Source: Lachnospiraceae bacterium AB2028 (lineage in GTDB: Bacteria > Bacillota > Clostridia > Lachnospirales > Lachnospiraceae). From it: 64,000 bases of DNA. Location: positions 1 through 64,000 of the forward strand of contig KK211276.1 of the NCBI GenBank assembly GCA_000621425.1, in the 5' to 3' direction. How positions within the stretch are numbered: the first letter of the stretch is position 1; each line of letters begins with the position of its first letter. Positions 1 to 64,000 of this stretch are shown here, in pieces. A program made the position numbers and the translations under genes. Below the pieces are notes generated by a model, which did not search any database, had not been told where the DNA came from, and was given only the letters and a program-made list of their open reading frames with translations.

Positions 1-175
<175 letters not shown>

Positions 176-373
176 AGTGTCCGAAACTGTCCAGATCTTT
201 CCTCTGGCTTGTTTCCTTGTTTTACTTGGTTTCGTTCTTTGTAAGAACTTCTTCCGAAATTTCTCTTTGACTCTTCCTTAGTTTCCTAAGGTTTCGTCTC
301 CGGAACTTTCGGGGTTGCATTACTGTTTTTTTGTCAATGTGCTTTCGTCTGCCCCGTATCGGGCGACTCTGTT
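176..373 (-). other. rRNA leader (transcribed spacer upstream of 16S)
   Basis: This stretch between the rRNA promoter and the mature 16S 5' end has no gene. It is rich in short imperfect inverted repeats, for example one around GTTCTTACAAAGAAC, as expected for a leader processed by RNase III-type cleavage and carrying antitermination signals. I could not identify a convincing boxA. A short open frame at 88-270 on the plus strand overlaps the rRNA and is spurious. Confidence 0.6.
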
Positions 374-402
374 AGATTACCACCGTCAGAGCATCATGTC
401 AA
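374..402 (-). promoter_or_regulatory. sigma-A promoter of the rRNA operon
   Basis: On the minus strand TTGACA (397-402) is separated by 17 bp from TAATCT (374-379). An A/T-rich stretch directly upstream (about 403-440) could act as an UP element. It points into the 16S gene. Confidence 0.85.
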
Positions 403-510
403 CAACTTTTTTTAGAAATTTTCGTTTTTTTATAAAAACAAATTTTCAGCTGATGATCAATCTCTTTACGTAAACCATTTTATTGATTTATGTAAATCTG
501 TCCTTTAGAT

Positions 511-545
511 GGAAAAAGCAGTTCCTTATACAAGGTAACTGCTTC
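511..545 (-). terminator. intrinsic terminator after the tRNA-Ser pair
   Basis: On the minus strand GCAGTTACC and GGAACTGC form a stem (one bulged base) followed by TTTTT. It lies directly after the tRNA-Ser(GGA) gene. Confidence 0.75.
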
Positions 546-546
546 G

Positions 547-636
547 CGGAGAAGGAGGGATTTGAACCCTCGCGCCGCTATTAACGACCTGCACCCTTTC
601 CAGGGGTGTCCCTTCGGCCAGCTTGGGTACTTCTCC
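547..636 (-). tRNA. tRNA-Ser(GGA)
   Basis: About 90 nt fold as a class II tRNA: acceptor GGAGAAG pairs with CTTCTCC, discriminator G, anticodon loop CTGGAAA (anticodon GGA), a long variable arm typical of serine tRNAs, and T loop GTTCAAATC. CCA is not encoded. It is the second gene of a two-tRNA transcript. Confidence 0.95.
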
Positions 637-700
637 GAATCACTCTGCTTTTTCAAGCATCAATATAAATTTCTGTCCTTATGTAGGAACAAGAAAGAAA

Positions 701-786
701 CGGAGAGGATGGGATTCGAACCCATGTGGCCGTGAAGCCAAACGGTTTTCAAGACCGCCTCGTTATGACCGCTTCGATACCTCTCC
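701..786 (-). tRNA. tRNA-Ser(TGA)
   Basis: About 86 nt fold as a class II tRNA: acceptor GGAGAGG pairs with CCTCTCC, anticodon loop CTTGAAA (anticodon TGA), long variable arm and T loop GTTCGAATC. CCA is not encoded. It is the first gene after the promoter at 828-856, so both serine acceptors are probably co-transcribed. Confidence 0.95.
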
Positions 787-827
787 AAAGCTGTGCACAA
801 AAGCATTCCTTTTGTCACGCAACATTT

Positions 828-856
828 ATTCTAACAGACACTAATATCCATGTCAA
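828..856 (-). promoter_or_regulatory. promoter of the tRNA-Ser pair
   Basis: TTGACA (851-856) and TAGAAT (828-833) on the minus strand, 17 bp apart, about 40 bp before the tRNA-Ser(TGA) 5' end. Confidence 0.85.
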
Positions 857-870
857 TCAGATTTTAAAAT

Positions 871-900
871 AAATTCCCTCCCGATAATACGGGAGGGAAT
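871..900 (-). terminator. intrinsic terminator after the Thr-rich surface protein gene
   Basis: An 11-bp perfect stem (873-883 with 890-900, six-base loop) is followed on the minus strand by a T-rich tail. It lies about 26 bp after the surface-protein stop codon. Confidence 0.85.
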
Positions 901-926
901 CTTCAGGAACTCTTCCCCTTCCTGTA

Positions 927-3422
927 TTACTTCATTCTTTTTCTGACACTAAGCATTATCGCTCCGGCCGCTGCAGCTATTCCGGAAAGAATGAACAATA
1001 TAGCCGCAGTTTCATTTACACCGGTCTTTGGAACAGTGTCATAATCATCAAGTACCGGAGCGGTCAGCCATACAACATCCGTGTAATCAATGAATTCGAT
1101 ATCGTCATCATCCGTGATCTTAACACGAACGCCACTATCAGCCTCCGTTGTAACATAAGTAGTTGTATTTTCTCCAGGTATATCTGACCATGTATCAGTA
1201 TCCGAATCATATGTCTGCCACTGATACTTTCTCTTACTTCCGCTGGTATCACTATCACTATTGTTAGTTTCAACAGTAATCACTGTACCAGTCGGATAGG
1301 TACTCTGAGTCGTTGTTGTAGTAGCATTGGTGCTGTTAGAACTATCTGCAGCTGTTGTGGTTGTAGTGTTATTATCTGCACTGGTTGCAGCTACAGTAGT
1401 TGTTGTCGTTGTATTTGTATTATTATCAGCGCTCGCCGCTGCAGTAGTGGTAGTTGTTGTGTTATTAGTCGCACTTGCAGCATCTGCAGTAGTGGTAGTC
1501 GTTGTAGTTGTATCTGTATTCGCAGCAGCTGCAGTCGTGGTAGTTGTTGTGGGTCTTGTTGTAAGAATCACTGCCCCCACATACGGATTCCCGGGAACCG
1601 TAGTCGTTGTCGTAGTAAGTTCAGCCTCCGTTGTTGTCGTAGTTGTCGTTGTAACAGGCTCTGTTGTAGTAGTTGTTTCCGTCGTCGTGGTCGTCGACTC
1701 TGTCGTTGTAGTCGCCGGCACCGTTGTTGTAGTTGTCTCTGTCGTCGTGGTTGTTGACTCCGTCGTTGTAGTTGTCGGCACCGTTGTTGTAGTTGTCGGC
1801 GCAGTTGTCGTTGTCGTCTCTGTCGTCGTGGTTGTTGACTCTGTAGTTGTTGTTGTCGGCACAGTTGTCGTTGTCGTCTCTGTCGTCGTGGTTGTTGACT
1901 CCGTCGTTGTAGTTGTCTCTGTCGTCGTGGTTGTTGACTCCGTCGTTGTAGTTGTCGGCACCGTTGTTGTAGTTGTCGGCGCAGTTGTCGTTGTCGTCTC
2001 TGTCGTCGTGGTTGTTGACTCTGTAGTTGTTGTTGTCGGCACAGTTGTCGTTGTCGTCTCTGTCGTCGTGGTTGTTGACTCCGTCGTTGTAGTTGTCGGC
2101 ACAGTTGTCGTTGTCGTCTCTGTCGTCGTGGTTGTTGACTCTGTAGTTGTTGTTGTCGGCACAGTTGTCGTTGTCGTCTCTGTCGTTGTTGTCGTAGGCT
2201 CCGTAGTTGTTGTCTCGGTGGTGGTTGTAGTTGTAGGAACCGTTGTGGTTGTAGTCGTGGTTGTAGTGGTTGTAGTTTCTGTTGTGGTCGTTGTCACCTC
2301 AGGCACTTCCGCATAACTGCCTTCAAAGAAATGCTGTTGGCAGTTGTCGTTTTTATAATTCTTTGCATAAACTCTTCCGGTAAATGTCTCCTTGAGAATG
2401 ACAGTTGCATTTGTTGCAACCAATGTTCCAACTTCCTGATACGTCTCTATAGTACCTGAATAGTTGCCGTAGTAGAAAACCACATTCGTTATACCTGCAA
2501 TTTTATTCCTTGTCACCCATTCAACATTCGCAGACAGCGTCCCCGCATTATAGCTTTTTACTTCAACACCATCCAACACAAATTGTTTCGGAACAACATT
2601 AGCCCCTGCCCCATTCAAACCGGTTACATTGATAATAACCAACTGATCAGCATTATGATTTACCTTAAACTGTAAATGCTTTTCCGTTATTTCAGTATAA
2701 GGCACATCTACTACTATCGTTCCGATGCCAGCATTCCTGGTATCTACCGTATGCGTGTCCTTATTCCAGCACGAATTATCTTTATCAATCTTTTTATATG
2801 CTCTCACGGCTGCACTAACATTGGCCTCTATTGAAGACAAGGTGTCTGCTACATTTATATATTTTTCAGCCGTAAATTTAGCTCCCAACCGACTAGAAGC
2901 AGGGTAAACGAAGCCCGTCTTTTCTTTCTCCCGCACATCTTTCAGGGAAAGCAGATAATCAGTATTAAGATCATTACTTATACGACCATTAACCGAAAAT
3001 TCCTCAAAGGCCAAATTCGCACTGTCATAATATATGTCAGGTGCCAGTCCATCATCTTCAAATTTTGCCCGCTGCACATATCCAACAGAAGGTGCAAGAC
3101 TGCCGATATAAAATTTATCAAACCTCCCGTCAGTAAGGTCATTCTTAATACCCATATTATTTGCATAAAGTATATCTGTTGCAAAATTGGTCTGGGTGTG
3201 AGAATTGCTTGTGTCAACAACCTCCGCAACGCAGCCAAATTTGTAGCCGTTACCAAGCATTGTTTTGAGATTTTCAGATACGCTCGGTTCATTGCCCGAA
3301 TAAAACTTTCCACTTTCCGCATCTGCTACTGATTTCTGCGGTGCAGTCAGAACAATTCCGCCTACAACAGCAGCCACCAGCGTCCCCGCAAGGACTTTTC
3401 TGAAAATACCAGAAGATGTCAT
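927..3422 (-). CDS. Thr-rich repeat surface protein with sortase-type anchor
   Basis: This 831-residue protein is probably exported and covalently wall-anchored. It starts with a signal peptide (basic start, hydrophobic core, about residues 1-33). An N-terminal domain of about 340 residues has no family I recognise. A mucin-like block (about 375-700) is built from TTTTT runs broken by VP, ES, E and AP dipeptides. An Ig-like module with a YQWQ motif follows. The C-terminus has VPKTG (an LPXTG variant), a hydrophobic helix and a basic tail (RKRMK), a classic sorting signal. AAGGAGG six bases before ATG supports the start. Known proteins of this shape are wall stalks or adhesins; the Thr block may be O-glycosylated. 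Ligand unknown. The repeat DNA is discussed separately. Confidence 0.9.
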   Translation of the reverse strand: MTSSGIFRKVLAGTLVAAVVGGIVLTAPQKSVADAESGKFYSGNEPSVSENLKTMLGNGYKFGCVAEVVDTSNSHTQTNFATDILYANNMGIKNDLTDGRFDKFYIGSLAPSVGYVQRAKFEDDGLAPDIYYDSANLAFEEFSVNGRISNDLNTDYLLSLKDVREKEKTGFVYPASSRLGAKFTAEKYINVADTLSSIEANVSAAVRAYKKIDKDNSCWNKDTHTVDTRNAGIGTIVVDVPYTEITEKHLQFKVNHNADQLVIINVTGLNGAGANVVPKQFVLDGVEVKSYNAGTLSANVEWVTRNKIAGITNVVFYYGNYSGTIETYQEVGTLVATNATVILKETFTGRVYAKNYKNDNCQQHFFEGSYAEVPEVTTTTTETTTTTTTTTTTTVPTTTTTTETTTTEPTTTTTETTTTTVPTTTTTESTTTTTETTTTTVPTTTTTESTTTTTETTTTTVPTTTTTESTTTTTETTTTTAPTTTTTVPTTTTTESTTTTTETTTTTESTTTTTETTTTTVPTTTTTESTTTTTETTTTTAPTTTTTVPTTTTTESTTTTTETTTTTVPATTTTESTTTTTETTTTTEPVTTTTTTTTEAELTTTTTTVPGNPYVGAVILTTRPTTTTTTAAAANTDTTTTTTTTADAASATNNTTTTTTAAASADNNTNTTTTTTVAATSADNNTTTTTAADSSNSTNATTTTTQSTYPTGTVITVETNNSDSDTSGSKRKYQWQTYDSDTDTWSDIPGENTTTYVTTEADSGVRVKITDDDDIEFIDYTDVVWLTAPVLDDYDTVPKTGVNETAAILFILSGIAAAAGAIMLSVRKRMK
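1681..2220 (-). repeat. 60-bp tandem repeats inside the Thr-rich coding region
   Basis: The unit is 60 bp (20 codons: about three Thr-runs separated by VP, ES and E). A higher-order 180-bp unit is visible: 1741-1920 and 1921-2100 are the same except for the last few bases. The 60-bp blocks 1801-1860 and 1981-2040 are identical. The repeat keeps the reading frame. Confidence 0.9.
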
Positions 3423-3501
3423 TACTTTCCTCCTTAAAATTTATCGAAAATTGTCACAACATTTTATTATGCCGACACTAAGAAGATCATACTTTGTAAT
3501 T

Positions 3502-3530
3502 ATTGTAACAAATTCACACATCTGTGTAAA
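3502..3530 (-). promoter_or_regulatory. possible promoter with palindromic operator for the Thr-rich protein
   Basis: On the minus strand TTTACA (3525-3530) and TACAAT (3502-3507) are 17 bp apart, about 80 bp before the start codon. The spacer and -35 contain a near-perfect 18-bp palindrome (TTTACACA-GA-TGTGTGAA, 3513-3530), which could be a repressor site. The 5' UTR would be about 75 nt. Confidence 0.45.
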
Positions 3531-3593
3531 TTCCACCGCATTCTTTATTCGAAACATTTTCTTAACATTTCGTGCAATCACCTCGCTTTTTTC

Positions 3594-3602
3594 TGATATA
3601 AT
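3594..3602 (+). promoter_or_regulatory. extended -10 promoter of the SDR gene
   Basis: TGATATAAT (an extended -10: TG, one base, TATAAT) follows directly after a run of six T and one C. No good -35 is present. The -10 lies 39 bp before the start codon. Confidence 0.65.
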
Positions 3603-3641
3603 ACGGCTGAAAAAGTTATACAGAACATAACAGGAAAAAAT

Positions 3642-4376
3642 ATGGCCAATACAATTACAAGAAAAAAAGCACTTATAACCGGAGCCTCCCGCGGCATCGG
3701 CGCAGCAATAGCCAGAGAGCTTGCAAAAAGAGACTATGAGCTGTATCTTGTTGCCTACAAACACGGAGATCAGTTAAAAAAATTAGCATCAGAGCTAAGC
3801 ACTGACGTCCAGTGTTTTGTCGGCGATATCTCAGACCACGGTTTCGTAAAAGAAATCTTCAAAGATGTCACGGAGCTTGACCTGCTGGTGAATAATGCCG
3901 GCATCTCCGTTACAGGACTTCTTCAGGACACCGAAGATACAGACTGGCACAGGATAAACAGTGTAAACCTGGATTCAGCTTTCTATACATGCAAAGCCGC
4001 CATTCCGCTGTTCCTGAAAAAAAATGAAAGCGCCGTTCCCGGCCGCATAATAAATGTTTCTTCCGTATGGGGAAATGTCGGAGCCTCCTGCGAAGTGGCC
4101 TACTCTGCCACAAAGGGCGCACTGAATTCTTTTACCAAAGCCCTCGCAAGGGAACTTGCTCCTTCCGGAATCCCGGTAAATGCCATAGCCTGCGGATTCA
4201 TAGACACAGAAATGAACAGCCATCTTTCAAATGAAGAAAAAGCCGTTGTCATCGAAGAGATTCCCGCAGGGCGAATGGGCACCCCTGAAGAAATTGCCGC
4301 AATAGCCGCCTCCATCGCAGAAATGCCCGCATATATGACAGGACAGATAATCACCGTAGACGGCGGATGGACCTAA
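3642..4376 (+). CDS. short-chain dehydrogenase/reductase, FabG-like
   Basis: This 244-residue protein is a classical SDR: cofactor motif TGASRGIG near the start (consistent with NADP(H)), structural NNAG at about residue 87, catalytic Ser in INVSS, YSATKGA (Tyr-x-x-x-Lys), and a C-terminal GG-W end typical of FabG relatives. Full length. It probably reduces a 3-oxoacyl or similar carbonyl in the cytoplasm. It is monocistronic and faces the minus-strand chemoreceptor gene; no fatty-acid genes are nearby, so it may be a FabG paralogue (YmfI-like) rather than the main FabG. The ribosome site (AGGAAAA) is weak. Confidence 0.88.
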   Translation: MANTITRKKALITGASRGIGAAIARELAKRDYELYLVAYKHGDQLKKLASELSTDVQCFVGDISDHGFVKEIFKDVTELDLLVNNAGISVTGLLQDTEDTDWHRINSVNLDSAFYTCKAAIPLFLKKNESAVPGRIINVSSVWGNVGASCEVAYSATKGALNSFTKALARELAPSGIPVNAIACGFIDTEMNSHLSNEEKAVVIEEIPAGRMGTPEEIAAIAASIAEMPAYMTGQIITVDGGWT

Positions 4377-4384
4377 ATAAAAAC

Positions 4385-4409
4385 TGTCCCGGACTAAATA
4401 TCCGGGACA
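4385..4409 (-). terminator. intrinsic terminator between convergent SDR and chemoreceptor genes
   Basis: A 9-bp perfect stem (4385-4393 with 4401-4409) is followed on the minus strand by TTTTTATTT, so it mainly ends the chemoreceptor transcript. It may work for the SDR gene too, but no T run follows on the plus strand. Confidence 0.75.
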
Positions 4410-4451
4410 GACAGTTCCAAAAGATTTTCGCACATTCCGTGCAATGTTAAT

Positions 4452-6170
4452 TTATTCCAGCTTAAACTTATTTACATTACTGTACAGCTCATCAGAAATC
4501 TCGCTCCATGCATGGGTATCCGCGCTTATATCCCGCATACTCCTTGAAACAGCCGTAACCTTATCCGATGCGACTGACACGCCGTCCGCAGTCTCGCTTA
4601 CGGACCTGTTCAGGGAATCAGTAAGCCCACTGACATTGGAAAGATTTTCCTGAATGGAACGGCTGAGTTCCGAAAAATCATCCATCATTGATTTTATACG
4701 CTCTGCATTTTCACAATAATCATTGCTGGTATCTACAAGGCTCTGATAACCGCCGACTGCAGTTTCAGTCATGAATTCCACCATCTTCTGAGCCTCTTTT
4801 GCCAGGCCGTCAACAGCTGAAATAACATCTGCAGACACAACCTGTATCTCAGCCGCAGCATCCGCGGAATCCTGTGCCAGCTTTCCAATTTCTGATGCAA
4901 CTACTGCGAATCCTCTTCCCGACTCTCCTGCCCTGGCAGCTTCGATAGATGCGTTAAGCGAAAGCAGCGTCGTCTGTTCGGTTATATTAATGATGTTCTC
5001 GGTAAGTACATTGATCTTCTCAACAGCCTGCGACTCTTTGATACGGTCCTCAACCACAGCCGCCATGTTGTTTACTTTCTCGGTAACTTCCTTTTCCATA
5101 CGGACAGCTTTTTCTCCGGTTACCGATGCATCGCTATACATGTCATTGGAAAAATCCGTTCCCTCACCGATCTTCCTTACTATGTCATCAAAAGAATCCG
5201 TACTCGACTGTATCAGCACATCGATGTCATCTAACGATGCGGAAACATTTTTCATAGTGGTGCTCATTTCATCCATCGTAGCGCTGACATCATTCATAGC
5301 ATCAAGGGTGACATCCACGCTCTGTGACATCTGCTCCGATGTAGTCTTCATGGTATCAGAGTTGGTCTTTACCGTAAGAAGAAGATTACGGATATACTGC
5401 ATAAATTTATTCACATTGCCGCCTATGGTCTCAAACTCATCACCACCGGCAAGATCAACTTCTTTCGTAAGGTCACCGTCTCCCTCAGCCAGTTCAGAAA
5501 TCTTAGAATTAAGAGTAACAAAACCTTTTCTCAATACAAAGCATATGCCAAGCACTCCAAGCACTCCCACAACAAGTGCCAACAGGCAGACTATGATTAT
5601 GAGAATCAGAATTTTTCCGGTCTGGGCATTTATCCAGTCCATGGAAATATCCGAAACCGCCAATGCTACCACCTTGCCGTCAGCATAAATTGGGCTGTAG
5701 GCAGATATGTGGGTTCCCCACTCGTCTGTATAAGGCTCCGCTGTAACGATAGTCACACCTTTATATGCTTCGGACATCTCATATTCATCAGCCTCAAAAT
5801 CATCCCCGGGAAGTGCCGGCTCATCAGGATCGGAATCAACAACAAATTCAGCACTTCCGTCATCGCGATAACGGACTATATACACATACTCAACCCCCGC
5901 ATTTTCCAGGAAAAGCGAAAGCTGTCCGTGAACGGTGTCATAAGCCTCACTGCCTTCCTCATCTCCTGCCGAGATTTCCGGAAGAAGTTCTCCGGAAACA
6001 GATGCAGCAACGCATTTTGTGATATTCATAGCATTTTCATTTATCTGAGTTATCAGCGCATTTTTTGTACGAAGGTAAATGGATGTGCCGATAAAAATAT
6101 CTGAAAAGATTAACAAGATCAGCACTATGATCAATATTTTTGCAGTGATACTGACTTTCCTGACTTTCAT
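4452..6170 (-). CDS. methyl-accepting chemotaxis protein
   Basis: This 572-residue transmembrane chemoreceptor has TM1 (about 10-30), an extracytoplasmic sensor of about 150 residues that looks Cache-like, TM2, a HAMP segment and a long coiled-coil signalling domain. The conserved hairpin tip is visible in [22 protein letters not shown], which contacts CheA and CheW. A longer frame reaches 6308, but the ATG at 6168-6170 follows an AGAGGGG ribosome site and begins with a basic stretch before TM1, so the shorter start is chosen. No other chemotaxis gene lies in the window. The ligand cannot be told from sequence. Confidence 0.93.
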
Positions 6171-6258
6171 TAATGACACCCCTCTTCTGTAAATATTTTG
6201 TACGCTATCACGGCAGATAATTTGCAACTGCCACATCATAATGTACTCAATAAGAAAC

Positions 6259-6267
6259 ATTATACCA
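6259..6267 (-). promoter_or_regulatory. extended -10 promoter of the chemoreceptor gene
   Basis: TGGTATAAT on the minus strand, preceded by TTTTTTA. That T run is also the tail of the upstream gene's terminator, so the -35 region falls inside a terminator hairpin and has no TTGACA. About 88 bp from the chosen start codon. Confidence 0.6.
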
Positions 6268-6300
6268 TAAAAAAGCGCCATCCACATAAGAATGGCGCTT
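6268..6300 (-). terminator. intrinsic terminator after the 186-residue lipoprotein
   Basis: An 8-bp stem (6274-6281 with 6292-6299) is followed by TTTTTT on the minus strand, 30 bp past the stop codon. It directly abuts the chemoreceptor -10. Confidence 0.85.
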
Positions 6301-6329
6301 AAAATCAAGTTTCGGAATCCACTTAAAGA

Positions 6330-6890
6330 TTATTCTACAACAGCTGTATAAATTGCATTTGCCTGTTCTTCTGTAAGTGACTCAGCGAGATAAACATTGT
6401 CGTTATCATCAACAATATAAAGATCCTCGCCGTCCATAAAATAAGTAAGGCCGATCTCACCTACAGTAACAACAACATACTCATTTCCGTCTTCATCCTC
6501 ATAAATATCGGATGCATACTTAGCAAAAGCATCATTGGTTCCGTCGTTGATATATGCAACATCCTCGCCATCAACATTATAGAAGAAGATAATAAACTCT
6601 GTGCCATTGCCGTCTGTTGCATAAAAACCACTGTCATACACAACTGTGCTCTCTGTGTTTGAAGATGATGCCGAACGCATTGCCGGCTGCTCGTCGGCGT
6701 TCTCTTCGGATACTTCCTCTTCTGCGGGTGCTGCTTCAGCTGCTTCCTCTGTGGGTTCTTCTGTTGTTTCCTCAACAACCTCTTCAGTAGGTTCAACTGT
6801 TGGCTCAGTTGTTTCAGCTCCGCCACAGCCTGCAAGAACAGCTGCAGAAAGTGCTCCTGCAATAATTAATGCTAAAACTTTCTTTTTCAT
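6330..6890 (-). CDS. acidic lipoprotein of unknown function
   Basis: This 186-residue protein has a signal peptide with lipobox LAGC (lipidated Cys at about 22), then a Glu/Thr/Pro-rich acidic linker to about residue 70, then a globular domain of about 110 residues with repeated Asp/Gly turns (YVVVTVGEIG, YIVDDNDNVY). It should sit on the outer face of the membrane. I do not recognise the domain. The acidic linker plus small beta-like domain resembles the next gene in plan but not in sequence. A short perfect hairpin (TTGCGC/GCGCAA) sits just before its ribosome site. Confidence 0.8.
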   Translation of the reverse strand: MKKKVLALIIAGALSAAVLAGCGGAETTEPTVEPTEEVVEETTEEPTEEAAEAAPAEEEVSEENADEQPAMRSASSSNTESTVVYDSGFYATDGNGTEFIIFFYNVDGEDVAYINDGTNDAFAKYASDIYEDEDGNEYVVVTVGEIGLTYFMDGEDLYIVDDNDNVYLAESLTEEQANAIYTAVVE

Positions 6891-7256
6891 AGTATTTTCC
6901 TCTCTTGCGCATCAGCGCAAAAATAAATTTTTAACAACTGTGATTATACGCAGATAAAAAAGAATACTATATCTCGAAATTCATAACCATCTAATTGAGT
7001 TTCATATACACCATCAGCAACCCTGCTACCGAATGTGGTTGTATAATAGTACTGTATGCGGCTGGTGGCAACTTTAATATTTTCTAAATATCTTTTAGGT
7101 AAATTTACAAACAAATAAGAGTGGCTGTCCGCCACTCTTATACTTACTAAATATGATGCTTTACGTCTGTTTTGAGTGTATCAAGCCGAAAAAGTAAACA
7201 ACGGAACCGTCCCCTTATTTCAAAACATAAACGTCCCCTTAAATGTCAAAGTATTA
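6891..7256. other. intergenic region with hairpin and short direct repeats
   Basis: No convincing gene is present. It holds an upstream TATAAT (minus strand, about 6942-6947) for the 186-residue lipoprotein, the hairpin at 7116-7140, and two copies of CGTCCCCTTA (7208-7217 and 7232-7241). A 63-codon open frame at 6944-7135 has no ribosome site and starts inside the hairpin, so it is not called. Confidence 0.5.
7116..7140 (-). terminator. hairpin, probable terminator for the 284-residue lipoprotein
   Basis: A perfect 10-bp stem (7116-7125 with 7131-7140, five-base loop) is followed on the minus strand by TTTGTTTG. It lies about 117 bp past the lipoprotein stop, which is far, so the assignment is tentative. 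Confidence 0.5.
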
Positions 7257-8111
7257 TTAAAATTTTACATTAAAACATATCCATATGTTTTGTCCCTTAG
7301 CAGTAGCTGTTCCTTTTATAGTTCCATTATTATATGTGAAATCAACATATTGTGCACATTCGTCAATACTATTTCGAACAGTTGCTGTTCTAATATTATA
7401 TGCTGTATTATCTGGACATATCAATTCAAAATCAAATGTCTTATTAGCATCTTGTGCATCAAGTGGCACAAGTATGTAAAATTCATATGATGGTGAAACT
7501 CCATCATATTCTGTCATGGTGTTATATTCTGCCCACCCATCTAGTCCAGAAGCAACATGTATATCACCATTTAATACCAATTGAAAATTACCAAAATCAA
7601 CAGGTGGCATAGTAACAGGATTTATTGTTCCATCATCAGGATTGTAAACCCAAACTTGTCCACCATCATATTTAATATTTACATTAAAAGTTTGTGACTG
7701 AGCAGGTGCTGTTTCATTTGAAACAGGTATTTCAGTAGTAGTTTCTGTTTTATCAGAATCTGTATTTGTAGTAGTCTCTTCAACAACGGTGGTAGTTTCT
7801 ATTTCATCATTGGATATAGTTTCTTTATCGTCAGACGCTGTTTCCTTATCAGCTTCAGTCTCTTCATCGGTAATAAGTTCCGCTTCTGTATCAGATTCTT
7901 TAGAATCTTCTTCACGAACTGTCTCTTCCCCGCCAGATACAGTTTCTTGGGATTCCTTTGTATCTTGCGCTTCGTTTAAATTCTGTTCAGCAACTTCTGA
8001 TACAACCTCTTCCTGTGCTACATTTTGCGAGGTGCTGTCGGAACTGCTCCCGCAAGCTGTGAGAGAAAGCACAAGTGTTGATAATACAATAGATAAAAGT
8101 TTCTTTTTCAT
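7257..8111 (-). CDS. acidic lipoprotein of unknown function
   Basis: This 284-residue protein has a signal peptide with lipobox LTAC (Cys about 20), a long Glu/Asp/Thr/Ser linker (about 25-140) and a C-terminal domain of about 140 residues with many aromatic and Asn positions, which looks like a beta-rich ligand- or carbohydrate-binding module. That reading is inference only. The base composition is more AT-rich than most neighbours, hinting at a less conserved accessory gene. AAGGGGAAG before ATG supports the start. It stands alone, with an AT-rich gap upstream. Confidence 0.8.
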   Translation of the reverse strand: MKKKLLSIVLSTLVLSLTACGSSSDSTSQNVAQEEVVSEVAEQNLNEAQDTKESQETVSGGEETVREEDSKESDTEAELITDEETEADKETASDDKETISNDEIETTTVVEETTTNTDSDKTETTTEIPVSNETAPAQSQTFNVNIKYDGGQVWVYNPDDGTINPVTMPPVDFGNFQLVLNGDIHVASGLDGWAEYNTMTEYDGVSPSYEFYILVPLDAQDANKTFDFELICPDNTAYNIRTATVRNSIDECAQYVDFTYNNGTIKGTATAKGQNIWICFNVKF

Positions 8112-8364
8112 AATTTTCTTCCCCTTTCAGTTATACAATGCACCATTTTAAGTGTATCGTATTTGTAGAAACAAAAAAGCATCTCCAGAAGTGGCAATGC
8201 TGGAAATGCAACTGGCTACCATATTACAGTCCCTATAGCTTTGCGTCACATTCTTTCGGATGCTTTCGCCAATTTTTATTGTATCACCCCCCCCTGAAAA
8301 ATCAAATAGTTTTCAGATTTTTTGTTCCTCTTTAATCTTTTTTCTGTTTTTTAAGCTATAACTG

Positions 8365-8560
8365 TTGACAAAGCCCAAAATGCCCTTTGCTAAAAAATTG
8401 TTTTTCCAGCCAGAAAAAATTTTTATATTTTTATTCAAAAATTATTGACACAGGAACAAAATGCAATTTTACAAAAAATTGATTTCCCCAGTCAGAAAAA
8501 ATATTTTTTTCAAAATCATTGACACGGTAAAAAATGCATCTTTACAAAAAAATTGATTTT
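8365..8560 (+). repeat. three degenerate 74-80-bp tandem repeats with promoter-like boxes
   Basis: TTGACA occurs at 8365-8370, 8445-8450 and 8519-8524. Each is followed by a 17-bp segment containing AAAATGC or AAATGCA and then a T/A-rich hexamer (TGCTAA, TTTACA, TTACAA). Copies 2 and 3 also share TTTACAAAAAA and TTGATTT further on. The spacing is 80 and then 74 bp. Confidence 0.65.
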
Positions 8561-8650
8561 TCTTCCTAACAAAAATCAATTTTTGTTTCGTGTGACTGCT
8601 GTGTGACAAATATATCCATAAATAGTCAAATTTTAAAAAATAGACAAAAA

Positions 8651-8674
8651 GAAAGCCCCGTAAAAACGGGGCTT
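8651..8674 (-). terminator. intrinsic terminator after rpsI
   Basis: A 9-bp stem AAGCCCCGT/ACGGGGCTT (8653-8661 with 8666-8674) is followed on the minus strand by TCTTTTTG. Confidence 0.85.
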
Positions 8675-8698
8675 CCAGAAAAATCAATTTTTTTAGGC

Positions 8699-9100
8699 TT
8701 ATCTCTTTGAGAACTGCGGAGCACGTCTCGCTGCCTTGAGACCGTACTTCTTTCTTTCCTTCATACGAGGATCTCTGGTAAGGAAGCCTGCCTTCTTGAG
8801 AACAGGTCTGTTCTCTGCATCCTCCTCGCAAAGTGCTCTTGCGATACCATGACGGATAGCTCCGGCCTGTCCTGTGTAACCGCCACCCTTAACGTTAACG
8901 ACTACATCGAACTTTCCTTCTGCTTCAATTGCTGCAAGAGGCTGCTTAACGATAACCTTGAGAGTCTCAAGACCGAAATACTCATCAATGCTTCTCTTGT
9001 TGATTGTTATATTTCCGCTACCGGGCATAAGATATACTCTTGCAACAGAGCTCTTTCTTCTGCCTGTTCCGTAATACTTCTGAACTGATTTCTTTGCCAT
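8699..9100 (-). CDS. rpsI: 30S ribosomal protein S9
   Basis: This 133-residue protein is full length. [14 protein letters not shown] near the N-terminus, the [19 protein letters not shown] core and the basic C-terminal tail ending in FSKR, which reaches the P-site tRNA, identify S9. It follows rplM after 15 bp, the conserved L13-S9 pair, under the single promoter at 9693-9721. Confidence 0.98.
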
Positions 9101-9115
9101 TTTATTTTCCTCCGA

Positions 9116-9544
9116 TTAGAACTTAAGCTCTTCAGGCTTCTGTGCGGCATGCTTATGGTCAGGACCAGCATATACAAAAAGCTTCTTGCCCATTGCATCA
9201 CCTAAAGGTCCGTTAGGAAGCATTCCCTTAACAGCATGCTCGATAACATCTTCGGGTTTCTTAGCAAGCTTCTCTCTAAGAGTCTGGCTCTTGAGTCCGC
9301 CTACATAATCGGAATGTGTGTAGTAGATCTTGTCATCAAGTTTCTTACCTGTAACTTTGATCTTCTCAGCGTTTACTACTATTACATAGTCACCGGTATC
9401 AACCCCCGGTGTATAGGTGGGCTTATGCTTACCGCGAAGAACCTTTGCGATCTCGCTGGAAAGACGTCCCAGTGTGCAGCCGGTTGCGTCAACGACATAC
9501 CACTTTCTCTCTACCGTTGAAGCTTTAGCTAAATAAGTCTTCAT
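9116..9544 (-). CDS. rplM: 50S ribosomal protein L13
   Basis: This 142-residue protein matches L13 in length and motifs: [46 protein letters not shown] and the C-terminal HKHAAQKPE. The frame is open to 9610, but ATG at 9542-9544 has GGAGG nine bases upstream and matches the family N-terminus. First gene of the rplM-rpsI operon. Confidence 0.98.
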
Positions 9545-9690
9545 TGATATTACCTCCAAAACAACTCTATAAATACAGCTATGACTATCGCATGTGATGT
9601 CCGGGCACATGCTCTGTCTCTTTGGGCGATTCTGGCAGTGTATCTTGAGTGCTGATCTCGATACGCCAAGCCACAGGTCGCCACAATGTG
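9545..9690 (-). promoter_or_regulatory. rplM 5' leader, probable L13 autoregulatory element
   Basis: The untranslated leader of about 140 nt contains a perfect stem GCATGTG/CACATGC (9590-9596 with 9606-9612) just before the ribosome site, and further pairing potential upstream. Firmicutes rplM leaders are known to bind L13 and repress translation. Position and structure fit, but I could not check the consensus. Confidence 0.55.
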
Positions 9691-9692
9691 AA

Positions 9693-9721
9693 ATTATATT
9701 ACCTAATCAAACCGGTGTCAA
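9693..9721 (-). promoter_or_regulatory. rplM-rpsI promoter
   Basis: TTGACA (9716-9721) and TATAAT (9693-9698) on the minus strand with exactly 17 bp between: a consensus sigma-A promoter. Confidence 0.92.
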
Positions 9722-9776
9722 CAAGAAATAAATATATTTGTCTCACAAAACTCACAAAAAAAGTCATCAGTAAGTA

Positions 9777-9805
9777 TTGAAAAAAAAATCTCTCTGTCCT
9801 ATCAT
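9777..9805 (+). promoter_or_regulatory. probable promoter of ssrA
   Basis: TTGAAA (9777-9782) and TATCAT (9800-9805), 17 bp apart. Transcription would start about 15-20 nt before the mature tmRNA end, which needs RNase P processing anyway. A TACAAT at 9823-9828 is too close to the RNA to serve. Confidence 0.5.
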
Positions 9806-9830
9806 TATCACACAGACTGATATACAATAC

Positions 9831-10164
9831 GGGCCTGAAAAGGTTTCGACGGGGTATCTTAAGTCGAAGAAGCTATCCGCAGGAGTGCGTTAAACCCAAA
9901 ATTAAACTAAACGCTGATAGAAAATTAGCACTCGCTGCCTAAGCGCAGCGCGTCGTCCCTGATGCACCTGCACATTTGGTAAACGGCGTCAATCTTGCAG
10001 GAAACGGATGCGCAAAGCTTTGAGCGTATTGCAGATTCATGAAGCTACTAAAACCTGAGCGGTGTCTGTGACACTCAGGCGGAGGGAATGAAGTCCTGCA
10101 GACTATGATAGTAGAAGGGCGAGGGCGGATGTTTCGGACACGGGTTCGACTCCCGTCAGGTCCA
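9831..10164 (+). ncRNA. ssrA: transfer-messenger RNA (tmRNA)
   Basis: The ends form a tRNA-like acceptor: GGGCCTGA at the 5' end pairs with TCAGGTCC before the discriminator A, with the T arm GGGTTCGACTCCC. The tag frame ends at 9940-9942 (TAA) and encodes a tail of DRKLALAA. The resume codon is either AAC (9910) or GCT (9913). About 334 nt, no encoded CCA. It rescues stalled ribosomes with SmpB, whose gene is 6.4 kb away in the window. Confidence 0.96.
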
Positions 10165-10177
10165 GTATGATCCACAG

Positions 10178-10206
10178 AAAAGCCACAGAATTCGCTGTGG
10201 CTTTTT
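10178..10206 (+). terminator. terminator of ssrA (possibly bidirectional)
   Basis: An 8-bp stem AGCCACAG/CTGTGGCT (10181-10188 with 10195-10202) is followed by TTTCTTTTT on the plus strand and by TTTTCTG on the other strand, so it may also end the convergent YdcF-like gene. Confidence 0.88.
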
Positions 10207-10216
10207 CTTTTTAAAT

Positions 10217-11092
10217 TTAAACGCCCCCCTGCAATCCCAGGTACAGCGACACCACTCCGAAAAATTCCCTTACTATATAATGTACCCCCACCGGCAGAAG
10301 CGTCGTTGACGGAACCGGCGTTACATTCTTATATCCGGCCTGCTCTGCTATTAGCAAAGCCCTGTATTCATGAAATCCGTTGGACACTATTCCCACCGAC
10401 TGTTCAGGATCACCTATTATCTCAAGACTGTATTTCAGGTTTTCAATGGTATTGGTCGACTTCTGCTCCATTATGATGCGGTCAGGATCTATGCCATACA
10501 CATCCGTAAGCTGCTCCTTTATGCACTCAGCCTCACTTATTATTTCAGTAGGCCCCTGTCCCCCTGATGCGATAAGAATCGTGCCAGGATTTTCTTCCAT
10601 ATATTCTGCTGCCCTTTTGATGCGTACCTTAAGGGGATTTGACGGCTGTCTTCCCTGCAGGCCGGCACCCAGCACGACAATGTACTCAAGGTTGCTCGGC
10701 GGATATGCGGTCATTGCATCCACCACCTTGTGTTCCACCACAAGGAAAAATATCGTTCCCACAGTGAAAACAATGTAATAAATTACTTTTAGGAAAACAG
10801 GTATGACAAAAGGCAGTGCGCCTTCCATTTCCATTATGATCATCGTGATACGCACAGCACCGAAAAATGCAAAAAGCAGCCACATCCACACAAGAGATAA
10901 TCGATAACCTGCATAGCACAGACAAACCAGGTAATACACCAGGCACCACATGGTCAGCGGAAAATAGATATAGAGCCTGAGCTTATTGAACCACCCGTTT
11001 CCGGATGTATCGCTCAGACAGACATGTGCAATAATGAAGCCTATCAGAAAAACAAACAGGCTTGATACTACCATTCCGGTCTTTATATTCAT
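10217..11092 (-). CDS. membrane protein with YdcF/SanA-like (DUF218) domain
   Basis: This 291-residue protein has about four N-terminal transmembrane segments (1-130) and a C-terminal DUF218 domain (about 137-280): YIVVLGAGLQGRQPSNPLKVRIKRA, then ASGGQG, SEAE and the STNTIENL motif. DUF218 proteins such as SanA, ElyC and YdcF are linked to envelope integrity; the biochemical role is unsettled. The start codon overlaps the cinA stop by 4 bp (ATGA), so it is the last gene of the operon that includes cinA. No neighbouring cell-wall gene refines the role. Confidence 0.85.
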   Translation of the reverse strand: MNIKTGMVVSSLFVFLIGFIIAHVCLSDTSGNGWFNKLRLYIYFPLTMWCLVYYLVCLCYAGYRLSLVWMWLLFAFFGAVRITMIIMEMEGALPFVIPVFLKVIYYIVFTVGTIFFLVVEHKVVDAMTAYPPSNLEYIVVLGAGLQGRQPSNPLKVRIKRAAEYMEENPGTILIASGGQGPTEIISEAECIKEQLTDVYGIDPDRIIMEQKSTNTIENLKYSLEIIGDPEQSVGIVSNGFHEYRALLIAEQAGYKNVTPVPSTTLLPVGVHYIVREFFGVVSLYLGLQGGV

Positions 11093-12372
11093 TCTTCAGT
11101 TCCGAAAGTCATTTTTCCGTAATATTCAAGGACACAGTGCCTTAACAGTATAAGGGCACTTGCCACCGACATCTCCCTGATCTGCGCACGGCTTCCGTTG
11201 AAATGGTACTCCCGCGCTGTGATGTTGCCGGCAACATTTACAGCAATGTATACCAGACCTACAGGTTTGCCTTCAGACATATCAGGCCCGGCATTTCCGG
11301 AAACCGCAACTGCAACATCAGCCTTAAACAGTCCGGTAACGCCCTTTGCCATTTCCCTGGCTGCCTGTTCACTCACGGCACCGTATTTATCCAGGGTCTT
11401 ACGGCTCACGCCTACGATCCTTCTCTTTGCCTTATTGGAATATGTAATATATCCGGCCTTGTAGATCTCAGACACGCCGGGAACATTTATTATCCTTCCT
11501 GCTAACAGTCCACCGGTACAGGATTCAACGGTAGTGACAGTCAGCTTGTTTGCAAGGAGCAGCTCCACCACCACTTCTTCCAGGCTTTTCTCCTCATGGG
11601 TGGTATATACGCTGTCCCCCAGCCTGGCCTTTATTTCTTTTACCACCGGCTTTATGGCTTTCTTCGCCTGCTTTTCGCTTTCACCCGTTGCAGTGATCCT
11701 CAGCTGAACCTCGCCGGCAGTAGCATGTGGAGATACGCTTACCCCGGACTCGTTTCCCCGGATAAACTCATCCACCAGATCGGCAACCTCTGCCTCAGTC
11801 CGGCCGCATATCTTTACCAAGGAAGAAACGATCACATTGCCGTTCTTTTCCTTAAGGCAGGATACGGCCTGTTCCCTCCACATGGGTTCCATCTCAAAGG
11901 GCGGCCCCGGCATCAGTATGAAAGTGTGAGCCTTGCCCTCTATCTCTTTTTCTATAATAAGTCCCGGAGCGGTACCGTTGGCATTTTCTAAGATGACAGC
12001 CCCTGCCGGCACCTTTGCCTGTATCAGGTCCCTGTCCTCCATAGTAAGTCCCCTTTCGGAAAACCACTGCCTGATATGTACCTCCGTTGCCGTATCGTCA
12101 ATAAGCTCCAGGCCTAAAAAGGATGCTACCGTCTGTTTTGTGATGTCATCCGGCGTAGGTCCCATACCGCCTGTGATAACAATTATGTCAGAGCGTCCTG
12201 CTGCTGCCGCCAGTGCGGATTTGATACTTTTTTCATCATCCCCCACCACAGTCATGGCATTACAGGCATAGCCGTATTTGAAAAACTCCCTTGCGAGAAA
12301 TGCCGCATTCGTATTTACTGCATTTCCGTGTAAGAGTTCCGTTCCTACGCTGATGGTCTCCGCTGTCAACAT
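11089..12372 (-). CDS. cinA: CinA-family protein (nicotinamide-nucleotide amidase)
   Basis: This 427-residue protein has both CinA domains. The N-terminal molybdopterin-binding-like domain (COG1058) shows SVGTELLHG and TGGMGPTPDD. The C-terminal amidase domain has TTVESCTGGLLA with the conserved Ser and a late AVSGNAGPD motif. The C-terminal domain deamidates nicotinamide mononucleotide; the N-terminal domain is tied to ADP-ribose pyrophosphatase activity in some members. AGGAGGGGAT precedes ATG. It follows pgsA by 15 bp, the common Firmicutes order pgsA-cinA, though recA is far away here. Confidence 0.95.
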   Translation of the reverse strand: MLTAETISVGTELLHGNAVNTNAAFLAREFFKYGYACNAMTVVGDDEKSIKSALAAAAGRSDIIVITGGMGPTPDDITKQTVASFLGLELIDDTATEVHIRQWFSERGLTMEDRDLIQAKVPAGAVILENANGTAPGLIIEKEIEGKAHTFILMPGPPFEMEPMWREQAVSCLKEKNGNVIVSSLVKICGRTEAEVADLVDEFIRGNESGVSVSPHATAGEVQLRITATGESEKQAKKAIKPVVKEIKARLGDSVYTTHEEKSLEEVVVELLLANKLTVTTVESCTGGLLAGRIINVPGVSEIYKAGYITYSNKAKRRIVGVSRKTLDKYGAVSEQAAREMAKGVTGLFKADVAVAVSGNAGPDMSEGKPVGLVYIAVNVAGNITAREYHFNGSRAQIREMSVASALILLRHCVLEYYGKMTFGTEE

Positions 12373-12387
12373 ATCCCCTCCTGTGTT

Positions 12388-12948
12388 TTACGCTTCTGAC
12401 GACTTTTCCTTATGCTCCGGATCCGACAAAACTTTCCTGTTCTTATAAATATAATCAATAAGGCTCACTACCGTAAGTATCAATGCGATATACATCATGA
12501 CCATGGTCGGAATCTTAAGTATCTCCAGATCCATTATCATCATGATGAGCATTATCATCTGGGATGCGGTCTTAAACTTCCCCCACCAGCTGGCAGCTAT
12601 GACTATCCCCTGCTCTGCAGCTATCAGCCTGAAACCGCTTATTATGAATTCCCTTGCCACTACAACGATTACTATCCATGCCGGCATCTGTCCCGTCGCC
12701 GCAAAGCATATCATGGCACTGCAGACTAAAAGCTTGTCCGCAAGGGGATCCATGAACTTTCCGAAGTTCGTAACCATATTGTATTTTCTGGCTATCTTTC
12801 CGTCAAAGAAATCCGTGATCGACGCAACTGCAAAAATCCCCAGTGCGATCCACTTGCCGTAATCCCCGGCCACGTCACTTAGAATAAAAAACACAAAGAA
12901 AGGTATAAGTATCACTCTTAAGAGTGTAAGTTTATTAGCTAAATTCAT
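12388..12948 (-). CDS. pgsA: CDP-diacylglycerol-glycerol-3-phosphate 3-phosphatidyltransferase
   Basis: This 186-residue multi-pass membrane enzyme makes phosphatidylglycerol phosphate. The CDP-alcohol phosphotransferase signature is intact: DFFDGKIAR ... FGKFMDPLADK (Asp residues bind the metal). The frame is open to 12969, but ATG at 12946-12948 lies six bases after GGAGG and gives the family start MNLANKLTLLR. It sits between rimO and cinA in one transcriptional direction. Confidence 0.95.
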   Translation of the reverse strand: MNLANKLTLLRVILIPFFVFFILSDVAGDYGKWIALGIFAVASITDFFDGKIARKYNMVTNFGKFMDPLADKLLVCSAMICFAATGQMPAWIVIVVVAREFIISGFRLIAAEQGIVIAASWWGKFKTASQMIMLIMMIMDLEILKIPTMVMMYIALILTVVSLIDYIYKNRKVLSDPEHKEKSSEA

Positions 12949-12971
12949 TCCGTTCCTCCGAAACATCATGT

Positions 12972-13030
12972 ATATATTTTTAGCAGTTCAGGAACCTGTA
13001 GTTTTTGAACACTGCTAAAATTTTAGCATA
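12972..13030 (-). other. hairpin between rimO and pgsA
   Basis: On the minus strand TTTTAGCAGTGTTCA pairs with TGAACTGCTAAAA (one bulge), and the left arm also overlaps a perfect palindrome TGCTAAAATTTTAGCA. No T run follows in the minus direction, so this is not a standard terminator; it could be an attenuator or a processing site. Confidence 0.5.
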
Positions 13031-13055
13031 TTTCCCGACATCAGTACACCGGGGA

Positions 13056-14396
13056 TTAATCACATATCTCCCCTATCAGGTCATATCCGTCAGCGCCGGT
13101 TATCCTTACTTTTAACGGTGTCCCGCTCATAGGATCCATATCTGTCTCCACAAATACAAAACCGTCCACATTCGGCGCATCCATATAGCTCCTGCATACT
13201 AAGATGTTATCCTCAGGTATCCGCCCCTCTACAATGCAGTCCAATATCTGGCCGCACCGGCTTTCATTCTTTTCAAATACGATTTCCTGCTGGAGAGCCA
13301 TTATCTCATCCCGCCTTGCTTCCTTTATCTCATCAGGCACCTGGTCCGGCATTTTATCCGCACCGGTTCCTTCTTCCCTGGAATAAGTAAATACCCCAAG
13401 CCTGTCGAACTTCATTTCCTTCACGAATTCCTTAAGGCCGGCAAAGTCTTCCTCCGTCTCTCCCGGGAAGCCTGTTATCAGCGTGGTCCTGATGCAGATA
13501 TCGGGAACAGACTTACGCAGGTCATTTACAACACGGATAAGGTCTGCCCTTGATGTCCTGCGTCCCATACGCTTTAATATCCCATCCGCACTGTGCTGAA
13601 TGGGCATGTCGATATAATGGCAGACTTTCGGATTCCCTGCCATTTCTTTTATAAGCTCTGCATCTATCTCCTCTGGATAACCATAGAGTATCCTTATCCA
13701 GTGAAAATCACATGACTCTCCAATCTTACTTAAAAGCTCCGGCAGGGATTTTTTCCCATATAGGTCCACGCCATAAACCGTTGTTTCCTGCGCTACCAGT
13801 ATAAGTTCCTTAACGCCCCTGTCGGAAAGGCTTTTTGCCTCAGCCAAAAGTGTCTCCATAGGAACAGACCTGTACGGCCCCCTGATCTTCGGGATTATGC
13901 AGTAAGAACAGTTTTTATCACAGCCTTCAGCTATCTTAAGATATGCAAAATGTCCGCCGGTAGAAAGTATACGTGGCTTTCCGCTCACCAGCCTGGATAT
14001 GTCATCCAGCCTCGGCGCCGGCTTCATACCGTCAAGCAGCTCCCTTGCAGTCTCTGCCACTTTATCAAAGGCAGTGGTACCGATAATGGCATCCACTTCC
14101 GGGAGTTCCGTCTTTATCTCATCAGCATAGCGTTGTGCAAGGCAGCCCGTTGCAATCAGACATTTAAGTGATGATGTCTTTTTCAGTTCACCACAGTCAA
14201 TCAGGGTCTGTATGCTCTCTTCCTTGGCATCATTAATAAAACAGCAGGTGTTTACTACTATCACATCAGCCTGCATCTCATCATCCACTATCTCAAAGCC
14301 TTCCCTGTCCAGTATTCCCAGCATCATCTCTGAGTCCACCAGGTTCTTATCACATCCCAGGGATATCACCATTATTTTTTCTTTATTGCCTGCCAT
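13056..14396 (-). CDS. rimO: ribosomal protein S12 methylthiotransferase
   Basis: This 446-residue radical SAM enzyme carries all three MTTase parts. The N-terminal Fe-S domain has Cys in LGCDKNLVDSE, NTCCF and GCLAQR. The radical SAM core has EGCDKNCSYCIIP (CxxxCxxC). A C-terminal TRAM-like domain is present. The GCDKN-LVDSE signature separates RimO from MiaB. It modifies Asp of ribosomal protein S12. It lies between rpoZ and pgsA, after a terminator, so it may have its own promoter. Confidence 0.95.
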   Translation of the reverse strand: MAGNKEKIMVISLGCDKNLVDSEMMLGILDREGFEIVDDEMQADVIVVNTCCFINDAKEESIQTLIDCGELKKTSSLKCLIATGCLAQRYADEIKTELPEVDAIIGTTAFDKVAETARELLDGMKPAPRLDDISRLVSGKPRILSTGGHFAYLKIAEGCDKNCSYCIIPKIRGPYRSVPMETLLAEAKSLSDRGVKELILVAQETTVYGVDLYGKKSLPELLSKIGESCDFHWIRILYGYPEEIDAELIKEMAGNPKVCHYIDMPIQHSADGILKRMGRRTSRADLIRVVNDLRKSVPDICIRTTLITGFPGETEEDFAGLKEFVKEMKFDRLGVFTYSREEGTGADKMPDQVPDEIKEARRDEIMALQQEIVFEKNESRCGQILDCIVEGRIPEDNILVCRSYMDAPNVDGFVFVETDMDPMSGTPLKVRITGADGYDLIGEICD

Positions 14397-14455
14397 ATTA
14401 CCATCCTGACTTTTATCTAATGAACTGTCCCGAATTCATTTCTGAACTGTTCCTT

Positions 14456-14489
14456 AAAAGAGGGCCGGTACATCAGTCCCGACCCTCTT
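14456..14489 (-). terminator. intrinsic terminator after rpoZ
   Basis: Arms 14458-14468 and 14479-14489 pair almost perfectly and are followed on the minus strand by TTTT. This ends or weakens the yicC-gmk-rpoZ transcript before rimO. Confidence 0.75.
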
Positions 14490-14551
14490 GTTATTGTCCA
14501 TATTCTGGCATCTGCCGGAAAACGGCAAAGCCACCATCCATACTCGCTTAT

Positions 14552-14806
14552 TTACTGTTCAGCCTCATTGGCAGATAAAATGCGGATGCGGCCCTTCTCA
14601 AGCTCCTCAACAGCTGCCGAAAGGGGTTTCTTTGTATACTTGCCGGTAGTTGAAACCAAAGGCGTACTTCCTGCGGTGATCTGTCTTGCACGCTTTGCAG
14701 TTGCCATAACGATGGAGTAACGGCTTGCCACTACGGGCGCCTCTCCCTCTTCAACATCAGAATTTACAACATTCATAAGGTCCGTGTAGGACGGATGTAA
14801 CATCAT
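14552..14806 (-). CDS. rpoZ: RNA polymerase omega subunit
   Basis: This 84-residue protein has the omega core: LHPSYTDLM, SRYSIVMATAKRARQI (contacts the beta' C-terminus) and KPLSAAVEEL. It helps assemble RNA polymerase. It follows gmk as in most Firmicutes. AGGAGG lies eight bases before the first ATG; the next codon is also ATG, so the start could be three bases later. Confidence 0.95.
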   Translation of the reverse strand: MMLHPSYTDLMNVVNSDVEEGEAPVVASRYSIVMATAKRARQITAGSTPLVSTTGKYTKKPLSAAVEELEKGRIRILSANEAEQ

Positions 14807-14883
14807 AGCTTTTTCCTCCTAAAAAATGACTGCTTTATATTATACACTATCAGTTCCCAAAATGGAACCGGAAACTTTATTTT

Positions 14884-15516
14884 TCAGCCTTCACCTGCCA
14901 TAGCCTTCAGCTCGCTCCTTACAGCTGTGATAAAGTCCTCATTCATCACCGGCCTGCAGTGCGCGGTCTCAATGATTTCCCGCAGCTTTGCCGTACACTG
15001 CTCAACAGTATCATTTACGACTATGTAATCGTAGTCCTCGATCCCTGTTGCTTCCTGGGCTGCACGGTCCATGCGCTTTTTTATGACCTCGGCTGTTTCA
15101 GTACCGCGTCCGGTCAGCCTTTCCTTAAGCATCTCCGCGCTGGGGGGCATCACGAATATCAGTACCGCGTCAGGATAAATCTTACGGATGTTATGTGCTC
15201 CCTGAATCTCTATCTCAAGGATCACATCCTTGCCTTTGGACAGCTGGTCTTCAACATAGGACTTCGGCGTTCCGTAATAGTTGCCTACATATTCGGCATA
15301 TTCGATAAGGCCGTCTTCTGCTATGGTCTGCTCGAACTTCTCCCTGCTTACGAAGAAATAGGAAACGCCTTCCTGTTCACCGGCTCTCGGTGCCCTTGTG
15401 GTCATGGATACCGATAAGGCATAATTGTCGTACTTTTCCATAAGGGATTTGACAAGGGTTCCCTTGCCGACTCCCGCAAAACCCGAAATAACGACCAATA
15501 CGCCTTTTCTGTCCAT
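14884..15516 (-). CDS. gmk: guanylate kinase
   Basis: This 210-residue enzyme phosphorylates GMP to GDP. The P-loop is SGFAGVGKGT (Phe-Ala where many members have Pro-Ser), followed by the GMP-binding motif SVSMTTRAPRAGEQEGVSYFFV and EYVGNYYGTP. Full length. It follows yicC by 16 bp and precedes rpoZ. The small remA (DUF370) gene that often sits between yicC and gmk in Firmicutes is absent. Confidence 0.96.
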   Translation of the reverse strand: MDRKGVLVVISGFAGVGKGTLVKSLMEKYDNYALSVSMTTRAPRAGEQEGVSYFFVSREKFEQTIAEDGLIEYAEYVGNYYGTPKSYVEDQLSKGKDVILEIEIQGAHNIRKIYPDAVLIFVMPPSAEMLKERLTGRGTETAEVIKKRMDRAAQEATGIEDYDYIVVNDTVEQCTAKLREIIETAHCRPVMNEDFITAVRSELKAMAGEG

Positions 15517-15532
15517 ATCAGTTCTCCCGATC

Positions 15533-16411
15533 CTATTCTATATTCTGTATCTGTTCTCTGACTTTTTCTATCTCGGTCTTAAGATTGATGGCTATATTCG
15601 AAAGCTCCAGGTCATTTGCTTTGGACAGGGTCGTATTTGCTTCCCTGTTCATTTCCTGTGCAATAAAGTCAAGCTTTCTTCCGACTGAGCAGTCCTTTTC
15701 AAGTTCTTCCCTGACAGCTTTAATATGGGACTTAAGCCTTACAGTCTCCTCATCCACACAGAGCTTGTCTGCACAGATACCGACCTCTGTAAGTATCCTT
15801 CCCTCGTCTATCTCACGGTCTGCAAGAAGTTCCTTTATCTTTGCCGTAAGTTTCTCCTGGTATTCCTTAACAACTTCCGGAGACCTCTTCTCTATTTCAG
15901 CCACCATGGTCTCCATATTGTCAAGCTTGCCGTTCAGGTCGAGCTTTAAGTTCTCGCCTTCCTTCTGACGGCTCTCTACGAATTTCTCTGCCGCCATCCG
16001 GACAACCTTTTCAAGGCTCTTCCAGATTTCCTCTTCATCAGCAGGCTCTTCCTCAAGGCAGAACACTTCAGGATATCTTGATAAAGTGGAAACCCTTACA
16101 TCATCCTCAAGTCCAAACTCTTCCTTCATCTCGCGAAGATACTTAAGGTACTCTGCTGCCACCGTCTTATTGTACTTAATGGTGACATTCTCCTCATTCA
16201 TATCCTCGCAGGAAATGAACACATCCACCTTTCCTCTTTCAATGTACTCCTTGAGCACCTTTCTGATGGATGCCTCAAACATGCTGAAACTCTTGGGAAG
16301 TTTCACTGACTCGTCAAGATAGCGGTGATTGACGCCCTTTATCTCGACAGTGATCCGTCTCTTATTTTCTTCGATCTCGGCCCTGCCGAAACCTGTCATA
16401 CTCTTTACCAT
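15533..16411 (-). CDS. YicC/YloC-family endoribonuclease
   Basis: This 292-residue protein has the family N-terminus MVKSMTGFGRAE, the conserved EIKGVNHRYLD motif, and the C-terminal domain with KLDFIAQEMNREANTTLSKA. YicC proteins are stress-linked endoribonucleases. First gene of the yicC-gmk-rpoZ unit, with a good promoter at 16502-16530 and a 5' UTR of about 80 nt. Confidence 0.93.
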   Translation of the reverse strand: MVKSMTGFGRAEIEENKRRITVEIKGVNHRYLDESVKLPKSFSMFEASIRKVLKEYIERGKVDVFISCEDMNEENVTIKYNKTVAAEYLKYLREMKEEFGLEDDVRVSTLSRYPEVFCLEEEPADEEEIWKSLEKVVRMAAEKFVESRQKEGENLKLDLNGKLDNMETMVAEIEKRSPEVVKEYQEKLTAKIKELLADREIDEGRILTEVGICADKLCVDEETVRLKSHIKAVREELEKDCSVGRKLDFIAQEMNREANTTLSKANDLELSNIAINLKTEIEKVREQIQNIE

Positions 16412-16501
16412 TTTGTAATCCCCAGTCCATCACAGCAGCGTCCGAAAGCTCAGCTGACCGTGATAAAAATGAATCTAAAGCAATAACCGCACAACATAAA
16501 A

Positions 16502-16530
16502 ATTATATTCCAAGCAGGTCAATGCGTCAA
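16502..16530 (-). promoter_or_regulatory. promoter of yicC-gmk-rpoZ
   Basis: TTGACG (16525-16530) and TATAAT (16502-16507) on the minus strand, 17 bp apart, starting right after the smpB stop codon. Confidence 0.82.
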
Positions 16531-16550
16531 GGTATGCAGACAGGCAAAGC

Positions 16551-17015
16551 CTACCTGTTACGCTCTTTAATAGCCCTCTCGATATCCCGCTTTGCATCGC
16601 GTCTTGCCATATCGTCACGCTTGTCGTAGAGTTTCTTACCTTTGGCAAGACCTATCTCTATCTTTGCTCTTCCATTCTTAAAATATACCTGAAGGGGCAT
16701 TATGGTCATGTTCTTGTCGGATGCCGCACCCGCAAGCTTTGCAATCTCGTTTTTATGCATAAGGAGCTTTCTTACCCTTAAAGGATCCTTGTTAAAAATA
16801 TTGCCCTGCTCATAGGGGGAGATATTCATTCCCACCACAAAGATCTCACCGTCATCCACGCGGACATAAGCTTCCTTTATGCTGCACTTTCCGGCACGGA
16901 GACTCTTTACTTCCGTACCGTGCAGAACTAAGCCTGCCTCGTATTTTTCCAGGATGAAATAATCATGGTACGCTTTTTTATTATTTGCTACGAGCTTTAT
17001 TCCTTCGCTTTTCAT
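16551..17015 (-). CDS. smpB: SsrA-binding protein
   Basis: This 154-residue protein binds tmRNA and fits it into the stalled ribosome A site. Motifs: [28 protein letters not shown], then KLLMHKNEI and [10 protein letters not shown] with the basic C-terminal tail. It overlaps the end of rnr by 35 bp, indicating tight co-translation. The order secG-rnr-smpB is the standard Firmicutes set; ssrA, usually next, is 6.4 kb away on the other strand. Confidence 0.96.
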
Positions 17016-19266
17016 TTCCTTTATCCTTCTGACCGGTCTTTACGCGGCTCTTTTTTGTCTTAGGCATTTCTTTTTCCGGCTTATCCGTCCGCTTTTTTGA
17101 CTCAGTCTTCCCGCTCTTTGATTTTACCACTTTGACGGCTTTTTTTCTCTTTTTTGATGAGCCGTTTTCAGCCTCTGTCCCCCGGTCCGCTTTTGCGTTT
17201 TTCCGAATTCTCTTTCCCGTATGTTCTTTCTGCCTGTCCTTCTGCCTGCTGTCACGTCCTTTGCGCTTGGAAGAATCAACCGGTAGTTCAACTCCCAGCA
17301 GTTCAAAGTCGATGGTGTTCATTTCCCTGTCAACGGAAGATACGCGGATGCTCACATTCTGACCCAGGTAATACTTCCTTCCGGTATACCTGCCTACAAG
17401 GGCGTATTCCCTTTCATTATAGTCATAATCGTCGCCGGCTATCTTGGCTACGGGCACCATGCCCTCAACCGTATTCTTAAGCTGCACATATATGCCCCAG
17501 CCCGTAACGCCGCTGATCACGCCATCGTATTCCTCGCCGATATGGGCCTCCATGTATTCAACCATCTTGATCTTGTCGGCCTCGCGTTCTGCATCCACAG
17601 CACGCCTCTCCCTTTCGGAAGACTGCTTTGCCACCTTTGGAAGAAGTGACTTAAAGTGGCCAACAAGCTTTTTATCTAGACGGCCGTGCATTTCTTCCTT
17701 CAGTATCCTGTGAATCTGCAGGTCAGGATAACGTCTTATGGGTGATGTAAAATGCGTATATTCCTTTGCGGCAAGTCCGAAATGTCCCAGGCACTCCGTA
17801 TCATACCTTGCCTGCTTCATGCTGCGCAGTGACAGGGATCGGATAAGGTCTTCCTCCGGTCGCCCGGCAATGCCTGCCAGCATTTTCTGAAGTTCTATAG
17901 GCTTTATGTCGGCAGGATTCCCCTTTATATAGTAACCAAAACTCTGCACCAGTTCCATGAGATCGTTCATACGGTCAGCATCCGGGGTCTCATGCACCCT
18001 GTATAAAAACGGCAGAGACTTCCTATACATATGCCCCGCCACAGTCTCATTAGCCGAAAGCATGAACTGCTCTATCATTGCAGTGGCCACATTGTGCTCA
18101 TAGGGAACTATGTCCACAGGCCATCCGTTCTTATCAAGGATTATCTTGCTCTCCGGCAGGTCAAAATCTATGGCGCCACGCCTTACCCTCATGCTCTTCA
18201 GGATATATGACAGTTCTTCCATCAGCTTGAACATAGGAACAAGTTCCTTGTACTGCTTTATAGTCTTCTTATCCTTGTCAGCAAGTATCTTCTTTACGGC
18301 CGTGTATGTCATGCGCCTGTCTACGTTGATAACGGATTCACATATCTCGTACTCCCCGATTTCACCCTCGGGACTTATGCGCATTATGCAGCTCATGGCC
18401 AGACGGTCAACGCCTTCGTTAAGGGAGCATATACCGTTGGAAAGCTTTTCGGGAAGCATGGGGATCACCCTGTCTATCAGGTAAACACTGGTGCCTCTCT
18501 CAAGCGCTTCCTTATCAAGGGGTGCACCTTCCTTAACGTAATTGCTTACATCGGCAATATGCACACCCAGGATATAGTCATCACCGTCCTTATAAAGGGA
18601 AACGGCATCATCAAGGTCCTTGGAATCCTCTCCGTCTATGGTAACCATCTGCAGGTCACGCAGGTCCTTTCGTCCCTTCATGTCCTTTTTAGGAACCTTA
18701 AGCCTTATGCTCTTTATCTCTTCCCTGACTTCAGCAGGAAACTTCTCCGGAAGGGAATGCCCCCTTATTACAGAAAGTATGTCCACTCCGGGATCATCTG
18801 CAAATCCAAGTATCTCTGACACGGTTCCCTCCGGGCTCTTTCCGTCTCCGCCATAAGACTTGATATCTACAACGACCTTCTGGCCGTCCTTTGCATTCTT
18901 TGTTTTCCCCTTGGGAATATAGATGTCCGATGCTATCTTTTTATCATCGGGAACTACAAAGCCGAAACTCCCGCTCTTTTCATAGGTACCGATTACCTGG
19001 GTAAATCCGCGCTCAACTATGCGGATGATGTTTCCTTCCGTGCGGTGCCTTCCGCTGTAGCTGGTCCTTGCCTCCACTTCCACCAGATCCTGATGGAAAG
19101 CGCCATGGAGTCCCGAACGTGGCACGAAGATATCTTCATCCAGGCCTTCCACTACAACAAAGCCGAAACCCTTTTTATTAGTTATAAGCTTTCCGGTGAA
19201 AACATTATTCCTGTTTATATTCTCTTTTTTTGTATTTTCCTTTTTTCTCTTTTTTTCCTTGCTCAT
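16981..19266 (-). CDS. rnr: ribonuclease R
   Basis: This 761-residue 3'-5' exoribonuclease has a basic start, cold-shock domains (about 20-150, with NKKGFGFVV and [12 protein letters not shown]), the RNB catalytic domain with [13 protein letters not shown] (metal-binding Asp), an S1 domain (about 600-680, [15 protein letters not shown]) and a long Lys/Arg-rich tail of about 80 residues. It degrades structured RNA and acts with tmRNA in quality control, matching its overlap with smpB. A terminator separates it from secG, so part of its transcription must come from readthrough or an unseen promoter. Confidence 0.96.
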
Positions 19267-19342
19267 TTCTTTTCCTTTTCTAAATCATTCTGAATCGTTC
19301 TGAATCAATCCGGGCCGGCCTTCTGACGGCACATATATGATA

Positions 19343-19373
19343 AAAATAAAAGCCCCGCTAAAAAGCGGGGCCT
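19343..19373 (-). terminator. intrinsic terminator between secG and rnr
   Basis: A 9-bp GC stem (19351-19359 with 19364-19372) is followed on the minus strand by TTTTATTTTTA. It separates secG from the downstream rnr-smpB pair. Confidence 0.85.
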
Positions 19374-19392
19374 TACACTGCTGTCTAAATGA

Positions 19393-19626
19393 TCAGAATA
19401 TAGTCAGACTCAATACCAGTGCCAGCACAAAAAATACGCCGACAAGTATCCTGGTTATCATGAGCATCCTGCCTTCCAGGGAATGGGACTTATTCTTGTC
19501 CCAGTATGTATCCGAAGAACCGGCAAGGGCTCCGAGTCCCTGATCACGCCCCTTCTGCATAAGCACAACTATAGCTATTGCTATGCAGTCTATAATAAAG
19601 ATTATCGTCAATATCGTTCTTAACAT
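19393..19626 (-). CDS. secG: SecG subunit of the Sec translocon
   Basis: This 77-residue protein has two transmembrane helices (about 3-23 and 55-75) separated by the conserved cytoplasmic loop QKGRDQGLGALAGSS. It associates with SecYE and helps SecA-driven export. Length and motif fit SecG. GGAGG precedes the start and a promoter is visible upstream. Confidence 0.96.
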   Translation of the reverse strand: MLRTILTIIFIIDCIAIAIVVLMQKGRDQGLGALAGSSDTYWDKNKSHSLEGRMLMITRILVGVFFVLALVLSLTIF

Positions 19627-19662
19627 AACAAAACCTCCATCCGCTCAGGTCGAACATTTGGA

Positions 19663-19691
19663 ATATTAACACAGACAGCGGTATTTTGCAA
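19663..19691 (-). promoter_or_regulatory. promoter of secG
   Basis: TTGCAA (19686-19691) and TAATAT (19663-19668) on the minus strand, 17 bp apart, about 37 bp before the start codon. Confidence 0.65.
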
Positions 19692-19699
19692 GATTTATT

Positions 19700-20641
19700 T
19701 TAGTATGCAACCCACATGGCAGGTCTTGCGCCTTCGCCCGCGGCATTGCCCACATGGGATACCACTGCACCGTGGTCCTGTACAACAGCAACGTGCGAGC
19801 CTGCACATGCTCCGGCCGAACGCAGCCACCAGAATCCCCTCCTGTTAACAGAATGGGTCCAGCATCCCTGCTGCTGTGCATAAATCGTAGTAGTTGCCTG
19901 CATAGCAGGATTCCAGTCAGCAACTGTTTCAGGAACAGCACCAAGGTACGCCTGTGCCTCGTACACACTGAGCGCAAAGACTTTGTCCTTAGTATCGTTT
20001 CCGCAAGGTAGTCCTAAGCCGGGTCCGTAAAATGCGGCACTGTTCTGATTCGAATTTGTAACCTCGACAATGCACTGTTTTTCATCAGCCGTAAATGCAG
20101 TATCATAAAATGTACCGTTCATCCACGCCCTCAGATCAGATGCTTCCCAGGGCACATTTGCATAGTCATGGAGCCATGCACGGTTTTCAAGAATGTATTT
20201 TGACAGAATGAACAGCCTGTGGCCGTCATTGGCAAGCACGATCCATTCTATAGGCTCGCTGCCGTTTGCAAGGTTTCCGTCCTGCTCATATCTTCCTATA
20301 GTCACAACACTTCCGGGCACCATTGCCGCAAATCCGTTTGTCACTGATGAATTAGCAGCTGCCTGCTGTGTGGTCTGTGCAGGCTGTGTAGGAGCATAGG
20401 GCAGTCTTCCCTCTGCCTTGCCTGCTACCACATAATGCCAGTACAGCATTGCCGGATCGGTTCCGAAAACAGCCACCACATCAGGATAAGTTGCTGCATA
20501 AAACTCTGCATCAAATAGCCCTCCGTCAGGCATGACCTCTGGAGCAGCATAAACCGTCATCCCCTGCATAACACAGCATACACATAAAACAAGTGCTACT
20601 AAACATTTCCATTTACATGCCCATTTCATCGCTTTTTTCAT
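19700..20641 (-). CDS. secreted protein with DUF6273-like C-terminal domain
   Basis: This 313-residue protein has a signal peptide (about 1-32, ending VYA-A). A short module follows with FDAEFYAATYPDV ... HYVVAGKAEGR (about 40-80), a repeat seen in many secreted Clostridia proteins. A Gln/Thr linker leads to a C-terminal domain (about 105-313) with IGRYEQDG, EPIEWIVLAND, LRAWMNGTFYDTAF, GFWWLRSAG and RPAMWV, which resembles DUF6273. The biochemical role is unknown; a wall or polysaccharide ligand is a guess. It is next to secG but has its own promoter-like site and probably no functional link. Confidence 0.82.
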   Translation of the reverse strand: MKKAMKWACKWKCLVALVLCVCCVMQGMTVYAAPEVMPDGGLFDAEFYAATYPDVVAVFGTDPAMLYWHYVVAGKAEGRLPYAPTQPAQTTQQAAANSSVTNGFAAMVPGSVVTIGRYEQDGNLANGSEPIEWIVLANDGHRLFILSKYILENRAWLHDYANVPWEASDLRAWMNGTFYDTAFTADEKQCIVEVTNSNQNSAAFYGPGLGLPCGNDTKDKVFALSVYEAQAYLGAVPETVADWNPAMQATTTIYAQQQGCWTHSVNRRGFWWLRSAGACAGSHVAVVQDHGAVVSHVGNAAGEGARPAMWVAY

Positions 20642-20748
20642 GTTGCCCCTTTCTGCCGATTTTTCCGGCTCCTGTTTACAAATAACCTGACACTAACATT
20701 TTCCCGGCACGGCCGGGCTTATATCTCATTTGTATGGATCCAATTTTT

Positions 20749-20757
20749 ATTATAACA
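20749..20757 (-). promoter_or_regulatory. extended -10 promoter of the DUF6273-like gene
   Basis: TGTTATAAT on the minus strand directly after a T run (TTTTT). No clear -35. About 107 bp before the start codon; a small GC hairpin (CCCGG/CCGGG) lies in the presumed leader. Confidence 0.5.
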
Positions 20758-20763
20758 AAAAAT

Positions 20764-21120
20764 CTACTGTGGTCTGTAACTGTCATCTATATTATCACTA
20801 TAATCTTCATGCCTTAGCTCTTTTATCATTTCGAGCCGTTTCATTTTATTTCTGTTATGTATTTTCATCACAATTAGTCCTACGATCAGAAATATCGCAA
20901 ACAGCACAAAAGCAATTATCGCATAACCATACTGAAGCAGATAGTCCCCCAGGTATGTAAAACCCGGCATGAATCCGCCCCCCGGAAGATTATCAAAATA
21001 CCTGCATCCTAAACAGCCTGATATTCCGGCCACGAAATTTAATGCAGCCGACAAAATCAGAAATCCATAGGACTTCTTCGTCACGGCGAAAACAAAACAG
21101 ATGATTCCTGCAATTATCAT
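20764..21120 (-). CDS. small membrane protein, unknown
   Basis: This protein of 118 residues or more has two or three hydrophobic segments (about 1-12, 19-40 and 63-86) and a charged, acidic cytoplasmic tail. No family is recognised. The called ATG has no ribosome site. The frame stays open about 24 codons upstream (to about 21194) with coding-like content, and a GGTGAGGG ribosome-site-like stretch lies at its head, but no standard start codon is in frame there. The true start is uncertain. Confidence 0.6.
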   Translation of the reverse strand: MIIAGIICFVFAVTKKSYGFLILSAALNFVAGISGCLGCRYFDNLPGGGFMPGFTYLGDYLLQYGYAIIAFVLFAIFLIVGLIVMKIHNRNKMKRLEMIKELRHEDYSDNIDDSYRPQ

Positions 21121-21527
21121 TAATAAAGGTGCAATATCAACAGCTACCCTTATTAGTTTTTCTAGTAAAATCGAACTGTTGCTCGTTTTCCCTCACCCCC
21201 CTATATTGTGTAAAACTACAGTACCGCTTTATCAGCAAATCCCATCATTCCGTAATTTGAAACCACAATCTACAAATTTCCAATAGTTTATTTATTTATG
21301 ATACCATAAATCACTTTCATCCCCCAATATATTATATATTTTGTGCGACCCTAATATGCACACCCCTAAAAAACAGCTAAATACATTTTATGATCAGAAA
21401 ACGATAAGACAGTATGATATAATTTATAAGGTTTAAGCAATTTGTCCCACAGAAGGTTGTATGTCTAAATAATAATTGCTTTAGATGCGACCCACATAAC
21501 AATTAATCTAACTGTAAGGAGCATACT
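21121..21527. other. intergenic region between divergent membrane-protein genes
   Basis: AT-rich, no credible gene. It holds the unresolved 5' end of the small membrane protein on the left and the prsW promoter on the right. GCGACCC occurs twice (near 21345 and 21486). I see no riboswitch. Confidence 0.5.
21415..21423 (+). promoter_or_regulatory. extended -10 promoter of the PrsW-like gene
   Basis: TGATATAAT with no clear -35, about 105 bp before the start codon. Confidence 0.55.
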
Positions 21528-22463
21528 ATGTTATTCGCTTTAGCACTGATTCCCGTAATCGCACTTTTGATCTTTATCTTTGTCCTTGACCGAAAAGAAA
21601 AAGAACCTATATGGCTGTTGGCACTATTGTTCTTTGCCGGCGTCGGAACAGCAATCCCGGCACTGATCGTTGAAGTCCCGGCACAGCTGATCCTTGATGC
21701 CCTGATTCCTTACGAATCAGCATTTAAAGCTTATTTCCTTGCATTAGCGGTAGTTGCTCCGACAGAAGAAATAGTAAAGTTTCTTGCATTGATCCTGATC
21801 ACATGGAAGAGCAAAAATTTTGATTACAGTTACGACGCCATAGTATATGCCGTATTTGTATCCCTTGGTTTCGCAGGCATCGAAAATGTCATATATGTAT
21901 TTGACAGCGGATGGGGCGTAGCTCTTCTCCGGATGTTTACTGCAGTTCCCGGACACGCCTGCTACGCCGTGATCATGGGATTCTTTTACAGCAAAGCAAA
22001 GCATGCGAGCCTAACAAACAAGAAACTAAACTGCATAGTATACCTCGCACTTGCATTGATCATTCCTATAACTATCCATGGTATATATGATGCACTGCTT
22101 TTTGGACTCGAAGGAATAGAATCCGTCGCTGCGATAGGATTGTCCATTATACTCTGGATCATCCTTGTCATAGTTCTGTTTATCGCGTCTTTTATCCTGG
22201 TCTTCTATTCATCGATAACCGATTTTTGCATCATTCCCCTGTCCGAAAACCGGCAGGTACTTTACAGAACACAGATTTCCGGAACTTGGACCTGTTCATG
22301 CGGCACTGAAAACCGCTTAGGGAGCTGTCCTAAATGTGGCAGCATGCGTCCGACGGTAACCGCCTGGAACTGTCCCCAGTGTGGCACTCTTTCCGCCTTT
22401 AATTTCTGTGGTTCCTGCGGCTGCCCCAAACCGATTGTCCAAAATCAACAGGGAAATAATTAA
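21528..22463 (+). CDS. PrsW-family intramembrane protease with C-terminal zinc ribbons
   Basis: This 311-residue protein has about seven transmembrane helices with the PrsW/CPBP-like motifs: PTEEIVKF (catalytic Glu pair), GFAGIENVIY, PGHACYAVIMG and HGIYD. In Bacillus, PrsW cuts the anti-sigma factor RsiW. After the last helix a cytosolic tail (about 248-300) carries two four-Cys clusters (CSCGT..LGSCPKCGS and CPQCG..FCGSCGCP), predicted zinc ribbons that could recruit a partner. AAGGAG precedes ATG. No sigma/anti-sigma pair is nearby, so the substrate is unknown. Confidence 0.87.
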   Translation: MLFALALIPVIALLIFIFVLDRKEKEPIWLLALLFFAGVGTAIPALIVEVPAQLILDALIPYESAFKAYFLALAVVAPTEEIVKFLALILITWKSKNFDYSYDAIVYAVFVSLGFAGIENVIYVFDSGWGVALLRMFTAVPGHACYAVIMGFFYSKAKHASLTNKKLNCIVYLALALIIPITIHGIYDALLFGLEGIESVAAIGLSIILWIILVIVLFIASFILVFYSSITDFCIIPLSENRQVLYRTQISGTWTCSCGTENRLGSCPKCGSMRPTVTAWNCPQCGTLSAFNFCGSCGCPKPIVQNQQGNN

Positions 22464-22480
22464 TACTCTTATATATACAA

Positions 22481-22514
22481 AAAGGCCAGCCCTTACCCGG
22501 GCTGGCCTTTTAAA
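22481..22514 (+). terminator. bidirectional terminator between convergent genes
   Basis: A 12-bp perfect stem (22481-22492 with 22499-22510) flanked by T runs on both strands ends both the PrsW-like gene and the 142-residue membrane protein. Confidence 0.88.
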
Positions 22515-22528
22515 TTGCATGTTTTTTA

Positions 22529-22957
22529 TTACAGCAGTTTCTTATAATCAAAAAAATGCATATCCTTATCGTACTTCATCAGTGCAGGAACGAAGGCACC
22601 TTCCTTTATTCCCTTTGCATCAGCCTCTGCCTTGCTGAGCTTTACCTTTCTGTCAAAGAAATCGCCATGCTCTGACGCATAGAACAGAATGGATGCACAC
22701 ACCTTGTCGCCGTCCTCAGTAACCTGCGCTACATAGGCATCAGCATTGTAAAAGCCCTTCTTGTCAGTTTCGGTATACTCCATGTCCATGATCTGCTGCT
22801 TTGTTTCCTCAGGTATATTCTTGAGCAGGTCCTCTATCCTTGCCCCGTCCTTCTTGGCGATCTTAAGTGCCACAAAAGCAAATACAGCACATACGATAAC
22901 ACCGATCACGAGACCTGCAAGGCTTCCGGGCCCCCATACTATCATCAAATTGTTCAT
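22529..22957 (-). CDS. single-pass membrane protein, unknown
   Basis: This 142-residue protein has one N-terminal transmembrane helix (about 10-32) and a cytoplasmic domain with a Lys/Glu-rich stretch, then DAYVAQVTEDGDKVCASILFYASEHGDFFDRKVKL. No family recognised. The conserved-looking pattern and intact ribosome site (AAAGAGG) suggest a real gene. Transcribed from its own promoter and ended by a strong terminator, so it is monocistronic. Confidence 0.75.
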   Translation of the reverse strand: MNNLMIVWGPGSLAGLVIGVIVCAVFAFVALKIAKKDGARIEDLLKNIPEETKQQIMDMEYTETDKKGFYNADAYVAQVTEDGDKVCASILFYASEHGDFFDRKVKLSKAEADAKGIKEGAFVPALMKYDKDMHFFDYKKLL

Positions 22958-23019
22958 GTTCTTTTACCTCTTTCCTTTATATGTTAGTTTTTACGCTCAT
23001 ATCAGCGCAAGCAAAATAG

Positions 23020-23048
23020 ATTTTATCATAAGGGATTTTATATTTCAA
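23020..23048 (-). promoter_or_regulatory. promoter of the 142-residue membrane protein
   Basis: TTGAAA (23043-23048) and TAAAAT (23020-23025) on the minus strand, 17 bp apart, with an extended TG. An A/T-rich leader of about 60 nt contains a CGCT/AGCG hairpin. Confidence 0.65.
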
Positions 23049-23067
23049 TTTATTTTTTAGCTATTAG

Positions 23068-23230
23068 TGCAAGCTTGCAGTGGCCGAGAATTGAGCTAAG
23101 CACAGCCTCGTAAACGCCCCGCATTTACGTGGGTATGCCATTCGCTAAATGCCATGTAATACGTAAAAAAAGCCACTTACAAGCATGCTTGCAGTGGCTT
23201 TTTATTACGTATTATTTGCACTTAGCTCAA
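23068..23230. repeat. nested inverted repeats downstream of tuf
   Basis: Arms TTGAGCTAAG (23091-23100) and CTTAGCTCAA (23221-23230) enclose a large palindrome (23158-23213) and a smaller GCATTTA/TAAATGC hairpin. A perfect 12-bp palindrome TGCAAGCTTGCA lies at 23068-23079. Part of the left side (GCTTGCAGTGGC) is a second copy of the palindrome arm. Confidence 0.7.
23158..23213 (-). terminator. terminator of tuf (large palindrome)
   Basis: A 56-bp palindrome centred at 23185/23186 contains the stem AAAGCCACT/AGTGGCTTT with T-rich flanks in both directions. It lies 32 bp after the tuf stop codon. Confidence 0.75.
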
Positions 23231-23244
23231 AGCTATCGTGAAAA

Positions 23245-24432
23245 TTATTCAATAATGGTAGCAACTCTTCCTGATCCTACAGTGTGGCCACCCTCACGGA
23301 TAGCGAATGTAAGACCCTGCTCCATAGCGATAGGATGGATGAGTTCGATTGTCATCTCAACGTTATCACCAGGCATGCACATCTCTGTGCCAGCAGGCAG
23401 GTTGCAGACACCAGTTACGTCTGTTGTTCTGAAATAGAACTGAGGACGATAGTTGTTGAAGAAAGGTGTATGACGACCACCTTCATCCTTGGTCAGAACG
23501 TATACCTGAGCGGTAAACTTCTTGTGGCACTTAACTGAACCGGGCTTAGCAAGAACCTGTCCTCTCTCGATATCCTTTCTGTCGATACCACGAAGGAGAG
23601 CACCGATGTTGTCACCGGCCTCAGCCTGATCAAGAAGCTTGTGGAACATCTCGATACCAGTTACAACGGTCTTCTGAACGTCCTCACGTACACCGATGAT
23701 TTCAACTTCCTCATTAAGCTTCAGAGTACCACGCTCTACACGGCCGGTAGCAACTGTACCACGTCCGGAGATTGTGAATACGTCCTCGACAGGCATAAGG
23801 AAAGGCTTATCTGTATCTCTCTGAGGATCAGGGATGTAAGAATCAATTGTATCCATGAGCTCCATGATCTTGTCACCCCACTCACCGTTGGGATCTTCAA
23901 GAGCCTTAAGAGCTGAACCCTTAATGATAGGGCAGTCATTGAAATCATACTCAGCGAGCTGATCTGTAACTTCCATCTCAACGAGTTCAATAAGCTCAGG
24001 ATCGTCAACCATGTCGCACTTGTTAAGGAATACTACGATGTAAGGAACACCTACCTGACGGGAAAGGAGGATGTGCTCCTTTGTCTGAGCCATAACACCG
24101 TCTGTAGCAGCAACAACGAGGATAGCACCATCCATCTGTGCAGCACCGGTGATCATGTTCTTAACGTAGTCAGCGTGGCCCGGGCAGTCAACGTGAGCAT
24201 AGTGTCTCTTCTCTGTTGAGTACTCAACGTGAGCTGTAGAGATTGTGATACCTCTTTCTCTCTCTTCGGGAGCCTTATCGATGTTCTCGAAATCAACCTT
24301 CTGGTTACCTGCTACACGCTCAGCAAGAACCTTTGTGATAGCTGCTGTAAGAGTTGTTTTACCATGGTCAACGTGTCCGATGGTACCAATGTTACAGTGC
24401 GGCTTTGATCTGTCAAATTTCTCTTTTGCCAT
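23245..24432 (-). CDS. tuf: elongation factor Tu
   Basis: This 395-residue GTPase delivers aminoacyl-tRNA to the ribosome. G motifs: [18 protein letters not shown] and NKCDMVDD, followed by domains 2 and 3 ([13 protein letters not shown], the conserved [11 protein letters not shown] and [14 protein letters not shown]). AGGAGGG precedes ATG. It follows fusA as in the str operon, but a good promoter lies in the gap, allowing independent, higher expression. Confidence 0.98.
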
Positions 24433-24505
24433 TTTTATTTCCCTCCTGAAAATGGTATTATTCGGGGATATATCCCCTTATTCTGCCTAATCAACGCTAT
24501 TTGTC

Positions 24506-24534
24506 ATTATATAAAAGTTACAGCGTCTTTTCAA
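24506..24534 (-). promoter_or_regulatory. promoter of tuf
   Basis: TTGAAA (24529-24534) and TATAAT (24506-24511) on the minus strand, exactly 17 bp apart, 73 bp before the start codon. Confidence 0.85.
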
Positions 24535-24569
24535 GCGAAAGTTTAACTGTTGCTAAATTACTTATGATC

Positions 24570-24593
24570 GTCCGGAGCCCGAAGGTTCCGGAC
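24570..24593 (-). terminator. weak terminator-like hairpin after fusA
   Basis: GTCCGGA/TCCGGAC stem (24570-24576 with 24587-24593), directly after fusA. No T run follows on the minus strand, so some readthrough into tuf is likely. Confidence 0.4.
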
Positions 24594-24601
24594 GGATTTA
24601 A

Positions 24602-26764
24602 TTACTTTCCGGTTGCAGAGATAACCTTCTCCTGAACATTCTTGGGAACCTGCTCATACTTCTCAAAGAACATTGAGTAGTTACCGCGTCCCTGTGTCTT
24701 GGAACGAAGGTCTGTTGCATAACCGAACATCTCAGCCAGGGGAACATATCCCTTAACCATCTTTCCGCCACCGATATCTTCCATGCTCTCAACACGTCCG
24801 CGTCTTGAGTTCATATCGCCGATGACGTCACCCATGTACTCCTCGGGCATTGTTACTTCGACTCTCATGATAGGCTCTAAGAGAACCGGTGCGCCCTTCT
24901 CCATAGCTTCCTTGAATGCCATTGAACCGGCAATGTGGAATGCCATTTCGGAAGAGTCGACTTCATGATAGGAACCGTCGTAAACATTTGCATGTATACC
25001 CAGTACAGGGAATCCTGCGAGCACACCGCTCTTAGCTGCTTCCTGAATACCTTCACCTACTGCAGGGATGTATTCCTTAGGAATAGCACCGCCGACAACA
25101 GTTGTCTCAAACAGCAGTGTAGGAGGATCATTGATAAGTATATTTGCCTTAGGATCAACTTCGAACTTGTCTCCGTTTGCATCCAGGGGTTCGAATATAA
25201 CCTTACAGTGACCGTACTGACCGCGGCCGCCGGACTGCTTAGCATATTTCTTATCAACTTCAACCCTCTTAGTAAAGGTCTCTTTGTAAGCAACCTGAGG
25301 AGCACCAACATTAGCTTCAACATTAAACTCACGAAGAAGTCTGTCAACTATGATCTCCAGATGAAGCTCACCCATACCTGCGATAATTGTCTGTCCTGTT
25401 TCCTCATCGGTATGAGCACGGAAAGTAGGATCTTCTTCTGCAAGCTTTGCAAGAGCTTCGCCGAGCTTGCCCTGTCCTGCCTTTGTCTTGGGCTCGATAG
25501 CCAGCTGAATAACGGGCTCCGGGAATTCCATGGACTCAAGTACGATAGGATGCTGCTCATCACAGATGGTGTCACCTGTTGCTGTCAGCTTGAAACCTAC
25601 TGCTGCTGCAATATCTCCTGAGAAAACCTCATCCAGCTCGGAACGCTTGTTGGCATGCATCTGAAGGATACGGCCTACACGCTCTTTCTTCTGCTTGGAT
25701 GAATTGTAAACGTATGAACCGGACTTAAGTGTTCCGGAATAAACACGGAAGAAAGCAAGCTTTCCTACAAAAGGATCGGAAATGATCTTGAATGCAAGTG
25801 CTGCAAACGGAGCATCATCGCTTGAAGGTGTGGAGATAGGATTTCCATCCATATCCGTACCCTCAGCATCAGGGATATCCGTAGGTGCGGGCATGAAATC
25901 GATTACCGCATCCAGGAGCTTCTGAATACCCTTGTTGAAGTGAGCTGAACCGCAAAGTACAGGTACGCCTGCATTTGCAATTGTTCCCTTTCTCAGGGCA
26001 GCCTTCATTTCAGGTATTGTAAGCTCTTCATCACTAAGGTACTTCTCCATCAGGTCGTCATCAAACTCGCAAACCTGATCGATAAGCTTTGAGTGATATT
26101 CCTCAGCCTCATCCTTCATATCATCGGGAATGTCAACTATGGAGATATCCTCACCCTTTGTATCATTGTAAATATAAGCTTTCATTTCAAAGAGATCTAT
26201 GATTCCTTTGAACTGATCTTCCTTACCGATAGGAAGTTCAACAACAACGGCATTCTTGCCGAGCTTTGTGCCGATCTCCTTTACGGTATTGAAAAAGTCC
26301 GCACCCATGATATCCATCTTGTTGACGAATGCCATACGGGGAACCTTGTATGTGTCAGCCTGACGCCATACATTTTCGGACTGGGGCTCAACGCCTCCCT
26401 TAGCATCAAAAACACCAACAGCGCCGTCCAGAACTCTGAGAGATCTTTCAACCTCTACAGTGAAATCAACGTGTCCCGGTGTATCAATAATATTGATACG
26501 GTGTTCCTGGGCACCTGCCTGGGGCTTGCAGTTTTCCTGATGTGTCCAGTGACAGGTGGTCGCGGCTGATGTGATGGTGATACCACGCTCCTGCTCCTGA
26601 GCCATGTAGTCCATGGTAGCAGTTCCTTCGTATGTCTCACCGATCTTATAATTGACACCTGTGTAGTAAAGAATACGCTCTGTGAGAGTAGTCTTACCGG
26701 CATCAATATGAGCCATGATACCAATATTTCTGGTACGCTCAAGCGGGTACTGTCTTGTAGCCAA
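24602..26764 (-). CDS. fusA: elongation factor G
   Basis: This 720-residue GTPase drives translocation. G1 is AHIDAGKTT, then DTPGHVDF and NKMD. Domains II-V follow, with GRVYSGTL-like residues ([11 protein letters not shown]) and the domain IV signature with GGRGQYGH. Slightly longer than the usual 690-700, with no frameshift visible. It follows rpsG by 17 bp in the rpsL-rpsG-fusA operon. Confidence 0.97.
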
Positions 26765-26781
26765 TGTCGCGCCCTCCTTCC

Positions 26782-27252
26782 TTAGAATCTGTAGTGTGCA
26801 AACGCCTTGTTAGCTTCAGCCATTCTGTGCATTTCTTCCTTACGCTTAACGGCTGCGCCCGTTCCGTTTGCAGCATCCATGATCTCAGCTGCAAGCTTGT
26901 CTACCATGGTCTTCTCGGAACGCTTCCTTGAGAAGTCAGTGAGCCATCTGAGGCCCAGAGCCTGACGTCTCTCGGGACGTACTTCGATAGGTACCTGGTA
27001 AGTAGCTCCGCCGATACGGCGAGCTTTAACTTCCAGCTGCGGCATGATGTTGTTCATAGCCTCACCGAATACCTCCAGTGCAGGCTTTCCGCTTTTTTCT
27101 TCTACTTTGGCAAATGCGCCATATACAATCTTCTGTGCTACACCTTTCTTACCATCAAGCATGACTGTATTGATAAGCCTGGTTACCACTTTGTCATTGT
27201 ATAAAGGATCTGCCAAAACATCTCTTTTCTGAATATGTCCTTTACGTGGCAC
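26782..27252 (-). CDS. rpsG: 30S ribosomal protein S7
   Basis: This 156-residue protein matches S7: [45 protein letters not shown] and the C-terminal [14 protein letters not shown]. The frame runs up to 27306, but the family N-terminus begins at a GTG (27250-27252) seven bases after GGAGGG, so GTG is the start. Member of the str operon. Confidence 0.97.
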
Positions 27253-27386
27253 GATTCTTCCCTCCTTAATCATTAGGTTGTGATCGATTAAATCATCGGT
27301 ACTCACACTCTTAACTAATGTGTACGTGCGGTATTACTGAAAAACCAGAATCCCAACACTTAAATTAGTTGCAGTGGTACTGAGGC

Positions 27387-27806
27387 TTACTTCTTGTCTT
27401 TAGGTCTCTTGGCACCGTACTTTGAACGAGCCTGCTTGCGGTCTGCAACACCTGCTGTATCAAGCGTTCCGCGGATAATATGATAACGTGTACCGGGCAG
27501 ATCCTTTACTCTTCCGCCCCTTACAAGTACCACACTATGCTCCTGAAGGTTGTGACCTTCACCGGGGATGTAGCTTGTTACTTCGATACCGTTTGAAAGA
27601 CGAACTCTGGCAATCTTACGAAGAGCAGAGTTAGGCTTCTTAGGGGTTGCAGTCTTAACTGCTGTACAAACACCACGCTTCTGAGGTGAGCTTGTAGCGA
27701 TCTCTTTCTTGTGAAGAGAGTTAACACCCTTGAGCAGTGCAGGTGCAGTTGACTTCTTAACCGAAGTTTCACGTCCCTTTCTTACTAACTGGTTAAATGT
27801 AGGCAT
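27387..27806 (-). CDS. rpsL: 30S ribosomal protein S12
   Basis: This 139-residue protein shows [12 protein letters not shown], the loop [19 protein letters not shown] (wild-type Lys at the streptomycin-resistance position) and [27 protein letters not shown]. It sits in the decoding centre and is the substrate of RimO, also encoded here. First gene of rpsL-rpsG-fusA. Confidence 0.98.
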
Positions 27807-27890
27807 TCTGATTCATCTCCTTTCTGACTTAACATAAGCTATGTGCAATATGTGCAAACGAAAAAAACACACATTTGCGCATGCTCGACT

Positions 27891-27920
27891 ATTATACTTT
27901 TCAGTATGGGGATATGTCAA
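27891..27920 (-). promoter_or_regulatory. promoter of the str operon
   Basis: TTGACA (27915-27920) and TATAAT (27891-27896) on the minus strand, 18 bp apart; leader about 80 nt. Confidence 0.88.
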
Positions 27921-27940
27921 GAACTTTATTGAAGTGAGAA

Positions 27941-27973
27941 TAAAAACCGCCCGGTACCGGTATAGCACCGGGC
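27941..27973 (-). terminator. terminator of hybrid kinase 1
   Basis: GCCCGGT/ACCGGGC stem (27949-27955 with 27967-27973) is followed by GGTTTTTATT on the minus strand, just upstream of the str promoter. Confidence 0.8.
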
Positions 27974-27996
27974 AGCAAGCCAGCGTAAATCACTGA

Positions 27997-30621
27997 TCAT
28001 TTATGGGAAAGAACATCCGCAATCGGCCCCTTGAGCTTTACATACTCATTCACAAAAGCCTTGTGATGCTCTCCTACATAATCCGCATCGCCTTTGTCCG
28101 CTGCAGACTCAAGCTGCTGTGCCTTCTCTCCCAGCGCTGTTGCGCCGATCGTATAGGTAGAACTCTTTATCGAATGTATTCTTACGCAGTATTCACCTAT
28201 GTTTCCGCTATCAACAAACTTATTGAGATCTGCCACATTCACATCTATTGATTCATAATACAATCCCAGTATCTCAAGATAGTCATCCTTCGTTGCCAGA
28301 TAACCGAGTGCCTTGTCAACATCCAGCCCGGCACAAACAAGTGCTGAAAACTCCCTGGGAACATCAGAATCCATTTCAGGCTTTTCCACCTTTTCAATCT
28401 TTTCCGCCTTAACCAACTTGGGGACATTCAGCTTATAGGCCATTGTGTCAGCATCACCCTTTATCTTTTCCACCGGAAGATACCTAAGCAGCATGTCTTC
28501 AAGTTCCTTAGGATTTATCGGTTTCGTAAGATACTCGTCAAAGCCCGCATCAATGTACTCATCCCTTGCTCCGGTTATGGCATTCGCGGTAAGGCAGATA
28601 TACGGAGTCTCCATATTAGGATAACAGGTATTGCATTTCAGCTCTTTTAAAACTTCTATGCCATCCTTTCCCGGCATCATGTGATCCAGGAAGATAATAT
28701 CATAGCGCTTGTTCAGTATCATCTTTATTGCTTCATCGCCGCCGTCAGCCGTATCGATCTTCACCTTTGTCTGTTTCAGCAGCCTGGTGAATACCATAAG
28801 GTTCATCCGGTTATCGTCCACCACCAGGATCTCTGCATCCGGAGCCTCGAATTTCTGCTTATATTCTTTAATATCTTCCAGCTTTTTCTTTTGCGTCTCC
28901 TCAAAGTTGCCCAGCGGCTCCCATTTTACAACAGTCTGTTTTAATGCGAAGCTGAACTCCGAACCTGCTCCATAGATACTGGTTACCTCTAAGGAACTGC
29001 CCATCATTTCAAGCAGGCCCTTGGTAATGCTCATTCCCAGTCCTGTTCCTTCTATATTTCTATTGCGGGTTTCCTCTATACGGTCAAATTTCGAGAAAAG
29101 TTTCTGCATATCTTCCGGCTTAATGCCTATGCCCGTATCCTTAACCGAAACCCTGATCATCACGCTGTCAGGCTCTGAAGGGAGCTTATCGTAGGATACA
29201 CGGAAGGTCACGCCTCCCCTTTCCGTGTACTTTGCGGCATTTGTAAGAATGTTGGTTATTATCTGCTTGATCCTGATCTCATCGCCATGCAGCAGCTTAG
29301 GCGTATTCTCATCAAAATCCATGATAAGCTTCAGGTCCTTTGCCTCAAGACGGATCTTAATCATATTGACGAGATCATTTAACATAGAAGAAAGATCATA
29401 ATCCACGGGGATTATCTGCATCTTACCCTCTTCTATCTTTGAGAAATCCAGGATATCGTTTACAATACCCAGAAGCGTATTGCCTGCAGTCTTTATATTC
29501 TGGGAATATGTGATTATGTCTTCCTCCGTGCTTTCACGCAGTACCATCTCATTCATGCCCAGTATTGCATTTATGGGGGTACGGATTTCATGGGACATAT
29601 TTGAAAGGAAGGAAGATTTAGCTTCGTTTGCAGCCACCGCCCTTTCCGATATGGCTATCAGGCGTTCTCTCCTTTCTGTCATGCGCCTTACTACGACCGC
29701 CAGCGAAATGGCCGCTATCAGGAGATATACCGCTATTAGTATCATAGTAAGGGGCATTTCCTTATTTACTTCTGCCCTTTCCTGAACTACCAGTATGTTA
29801 TAGCTGTCCATCTTCTGCATTGCGCAATAGGAAGGTTTGTGATCTACCTTTGCAGAAAAATGAGTCACGCTTTCGTCACTGATGCTGCTTGTATCCATTC
29901 CAAGATCAGACAGCTTTTTCCCCACATGACGGTTCACCGTGGCCCCCAGTATCTCCTGGCTTTCAGCATCGGCAATGATTATATTTACGCCCTCATAGGC
30001 CGGTATATTATTGACAACTTCCGAAATGGCGTTGCTCTGCATTTCTTCTATCAGACGCCTCGGCTCGATTCCTATCTGTATCATGCGGGTACCGCTGTCA
30101 TTCCAGCAGATGGCATACATCATGGGTTTGCTCTCCGCCGTATTCGGGGTGACATCCTGGCACATGGAAAGTGCCTTATTCGACAGCATAGGCTTAAAAT
30201 ACGCCATCTGCTCACCGGAATCAAAAGTGTATCCGTAATATGCAGGGACTGTACCGCTATAGATTTCGCCATCCTCCGTGAAAAGATGTATCTCATCTAT
30301 GGACATAAGTTTTGCAAGCCTTATCTGCTCCGCAATGTCGAACTCCGTTCCGGGCACGTTGTCGATAACATAGGCAACAGCCTTTGCCTTTGATGTGTAG
30401 CTTTCCTTTAATGAGTCGGTAAGAGACTGCTCCTTATGAGCGTTCGCATCAAGCACATTCCTTACCTGGTCTATCAGCAGGTCCGATGCCTGATATGCCT
30501 GTTCCCTCTTACTTCTGTTTATGGTTACATATACGATAAAAAGCATCAGCAGGATGACAGCTGCTGCAAACACCCACATAAACCAGATGCCGCTCTTCTT
30601 ATTCTTTGTTGTATTATCCAT
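27997..30621 (-). CDS. hybrid sensor histidine kinase with receiver and HPt domains
   Basis: This 874-residue membrane kinase has TM1 (about 13-33), an extracytoplasmic sensor of about 250 residues, TM2 (about 290-312), a HisKA domain with NMSHEIRTP (His at about 344), a HATPase domain (NILTNAAKYT, DTGIGI, GTGLGMSI), a receiver (about 597-715, VVDDNRMNL and phospho-Asp in FLDHMMPG) and a C-terminal HPt with HSIKSSTY. A complete phosphorelay is thus in one chain; its final acceptor is not nearby. GGAGG before ATG supports the start. The signal is unknown. Confidence 0.92.
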   Translation of the reverse strand: MDNTTKNKKSGIWFMWVFAAAVILLMLFIVYVTINRSKREQAYQASDLLIDQVRNVLDANAHKEQSLTDSLKESYTSKAKAVAYVIDNVPGTEFDIAEQIRLAKLMSIDEIHLFTEDGEIYSGTVPAYYGYTFDSGEQMAYFKPMLSNKALSMCQDVTPNTAESKPMMYAICWNDSGTRMIQIGIEPRRLIEEMQSNAISEVVNNIPAYEGVNIIIADAESQEILGATVNRHVGKKLSDLGMDTSSISDESVTHFSAKVDHKPSYCAMQKMDSYNILVVQERAEVNKEMPLTMILIAVYLLIAAISLAVVVRRMTERRERLIAISERAVAANEAKSSFLSNMSHEIRTPINAILGMNEMVLRESTEEDIITYSQNIKTAGNTLLGIVNDILDFSKIEEGKMQIIPVDYDLSSMLNDLVNMIKIRLEAKDLKLIMDFDENTPKLLHGDEIRIKQIITNILTNAAKYTERGGVTFRVSYDKLPSEPDSVMIRVSVKDTGIGIKPEDMQKLFSKFDRIEETRNRNIEGTGLGMSITKGLLEMMGSSLEVTSIYGAGSEFSFALKQTVVKWEPLGNFEETQKKKLEDIKEYKQKFEAPDAEILVVDDNRMNLMVFTRLLKQTKVKIDTADGGDEAIKMILNKRYDIIFLDHMMPGKDGIEVLKELKCNTCYPNMETPYICLTANAITGARDEYIDAGFDEYLTKPINPKELEDMLLRYLPVEKIKGDADTMAYKLNVPKLVKAEKIEKVEKPEMDSDVPREFSALVCAGLDVDKALGYLATKDDYLEILGLYYESIDVNVADLNKFVDSGNIGEYCVRIHSIKSSTYTIGATALGEKAQQLESAADKGDADYVGEHHKAFVNEYVKLKGPIADVLSHK

Positions 30622-30713
30622 ATGGACCTTCCTCCGTTTCAGAACTTAGCCGCTCAAATTCTCCACATGTTTTATATAACAATCACTACTACAGAAAAAT
30701 ATAATCAGCTTAC

Positions 30714-30722
30714 ATTATAACA
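30714..30722 (-). promoter_or_regulatory. extended -10 promoter of hybrid kinase 1
   Basis: TGTTATAAT on the minus strand immediately after TTTTTT, which is also the tail of the upstream terminator. No -35. About 92 bp before the start codon. Confidence 0.6.
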
Positions 30723-30747
30723 AAAAAAGGGTGCATAAAGCTCCCTT
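30723..30747 (-). terminator. terminator of the metallo-hydrolase gene
   Basis: AAGGGAGC/GCACCCTT stem (30727-30734 with 30740-30747) followed by a T run on the minus strand. Confidence 0.7.
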
Positions 30748-30787
30748 GTAAAACAGCATATTATGCAATGATAAATTTTCCATAAAT

Positions 30788-31423
30788 TCAGTGTATCAGA
30801 ATCTCAGCTTTTACCGGCGGCTTAACATGTGCCGCAAAGATCTCACCATCCTCAGGCTTGCCGGCTATCTCGCCGTAATGGACAGGAACAGCAACCTTGG
30901 GCTGCATTTTATTCACCAGTTCAGCAGCCTTTACCGCATCCATTGTATAAAAGCCTCCTGCCGGCACCAGCGCAACATCGCACTTTACAGTTTCAGCCTC
31001 CTTTATTGCATCTATATCACCTGCGACATATATCCTTTTTCCGCAATCATCTACGACAAAGCCTGTCCAGCCGGCTCCCTTAGGATGAAAAGGCTTGAGT
31101 ATATTGTACATAGGCACCGTCTCTATCTTAAGGCCGGCTATATCATACGACTTCCCCGGCACAACGGTCTCGATTTTTGAAACTATGTCTGATAAATCCT
31201 TAGCCTTCCCTGCCATCTTCTCAGGTACTACGAGTATCGTATCCTCACAAGCCACCTTTTCTATATCTTCCGGTGAAAAATGGTCATAATGGTCATGGGT
31301 AACCAGAACATAGGCTGCATCCTTAGGAGACTCGTCCATATTGAAGGGATCGATATATATCATTCCCTTTTCTGATTCTATGCGTATGCTATTGTGCCTA
31401 AAAACCCTGATATTCTCCGTCAT
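30788..31423 (-). CDS. metallo-beta-lactamase-fold hydrolase (UPF0173-like)
   Basis: This 211-residue protein has the zinc motif THDHYDH and later AGDID and PVHYGE, fitting the UPF0173/L-ascorbate lactonase-like branch of the MBL fold. The substrate is unknown. The frame starts six codons earlier (31441), but the ATG at 31421-31423 gives the family-like start MTENIRVF and follows the upstream stop by one base, allowing coupled translation with the zinc-ribbon gene. Confidence 0.87.
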   Translation of the reverse strand: MTENIRVFRHNSIRIESEKGMIYIDPFNMDESPKDAAYVLVTHDHYDHFSPEDIEKVACEDTILVVPEKMAGKAKDLSDIVSKIETVVPGKSYDIAGLKIETVPMYNILKPFHPKGAGWTGFVVDDCGKRIYVAGDIDAIKEAETVKCDVALVPAGGFYTMDAVKAAELVNKMQPKVAVPVHYGEIAGKPEDGEIFAAHVKPPVKAEILIH

Positions 31424-31424
31424 G

Positions 31425-31715
31425 TCAAACCTGCCTTGCATTTGCTAGATTTTCTTCTCCCTGCACCCTTACAAGAAGGCTGTCGCAATAAGGGCAGACA
31501 CGGAGTGAATCCGTATTGGGAGCTGTACAGTTAGGACAAACGGCAAGCACCACTTCAGGCTTGGGCTTGTTGCGGATTTTTGCTATTTCCTTTTCCTTAT
31601 TTATTTCAATAGCTGATGAAACAGCACCAGAAACTGCAGAACTTACAGCTGAACTCACAGCATCAGATACAGCGTGCGAAACAGCATTTCCTATCATATT
31701 TCCCAGTAAACCCAT
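31425..31715 (-). CDS. small zinc-ribbon protein with Ala/Ser/Val helix
   Basis: This 96-residue protein has an N-terminal segment rich in AVS repeats (AVSDAVSSAVSSAVSGAVSS) that would form a small-residue helix able to pack or insert, then a charged stretch (EINKEKEIAKIRNKPKPE), and a C-terminal zinc ribbon with VCPNC and VCPYC. Function unknown; recruitment or scaffolding is only a guess. The upstream frame reaches 31763, but GGGGAGG six bases before the ATG at 31713-31715 selects this start. It is coupled to the metallo-hydrolase gene. Confidence 0.8.
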   Translation of the reverse strand: MGLLGNMIGNAVSHAVSDAVSSAVSSAVSGAVSSAIEINKEKEIAKIRNKPKPEVVLAVCPNCTAPNTDSLRVCPYCDSLLVRVQGEENLANARQV

Positions 31716-31832
31716 CTCAAACCTCCCCGTATAGCATAAATAACTTCTTTCATTATCGCACATATTTCAGCAAACATTGTACGATTTTCCATCCACAACA
31801 GGATTTAATTAAAAACCTTACATATAATTCTG

Positions 31833-31860
31833 CCGCCCCATTAAGGGACGGCAGATTAGC
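31833..31860 (-). terminator. hairpin after rny
   Basis: TCTGCCG/CGGCAGA with inner CCC/GGG pairs forms a strong stem about 60 bp past the rny stop. No clean T run follows, so termination would be partial. Confidence 0.5.
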
Positions 31861-31917
31861 ACATTCATTCTTCGGGCACGAAACCCTGCTCTTTCATTTC
31901 ATCCCAGCCGATGCAGA

Positions 31918-33477
31918 TTACTTCGCGTAATCCACAACTCTGGATTCTCTGATGACATTTACCTTTATCATGCCGGGATACTGCATCTCTGCTTCCACTT
32001 TCTTGGAAATATCCCTTGCAAGGATGACCATATCATCATCGGAAACCTGATCAGGAACGACCATGACTCTGATCTCCCTGCCGGCCTGTATAGCAAAGGT
32101 CTTCTCCACGCCGTCAAAGGAATTCGAGATTTCTTCAAGCTGTGTAAGCCTGTTGGTATATGTTCCCAGAGTCTCTCTTCTTGCTCCCGGTCTTGCAGCA
32201 GATATTGCATCAGCAGCCTGTACTAATACAGCAACCAATGACTGGGGCTCCACATCACCGTGGTGCGCCTCTACCGCATTTATTACCACACGGGATTCCT
32301 TGTACTTCTTGCAGAGCTCTACGCCAAGCTGTACGTGGGAACCATCCATATCATGGTCCACAGCCTTACCAATATCGTGCAGAAGACCTGCCCTCTTGGC
32401 AGTACGAACATCAAGTCCCAGTTCAGCAGCCAGGAGTCCGGCAAGCTGTGATACTTCTATAGAATGCTTAAGCGCATTCTGGCCAAAGCTCGTTCTGAAT
32501 TTCAGTCTTCCAAGAAGCTTTACAACCTCGGGATGAAGTCCATGGACACCGCACTCAAGCACAGCGGCCTCTCCTTCTTCCTTCATTACGGCATCCACTT
32601 CCCTGCGTGCCTTTTCAACCATCTCCTCAATCCTTGCGGGATGGATACGTCCGTCAACCACAAGACGTTCTATGGCAATACGGGCAACCTCACGCCTGAT
32701 AGGATCGAATCCGGAAAGAACCACTGCCTCCGGAGTATCGTCCACGATAAGCTCCACGCCGGTCATTGTCTCAAGGGTACGGATATTCCTTCCCTCTCGC
32801 CCAATGATCCTTCCCTTCATTTCATCATTAGGAAGCTGTACTACTGAAATAGTAGATTCTGACACATGGTCAGCTGCACATCTCTGTATGGCAGTTACAA
32901 CATATTCCTTGGCCTTCTTTTCAGCCTCTTCCTTGGCCTGAACCTCGGCCTCCTTGATCTTCATGGCGATCTCATGCTTAACTTCTTCTTCGACCGTCTG
33001 AATTACAAGTTCCTTAGCCTGGTCGGATGTCAGTCCCGATATCCTCTCAAGCTCTGTCAGTCTCTGGGCACTAAGCCTGTCAACTTCTTCTTTCTTCTTG
33101 TTGAGATTTTCTTCTCTCTGTGCTAAACTCTGTTCTCTTCGCTCGATTGCATCAGTCTTTTTATCGATGTTCTCTTCCTTCTGCTGTATGCGTCTCTCAG
33201 AACGGCTTATTTCATTTCTGCGTTCCTTAAGCTCTTTATCAAGTTCGCTCTTAGCCCTGATCGTTTCTTCCTTTACTTCGATCATGCTCTCGCGCTTCTT
33301 TTCTTCAGCAGTTTTCAGAGCCTCATCAATTATCTGTCTTGCCTTCGCATCTGCATTCCCTAATTTTCCTTCAACCTCTTTTCTGTATCTGCTGACAGAA
33401 ACTTTGGCTGTTACCGGAATAGCTATTACGAGGGTGACTGCTACTGCAATGAGTGCGGCGATTATCATCCCCATCAT
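31918..33477 (-). CDS. rny: ribonuclease Y
   Basis: This 519-residue membrane-anchored endoribonuclease starts mRNA decay in Firmicutes. N-terminal TM helix (about 4-24), a long charged coiled coil (about 30-200), a KH domain ([15 protein letters not shown]), and an HD domain with [12 protein letters not shown] and HHGD. The frame extends to a TTG at 33501, but ATG at 33475-33477 (or the next ATG, or 33468) gives the usual length. AAGGAGGG lies 11 bases upstream, rather far. Its own promoter is clear. Confidence 0.96.
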
Positions 33478-33589
33478 TGTACAGGAGCCCTCCTTGATCA
33501 AATTTATATTGTGTGCGATATCTTAGGCTTTATCGTTACAGCACAGAACAATTCTGCCACAAGGATATACAACGCCACAATTAGCACAT

Positions 33590-33619
33590 ATTATACCGTT
33601 TTTAGGAATGTTATGTCAA
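33590..33619 (-). promoter_or_regulatory. promoter of rny
   Basis: TTGACA (33614-33619) and TATAAT (33590-33595) on the minus strand, 18 bp apart. Confidence 0.88.
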
Positions 33620-33949
33620 TGACCTTGATTTAGTGAAAATACACTGCAAAACACTTTCGCATTCGAATTCTAAATAGAAATCCCGACAGCTGTTTCGCAA
33701 TTCCAACGCCCTGTATCATTGCACGCAAAACAAGATGATCAACATAAACATGTTAACCATAAAAAATCATCTGTTTTCGTTATTAGATTTTAAGGATTGA
33801 TCATCTACTGTCGGGATTGGCCCAGCCTTTCATAGATAAAAAGGCTACGAGTCCTGACTGGGGCGACTGCCCCATTGATTGCACCTGAAAAACTGACTGT
33901 CCCCAGGCACAATAGACCAGCATCATTAATCTCAAGCAATATGCTTGAT
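33620..33949. other. structured non-coding region between recX and rny
   Basis: About 330 bp without a gene. Outer arms AATCCCGACAG (33679-33689) and CTGTCGGGATT (33808-33818) pair perfectly. Inside, AGATGATCAA (33733-33742) pairs with TTGATCATCT (33797-33806). The right arms are adjacent while the left arms are 43 nt apart, giving a branched fold. Two more hairpins follow: AGCCTTT/AAAAGGCT (about 33824-33846) and TGGGGC/GCCCCA (33859-33874). I see no TTGACA-type promoter inside and no known RNA family I recognise. Confidence 0.6.
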
Positions 33950-34627
33950 TCAGCAATTCAACTCACACGTGCATTCGCACATTATTTTGATAGTTTTGTT
34001 AATATCTCTAAAATTGAACCCTTTCCCCATAAGGTAAGCTATCTGTTTATTGTATTCCTTATTATCCGCTGTTTTTGGATCAAAGTGTCGTTTTTCCAGC
34101 AGTCTGCGGATCTTATTGCTCTCATCATAGCATTCACCGTAACTGTCCCCCGGGAAAAAGGTTCCTATACGGCTCTCGCAAGCCTGCTCCACCGCCTCAG
34201 CAGCCACACCAGATTCAACTCCCTTACATACAAGAGCCTGCACTACAGCCTTTTTGCTTTTTCTGTCAATATAGCAGTCAGCATAGCGCACGGCATAATC
34301 CATATCATCCGCAAGGCCCTGTGCCTTCAGCTGAGCCACAGCTTTATCTATTACAGATAAGGGATAGGATCCGCGCCTTAGTCTATCCCTAAGCTCCCGC
34401 TCCGTATAATCCCTGCTTTCTATCAGATGATAAAGCCTTAAGATAGCACGCTTAACAAGGACATCTGAATAGATCTCTGTCCGCACATCATCGGAAAGAT
34501 CTTCACCCTCACGGATATCAAATTTTTTCAGTTCCTTCCTGTAAAGAGCAAAGGCCGGATACGAACCTTCGTCTAAAAAGATTTCGTACCGGCCCTTTCC
34601 TACAGGCTTAATGCCTGTTATGATCAT
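33950..34627 (-). CDS. recX: regulatory protein RecX
   Basis: This 225-residue protein modulates RecA filament growth. It has the RecX three-helix repeats: LIESRDYTERELRDRLRRGSYP, then AVRYADCYIDRKSKK, and a C-terminal repeat with YLMGKGFNFRDI. GGAGG precedes ATG. It lies 134 bp after recA, probably partly co-transcribed and thus under SOS control. Confidence 0.9.
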   Translation of the reverse strand: MIITGIKPVGKGRYEIFLDEGSYPAFALYRKELKKFDIREGEDLSDDVRTEIYSDVLVKRAILRLYHLIESRDYTERELRDRLRRGSYPLSVIDKAVAQLKAQGLADDMDYAVRYADCYIDRKSKKAVVQALVCKGVESGVAAEAVEQACESRIGTFFPGDSYGECYDESNKIRRLLEKRHFDPKTADNKEYNKQIAYLMGKGFNFRDINKTIKIMCECTCELNC

Positions 34628-34639
34628 GCATTCCTCCTT

Positions 34640-34760
34640 TTGCCGTTTCAGCGGCTACGCGAAGAGAATTTGTGTATACAAATTCTCTGATGCGATAAGG
34701 AACAATGTGCCGCTTTACGGCATCAATGTTCAGTTGAAAGAAATGCTATCGAGCATTTAT
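34640..34760 (-). promoter_or_regulatory. hairpin-rich recA-recX spacer
   Basis: From recA to recX on the minus strand: AAATGC/GCATTT (34741-34758), GCCGT-AAA-GCGGC (about 34710-34722), a perfect 11-bp stem AGAGAATTTGT/ACAAATTCTCT (34663-34688), and GCCGCT-GAA-ACGGC just before the recX ribosome site. None has a long T run. The two GCCG hairpins can also pair with each other, so an attenuator controlling recX level is plausible. Confidence 0.5.
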
Positions 34761-34761
34761 T

Positions 34762-35865
34762 TCAAACTTTATCTCCGGACTCTGATGCTGTTTCTACTAC
34801 TTCGTCATCAGATTTCTTTGTGCGTTTCATTGGCTTTTTATCAGCCTTGATATCGATTTCTGAAGGTGCTCCGCCTATGTTGTAATGCTCACGCACCAGA
34901 CGATCCACTTCTGCACACATATCAGGATGATCCTTAAGATAAATCTTGGCATTTTCCCTGCCCTGGCCGATCTTGTCACCCTTGTATGCATACCATGCGC
35001 CACTCTTGTTGATCACATCTATATCAACGGCAAGATCTAACAGGTCTCCCTCGTAAGAGATGCCCTCGCCGAACATGATGTCAAACTCAGCCTCCTTGAA
35101 GGGAGGAGCCACCTTGTTCTTTACGATCTTTGCCCTTGTGCGGTTACCTACTGAATCACCGCCGGCCTTGAGCTGCTCTACCCTGCGAACCTCCATACGG
35201 ACTGATGCATAGTACTTAAGCGCATTTCCGCCGGTGGTAACCTGAGGATTTCCGTAAAATACGCCCACCTTCTCACGCAGCTGATTGATAAAGATAACAG
35301 CGCAGTTTGACTTGCTGATGGCACCAGCCAGTTTCCTGAGAGCCTGGCTCATAAGTCTTGCCTGAAGTCCAACATGGGAATCACCCATATCGCCTTCCAG
35401 CTCTGCCTTAGGAGTAAGTGCTGCTACAGAGTCAATTACCACTATATCCACAGCACCGGATCTTACCATTGTCTCCGCAATCTCAAGTCCCTGCTCACCG
35501 TAATCCGGCTGGTTGATATAAAGATTGTCAACATCCACACCGATTGCCGCAGCATAAGCAGGATCAAGGGCATGCTCCGCATCGATAAAGCCTGCGATAC
35601 CGCCGCGCTTCTGAACCTCTGCTATCATATGAAGTGTAACCGTAGTCTTACCTGATGATTCAGGTCCGTATATTTCTATAACTCTTCCTTTGGGAATACC
35701 GCCTATGCCAAGGGCTATATCAAGTGAAAGGGATCCTGTGGGGATCGTCTCAATATTCATCTTATTGCTGGGATCGCCGAGCTTCATGAGCGCGCCCTTG
35801 CCATACTGTCTCTCAACCTGCTTTAAGGCTGCATCTAAAGCTCTTAACTTTTCTTCTCTTTCCAT
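34762..35865 (-). CDS. recA: recombinase RecA
   Basis: This 367-residue protein is the central strand-exchange and SOS co-protease. Walker A is GPESSGKTT; Walker B and MAW motifs follow ([45 protein letters not shown]), and the tail is charged. A longer frame reaches 35892, but ATG at 35863-35865 lies after AAGGAG and matches the family start. Preceded by an SOS promoter with two LexA boxes. Confidence 0.98.
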
Positions 35866-35885
35866 TTCTTTTCTCCTTTCACAGA

Positions 35886-35936
35886 AAAACATCTGTTCGT
35901 GTTTATAAGATTAAAACATTTGTTCGTATTTGTCAA
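35886..35936 (-). promoter_or_regulatory. recA promoter with two LexA (DinR-type) boxes
   Basis: On the minus strand TTGACA (35931-35936) and TAATCT (35908-35913) are 17 bp apart. CGAACAAATGTTTT (35913-35926) fills the spacer, and a second box CGAACAGATGTTTT (35886-35899) lies downstream of the -10. Both fit the Gram-positive LexA consensus CGAACRNRYGTTYC but for one or two 3' bases. Confidence 0.92.
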
Positions 35937-36148
35937 CATAAAATTTTTAAAAATTACTATTCCGGTACCATATTCAGTTTTCAAGGTGCACAGAAACATC
36001 ATGCGCAGGATATTTCAAAAAATTTTTACTGGAATTCGAGCGGTCATCCGACCACCTTCGCGAATGCACGATACCGAACGGTATCTGTGAACTCCTATTT
36101 GCAGATAATACCATATTTTGACCAAAATTTCAAGACAGTATTAAAGCC
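35937..36148. other. intergenic region between recA and atpC
   Basis: No gene. It holds an A/T-rich stretch upstream of the recA -35, a CCTTGAAAACTGAATA segment (about 35972-35987, minus strand) that resembles a motif seen in Firmicutes rRNA spacers, and a GATACC/GGTATC hairpin near 36069-36084. No clear intrinsic terminator for the atp operon is seen. Confidence 0.5.
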
Positions 36149-36595
36149 TCAGATAAGGCTCTTCTTTCTTCCTGAATACTTTTTCTTCACATCAAGACGG
36201 TTAAGGGCACGCCTAAGCTTTGCTTCCGCGAGCTGATCCTCGATCCTGCCCTGCTTAAGCTTTATCAGGTCCTTGGCAGCCTTCTCTGATTCCTTCGCCC
36301 TGTTCTCATCTATTTCATCAGGGTCCTCAGCGGACTCCACCAGCACCAAAACCTCACTTGCCTCAACACGCATGATTCCGGCAGAAACCGCTGCATAACG
36401 CATACTGTCCTCCGGATCCTCGTCCTTCCTGTACTTAAGCAGCCCCTCTTTTATCGCTACCACCGCAGACTCATGCCCTGCCATGACGCCGAATTCCCCC
36501 TCAGCCGTGGGCACCGCAAGAAACTCCACCGCACCGCTGAAGAATACGGAACTTGCCTCATATATTTTAAGCTGAAATGAATTTAAGGTTTCCAA
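36149..36595 (-). CDS. atpC: ATP synthase epsilon subunit
   Basis: This 148-residue subunit of the F1 central stalk has the N-terminal beta-sandwich (FQLKIYEASSVFFSGAVEFLAVPTAEGEFGVMAGHESAVVAI) and a C-terminal helical hairpin with a basic tail. It couples rotation and can inhibit ATP hydrolysis. It starts one base before the atpD stop region. Last gene of the operon B-E-F-A-G-D-C. Slightly longer than the usual 130-140 residues. Confidence 0.94.
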   Translation of the reverse strand: METLNSFQLKIYEASSVFFSGAVEFLAVPTAEGEFGVMAGHESAVVAIKEGLLKYRKDEDPEDSMRYAAVSAGIMRVEASEVLVLVESAEDPDEIDENRAKESEKAAKDLIKLKQGRIEDQLAEAKLRRALNRLDVKKKYSGRKKSLI

Positions 36596-38933
<2,338 letters not shown>

Positions 38934-38946
<13 letters not shown>

Positions 38947-40703
38947 TTATCCTCGTAGAATCTCTTTGCAGTTTCAATGATCTGTTCCTTTTCTTCAGGA
39001 GTCATAACGCCGGTCTCATCAATCTTTGCACAGAGTGCAGACTCAGTCATTGAAAAATGTGTAAGCATCTCATCACGGAACTTTATGATCTTTGCCTGTG
39101 GAACATTTTCCATGACATGTGCAATGGCCGCGCAAAGAATAATTACCTGCTCATGCAATGAGAAGGGATGTCCCTGGGGCTGTATCAAAAGTTTCATCAG
39201 TCCCTGACCATAATTAAGCTGTTTCTTTGTAGCCTCATCTAAGTCACTGGAAAACTGTGTGAACACTTCCATTTCCCTATACTGTGCAAGGTCAAGCCTT
39301 AAACTTCCAACAGCCTTTTTCATAGCCTTTGTCTGGGCAGCGCCGCCCACACGGGATACTGACAGGCCGACATTGACAGCTGGCCGCTGACCGGCAAAGA
39401 AAAGGTCGCTTTCCAGGAAAATCTGTCCATCCGTTATGGAAATAATATTAGTGGGTATGTATGCAGAAACATCTCCTGCCTGTGTCTCGACTATGGGAAG
39501 TGCAGTCATGCTGCCTCCGCCTATGGCATCAGAAAGCCTTGCAGACCTCTCTAACAGCCTTGAATGCAGATAGAATACATCACCGGGATAAGCTTCTCGA
39601 CCCGGAGACCTCTCAAGCAAAAGTGACAATGCCCTGTATGCTATGGCATGCTTGGACAGGTCATCGTAGATTATGAGCACATCCTTGCCCTGATACATGA
39701 AATATTCACCAAGGGCAGCTCCGGCATAAGGTGCAATATACTGTACCGGCGCTGTCTCAGATGCAGAAGCGGAAACCACTATGGTATATTCCATTGCCCC
39801 CTGTTTCTTAAGATTACCAACTATATGGGCCACACTGGATGACTTCTGTCCGATTGCAACATATATGCAGATAACACCATTGCCCTTCTGGTTCAATATG
39901 GTATCCGTAGCAATGGTGGTCTTTCCTGTCTGCCTGTCTCCGATTATTAATTCTCTCTGGCCCCGTCCTATGGGAAACATTGAATCGATGGAAAGCAAGC
40001 CCGTATTCATAGGGGTATCCACACCCTGACGGGACACGATATCCGGAGCCGGGGATTCTATGGCGCGATAACCCACAGCCTTTATCTTGCCCTCTCCGTC
40101 TATAGGCTCACCAAGGGCATTAACTACCCTTCCTATGTATGCGTCACCCACAGGTATTCCTGCGGTCTTTTTGGTACGCCTTACCCTGCTGCCTTCCGTA
40201 ACATCCGTATCGTCACCGAAAAGTATGATACCGACACAGTCAGGCCTAAGGTCCTGCACCATGCCTTTTACGCCGGATTCGAAAATTACGATCTCGCCAT
40301 ATACTGCACTGCGAAGTCCCTCTGCCAGAACAATGCCGTCACCGACTGTCAGTACGACACCTTCCTCCTCCGGACGGACATGGGCCTCCCAGGAATCGAT
40401 TGACGACTTGAAAAGAGTAATGACATCAGACTCTTCGTCATCATACCTTGCCGCTATCTCATCCAGCATGTCGGCTAACTGCCTGTACCTGCCTTCACGG
40501 GTCCAGTCATATACTTCACCGCCGGCCTCAAGCCTGAAACCGTTTCCCACAGTCTCATCTTTTTTCCAGACAAGCTCGAATTCCTCGCCCTGTTCCTTTA
40601 AAAGAAAAGTTTCAAAGCGTTTCTTTTGCTTAGCATCAGGCGAAACAGCACTGTAAATGTATGCCTCTTTTTTTGAAACAGCTGAGGTCTTACTTTCTTC
40701 CAT
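38934..40703 (-). CDS. atpA: ATP synthase alpha subunit with fused delta-like N-terminal domain
   Basis: This 589-residue protein is about 85 residues longer than typical alpha (about 505). Residues 95-589 are normal alpha: TVGDGIVLAEGL, the alpha P-loop GDRQTGKTT and the LGEYFMY motif. Residues 12-84 align by eye with the C-terminal domain of the delta subunit (AtpH): Y-S-A-V, then a Lys-Lys-Asp with a Gly-rich bend, EVYD, and EGRYRQLADML where E. coli delta has a GRLERLADVL end. The longer frame reaches 40739, but GGAGG eight bases before ATG 40701-40703 selects this start. No separate atpH exists between atpF and atpA, which overlap by 14 bp. Confidence 0.94.
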
Positions 40704-41196
40704 CAGAATTTCCTCCGTCAGAACTCTTTTCTGCCTCATCTAAGAATGAATCAAAAGATGATCCGCCCTCGCTGTCAAGCATTATCTTGCGGGTAGCTTC
40801 TTCTATCATCTTGGAGATGTCTTCCTTTGCGCCCTCCACAATGCCTTTCTTCTTTCTTTCGCCTTCAGCCTTAGCCTCTGCAATAACGGTTTCAGCCTTC
40901 TTCTTAAGGCTTTCTTCTTCAGTCTTACGCATTTCAGCGATTTCAGCCTGGGCAGCGCTCATCTTAGCTTCCACTTCCTCATCAGCCTTATCCATTGCAG
41001 CAGTATATTCTGCCTTTAATGCCTTAGCCTCATCCAGTGTCTTCTTTGCCTGCTCGTCCATTTCACGATAATGATCCTCACGCTTCTGGATAAAATCCTT
41101 TATAGGCTTGTATAAAAGGATGTAAAGCCCTCCAAAGAGAAGGATTATATTGAAAAGGTGCAGGAATATCTGCATAAAATCGATTCCGAGTATCAT
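40690..41196 (-). CDS. atpF: ATP synthase b subunit
   Basis: This 168-residue stator subunit has one N-terminal TM helix (FLHLFNIILLFGGLYILLYKP), then the long charged coiled coil characteristic of b, and a Ser/Gly/Asp-rich end. In most bacteria the b C-terminus binds the delta C-terminal domain; here the presumed partner is fused to alpha. AAAGGGG precedes ATG. The start could be the second Met (residue 8). It overlaps atpA by 14 bp. Confidence 0.92.
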   Translation of the reverse strand: MILGIDFMQIFLHLFNIILLFGGLYILLYKPIKDFIQKREDHYREMDEQAKKTLDEAKALKAEYTAAMDKADEEVEAKMSAAQAEIAEMRKTEEESLKKKAETVIAEAKAEGERKKKGIVEGAKEDISKMIEEATRKIMLDSEGGSSFDSFLDEAEKSSDGGNSDGRK

Positions 41197-41220
41197 TCTT
41201 TAACCCCTTTCCCGTCTGAC

Positions 41221-41601
41221 TTACAGTACGAAGATCGCCAGTATCGCAATGATCAATGCATAGATAACTACCGTCTCTATAAATACCAGACCAAGCATCA
41301 TGATGGTCTGTATCTTTCCGCTCATCTCAGGCTGTCTTGCAACACCCTCGCCGCAGCGTCCTACTGCTATACCCATACCGATACCGCCGCCGAATGCCGC
41401 AAAACCTACCGCAATACCTGCACCGATGGCCTTTCCTAAAATATCATTCACCCCTACATTTGCTGACTCTGCAGCTGCTTCAGCAGTAGCTGTGGTGTCT
41501 GCAGCCTGTGCGCTTATTACGCCGGCCACCCCTACTCCTGCCATAACAATGATCATCACTGCAAGTGCGATTGCCATAGTTTTGATTGTCTTTAATTTCA
41601 T
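41221..41601 (-). CDS. atpE: ATP synthase c subunit with signal-peptide-like extension
   Basis: This 126-residue protein contains a normal c subunit (about 52-126): TM1 with GFGGGIGMG-like Gly pattern, the loop RQPE and TM2 with the ion-binding Glu in FIETVVIY. Ahead of it is an extra N-terminus of about 50 residues: basic start, hydrophobic helix (about 9-29) and AQA-AD, which reads as a cleavable signal peptide, then an Ala/Thr/Glu linker. Gln of the classical Na+ site in TM1 is Met here, so ion choice is not clear. GGAGG precedes the called ATG, so the extension is probably translated. Confidence 0.94.
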   Translation of the reverse strand: MKLKTIKTMAIALAVMIIVMAGVGVAGVISAQAADTTATAEAAAESANVGVNDILGKAIGAGIAVGFAAFGGGIGMGIAVGRCGEGVARQPEMSGKIQTIMMLGLVFIETVVIYALIIAILAIFVL

Positions 41602-41646
41602 TTTCTTTTCCTCCGGAATTTTATTTTCTTTTTGTTTGATTGGTCT

Positions 41647-42504
41647 TTATGCTGCTTTTGCTTCTTCTATTGTTTCGTCTGTAGTCGCTTCTTTTTTCTT
41701 TTTCTTCTCCCTTATCTCCGTGACCTCACCGTAGTAGAAACTGGTAAGCATTGTCAGGACATATGCCTGAATGACTGCATGCAACACGGTAAAGAGTACG
41801 CCCACCAGTACCGGCAGTACAAAACTAAGTGTCATATAGTAATAAACTAACTCAGTTGTGAGCATACCTGAAAGCAGGGCACCAAATAACCTGAATGTCA
41901 TTGATATAGGCAGTGAAAATTCCTTAAGTGCATTTCCAACGCCGGCAATTTTATTTGCCGTGACTGCGCCGAATACGATGAACAGATATGAGAAACATCC
42001 TGCCGCTATTGCACCGTTTATGTTTGCAAGGGGTGCCGGCAGCGCCAGTGAATTGCCTGCGGTGGATACAACCTGCAGACCCAAAAGCTCAAACATGGTT
42101 CCCACAAAAATATAGGAACCTATCGCAAAAATATATGCGCCAAGTGCCTTATTCCTATGGGGGCTGTTGGACTTGGCAAGTCCGTCAAAAAGCCCTACCC
42201 ACATCTCTAAAAGCATCTGGAATTTTCCGGGCACGAATTTGAATTTAGGGATAACGAAGATCCTGATTATCAATGCAGCCAGAAGAAGGAAGGCTGTCAC
42301 TATGAAGCCGGAAAGGAGCGAAGGATCGATCTGCATAATACCGAAAATCGATATCTTATTCGTCTCATGCAGCACCGCATCACGCATTACTTCCTTTACG
42401 GTTTCATGCTTTTCAGCATGGAAAGTAAGCACCGTTCCCAAAATGCTAAGCGCAGATAGCACCAGCATTATGACAATGGTTTTTGTCATTTTTTTCTTAT
42501 CCAA
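41647..42504 (-). CDS. atpB: ATP synthase a subunit
   Basis: This 285-residue membrane subunit forms the ion half-channels. The essential Arg is in SMTFRLFGALLSG (usual Asn after Gly is Ala), and the last helices contain HAVIQAYVLTMLTSFYYGE. The C-terminus is Lys/Glu-rich. The frame runs to 42552, but GGAGGGG lies seven bases before a TTG (42502-42504) giving M-DKKKMTKT; the next ATG is too far from the ribosome site. First gene of the operon; no atpI upstream. Confidence 0.93.
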   Translation of the reverse strand: MDKKKMTKTIVIMLVLSALSILGTVLTFHAEKHETVKEVMRDAVLHETNKISIFGIMQIDPSLLSGFIVTAFLLLAALIIRIFVIPKFKFVPGKFQMLLEMWVGLFDGLAKSNSPHRNKALGAYIFAIGSYIFVGTMFELLGLQVVSTAGNSLALPAPLANINGAIAAGCFSYLFIVFGAVTANKIAGVGNALKEFSLPISMTFRLFGALLSGMLTTELVYYYMTLSFVLPVLVGVLFTVLHAVIQAYVLTMLTSFYYGEVTEIREKKKKKEATTDETIEEAKAA

Positions 42505-42551
42505 TTTGGAACCCCTCCGATACAGACAGAATATAATTTTTGCTACATTCA

Positions 42552-42557
42552 ATTATA
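42552..42557 (-). promoter_or_regulatory. probable -10 of the atp operon promoter
   Basis: TATAAT on the minus strand 48 bp before the atpB start. The -35 region is a T run without a clear TTGACA, so the call is tentative. Confidence 0.45.
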
Positions 42558-42581
42558 CGACATTTTTGAACAAAAAAAAAC

Positions 42582-42610
42582 TTGATATACGGTGTTTTTT
42601 TATTTATTAT
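42582..42610 (+). promoter_or_regulatory. promoter of azlCD
   Basis: TTGATA (42582-42587) and TATTAT (42605-42610), 17 bp apart. A leader hairpin with GATGT/ACATC and CCGGT/ACCGG pairing (about 42621-42661) follows before the ribosome site. Confidence 0.6.
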
Positions 42611-42672
42611 AGACACTTGTGATGTCTCACCGGTAAGCACTTAAGAAAACCGGAACATCACGGAGTAAAATC

Positions 42673-43452
42673 GTGGATAATACATCAAATTCAAATATAC
42701 AAAAAAAGGACAATGCCTTTCTCGCAGGCCTCCGGGACGGCCTCCCCATAGCCTTAGGGTATTTTGCCGTATCATTTTCCTTAGGGATTCAGGCCAAGGA
42801 TGTAGGAATGACCGCATTCCAGGCTGCTGTGATGTCCCTCACAAACCTTACCAGCGCCGGTGAATTCGGAGCCTTAGCCATAATAGGAGCCGGCGGTTCC
42901 TATTTTTCCATAGCCCTTTCACAGCTCATAATAAACCTACGCTACTGCCTGATGAGTTTTGCGCTTTCACAAAAGATCAAGCCGGAAACTCCCACCCACC
43001 ACAGGCTGTTAATGTCCTATGGCATTACGGATGAAATCTTTGGAGTATCAATAGGACAAAAATACCCCCTTTCGCCGTTTTATACATACGGCGCGCTGCT
43101 CCTTACGGTTCCCGGCTGGACCGCAGGAACAGCCATAGGAGTAATGGCAGGCAGCATCCTGCCGGATTCCATCACAAGCGCCCTGAACTTAGCACTGTAC
43201 GGCATGTTTACCGCTGTATTCATCCCTAAATCAAGGGAGGACCTGCGCATATGCACCGCTGTCATCACATCAATGATAGTCAGCTTTGCTGCCACGCACC
43301 TGCCCTATATCAAGGACATATCCGGCGGCACACGGATCATAATTCTTACCGTACTTATTTCATTGATATTTGCAATAATTAAACCCATAGACGACAAGCC
43401 GGAAGATGAAACTGTGACAGACGCTGCAGACGTGACAGGAGATAAGACATGA
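42673..43452 (+). CDS. azlC: branched-chain amino acid exporter, large subunit (AzlC)
   Basis: This 259-residue membrane protein has the AzlC start (AFLAGLRDGLPIALGYFAVSFSLG) and conserved FQAAVMSLTNLTSAGEFG, then several helices. It exports branched-chain amino acids together with AzlD. Start is GTG (42673), seven bases after GGAG. The stop overlaps azlD by 4 bp. Divergent from the atp operon. Confidence 0.9.
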   Translation: MDNTSNSNIQKKDNAFLAGLRDGLPIALGYFAVSFSLGIQAKDVGMTAFQAAVMSLTNLTSAGEFGALAIIGAGGSYFSIALSQLIINLRYCLMSFALSQKIKPETPTHHRLLMSYGITDEIFGVSIGQKYPLSPFYTYGALLLTVPGWTAGTAIGVMAGSILPDSITSALNLALYGMFTAVFIPKSREDLRICTAVITSMIVSFAATHLPYIKDISGGTRIIILTVLISLIFAIIKPIDDKPEDETVTDAADVTGDKT

Positions 43453-43754
43453 ACATCTGGATCTACATAGCCGTAATGGCAATAGTAACATATCTCATAA
43501 GGATGCTCCCCATGACCATCCTGCGGAAAGAAATAAAGAATAAAACCCTCAGGTCATTTTTAGCCTATGTGCCTTATGTCACTCTGACAGTAATGACTTT
43601 CCCTGCCATACTGGGAGCCACCAGGAGCATATACTCTGCCCTTGCAGGCTTTGCAACTGCACTTATAATGTCATACTTCAAAAAAAGCATGATACTGGTT
43701 GCCCTGGTATCATGCGCTGTAGTATTTATAACCGAGCTGATCCTCATTCACTGA
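43449..43754 (+). CDS. azlD: branched-chain amino acid exporter, small subunit (AzlD)
   Basis: This 101-residue protein has three or four helices and the AzlD pattern YLIRMLPMTILRK, FLAYVPYVTLTVMTFPAIL and a late helix. It forms the exporter with AzlC; ATGA overlap couples translation. Its 3' end overlaps the convergent EAL gene by 11 bp. Confidence 0.9.
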   Translation: MNIWIYIAVMAIVTYLIRMLPMTILRKEIKNKTLRSFLAYVPYVTLTVMTFPAILGATRSIYSALAGFATALIMSYFKKSMILVALVSCAVVFITELILIH

Positions 43755-45732
43755 CCTTGCTCTGCTTTTTTCCACCGTTCTCCTCAAGGAATGACAGGAA
43801 GGTATCTTCCGGCATCGGCTTTGCATAATAATATCCCTGGATATATTCACACTCCATCTCAATAAACCACTCAGCTTTATCCTTATCTTCTACGCCCTCG
43901 ACCACAATTTCTGCGCCAAGACTCTTAAGAAGACTTATAGTTTCCTTCATGATATTCTTGCGTCTGTCATCCACAAGTCCGTCGATAAGGCACTTATCCA
44001 GCTTAATTATCTTATAGGGGAAGTTCATTATCCTGCCTAAGTTTGAATATCCGGAACCGTAATCATCCAGTGAAAAGCTGTTTCCGTTTTCCGATATATC
44101 GCTCATGGTCTTTATGACGGCATCAGCCAGATAATCCGACGCAGTCTCCGTTATCTCGAAGTTAATACGCTTAGGCTCTATATGGTATTCCTCGAGTATT
44201 TCCCTAATCTTCTTTGCCATATCCTTCTGCGTGCACTGCATAACGGACAGGTTTACTTCCACGAACCTGATTCCCCTGTCAAGTGCATCACTTTCTGCCA
44301 GGAAACGGCACACATCACGAATTACAAACTCGCCTATCTGAAGTATAGCTCCACTCTTCTCCGCAGCAGGAATAAAGATTGACGGCGGAACATAGCCCAA
44401 AGTCTCATCCTTAAGCCTAAGCAGGGCCTCTGCCGAAGTAAATGCACCGTCCTTAACGGAATATATGGGCTGATAGAACATTTCAAACTTGTCGTTCTTG
44501 ATGGCATCCGCAACAATACGGTCAATAGTATTGCTGATAACAAACTCCCTATCCGGCACAATATCACAGTACCTGACAAAAACATTAGGTGGAAGGTAAT
44601 TAACAAACGTCTCAGCAAATTTTATCAGTTCTTCCTCATTATCACATTCCTCCGGAATCTCTACACCACATACCGCAAATTCCAATTTCATACGGATGCC
44701 GTCCAGATTGTATTCCTCCCGGATAATCGGGATATTATTATCCACAACAGCAGAAACCTTTTCTTTATCAATACCGCCCTTATCAACGACAGCAAAAAGC
44801 CCGTTCTTCAGGTAGTACAGATCTGCAAGATGCCTGTTTTCTTTCTGCATTATAGAAAAGATCCTGTCACACACCTGATGCATCAGATCCGCATAAACCT
44901 CCCTGCCCAGTGAATTTTCCAGTGGTCTGCTGCTCCGGATCTTTGCAAATATAATGAATGTCTTGTCACCCGTTGCATATACATTGCCAAGCATATGCTT
45001 GAATGCGGCATACGGCTTTGCTCCGGTCTCCAGATCGTAGTTTTCTTCTATGCTGAGCACGAAGAATGAAAGCAACAGCACAGTAAGCGCCATGCCAAAC
45101 ATCTGAACTAACAAAGTCGGATTGGTAGCCTGAATGTAATACGCCATCAGATTTACCGGATAGATAAAGAGAAGTGCCAGGAACTTTATGGTCTCTATGC
45201 GTCTCTTTACCCTGCAGTAAATGAGATATATCAGGAAGAATATAACATAATAAAATCCCATTGCCACAGAAACACCTATCATGAATCCCCTATGATAGAC
45301 AGGTATTCCGTCCGGACTTAGGGTATGATAGAAAAGGGCATGGGTAGAACCGTTAGATATAAGCAGCATAAGATTTACGAGCAGCGGTGAAAAAAACATA
45401 ACTGCAAGCACAAGGGAAGACCTGATCTTTTTAAAGGTTCCTGTTATGCTTCCCACCATGTAAATATACACGGGATATATCATTGAATACAGAAAGCTGT
45501 AAGCTCCACAGGCAATATCCCTGAAAACTATGCTGTTGTTATAGGGTGCAATCCAGTCAAGAGGCGCAGACCTTAAGATATCCGCTCCCGTAGTGAACAT
45601 TATAAGTGCGATGAAAGCAAAAAAAATCCTATTTGTTTTGCCTCTGTACATTTTCCTGAAACAGAGCGACAACAATAGGACTGCACAGACCAAAAGAGCC
45701 GCAATGTCTAAGTAATAGACACGGTAAACCAA
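43744..45732 (-). CDS. membrane EAL-domain c-di-GMP phosphodiesterase
   Basis: This 662-residue protein has about seven N-terminal helices (1-235), a degenerate GGDEF-like segment (about 245-395, no GGDEF motif) and an intact EAL domain (about 405-645): SAEALLRL, NLSVMQ, FEITE, DDYGSGYSNL, KLDKCLI, VEGVED and GYYYAKPMP. All metal-binding residues are present, so hydrolysis of c-di-GMP to pGpG is likely. The TM part may sense a signal; the degenerate domain may bind nucleotide. Start is TTG eight bases after GGGGG. Confidence 0.9.
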   Translation of the reverse strand: MVYRVYYLDIAALLVCAVLLLSLCFRKMYRGKTNRIFFAFIALIMFTTGADILRSAPLDWIAPYNNSIVFRDIACGAYSFLYSMIYPVYIYMVGSITGTFKKIRSSLVLAVMFFSPLLVNLMLLISNGSTHALFYHTLSPDGIPVYHRGFMIGVSVAMGFYYVIFFLIYLIYCRVKRRIETIKFLALLFIYPVNLMAYYIQATNPTLLVQMFGMALTVLLLSFFVLSIEENYDLETGAKPYAAFKHMLGNVYATGDKTFIIFAKIRSSRPLENSLGREVYADLMHQVCDRIFSIMQKENRHLADLYYLKNGLFAVVDKGGIDKEKVSAVVDNNIPIIREEYNLDGIRMKLEFAVCGVEIPEECDNEEELIKFAETFVNYLPPNVFVRYCDIVPDREFVISNTIDRIVADAIKNDKFEMFYQPIYSVKDGAFTSAEALLRLKDETLGYVPPSIFIPAAEKSGAILQIGEFVIRDVCRFLAESDALDRGIRFVEVNLSVMQCTQKDMAKKIREILEEYHIEPKRINFEITETASDYLADAVIKTMSDISENGNSFSLDDYGSGYSNLGRIMNFPYKIIKLDKCLIDGLVDDRRKNIMKETISLLKSLGAEIVVEGVEDKDKAEWFIEMECEYIQGYYYAKPMPEDTFLSFLEENGGKKQSKVSE

Positions 45733-45793
45733 TTATTATACCCCCTTGAGCATTGTCATAAACAGCACAACGCCCCCCTCATATACATCGAGA

Positions 45794-45813
45794 AAGGGGC
45801 ACGAAGTCCCCTT
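45794..45813 (-). terminator. hairpin after the three-gene unit
   Basis: AAGGGG/CCCCTT stem followed by TCTC on the minus strand, about 120 bp past the 169-residue gene. T tail is poor, so weak. Confidence 0.4.
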
Positions 45814-45931
45814 ACTCACCCTATCAAACCAAATTTCAACGTAAGCCTAAAACTTATACAGTCTGTAAGAAAGCAAAATTACAGTTGTCCTAAACTGTTC
45901 ATCAATAACGGCCAGGACCAATCTTCGCTCA

Positions 45932-46441
45932 TCAGAAAACGGTAGTCCGAACCAGTCTGGTGATATCTGCCGTCATGTTCTCTACAAATGTAACCGACAT
46001 CTCCATTTTACTGAGCGATGTAATCCTTATTTCTCTCGTTCTCTTCTCGGACGTCTTCACATTCTTTGTGGTAATCATAATATGATAACGCTCAGCACCC
46101 GTCTTGTCATTATATGTTTCCAAAACATAATCATACTCCACAACATTCGACTTTGAGCCATCTTTTGTATTAAGAGTATAATTCGTAGCTACACCGGTAT
46201 TTCCTTCAGCAGTCTTATTATCCTGTGAGAAAACCCAGCACTCTGTTGTATCCTGCCCCAGCGCTTTAGGATACCGCCACTCACCCTGTATATTATCATT
46301 CGTGATATCAAGCTGCCTGAACATATCAAAGAGATAATATCCGCCTGCAACGACCATTAGAAGGAACAGAACTCCTATAATCCTTCCTGCTACATCCTTC
46401 GGTTCAGCTTCAACCTTCGGTTTAACCTTGATACTTGCCAT
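45932..46441 (-). CDS. single-pass membrane protein, unknown
   Basis: This 169-residue protein has a short cytoplasmic Lys-rich N-terminus, one TM helix (about 21-41) and an extracytoplasmic domain of about 125 residues with WVFSQDNKTAEG and repeated beta-like strands. The plan resembles small lipocalin-like extracytoplasmic domains, but I cannot assign it. GGGAGG precedes ATG. It lies 18 bp after the TPR protein gene, so they are co-transcribed. Confidence 0.75.
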   Translation of the reverse strand: MASIKVKPKVEAEPKDVAGRIIGVLFLLMVVAGGYYLFDMFRQLDITNDNIQGEWRYPKALGQDTTECWVFSQDNKTAEGNTGVATNYTLNTKDGSKSNVVEYDYVLETYNDKTGAERYHIMITTKNVKTSEKRTREIRITSLSKMEMSVTFVENMTADITRLVRTTVF

Positions 46442-46459
46442 TTTTCTTCCTCCCTTTTA

Positions 46460-47866
46460 TCAGTCGCCTATCTCTTCAAGATGCTGACTGGCTTTTTGTG
46501 CTTCCAGACTGTCCGGAAACTTTTCCAAAAGTTCATTAAACTTTGCTGCCGCGCTACTTACATCGCCATTATCATAATATGCCAATCCCAAATAATACAA
46601 TGCATCATCACTGTCAGGATTATACTCATATGCCCTGGTCAGGCATTCTATAGCTGTTTCGTAATCCCTTGAATTGTATGACTCTATGCCCTTTTCATAA
46701 AAGCGCTCCGCAACTGAAGAACCTATACCACCCTTCAGATAGGAATACAGATCAAGAAATTCAGTTGATGCCCCGTCATCCAGATAATCAGACGGTATCT
46801 TCTCAAGATACTCGTCAACAATCATATTATCCTGACCGCTATCAAGGTATGCATAGGCTGCTGCCATCAGGTAGTCATTAATCTCAGCAGTTCCGTTTGA
46901 TCCGGAATACCCATCTATCATTTCCTTCTGGGCCTGTATATCAGCCTGTAGTTCTGTTATCCTGGCTTCCAGATCAGTTATCTCAGCATTCTTTTCATCC
47001 AGCTGTGCACCGTATTCCGAAGCCTTGGCATTAGCCTCATCCCTAACCGATGATATCCTGGCAGGAAGAATGATAAAATAGGACACACACACACCTATGA
47101 TTATTCCTATAGCAATTTCGACGAATACATTTATCCCTAAAGTATCGCCAACGCCAACAGGCTGAATTATGGTCTCATTACCGCTGGTCTTATAAACAGC
47201 TGTGACTTCGTCCTTTTTCTTCCTGCGGCCCCTTTTATTATCTGCCGCCTGCTTAAGAACCTCATCTATCTCTTTTTTGTACCTAAGAGACTTAAGGTCT
47301 CCACAGTCAATCTTTAAGGTTCTTTCAGCCTCCCTGGCAGCCCTTTCCCACTCTTCCTTCTGTATATACAAGAGAGTAAGCAACTGACGGGCTTTAACAT
47401 AATTTGGATTCATGCTGATGACCTTCTTCAGCTGAATAATGGCCATATCAGAACTGTCCTGCCAGCACAGATCCAGCGCTTTATTAAATTTTTTTATGGA
47501 TGTCTTGATATTTTCAAGGCGTCCCTGATCGTTCTTGAGAGCATTAATGTACTCGTTTGCAACATTCTTCTCTGGACGCATATTCTGGCTGATGACCCAC
47601 TCGGACAACGCCTCAACGCCCTCACCTGTCTCATAGTAAACAAGCCCTAAAAGGTTCCTTGCATCTATATGGTTTTTATTGAAACGGATACACTCCTTAA
47701 GTGCCCTTACAGCTCCTGAAAGATCTCTTACACTTGCTCGTTCCAGACCTTCATTATAAAGTCTGTTGGAAGTATATATTATCTTCTTATAGTGCTTTAC
47801 ATCCGCACCGCAATTCGTACAGAACTCAAGTTCGGTCAGATCACATCCGCAATTAAAACATTTCAC
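46460..47866 (-). CDS. membrane protein with zinc ribbon and TPR repeats
   Basis: This 468-residue protein begins with a zinc ribbon (MKCFNCGCDL..FCTNCGAD), then TPR-type repeats (about 35-205), one TM helix (about 248-268), an extracytoplasmic coiled coil (about 270-315) and C-terminal TPRs (about 380-465, AYEYNPDSDDALYYLGLAYYDNGD). It could scaffold a complex across the membrane; the partner is unknown. Start is GTG (47864-47866) after AGGAG, which overlaps the stop of the small upstream gene. Confidence 0.83.
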   Translation of the reverse strand: MKCFNCGCDLTELEFCTNCGADVKHYKKIIYTSNRLYNEGLERASVRDLSGAVRALKECIRFNKNHIDARNLLGLVYYETGEGVEALSEWVISQNMRPEKNVANEYINALKNDQGRLENIKTSIKKFNKALDLCWQDSSDMAIIQLKKVISMNPNYVKARQLLTLLYIQKEEWERAAREAERTLKIDCGDLKSLRYKKEIDEVLKQAADNKRGRRKKKDEVTAVYKTSGNETIIQPVGVGDTLGINVFVEIAIGIIIGVCVSYFIILPARISSVRDEANAKASEYGAQLDEKNAEITDLEARITELQADIQAQKEMIDGYSGSNGTAEINDYLMAAAYAYLDSGQDNMIVDEYLEKIPSDYLDDGASTEFLDLYSYLKGGIGSSVAERFYEKGIESYNSRDYETAIECLTRAYEYNPDSDDALYYLGLAYYDNGDVSSAAAKFNELLEKFPDSLEAQKASQHLEEIGD

Positions 47867-47877
47867 AGATATTGCTC

Positions 47878-48051
47878 CTACTCGTTATAAACATCTCCCT
47901 CGCCGGTTGCTGCACTATCCGAATTCTGTGCAAGATTGAGCAACACTTCCACAACATCGTCCTCATCCTGCTTTTCATAAATATCGCTTTCAGCATCGCC
48001 CATTTCAAGGCTTTTATGAAATTTTTTCAGTTCTTCTTCAAAAATAATCAT
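47878..48051 (-). CDS. small acidic protein upstream of the TPR gene
   Basis: This 57-residue protein starts MIIFEEELKKFHKSLEMG and is strongly acidic with a DEDDVVEVLLNLAQ segment. No family recognised. The frame extends to 48081, but GGAG before the ATG at 48049-48051 fits better. The next gene starts 11 bp later and its ribosome site overlaps this stop codon, which argues that it is real and translationally coupled. First of three co-oriented genes. Confidence 0.68.
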   Translation of the reverse strand: MIIFEEELKKFHKSLEMGDAESDIYEKQDEDDVVEVLLNLAQNSDSAATGEGDVYNE

Positions 48052-48158
48052 AACTATCTCCGGCTGATGGCATAAATCCACATAGTAATAAATAATATTT
48101 TTTCACATACAACATAATAACGATATTGCATATAAAAATCAACAGAAAAATATTTATG

Positions 48159-48191
48159 TAACTGTCCGGAGCCTGTCTGTCCGAACAGTTA
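48159..48191 (-). terminator. terminator of valS
   Basis: TAACTGTTCGGA/TCCGGACAGTTA near-perfect 12-bp stem (48159-48170 with 48180-48191), followed by an A/T-rich stretch with a late T run, 12 bp past valS. Confidence 0.65.
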
Positions 48192-48203
48192 CAATTATTT
48201 TCG

Positions 48204-50882
48204 TTATTTTTTAAGATTAGCTATGCGTTCTTTTACCTGTTCCATCAGCTTTTCATATTTTGCAAGCTTAGCTTTTTCTTCTTCTATCTTTTCGGCAGGC
48301 GCCTTGGAAAGGAACTTCTCATTGTTCAGCATGCTGTTGGAACGCTTAAGTTCGCCCTCAAGACGCTTTTCTTCTTTCTGAAGCCTCTCCAGCTCCTTTT
48401 CAAGATCCACAAGATCTGAGAAAGGAATGTAAATTGCAGCGTGTGCTAAAAGTACAGATACCGCATCCTCTGCTATACCGGTCTTATCTGCCTGAACTGT
48501 AACATCCGAAGCATAAGCAAGTGTCTTCAGGAAATAATCATTTTCCGTAAAACTCTTCTTAACCCCCGCATCCCCGGTAACAACAAATATCTGTGCCTTC
48601 CTTGAAGGGGGAACATTCATCTCGGTGCGAACATTTCTTACGCCCCTGACAGTTTCTTTTATTGTTTCAATATCACTCTCATCCTCCGCAAAATTGCGAT
48701 CTTCGGAATAAACCGGCCAGGTTGAGATCATGATGGACTCCTCTGCATCCTGCAGGTTGCAGAAGATCTCCTCAGTGATAAATGGCATAAATGGATGAAG
48801 GAGTTTCAATGAATCTACCAGTACTGCCTTAAGGGTTGCCAGTGCTGCTGCCCTTGACTCCCTGTCGGCATCTGTCTCATTCTCCTTCTTGTACAGACGG
48901 GGCTTTACCATCTCTATGTACCAGTCACAGTACTCATCCCAGATAAAGTCGTATACCTTCTGTACCGCAACGCCCATCTCGAATTTTTCCATGTTCTCGG
49001 TAACATCACGGACGGTATTATTGAGCTTTGAAAGTATCCAGCGGTCAACCGGCTCGGTCTTCACTTCAGATACATCCTTTATCTCCTCATCGCCCATATT
49101 CATCATGATGAAACGGGATGCATTCCATACCTTATTGGCAAAGTTACGGCTGTTCTCCACACGGTCTGTGGAAAATCTCATGTCGTTTCCGGGTGCATTT
49201 CCGGTCACCAGAGTAAGCCTTAATGCATCAGCACCGTAAGTTGAGATTATCTCAAGGGGATCGATACCGTTTCCAAGGGATTTACTCATCTTCCGTCCCT
49301 GGGCATCACGAACAAGGCCGTGGAAGAGCACTGTCTTGAAGGGCTTGTCGCCCATATGCTCATATCCGGAAAATACCATTCTGATAACCCAGAAGAAAAT
49401 GATATCGTAGCCGGTAACAAGTACATCCGTAGGATAGAAATACTTAAGATCCTCTGTCATCTCAGGCCAGCCTAAAGTTTCAAAAGGCCAGAGTGCTGAC
49501 GAGAACCATGTATCAAGAGTATCAGGATCCTGGGTAAGGTGAGTGCATCCGCACTTAGGGCACTTATCCGGTGCAGACTTTGCAACCACGATCTCGCCGC
49601 AGTCATCGCAGTACCAGGCCGGTATCCTGTGTCCCCACCAGAGCTGTCTTGAAATACACCAGTCCTTGATATTATTGGTCCAGTTAAAGTAAGTCTTCTC
49701 CATGCTCTTGGGGATAAGCTTTATCTCGCCGTCTTCAATAGCTTTTACGGCAGGCTTGATAAGCTCGTCCATGCGGACAAACCACTGCTCCTTTACCATA
49801 GGTTCAACAGTTGCGTTACATCTGTCATGAGTACCTACATTATGGGTAAGGTCTTCTATGGATACTAAAAGCCCCATTTCATCAAGTTCTTTTACGATGG
49901 CATCCCTTGCCGCGTAACGGTCCATACCATTAAACTTACCGCCGTTTTCATTGATGGTAGCATCGTCATTCATGATGTTGATCATCTCAAGATTATGACG
50001 TTTTCCTACCTCAAAGTCATTAGGGTCATGGGCAGGTGTGATCTTAACAACACCGGTTCCAACTTCCATATCTGCATGCTCATCACCTACAACAGGGATG
50101 GGACGATTAATTATGGGAAGCATTACATTCTTGCCGATAAGATCCTTATATCTGGGATCATCTGGATTAACGGCAACAGCGGTATCTCCCAGCATAGTCT
50201 CAGGTCTTGTGGTCGCAAACTCAAGGAAACGGGTCGTTGATACTGAACCGTCATCCTCTATTACAGGATACTTTATATGCCAGAAGTGGCTGTTCTGCTC
50301 TTCATACTCAACTTCCGCATCGGATATGGAAGTCTTACATACAGGGCACCAATTGACCATACGCTTGCCCTTGTATATAAAGCCTTTTTCGTGCATCTTA
50401 ACAAAGACTTCGGTAACTGCCCTGTTGCAGCCCTCGTCCATTGTAAATCTTTCACGGTCCCAGTCGCAGGATGAACCAAGTTTCTTAAGCTGGTTTACGA
50501 TACGGCCGCCGTACTCTTTTCTCCAATCCCAGCACTTCTCAAGGAAACCGTCACGCCCAAGGTCCGCCTTTGTTATTCCCTGTTTCTTTAAGGTCTCTAT
50601 AACCTTTACTTCAGTTGCAATTGAAGCATGGTCAGTTCCCGGCTGCCAGAGCGCATTATAGCCCTGCATCCTTTTGAATCTGATAAGTATGTCCTGCATG
50701 GTCTCATCCAGGGCATGTCCCATATGAAGCTGTCCCGTAATATTGGGAGGTGGGATTACGATGGTAAAAGGTGTTTTGCTCTTATCTACCTCTGCATGGA
50801 AATATTTCTTTGTCTCCCATTTCTCATACAGCCTGTTTTCAATCCCACTGGGATCGTATGTTTTTGCCAGTTCCTTACTCAT
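48204..50882 (-). CDS. valS: valyl-tRNA synthetase
   Basis: This 892-residue class I synthetase charges tRNA-Val. It shows PPPNITGQLHMGHAL (HIGH-type motif), the editing-domain region with FATTRPETMLGD, KMSKSLGN, and a C-terminal coiled coil (LEKELERLQKEEKRLEGELKR) typical of ValRS. GGGAG precedes ATG. No T-box leader is visible in the short upstream gap. Confidence 0.97.
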   Translation of the reverse strand: MSKELAKTYDPSGIENRLYEKWETKKYFHAEVDKSKTPFTIVIPPPNITGQLHMGHALDETMQDILIRFKRMQGYNALWQPGTDHASIATEVKVIETLKKQGITKADLGRDGFLEKCWDWRKEYGGRIVNQLKKLGSSCDWDRERFTMDEGCNRAVTEVFVKMHEKGFIYKGKRMVNWCPVCKTSISDAEVEYEEQNSHFWHIKYPVIEDDGSVSTTRFLEFATTRPETMLGDTAVAVNPDDPRYKDLIGKNVMLPIINRPIPVVGDEHADMEVGTGVVKITPAHDPNDFEVGKRHNLEMINIMNDDATINENGGKFNGMDRYAARDAIVKELDEMGLLVSIEDLTHNVGTHDRCNATVEPMVKEQWFVRMDELIKPAVKAIEDGEIKLIPKSMEKTYFNWTNNIKDWCISRQLWWGHRIPAWYCDDCGEIVVAKSAPDKCPKCGCTHLTQDPDTLDTWFSSALWPFETLGWPEMTEDLKYFYPTDVLVTGYDIIFFWVIRMVFSGYEHMGDKPFKTVLFHGLVRDAQGRKMSKSLGNGIDPLEIISTYGADALRLTLVTGNAPGNDMRFSTDRVENSRNFANKVWNASRFIMMNMGDEEIKDVSEVKTEPVDRWILSKLNNTVRDVTENMEKFEMGVAVQKVYDFIWDEYCDWYIEMVKPRLYKKENETDADRESRAAALATLKAVLVDSLKLLHPFMPFITEEIFCNLQDAEESIMISTWPVYSEDRNFAEDESDIETIKETVRGVRNVRTEMNVPPSRKAQIFVVTGDAGVKKSFTENDYFLKTLAYASDVTVQADKTGIAEDAVSVLLAHAAIYIPFSDLVDLEKELERLQKEEKRLEGELKRSNSMLNNEKFLSKAPAEKIEEEKAKLAKYEKLMEQVKERIANLKK

Positions 50883-50972
50883 TTCTCAATCTCCCTGAAT
50901 AAATACATATTTTCTTCCCATTACAAGTTTCTTTCACAAGCATTCTTGAATGGGGTCATTCACTTTTGATGC

Positions 50973-52286
50973 TTATCTCTCCATTTTCCAAAATTCAACA
51001 CTGTACGGTGCCAGTTCGCTGCCGCCGCCGAAATCATGCTTGCCGCCGCTTATAAGTTCATCTGCCATACCGCAGCCTGCATCAAAATGTGCGGTATAAG
51101 GATTGCTGTCCATATTGATGGCCACCAGCACCCGCTCATCATCACATTTTCTCTCCCAGATGCACTGCTTATTCGTAAGAAGCACGCTGCGGAAACCGCC
51201 GTAATTCAGAGCCTTTGAATTCTTCTTAGCCTCTGCCATTGCAGCAATAATATCCGTCAGCTCATTCCACTCCGGCTTATCAAAGGAAGGCCTGAGTGCA
51301 GGATCTCCCTGGGACTTGTCAGCCTTTGTTCCCCACTCGCTTCCGTAATAAACGCAGGGGATTCCGGGCATTCCGAAGATTATGCCGTACGCTAACTTAA
51401 GGCAGGCAGGATCGGATATCAGTGATGCGATCCTGGACACATCATGGTTATCGACAAATGAGAGCAGATGCGCTCCCCTTGCCACACACCAGTCCTCCGG
51501 GCCGAAGAGCCTTAACAGGCTGTGGACTATCTCAAACATATTTGCAGAATTGATCGCTGAGTGGATACCCTTATAGCACTGGTAATTAGTTACTGAATGA
51601 ATATTCATGTCACCCAGCATCCGGCCGTACTCGCCGTGAAGCACTTCCCCCAGGAGGAAGAAATCCTGCTTCTTTGAATCGGTAAACTCCCTCAGCCTCC
51701 TGGTAAAGGCAGGATCAAGACAATATGCCACATCAAGCCTTATGCCGTCTATATCAAACTCTTTTATCCATCCGTCTACAGCGCTGAATATGTGCTGCAC
51801 CACGTCCTCGTTCCTGAGGTTCAGCTTTACAAGGTCATAGTTTCCTTCCCAGCCTTCATACCAGAGTCCGTCATTATAGTTTGAATTACCTTCAAATGAA
51901 ATCTGGTTAAACCATGACACATAAGGTGACGACTGACGGTTCTTAAGCACATCCTGGAATGCCCAGAATCCGCGTCCCACGTGATTGAACACGCCGTCCA
52001 GAACGACCTTTATGCCCTCTTTATGTAAGGCATCACAGACCTTTTTAAAGTCCGCATTAGTTCCCAGTCTCACATCAAGCTTTGTGTAGTCCCTGGTATT
52101 GTAACCATGGGTATCAGACTCGAATATGGGTGAAAAATAAATTGCATTGCATCCCAGTTTCTTTATATGGGGGATCCAGTCAATGACCTTTAATATCCTT
52201 GACTCCTGCACCCCGTCATTTTCAAAGGGTGCCCCGCAGAATCCAAGGGGATAAATCTGATAAAAAACACTTTCTTCTGCCCACAT
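50973..52286 (-). CDS. cytoplasmic GH13 alpha-amylase-family enzyme
   Basis: This 437-residue enzyme has the GH13 barrel: VVLDGVFNHVG, DGIRLDVAY (nucleophile Asp185), GEVLHGEY (acid/base Glu214) and FVDNHDVSR (Asp282). No signal peptide, so it acts on imported maltodextrin or glycogen-derived sugars; cyclomaltodextrinase/neopullulanase-type or maltodextrin glucosidase are the best guesses. It lies upstream of valS in the same direction but nothing ties the two. Confidence 0.9.
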   Translation of the reverse strand: MWAEESVFYQIYPLGFCGAPFENDGVQESRILKVIDWIPHIKKLGCNAIYFSPIFESDTHGYNTRDYTKLDVRLGTNADFKKVCDALHKEGIKVVLDGVFNHVGRGFWAFQDVLKNRQSSPYVSWFNQISFEGNSNYNDGLWYEGWEGNYDLVKLNLRNEDVVQHIFSAVDGWIKEFDIDGIRLDVAYCLDPAFTRRLREFTDSKKQDFFLLGEVLHGEYGRMLGDMNIHSVTNYQCYKGIHSAINSANMFEIVHSLLRLFGPEDWCVARGAHLLSFVDNHDVSRIASLISDPACLKLAYGIIFGMPGIPCVYYGSEWGTKADKSQGDPALRPSFDKPEWNELTDIIAAMAEAKKNSKALNYGGFRSVLLTNKQCIWERKCDDERVLVAINMDSNPYTAHFDAGCGMADELISGGKHDFGGGSELAPYSVEFWKMER

Positions 52287-52386
52287 AGTCTTCTCCTCCT
52301 GATCCTCTTAATCTTCTTCACTATATCTTGTCAATTTTACCACATAAGATAGCTGTTTGCACTATGTTTTGCTATAGGCGGTCTTT

Positions 52387-54903
52387 TCACTCCTGGCTGT
52401 ACCAGAATTCACTTATCGCCCTTGGCAGGGATTCCCCTGATACCACCGCATACCTGATCCACTCCCTGGGGAAAAGCTTTTTATACGAATTGTCCACATA
52501 GCGTTCATCCAGCAGTACAACCACGCCGGTATCCGTCTCCGTCCTTATTACACGCCCCGCAGCCTGAAGGACCTTGTTCATCCCCGGAAAACGGTAAGCA
52601 TAATCAAAACCGTTCTCCTCAAAGAATTCCCTTATTATCTCCTTCTCGACACCAAGCTGCGGAAGTCCCGTTCCGATTATCACGCTTCCGATAAGTGCTT
52701 CCCCCTGCAGGTCTATTCCTTCAGAAAAGATTCCCCCCAGGACACAGAATCCTACAACAGACTTCCGCTCATCCTCATCCCTGAATGCTTCCAGGAATTC
52801 TTCCCGCCTGTCTTCATTCATCCCGGGATCCTGCTTCATAAGCTTTAGGTTCCGTCTGTTATAATGCCGCTCCTCGAAGAAAACACTTACCGTCTCCATA
52901 AACGAATAAGACGGGAAAAACACCATGTAATTCCCCTTTTTCGTATTTATCACATCAGCAACTCGGTCGGCAATCATTCTATACATATCATCCGTCCGTC
53001 TTGTATAAAGGCTTGTCACATCCCTGGATATAAAGATTCCCAGCCTGTTCGGGTCAAACGGCGAACCTGCATATATCTCATAATCATCATCCGCTCCGCC
53101 CAGCAGTTTTTTATAATACTGCAGCGGAAGGAAGGTGGCAGAAAACAGCACTGACGCCCGCCCCCTTGCCATGCACTCAGCTAAAATTTCACCGGGATCC
53201 ACGCACAATAGCTTAACCATAAAGCTATAGTCTTCCTTCACTTCAGCATACATCCGGTAATTTTTATCCAGCTTCTCATATATGAGCATGAAATGACAGG
53301 TCTCAAAATACAGTTCCAGGATATCCTTGCGCATAGGCGGATTGTCCTCTTCACTGAAATAATGACCTATGGCCGAATTCAAGCCTTCCACCTGCCCTGC
53401 CAGGGTATTGACATTTTCGAGCAGACGGAATTTCTCCGTCTTCTCTGCCATGGCCGCCATGGTCTTTATGCAGTTATCAAGAGCACGGTTGATTTTCTCA
53501 ATGAACTCCGTAAGTTCCGCTTCACGTTTCTTCCGGCCCCTGCGGAATGCTGCCACATCTGTCGTAACCCTTCCGGAAAGATACTCATCCAGCCTGTACT
53601 TAAGCTTACCGAACTGTGCTATCGTCAATTCGGCACTGTACATATCCCGTCCCCTGTCAAGAAGGTTATGCGCTTCATCAACCAGGAATACAAAATCGTT
53701 TCCGCTACCGTCAGCAAAAAAACGTCTCAGATATGCATGGGGATCAAAAAGATAATTGTAGTCGCAGATTATGACATCCGCAAACCATGTCAGGTCAAGG
53801 CTCAGCTCAAATGGACAGACATTATGTTTCCGCGCCGCAACCTGTATGGAATCACGGTCAAACCTGTCTGCACTGCACACGGTGTCATAGACAGCTTCAT
53901 TTATCCTGTCATAATGTCCCCTTGCAAAAGGACAGTCCAAAGGATTGCACTCTTTTTTTGCAGTCAGGCAGATTTTTTCCTTTGCTGTCAGCACCACGCT
54001 TTTCGCAACAAGGCCCGCATCCCTCATCTGTCCTACCGCATTATCCGCAACCGTCCTGGTAATTGTTTTGGCAGTAAAATAAAAAACTTTTTCAGTAAGC
54101 CTCTCCCCCATGGATTTTACGGAAGGGTAAAGTGTTGTAATTGTTTTGCCAACTCCCGTAGGAGCCTCCATAAAAAGCTTCTTCTTTTCTCGTATGGTCT
54201 GCGCCACATTTTCAGTCAGTTCTTCCTGGCTCCCCCTGTATTCAAAAGGAAACTCAAGTCCCTCTATGGACGCTTGTCTCTTTTCATAATGCTCTATCTG
54301 GAGGTCCGTAAACTTCCTGTAGTTTTCTATAAGCTCGTCAAACCACCGTTTTATCTCTGCCTCAGTGTATTCCTCAAAAAAGAACTTCACATCCTCTTTT
54401 TCCGGATTGCAGTATGTCATACGGACCCTGATAAAATTCAGATTGTTCTGAACAAGATAAATATAGGCATAAACCTTAGCCTGTGCCAGATGTACAGGAT
54501 CAGCCTTACGGATTTTTGAAAGCCGTTTCCGTACACACTTTATCTCATCTATAGTCACAGCCTTCCCATCAGAAAAAAGTGCATTGATGGAGAGCTGTCT
54601 TGAATTCGGATCACTGTCATCCCCAAAATTATCACTTATTATGCCGTCAGCCCTGCCCTCTATGCGGAGCACATATTTTTCAGTCACATAGTCATACCTG
54701 AGCGGAACTTCAGCCCTGTACTCGCCCCCCTGTTTTCCCTGTATAAGCCTGTGCATGCGGCTGCCTTCCTGCATTGCAGATACGGACGGGCCACCAAAGC
54801 GGTCATCTATATCACCGGAGCGCAGGACAAATTCAACAAGACTCCTTACAGAAACCTTGATTCCATAGCGAATATTACTGTTTTCTTCAGTGAACAATTC
54901 CAT
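52387..54903 (-). CDS. PD-(D/E)XK nuclease fused to XPD/DinG-type Fe-S helicase
   Basis: This 838-residue protein has an N-terminal RecB/Cas4-like nuclease domain (about 1-200): RIEGRADGII, TIDEIKCV and HLAQAKVYAYIYL (QxxxY). The helicase follows: Walker A EAPTGVGKT (about 247), an Fe-S Cys set (KICLTAKKECNPLDC and NVCPFEL), DEAH box (LVDEAHN), and the helicase C-terminal domain with GRVIRTETDTGVVVLLDER. Likely role: DNA repair, unwinding with nuclease activity. It follows hybrid kinase 2 by 15 bp. Confidence 0.9.
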   Translation of the reverse strand: MELFTEENSNIRYGIKVSVRSLVEFVLRSGDIDDRFGGPSVSAMQEGSRMHRLIQGKQGGEYRAEVPLRYDYVTEKYVLRIEGRADGIISDNFGDDSDPNSRQLSINALFSDGKAVTIDEIKCVRKRLSKIRKADPVHLAQAKVYAYIYLVQNNLNFIRVRMTYCNPEKEDVKFFFEEYTEAEIKRWFDELIENYRKFTDLQIEHYEKRQASIEGLEFPFEYRGSQEELTENVAQTIREKKKLFMEAPTGVGKTITTLYPSVKSMGERLTEKVFYFTAKTITRTVADNAVGQMRDAGLVAKSVVLTAKEKICLTAKKECNPLDCPFARGHYDRINEAVYDTVCSADRFDRDSIQVAARKHNVCPFELSLDLTWFADVIICDYNYLFDPHAYLRRFFADGSGNDFVFLVDEAHNLLDRGRDMYSAELTIAQFGKLKYRLDEYLSGRVTTDVAAFRRGRKKREAELTEFIEKINRALDNCIKTMAAMAEKTEKFRLLENVNTLAGQVEGLNSAIGHYFSEEDNPPMRKDILELYFETCHFMLIYEKLDKNYRMYAEVKEDYSFMVKLLCVDPGEILAECMARGRASVLFSATFLPLQYYKKLLGGADDDYEIYAGSPFDPNRLGIFISRDVTSLYTRRTDDMYRMIADRVADVINTKKGNYMVFFPSYSFMETVSVFFEERHYNRRNLKLMKQDPGMNEDRREEFLEAFRDEDERKSVVGFCVLGGIFSEGIDLQGEALIGSVIIGTGLPQLGVEKEIIREFFEENGFDYAYRFPGMNKVLQAAGRVIRTETDTGVVVLLDERYVDNSYKKLFPREWIRYAVVSGESLPRAISEFWYSQE

Positions 54904-54918
54904 CAGACACTTCCGTTA

Positions 54919-57330
54919 TCACTTAACCTTTGAGGACGGAAGCAGATCTTTTACGACCATTTCCATTTTTTTGAACTCTATAGGCTTTGAAAGGTACGCC
55001 CTGAATCCTTCCTTCGCGTATTCCCCTTCCAGCTCCATGGCAATATTTGCAGTAAGCAGTACCACAGGCGTAGTGCTGTTGATATTAACGGGATTATCCG
55101 CTATTGCATGGAAAGTCTCCACGCCATCCATTCCCGGCATAAGGTGGTCCATGAATATCAGATCGTACTTTTTCTTCTTGCTCATTTCCACCGCTTCCGT
55201 ACCGGATTCCGCAGTTTCTATTTTCATTTCCGTTTTAGCTAAAAGGCGTTTCAGCACTAAAAGATTCATCTTGTTATCATCCACCGCAAGCACGACTGCA
55301 TTAGGAGCAGTAAACAGAGGAGCATACTGTTCCTGCTTTCCCGTCTCCTTATCAGCCTCTGTTTTTCTCCATTCTCCCATTCGGCCTTCGCCACAGATTC
55401 CCTGCGGTATCCTTGCCGTAAATTCCGAGCCTTCGCCATAGACACTGCTTACGCTTACAGTACCTTTCATAGCATCAAGAAGCATTTTAACTATGGCAAG
55501 ACCAAGCCCCGTACCTTCTATACCCTTGATACGACCCTCATCTACACGGGTAAACTCAGAAAAGAGTTTTTCCTGATCCTCAGGCTTAATGCCTATGCCG
55601 CTGTCTTTTACAGAAATAACCAGATAAAAAACTCCGGCCTCGTCTTTTTCACCCTTAACCGTAAGAACAACTTCACCCTTCTCAGTATACTTAACAGCAT
55701 TGGTCATGAAGTTGACCATTATCTGTTTTATCCTTATGTCATCTCCTTTAAGGACCGCAGGAAGTTCCGGATCAGCATTAACCGTAAATGCTAATCCCTT
55801 ATCCTTTATCCTGGGCTGCATAACTTCATCAATGTTGCGTATTATGTCTTTTAACCGGTATTCCTCTTCCCTTATATTGAAGACGCCGGACTTCATCTTT
55901 GAAAAATCAAGAATGTCGTTTATAAGGGACAAAAGCAGCCTGCCTGCTGTATCTATATTTCCTGAATACTCAGCTATATTCGGCTCCGTAGTCTCACGCT
56001 TTATCATCTCATTAAGTCCGATAACCGTATTAATGGGAGTTCTCAGTTCATGGGACATGGACGACAGGAAACGGCTCCTGCTGTCCGCAAGTTCAAGTGC
56101 CGCAACCCTCTCTGAATTAAGCCGCTGGACATCCATAAAAGTCTTAAGGACAGCCCCAACCGAAAGCATCAGCATTCCAAGAAGCATAAAGCTTTTATTA
56201 TGTCTGTAGGAAGTGAACACGGAAGCAAAAACCTCCATTACTCCTCCCAGGAAAAAGAACACAAGACCGATGATGATCCACCTGTAATTCTCAGCCCTTT
56301 TCTTAGTGATATCTATTACTACCGTTACGACAATGTAAATGATCGTTACGATAATGGAAACAAGCCGCAGGTAGTAAGTTTCCGAAAACGACACAATACG
56401 TGCAAAATGAAGCGTAGGACAAAGAAGGGCCACACCGCAGACAAAGAAATAGACTATATTAGTGGTTTTAAAGTACCTCGTATCCCTGGTACCGTCTATC
56501 CGCAGGGGATTCTGAACACCGTAGATGTACCAGATGAAAGGTATGGGGATAAGTCCCTCGCAAGTATAAGATACAAACGCAGCCGTATTTATATTCGGCA
56601 TATAATACTGTCTTATCCTGCAGTCGCATAAAGCCCAGAATGACACAAGAAATACGCAGGTAGCCAGATACCTTAGTTCAAGATCCTCTTTAAACCTGTA
56701 TCTGATGATAAAGCATGCCATAAGGGTAACGACCGAAAAGGCAAGCATAGCCAGAATCAGCATTATCGTATTCAGGTTTTCCTTGAAAAAGAAACGCCAG
56801 ATACCCATCTCGGTTCCGATATATACTGCATTCACTCTTCCGGAATATGTGGAATCACTTGATAATTCAAGCCGGAGCGTCTTCCCGCTGTACTCCGGCG
56901 ACAGATGAATAAAAAGATATGCGGATGCCAATTCATCCCACGCGAAGCTTTCTTCGTTCTTCAAATAGGACAGAACAAGCTCGTCATCAATATAAGCCCT
57001 TACCTCCTGCTGCGAACTCCTGAGGCATATGCATTGGTCTGCCGCATCTATTTCCGGTATGGACCGTTCCACAATAACGGTGCCGTTATCCGTAGCAAAT
57101 TTCCCCGGAACCGTAATCTCTTCCCTGCTGCCATCAGCCCCCAGCAGCACCCAGTCCTCAGATAACTGTTCACAGTTCGTGTCCTGATGAATGCCGGAAG
57201 AATCAATTATAAAGAATTCCCCCCTGATAAAAGCAATGATGGTAATGATAAAAACAATCTCAAAGAAAGCCCTGCCTGTGAGCTTTATCTTGCCCTTTTC
57301 TTTTTTATTCCCAGCATTCTTATCAGCCAA
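54919..57330 (-). CDS. hybrid histidine kinase with 7TM sensor
   Basis: This 803-residue membrane kinase has TM1 (about 22-40), an extracytoplasmic beta-rich domain of about 140 residues, a bundle of about seven helices (about 188-395, like 7TMR-DISM), HisKA with SMSHELRTP (His about 429), HATPase (DSGIGI, GTGLGLAI) and a C-terminal receiver (VDDNKMNLL, MDHLMPG). Unlike kinase 1 it has no HPt. TTG at 57328-57330 lies eight bases after AGAGG; an upstream TTG at 57336 is closer. HisKA regions of the two kinases are clearly related. Confidence 0.9.
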   Translation of the reverse strand: MADKNAGNKKEKGKIKLTGRAFFEIVFIITIIAFIRGEFFIIDSSGIHQDTNCEQLSEDWVLLGADGSREEITVPGKFATDNGTVIVERSIPEIDAADQCICLRSSQQEVRAYIDDELVLSYLKNEESFAWDELASAYLFIHLSPEYSGKTLRLELSSDSTYSGRVNAVYIGTEMGIWRFFFKENLNTIMLILAMLAFSVVTLMACFIIRYRFKEDLELRYLATCVFLVSFWALCDCRIRQYYMPNINTAAFVSYTCEGLIPIPFIWYIYGVQNPLRIDGTRDTRYFKTTNIVYFFVCGVALLCPTLHFARIVSFSETYYLRLVSIIVTIIYIVVTVVIDITKKRAENYRWIIIGLVFFFLGGVMEVFASVFTSYRHNKSFMLLGMLMLSVGAVLKTFMDVQRLNSERVAALELADSRSRFLSSMSHELRTPINTVIGLNEMIKRETTEPNIAEYSGNIDTAGRLLLSLINDILDFSKMKSGVFNIREEEYRLKDIIRNIDEVMQPRIKDKGLAFTVNADPELPAVLKGDDIRIKQIMVNFMTNAVKYTEKGEVVLTVKGEKDEAGVFYLVISVKDSGIGIKPEDQEKLFSEFTRVDEGRIKGIEGTGLGLAIVKMLLDAMKGTVSVSSVYGEGSEFTARIPQGICGEGRMGEWRKTEADKETGKQEQYAPLFTAPNAVVLAVDDNKMNLLVLKRLLAKTEMKIETAESGTEAVEMSKKKKYDLIFMDHLMPGMDGVETFHAIADNPVNINSTTPVVLLTANIAMELEGEYAKEGFRAYLSKPIEFKKMEMVVKDLLPSSKVK

Positions 57331-57361
57331 TAGCAAATCCTCTATTAGTACAAACTGCCTG

Positions 57362-57916
57362 TTACTTATCCTTTAACCTCGGCAAAGCATATTTTATCAA
57401 CTTTACAGACGCCCATATAGAATATAAAAGTAGCGGGAGCTGCACCGTCATGATCACACAATATGCCGGTATGTGCTCCGTCTTTCCCATCTTAAATTCG
57501 GCCACAAGCTCTATGATCATCAGCACATACAACACTATAAGTATGAGTGCCACAACCGAAAACACGATTCCCTGCCGCAGACAATGCTTTGCTATAGCTT
57601 TCTTATCCGTAAAATCTTCCGGTCGTTCGCTACCTTCATAGGATTTACGCCATACATAGCAGTTGAGTGTGGTTCCCATATACTCCCAGCCATTATCCAG
57701 AATGGTCTGCATGTACAGCGATTTGGAAAGTCCGGTACAATCCACCGCGTATTTAACTTTCTCCGGTTTCGCCTCCTGGAATTTCATTGCAAATACGGAA
57801 CTCTGTCCCAAATCCAGCAATTTAAGTCCCTCAGACGAAGACTCCTCCAAAAAATATTCCATATCTGACGGAATGATATATCTGAGCGATGCAAAAATTT
57901 TATTAACTTCAGGCAT
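57362..57916 (-). CDS. DUF2812-like membrane protein
   Basis: This 184-residue protein has a cytoplasmic half with DNGWEYMGTTLNCYVWRK, fitting DUF2812, and two C-terminal TM helices (about 117-140 and 151-175). DUF2812 proteins are often paired with PadR-type regulators; none is here. The frame runs to 57985, but GGGAGG four bases before ATG 57914-57916 selects this start. Co-directional with hybrid kinase 2 (31 bp apart), so possibly co-transcribed. Confidence 0.78.
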   Translation of the reverse strand: MPEVNKIFASLRYIIPSDMEYFLEESSSEGLKLLDLGQSSVFAMKFQEAKPEKVKYAVDCTGLSKSLYMQTILDNGWEYMGTTLNCYVWRKSYEGSERPEDFTDKKAIAKHCLRQGIVFSVVALILIVLYVLMIIELVAEFKMGKTEHIPAYCVIMTVQLPLLLYSIWASVKLIKYALPRLKDK

Positions 57917-58126
57917 TTTTCCTCCCTGCAGAATTTCTCTGCCATAAAGATGATCTTCGACCTTTCTTATTAAATTATATAACAAATCTGTGCCCTATTT
58001 GTATTTTTTCTTTGCAGATAGAACGGCATCCTTAAATATGTTAGAATAAAAACAGCTGTCCGGGGTAATAAAAAATCTCGGCAGTTAACATGGCAACCGA
58101 GTTCACGCACATAGGAGTACACATCT

Positions 58127-58870
58127 ATGATCAAAGCCCAGAACATTTCATTTATCTACGGTGGCAATTTCAAAGCAGTGGATGACTTAAGTTTCCACAT
58201 AAAAAAGGGAGAGATCGTGGGATTTGCAGGTCCCAACGGAGCAGGTAAAACAACGGTTATAAAAATGCTTACCGGCGTTTTAAAACCCGCTACAGGAAAT
58301 GCGGTTATAAACGGTTTTGATATTGTAAAAAATCCCCTTGAAGCAAAGAACTCATTTGCATATGTCGCAGACAACCCGGATGTTCTTTTGCAGCTCACCG
58401 GACTTGAATATATAAATTTTATCGCTGATATATACAAAATAGACAGTGATGAAAGAGCCGAACGCGTTATCGACTTGGCAAACCGTTTTGGAATGACAGA
58501 TTCATTAAAATTACCCATGCGTGAATATTCCCACGGCATGAGACAGAAGCTTATGATAATCGCAGCACTGACTCATAATCCTCCTGCATGGATTCTTGAC
58601 GAACCGATGACAGGCTTAGATCCCGCCGCCGCGTATGAACTGAAAAATCTTATGAGGGAACACGCTGCTAAGGGAAACTGCGTGCTCTTTTCTACCCATG
58701 TGCTGGAAGTTGCAGAAAAACTCTGCGACCACATTCTGATAATCAACCACGGAAAGGAACTGTATCAGGGAACCGTTGAAGACCTTGAATCAGCCCACCC
58801 TGGTCAGGATCTGGAAAACATATTCCTGGATATGATCGAATACAAACACGATACCCCCAAGGAGGACTGA
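58127..58870 (+). CDS. ABC transporter ATP-binding protein
   Basis: This 247-residue ATPase has Walker A GPNGAGKTT, the signature segment EYSHGMRQKLMI (SHGMR variant of LSGGQ) and Walker B WILDEPMTGLD. The pattern fits the ABC-2-type subfamily (EcsA/CcmA-like). AGGAG lies before ATG. It is followed after 2 bp by its permease, so they form an operon. Confidence 0.93.
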   Translation: MIKAQNISFIYGGNFKAVDDLSFHIKKGEIVGFAGPNGAGKTTVIKMLTGVLKPATGNAVINGFDIVKNPLEAKNSFAYVADNPDVLLQLTGLEYINFIADIYKIDSDERAERVIDLANRFGMTDSLKLPMREYSHGMRQKLMIIAALTHNPPAWILDEPMTGLDPAAAYELKNLMREHAAKGNCVLFSTHVLEVAEKLCDHILIINHGKELYQGTVEDLESAHPGQDLENIFLDMIEYKHDTPKED

Positions 58871-58872
58871 GC

Positions 58873-60597
58873 TTGAAAGATTCACCTGCAAAAGTACTCT
58901 ACAGTACCCTTATGAAAAACTCCGAAATGTCCCTTCCTTCTGAAGGTACAAAGGGACACTTATACCTTTCCTTCGGTATAATCGCCGTAACCTGCATTAT
59001 GCTCCCCTGCTGCATAGCGATGGGGGTCATCAGTAATATGCTTACCCAGTCCATGATAAGCACCGAAGGATTGGTTGGCATAAACGGCGCAATAAACCAA
59101 GGAGCGATGACCAACGGACTCACTTCGCTCTTGCATATTCTATCAGCCTTTTCCATGGTGTTTTCACTACTGGTTATATTTAATGTGTTGTTCTTTTCCG
59201 CCGACCTTGAGTATCTTGTAACCCTTCCTTTTAAGCCAGTAGAGATACTCCGGGGCAAATTCTTCCATACCTATGTAGCTGAGAGTATAATGGAATTCCT
59301 GATACTTTTTTCTGTTTTTGTTGGGTATTTTATCGCAGCCGGCAGCCGTTTCATCCAGCTCGGTCCCGGTGCAATAGTCGCCGTTTTAGCTGGCCTTTGC
59401 GGCACCATACTTATGCCCATGCTGCCCCTTGTTTACTGTGCACTGGTTAGTTTCATACTGATGGCGCTACTTAAAAATGTTCACAACAAAAAGATATTCC
59501 ACAGATTTGCATATATATTCCTGCTGCTCTTTATATTCCTTTTCCTTGCCTCCTTTAACGGATTGGGTGGCATATCCGTAGAAAACTATATGGATTCGTT
59601 GGCCGGAAATGACAACCTTTTTATGACGGTCTGCAACGGCATATTCTTTACCACTCCTATACTCTGTAAAGCGATAGAAACAGGAAACTTTTTATTCCTG
59701 TTGCTCTATCTGGCACTTAATCTGGCAGCTTTACTCATAATGCTGACCGTAGGCTCCCTGCTTTATCCTTCATGCCTATACGCAGCCGCTGCCCTCGGTG
59801 CAAAAAGAACAGTTTCCAACATTGACAAAAAACTGTTCAAAGTACAGCCCCCTCTTTTGTCTTACTTGAAAAAAGAAATAAAAACACTGCTCCGCACAAG
59901 AGCCTATGCCTCAAATTGCATATGGATAAATCTTCTTTGGCCCATAGGTATATTCATCCTGCTGTCCACCAGCGGAAACAATGCCACCCTGAGCCATTTC
60001 ATAGAACTCTACCGTGACGGCAGCTATCCCAGAGCTGAGCTAATAATGCTCATTGCATTGATTGGAATATCCTTTATTGCTACAGCAATGAATTCCCTTG
60101 CCTCCACGGCATTCACAAGGGAAGGACTGCACACGGATCTGATCAAATATCTACCTATGGATTTAGGAAGCCAGCTCTTGGCAAAAGCGCTTATAGCACT
60201 GATTCCCACTGGCCTGGTCCTTATAATGACTATACTGGTTATTGCTTTTTATATCGGTGTATCACCGCTGACAACAGTATATTACTGCGCATTATCTATT
60301 GCATCCGTAATACTCACCATAGTCATCGGACTGTATATGGATAGTTCAGCCCCCTATACAGACTGGTCAGATGAATATAGCGCACTCAGAGGCAATCTTA
60401 ATAATTTCTTCAATATGGCCATAGCAATGGTAATAGCATTATTTGTATGTGCATTCACATTTCTTTTATTCGAATTCACATCCATCAGCATTGCGGCTGA
60501 AAGCATCATTGTGCTGGTAGCACTGATCCTGATAGATATTCCGGCAGTGATCATTGGACGAAAACTGATTCTTAGAAATATGGGAGAGATGTACTAA
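58873..60597 (+). CDS. ABC transporter permease
   Basis: This 574-residue protein has about 12 hydrophobic helices grouped in two halves, with a cytoplasmic segment near residue 325-345 (YLKKEIKTLLRTRAY). No extracytoplasmic substrate-binding protein is encoded. Substrate unknown; the layout fits ABC-2 exporters. Start is TTG (58873) seven bases after GGAGG. Confidence 0.88.
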   Translation: MKDSPAKVLYSTLMKNSEMSLPSEGTKGHLYLSFGIIAVTCIMLPCCIAMGVISNMLTQSMISTEGLVGINGAINQGAMTNGLTSLLHILSAFSMVFSLLVIFNVLFFSADLEYLVTLPFKPVEILRGKFFHTYVAESIMEFLILFSVFVGYFIAAGSRFIQLGPGAIVAVLAGLCGTILMPMLPLVYCALVSFILMALLKNVHNKKIFHRFAYIFLLLFIFLFLASFNGLGGISVENYMDSLAGNDNLFMTVCNGIFFTTPILCKAIETGNFLFLLLYLALNLAALLIMLTVGSLLYPSCLYAAAALGAKRTVSNIDKKLFKVQPPLLSYLKKEIKTLLRTRAYASNCIWINLLWPIGIFILLSTSGNNATLSHFIELYRDGSYPRAELIMLIALIGISFIATAMNSLASTAFTREGLHTDLIKYLPMDLGSQLLAKALIALIPTGLVLIMTILVIAFYIGVSPLTTVYYCALSIASVILTIVIGLYMDSSAPYTDWSDEYSALRGNLNNFFNMAIAMVIALFVCAFTFLLFEFTSISIAAESIIVLVALILIDIPAVIIGRKLILRNMGEMY

Positions 60598-60613
60598 CCC
60601 CCGCTCACAGACT

Positions 60614-60695
60614 AGAACAGAGCGACACGCGAAACTGTTTGGAACAGTCACGATGCGTTGCATCGGTTCCAAAACAGTTGAGCGTGTTCGTTCTG
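60614..60695. repeat. 82-bp long imperfect hairpin between convergent genes
   Basis: Arms 60614-60645 and 60666-60694 pair along almost their full length (AACTGTTTGGAAC with GTTCCAAAACAGTT, and GCGACACGC-like with GCGTG). A small internal hairpin CGATGC/GCATCG (60651-60665) fills the loop. No T run follows on either strand. Confidence 0.75.
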
Positions 60696-60738
60696 ATGTA
60701 CATAGTATAAATGCGGGAGGGGTTGAGATACTTAATAG

Positions 60739-61728
60739 CTACAAATCAACCCCTTCTAAATCAAAGGGCGGAATGAAGCTCTCACTGGCGGTGTCACCTT
60801 CCTGGATAAAAGCTTTCGTGATTCCCAACGACAGAGCATAGTCGATTGTTTTTTCGTATTCTCTTTTAGTAAGTTTTCTTGTGAGTTCCGGATGTTCCTT
60901 GGACAAAGCATCCAGCATCATTCTATCTTCCGGCGGTGTGTACTGGTTCATTATGCTGTAGTACAGTGTGTTGTTATATCTTTCGTATAACAGTTTTAAA
61001 ACATCTTGCGAATTATGAATATGACCGGGAAGCACAAGATGTCTGATAATAACACCTTTGCGCATCATCCCCCTGTCATCAAAAGAACAGATTCCATCCG
61101 AGCTACAATCTTCAGGTGATTGCTTTTCCGCGGTCTGCCTTACCATCTCATCGATAGCTGATAATGCACACTCCGGATAATCCCCGGCTTTTGAAAGTTC
61201 TGCTGCCAGTCCTTTATCTGCATATTTAAAATCCGGAAGGTATATGTCTATGTAACCATCCAGAAGTTTTAGGCTTTCCACATTTTCATAGCCTGAAGAG
61301 TTATAGACTATGGGAAGTTTTAAATGCTCCCGCACCAGGTCAAGCGCAGCCCTGATCTGCGGGATAAAGTGTGTCGGGGTTACCAGGTTGATATTCTCCG
61401 CCCCTTTTTCCTGGAGCTCAAGAAAAATTTCGCCAAGCCTTTCAACACTTATCTCCCTGCCAAATCCGCCTGCAGATATCTCACGGTTCTGGCAGAAAAC
61501 ACACTTAAGGGAACAGCCACTGAAAAAAACGGCCCCCGAGCCGTTTTTTCCTGATATGCAGGGCTCCTCCCAATAGTGAAGAGCAGCCCTGGCTATTTTT
61601 ATTTTTTCTGACTGACCGCATACACCATTTTTTACAGAACCACCTGCCGCCCGCCTGTCCACGGAACACTTTCTGGGGCAGAGCTTACAGCATTCCATAT
61701 CAAAAAGATCAGTGTGCAGTCTCTCCAT
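60739..61728 (-). CDS. radical SAM protein, PflA-like (COG1313)
   Basis: This 329-residue protein has an N-terminal Cys pair CKLCPRKCSV, then the radical SAM motif SGCSLKCVFCQN (CxxxCxxC), followed by LVTPTHFIPQIRAAL and IRHLVLPGHIHNS. This pattern fits the COG1313 group annotated as PflA-like activating enzymes; no glycyl-radical enzyme is adjacent, so its partner is unknown. It follows the AICAR transformylase by 10 bp. Confidence 0.87.
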   Translation of the reverse strand: MERLHTDLFDMECCKLCPRKCSVDRRAAGGSVKNGVCGQSEKIKIARAALHYWEEPCISGKNGSGAVFFSGCSLKCVFCQNREISAGGFGREISVERLGEIFLELQEKGAENINLVTPTHFIPQIRAALDLVREHLKLPIVYNSSGYENVESLKLLDGYIDIYLPDFKYADKGLAAELSKAGDYPECALSAIDEMVRQTAEKQSPEDCSSDGICSFDDRGMMRKGVIIRHLVLPGHIHNSQDVLKLLYERYNNTLYYSIMNQYTPPEDRMMLDALSKEHPELTRKLTKREYEKTIDYALSLGITKAFIQEGDTASESFIPPFDLEGVDL

Positions 61729-61738
61729 GATTACGAGA

Positions 61739-62917
61739 TCAATGATGGAACAGTCTCATGCCTGTAAATGCCATTACCATATCAAGCTTGTCTGCAGCCT
61801 CGATAACAGCATCATCCCTCTTTGATCCGCCGGGCTCTGCAACATACTTTACGCCGCTCTTGTATGCGCGCTCGATGTTATCAGAGAAGGGGAAGAAAGC
61901 ATCGGATCCAAGTGCAACATCAGTAGCCTGTGACAGCCATACCTGCTTCTCTTCCTTTGTATAGATCTCAGGTTTCTCAGCAAATACCTTCTGCCAAGCT
62001 CCGTCAGCAAGAACATCCATGTAATCATCACCGATATAAAGGTCTATGGAATTATCCCTGTCTGCACGGCTTATGCCCTCTACGAACTTAAGGCCAAGTA
62101 CCTTGGGTGACTGACGAAGAAGCCAGTTGTCAGCCTTGGAACCTGCAAGCCTTGTGCAGTGTATTCTGGACTGCTGGCCTGCACCTATACCGATTGCCTG
62201 TCCGCCCTTTGTATAGCATACAGAATTGGACTGTGTATATTTAAGAGTGATAAGAGCTATTACAAGGTCGATCTTAGCGATCTCAGGAAACTCTTTGTTC
62301 TTTGTAACGATATTCTCCAGAAGGGACTTATCGATCTTGTACTCGTTTCTTCCCTGCTCGAAAGTGATACCGAAAACATCCTTATGCTCGATAGGCTCAG
62401 GCTTATAATCGGGATCGATCTGAACCACATTGTACAGACCCCTCTTTTTGGACTTAAGGATCTCAAGTGCCTCAGGCTCATATCCGGGTGCGATTATACC
62501 GTCTGATACTTCCGGCTTAATAAGCTTTGCTGTAGCCACATCACATACATCGGAAAGAGCGATATAATCACCGAAGGAAGACATTCTGTCTGCGCCTCTT
62601 GCCCTTGCGTAAGCACATGCCAAAGGTGACAGCTCAGCCTTTTCATCAACAAAATAGATCTGCTTTAAAGTATCATCAAGCTCAATGCCCACTGCTGCAC
62701 CGGCAGGTGAAACATGCTTGAAGGATGTTGCTGCAGGCAGGTCTGTAGCAGCCTTCAGTTCCTTTACAAGCTGCCAGCCGTTAAGCGCATCCATAAAATT
62801 GATATAACCGGGCTTTCCGTTCAGCACCTCAATAGGAAGGTCGCTTCCGTTATTTACAAAAATCTTTGAAGGCTTCTGATTCGGGTTACATCCATACTTA
62901 AGTTCCAGTTCTTTCAT
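61739..62917 (-). CDS. stand-alone AICAR formyltransferase
   Basis: This 392-residue protein matches only the transformylase half of PurH: LKYGCNPNQKPS, TSFKHVSPAGAAVG, LSPLACAYARARGADRMSSFGD, YTQSNSVCY and GAGQQSRIHCTRLAG, and the end AFTGMRLFHH. It uses 10-formyl-THF to formylate AICAR in purine synthesis. The IMP cyclohydrolase half is missing and is supplied by the PurO-like protein encoded just upstream. AGGAGG precedes ATG. Confidence 0.93.
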   Translation of the reverse strand: MKELELKYGCNPNQKPSKIFVNNGSDLPIEVLNGKPGYINFMDALNGWQLVKELKAATDLPAATSFKHVSPAGAAVGIELDDTLKQIYFVDEKAELSPLACAYARARGADRMSSFGDYIALSDVCDVATAKLIKPEVSDGIIAPGYEPEALEILKSKKRGLYNVVQIDPDYKPEPIEHKDVFGITFEQGRNEYKIDKSLLENIVTKNKEFPEIAKIDLVIALITLKYTQSNSVCYTKGGQAIGIGAGQQSRIHCTRLAGSKADNWLLRQSPKVLGLKFVEGISRADRDNSIDLYIGDDYMDVLADGAWQKVFAEKPEIYTKEEKQVWLSQATDVALGSDAFFPFSDNIERAYKSGVKYVAEPGGSKRDDAVIEAADKLDMVMAFTGMRLFHH

Positions 62918-62942
62918 GAAAAGATCCTCCTAATTGTATTTT

Positions 62943-63656
62943 TCAAACGTTTTTATTTACTATTCTGGTTTCATATTTACCGGTTTCGATATCGATAAAC
63001 CTTACGAAAAGAGAAACCTTGTTATCCTCATTCAGTGAGTTCCATACATTATTTGTAAAGGTATCGATGTCGCCCTCGATGCCCACTAATTCAGGCTCAC
63101 CCTCGAATGAAGGCAGGGGATTTCCGTCACCCATGTAGGTATGGATAAATCTTCCGGCACCGCTTCTGGGATTGCTGTATGCAAAAGTGAAACGTTCGCA
63201 GGAATCCGCATCACCGTCATCTGTCTTAAGGATGGACATTGCGAAATTGTATTCGCCGTTCTCTATATGCATGATTCCGGATATCCTGGGGGTATAGTTA
63301 GGTGCATCATCCTCGAATTCCCTGGTACGAAGCGCCTGCTCGAAGGTCTGCTGCTGATCCATAAGCTCATATATGGTATCTGTCTGGTCACCGTTCGTAA
63401 CGATGGTCTTATTTCCCAGTACCCTTACCGGAGAATAGATTATAAGATGGGGATCTTCCATCTTGGAAGGATCAAAAGCCTGGGTGCGTATTCCTTCGCC
63501 ATCCTCCACAAATACCCTGTTGCGGCTGTTAGTGCTCCTGCCCATGATAAAATATGCAGTCACCGCATACTTTCCGTCAGTGCTCCTTCCTATAACGATA
63601 CCCCGTCCGGGATATGCATTCTCGGAAAGCAGTTTTGAGAGATCGTTCTTTTTCAT
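62943..63656 (-). CDS. PurO-like IMP cyclohydrolase
   Basis: This 237-residue protein has PGRGIVIGRSTDGKYAVTAYFIMGRS (split family motif), AFDPSKMEDPHLIIY and NYTPRISGIMHIENG, which fit the archaeal-type PurO fold of IMP cyclohydrolase rather than the PurH N-terminal domain. It would close FAICAR to IMP, the last step of the pathway. Together with the downstream transformylase it replaces bifunctional PurH. Ribosome site AGGAGG... is weakly visible (GGAGGC). Confidence 0.88.
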   Translation of the reverse strand: MKKNDLSKLLSENAYPGRGIVIGRSTDGKYAVTAYFIMGRSTNSRNRVFVEDGEGIRTQAFDPSKMEDPHLIIYSPVRVLGNKTIVTNGDQTDTIYELMDQQQTFEQALRTREFEDDAPNYTPRISGIMHIENGEYNFAMSILKTDDGDADSCERFTFAYSNPRSGAGRFIHTYMGDGNPLPSFEGEPELVGIEGDIDTFTNNVWNSLNEDNKVSLFVRFIDIETGKYETRIVNKNV

Positions 63657-63683
63657 TCAGGCCTCCTTAATATATATGTTAAT

Positions 63684-64000
63684 TTATACTGTAGCTATCT
63701 TAATCAGATTAGTATTGCCGGATGTACCGTTGATCATACCACCGGTTATTACCACATTGTCGCCGGTTTTAAGTCCCATGACTTCTTCAGCAGTCTTCTG
63801 TGCAAAATAGAAAAGCACATCCGTTGAATCGAATTTCTCACAAAGCACCGGCGTAACGCCCCAGGAAAGAGCTAAGCGCCTGTAGCTCCGCTCACTGGTT
63901 GTGATACCGACTATATCTACGGGACATCTGAACCTGGAAACCATCATTACGGTGATACCTGAGATGGAACAAACCGCTATGGCCTTGGCATCGACATCTA
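63684..64000 (-). CDS. pyk: pyruvate kinase, C-terminal end (cut by window edge)
   Basis: The visible 105 codons read AKAIAVCSISGITVMMVSRFRCPVDIVGIT, then SERSYRRLALSWGVTPVLC and TGDNVVITGG, ending in LIKIATV: the allosteric C-terminal domain of pyruvate kinase. The rest lies right of the window. 27 bp upstream of the cyclohydrolase gene; the two may be co-transcribed. Confidence 0.9.
   Translation of the reverse strand, partial: DVDAKAIAVCSISGITVMMVSRFRCPVDIVGITTSERSYRRLALSWGVTPVLCEKFDSTDVLFYFAQKTAEEVMGLKTGDNVVITGGMINGTSGNTNLIKIATV

Follow-up and report, generated by a model that had tools for sequence, protein, structure and literature searches.

Mitochondrial c precursors carry a presequence that is removed before ring assembly, and in the Epsilon- and Deltaproteobacteria c subunits of ~100 aa have signal-like N termini; one NCBIfam c model, PRK08482, has 105 positions. 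In the textbook picture, the bacterial c subunit enters the membrane unprocessed, through YidC and independently of Sec; ordinary c is listed among the YidC substrates (PMC7618853). On the stator side, an engineered Bacillus PS3 FoF1 (PDB 9jc1) has lost the delta N-terminal domain and carries the delta C-terminal domain fused to the front of alpha (deltaDeltaN-alpha). According to the report on this enzyme, it assembles up to three stalks and has an H+/ATP ratio of 5.8 vs 3.0 for the wild type, and the natural cases of the fusion named there are Acidaminococcus fermentans and two UniProt entries (PMC12229609). The passages of that report consulted here are silent on a signal peptide of c, and the open-access literature gave no relevant account of such a peptide for bacterial c subunits. 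The presence of Na+ and H+ ATP synthases together has already been reported for butyrivibrios (PMC11026938, citing Schoelmerich 2020).

The genome of Lachnospiraceae bacterium AB2028 encodes two F-type ATP synthases. The canonical operon (C1, locus L003), as read from its translations with the AtpI-like genes assigned by eye, holds two small AtpI-like genes, a, c, b, full delta, alpha, gamma, beta and epsilon. The second operon lies in the stretch of DNA analysed here (the window; 64,000 nt of contig KK211276.1), in the order a-c-b-alpha-gamma-beta-epsilon (Table 1). Although the two enzymes share the organism and the subunit types, the canonical Na+-type c has 84 aa, carries the Na+ motif GVGQG / GQAVAETTGLY and is without an extension, its delta is separate and full-length, and its AtpI-like genes stand upstream of a. 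There is no atpI-like gene ahead of the window operon, unlike the canonical one, and an azlC-azlD pair (42673-43754, plus strand) starts divergently just upstream. The AB2028 genome also encodes an Ech-like NiFe hydrogenase large subunit (PF00346) alongside the Na+-type ATP synthase; Rnf was rejected as the partner in a Na+ circuit, as the genome has no RnfC above cut-off.

Table 1. Positions in the window of the second atp operon and of the features of its c gene.
Feature	Position	Strand	Evidence
Subunit a gene, start codon uncertain	41647..42552	-	PF00119 60.5 bits
GGAGG Shine-Dalgarno	41610..41614	-	Sequence; 8 nt before ATG of long form
atpE-type gene, F-type subunit c precursor, 126 aa	41221..41601	-	ORF; PF00137 61.1 bits (cut-off 24)
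Predicted signal peptide, residues 1-33, predicted cut after A33 (AQA↓AD)	41503..41601	-	n/h/c regions, A31/A33 conservation, purifying selection, motif test
Acidic Ala/Thr/Glu tail, residues 34-56, net -4	41434..41502	-	Sequence; less constrained than signal or core
c hairpin core, residues 57-126, from K57	41224..41433	-	PF00137, AlphaFold, Foldseek
M76, Gln position of Na+-type c	41374-41376	-	Met invariant in 31 relatives
E109 ion carboxylate	41275-41277	-	Invariant in 31 relatives
Subunit b gene	40690..41196	-	PF00430 51.4 bits
Alpha with fused delta C-terminal domain, 601 aa or 589 aa from second ATG	38934..40739	-	PF00006/PF00306/PF02874 + PF00213 C-terminal half
Delta/OSCP C-terminal domain at alpha N terminus, residues 22-92	40464..40676	-	Family HMM 100 bits; Foldseek
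Gamma subunit gene	38002..38946	-	PF00231 279.7 bits
Beta subunit gene	36596..38005	-	Beta P-loop GGAGVGKT in translation; assigned by eye
Epsilon subunit gene	36149..36595	-	Translation + position; assigned by eye

PF00137 matches residues ~59-121 only of the c precursor, and a 56-residue N-terminal extension stands ahead of the core. The initial annotation had credited this c with about 50 extra residues comprising a basic start, a hydrophobic helix, an AQA-AD site and an Ala/Thr/Glu linker, and all of these can be read in residues 1-56 of the 126-aa ORF: residues 1-33, MKLKTIKTMAIALAVMIIVMAGVGVAGVISAQA, contain three Lys, a hydrophobic stretch and AQA↓AD, and residues 34-56, ADTTATAEAAAESANVGVNDILG, form the Ala/Thr/Glu linker. 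The GGAGG that it had placed before the long start is present as well, and relatives have a GGAGG-like motif before their long c start. A match to PF20187 on the extension (E 0.05) is noise.

The extension is real and conserved, and it is probably a cleaved signal peptide. It has the basic n-region, hydrophobic h-region and small -3/-1 residues of such a peptide, a call that we made by motif rules and shuffles. Residues 2-33 are under purifying selection, both between the window c and that of L065 (dN 0.065, dS 0.57) and between the window c and that of L067 (dN 0.058, dS 0.50). Across 21 c pairs, the first 33 residues usually showed dN well below dS, while the linker was looser and the core tightest. 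In a 10-sequence family alignment, A31 and A33 (-3/-1) together with Met1 were the only positions of the extension to reach at least 90%. When the motif was required as small-or-aliphatic-x-Ala no more than five residues ahead of the first acidic position, this -3/-1 cleavage motif was found in 56 of 58 non-redundant relatives, whereas 1000 shuffles of the same extension residues gave 19.9 on average and 31 at most. This position test was used in place of a more lenient motif test (67/68 observed vs 56 expected), which discriminates too poorly given the high Ala content of the tails. The extension is thus more than chance, as dN/dS, conservation and motif placement agree. Relatives average about +3 in the n-region and about -5 in the tail, and some have textbook-like signals, such as ...LMLILPAYA↓ATADAEQ in L131 and ...AMVSIPAYA↓AGEAD in L139. 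Counting against the assignment, the hydrophobic stretch of the window c is long for a signal, at about 20 residues, and Gly-rich at its end. The initial reading as a signal peptide is therefore well supported by selection, motif and conservation, whereas the Sec insertion drawn from it and the alternative of a third helix are not established. The novelty of the signal alone is lowered by the c subunits of Epsilon- and Deltaproteobacteria, with signal-like N termini like that of the window c in different phyla; the mitochondrial presequence is an import signal, unlike the putative bacterial export signal proposed here.

Among 35 genomes of the genus, 24 encode a window-type c, and the extension is retained in 23 of these 24. 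Its absence from close relatives, which the initial annotation had named as refuting its reading, is thus not seen. A profile scan of genome contigs with the family alignment yielded 509 candidate relatives, of which the best 80 were read, with c starts chosen partly by the GGAGG-like motif. Nearly all of these best 80 of 509 loci, from Clostridia and Mycoplasmatota, carry the extension; they come from Lachnospiraceae, Oscillospiraceae, other Clostridia, Helcococcus sueciensis and Acholeplasmatales/Anaeroplasmataceae MAGs. In contrast, none of the 27 canonical c subunits examined in the genus and family, that of AB2028 itself included, has it (lengths 71-95 residues). The trait therefore marks the second, delta-less F-ATPase and is not general to Lachnospiraceae c. 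Two lineages go without the signal, apparently by loss: in L056, of the same genus, the c is short, with a GTG preceded by GGAGG, and the c of L106 is 90 residues long. Because L106 falls among signal-bearing rows on the alpha tree (a quick tree, with L106 on a long branch), its state looks like a loss. That the hairpin works without the extension in L056 and L106 is as expected of a part that is removed.

The core itself is an ordinary c subunit, with a two-helix hairpin, a polar RQP loop and an ion-binding carboxylate (E109) in helix 2. AlphaFold predicts the hairpin with pLDDT mostly 86-93, and Foldseek matches the model to c-rings. Hairpin core, RQP loop and E109-type carboxylate are common to the window c and the rings 2wie, 6tqj and 1yce, and the core is 42-48% identical to several H+-driven rings; relative to known c-rings, the window c adds the predicted signal peptide and the acidic tail and has Met at the position of the Na+-ligand Gln. 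The helix 1 Gln and full Na+ ligand set of a Na+-type c are not found in it. Since the place of the Na+-ligand Gln is taken by Met76, which is unchanged across 31 relatives, the window enzyme is probably H+-driven.

The window enzyme also differs from the canonical one in its stator. The N-terminal domain of alpha matches PF00213 at positions 97-171 only, its C-terminal half, and PF00213 is likewise matched by this domain in 30 of 30 relatives. The family HMM of the fused domain scores 100 bits on the window alpha and finds the canonical AB2028 delta at 5e-5, and the predicted fold matches delta/OSCP chains in Foldseek. No separate delta for the window enzyme was found, the sole other PF00213 match in the genome being that of the canonical operon. 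With the delta C-terminal domain on alpha and the delta N-terminal domain absent, the arrangement is that of the deltaDeltaN-alpha construct, and the profile match of the window domain to PDB 9jc1 reaches 3.2e-13; however, the PS3 construct is man-made, whereas the window fusion is natural. Among the best 80 of 509 loci, most have one fused delta domain per alpha, 12 have two in tandem (for example L089, L108 and L126), and no delta domain was found in the locus in seven (L091, L100, L101, L109, L110, L118 and L121). Several operons with tandem delta domains have a longer b (about 230 aa). As the c signal is present with 0, 1 or 2 delta domains, it is independent of the fusion. The operon does not have the N-ATPase features atpDC first, AtpQ/R and a TIGR03324-type alpha; the window alpha scores 578 bits against TIGR03324 (cut-off 750.5) and 727 against TIGR00962 (cut-off 484).

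Two other accounts of the extension deserve weighing. An in-frame GTG at residue 51 could in principle let translation start near residue 50, at V51, and leave the extension untranslated. This is extremely improbable, given that the strong GGAGG precedes the long start and none lies at the right spacing ahead of the V51 GTG, that the extension has dN/dS well below 1 with amino-acid features kept across its length, and that relatives have no common start at the place of V51. A translated extension might instead be kept, giving the three membrane helices per c that the initial annotation had foreseen for a retained extension, with the extra helix in the ring lumen or outside the ring. AlphaFold does predict residues 2-36 as one continuous helix, and an Acholeplasmatales/Anaeroplasmataceae-type clade, a single branch on the alpha tree, has a helix without a cleavage motif near its end. 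Yet by simple geometry an inner ring lying one helix diameter further in would hold 2-3 helices at n=9-10 and about 8 at n=15, never n, and helices on the outer face of the c-ring would clash with subunit a; a third helix retained in every c is unlikely for these steric reasons. A kept helix also leaves the conservation of Ala at -3/-1 unexplained, and two natural members, L056 and L106, manage without the helix, so that we hold this account to be distinctly improbable.

The clade without the motif nonetheless bears on how far cleavage extends. It comprises ten loci with a Mycoplasmatota-type c that has an N-terminal hydrophobic helix (L088, L092, L104, L114, L116, L123, L124, L125, L138 and L141), of which the eight that have an alpha group together in a single supported branch of its tree, and the motif lies near the helix end in one of the ten. 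Loss of SPase I as the cause was ruled out, as PF10502 is matched in 10/10 genomes. The helix of these c subunits may be a true anchor or may be cut elsewhere, and since the motif is so rare there despite SPase I, cleavage may not be universal across the branch.

For the window enzyme we conclude that the rotor c of this second, delta-less, probably H+-driven F-ATP synthase very probably bears a cleavable signal peptide. In the maturation that we propose, the basic n-region would remain inside while the hydrophobic stretch inserts into the membrane, the acidic tail would be carried across, and signal peptidase I, for which the AB2028 genome has two genes, would cut after A33 (AQA↓A). The two core helices would then adopt the usual N-out/C-out hairpin, and removal of the signal would thus leave in place the N-out topology known for c. 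The mature c would have 93 residues, a predicted average mass of 9209.8 Da and a 23-residue acidic tail outside; the values calculated without formyl for the intact precursor and for a product starting at V51 are 12493.0 Da and 7710 Da. Probably, the signal lets c take this tail across the membrane; the canonical 84-residue c of AB2028 has no such need. The idea that the tail needs the signal is weakened by L056, which is without the signal yet keeps an acidic tail.

The route of insertion is less constrained. In M13 procoat, a signal that is cleaved off precedes a short acidic outer loop and then a membrane helix. The layout of the c precursor resembles that of procoat, although the latter is a phage coat protein with one mature helix and is not homologous, and a cleaved signal therefore does not prove Sec. 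Because procoat and ordinary c are both listed as YidC substrates independent of Sec (PMC7618853), insertion through Sec, as first proposed, does not follow from the signal. A variant of the favoured account that differs in the route only, in which the precursor is cleaved but inserted by YidC without SecYEG in the manner of procoat, is a serious possibility, if somewhat below an even chance: YidC is encoded in the AB2028 genome, but large hydrophilic regions need Sec (PMC7618853), and the tails of some relatives, up to about 50 residues and quite acidic, favour it. The AB2028 genome holds one ordinary YidC and seven ORFs of about 860-1000 aa with a YidC domain (G000:C5, C4); in the two that were scanned (L146:2569-5121 and L146:10574-13258), the YidC domain is N-terminal and is followed by a weak, below-cut-off sulfatase-like match.

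A wider and more tentative proposal, doubtful at present, is that the c described here forms the rotor of a naturally multi-stalk ATP synthase, in which three delta-bearing alphas would anchor as many as three b2 stalks plus a subunits, with a raised H+/ATP ratio, a cleaved c and an acidic outer collar. If so, the higher H+/ATP ratio of such an enzyme would permit ATP synthesis at low driving force, and the acidic collar may matter for ring assembly or for the feed of protons to several a subunits.

An F-ATPase branch with a probably cleaved c precursor would offer a natural comparison for hairpin insertion, the same cell also encoding a c that is not processed. The same branch bears the stator fusion through which several stalks and a doubled H+/ATP ratio were recently obtained by engineering (PMC12229609). 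Compared with the few cases named there, we find dozens of natural cases, with 0, 1 or 2 fused delta domains, in isolates and MAGs, so that a multi-stalk enzyme can be searched for directly.
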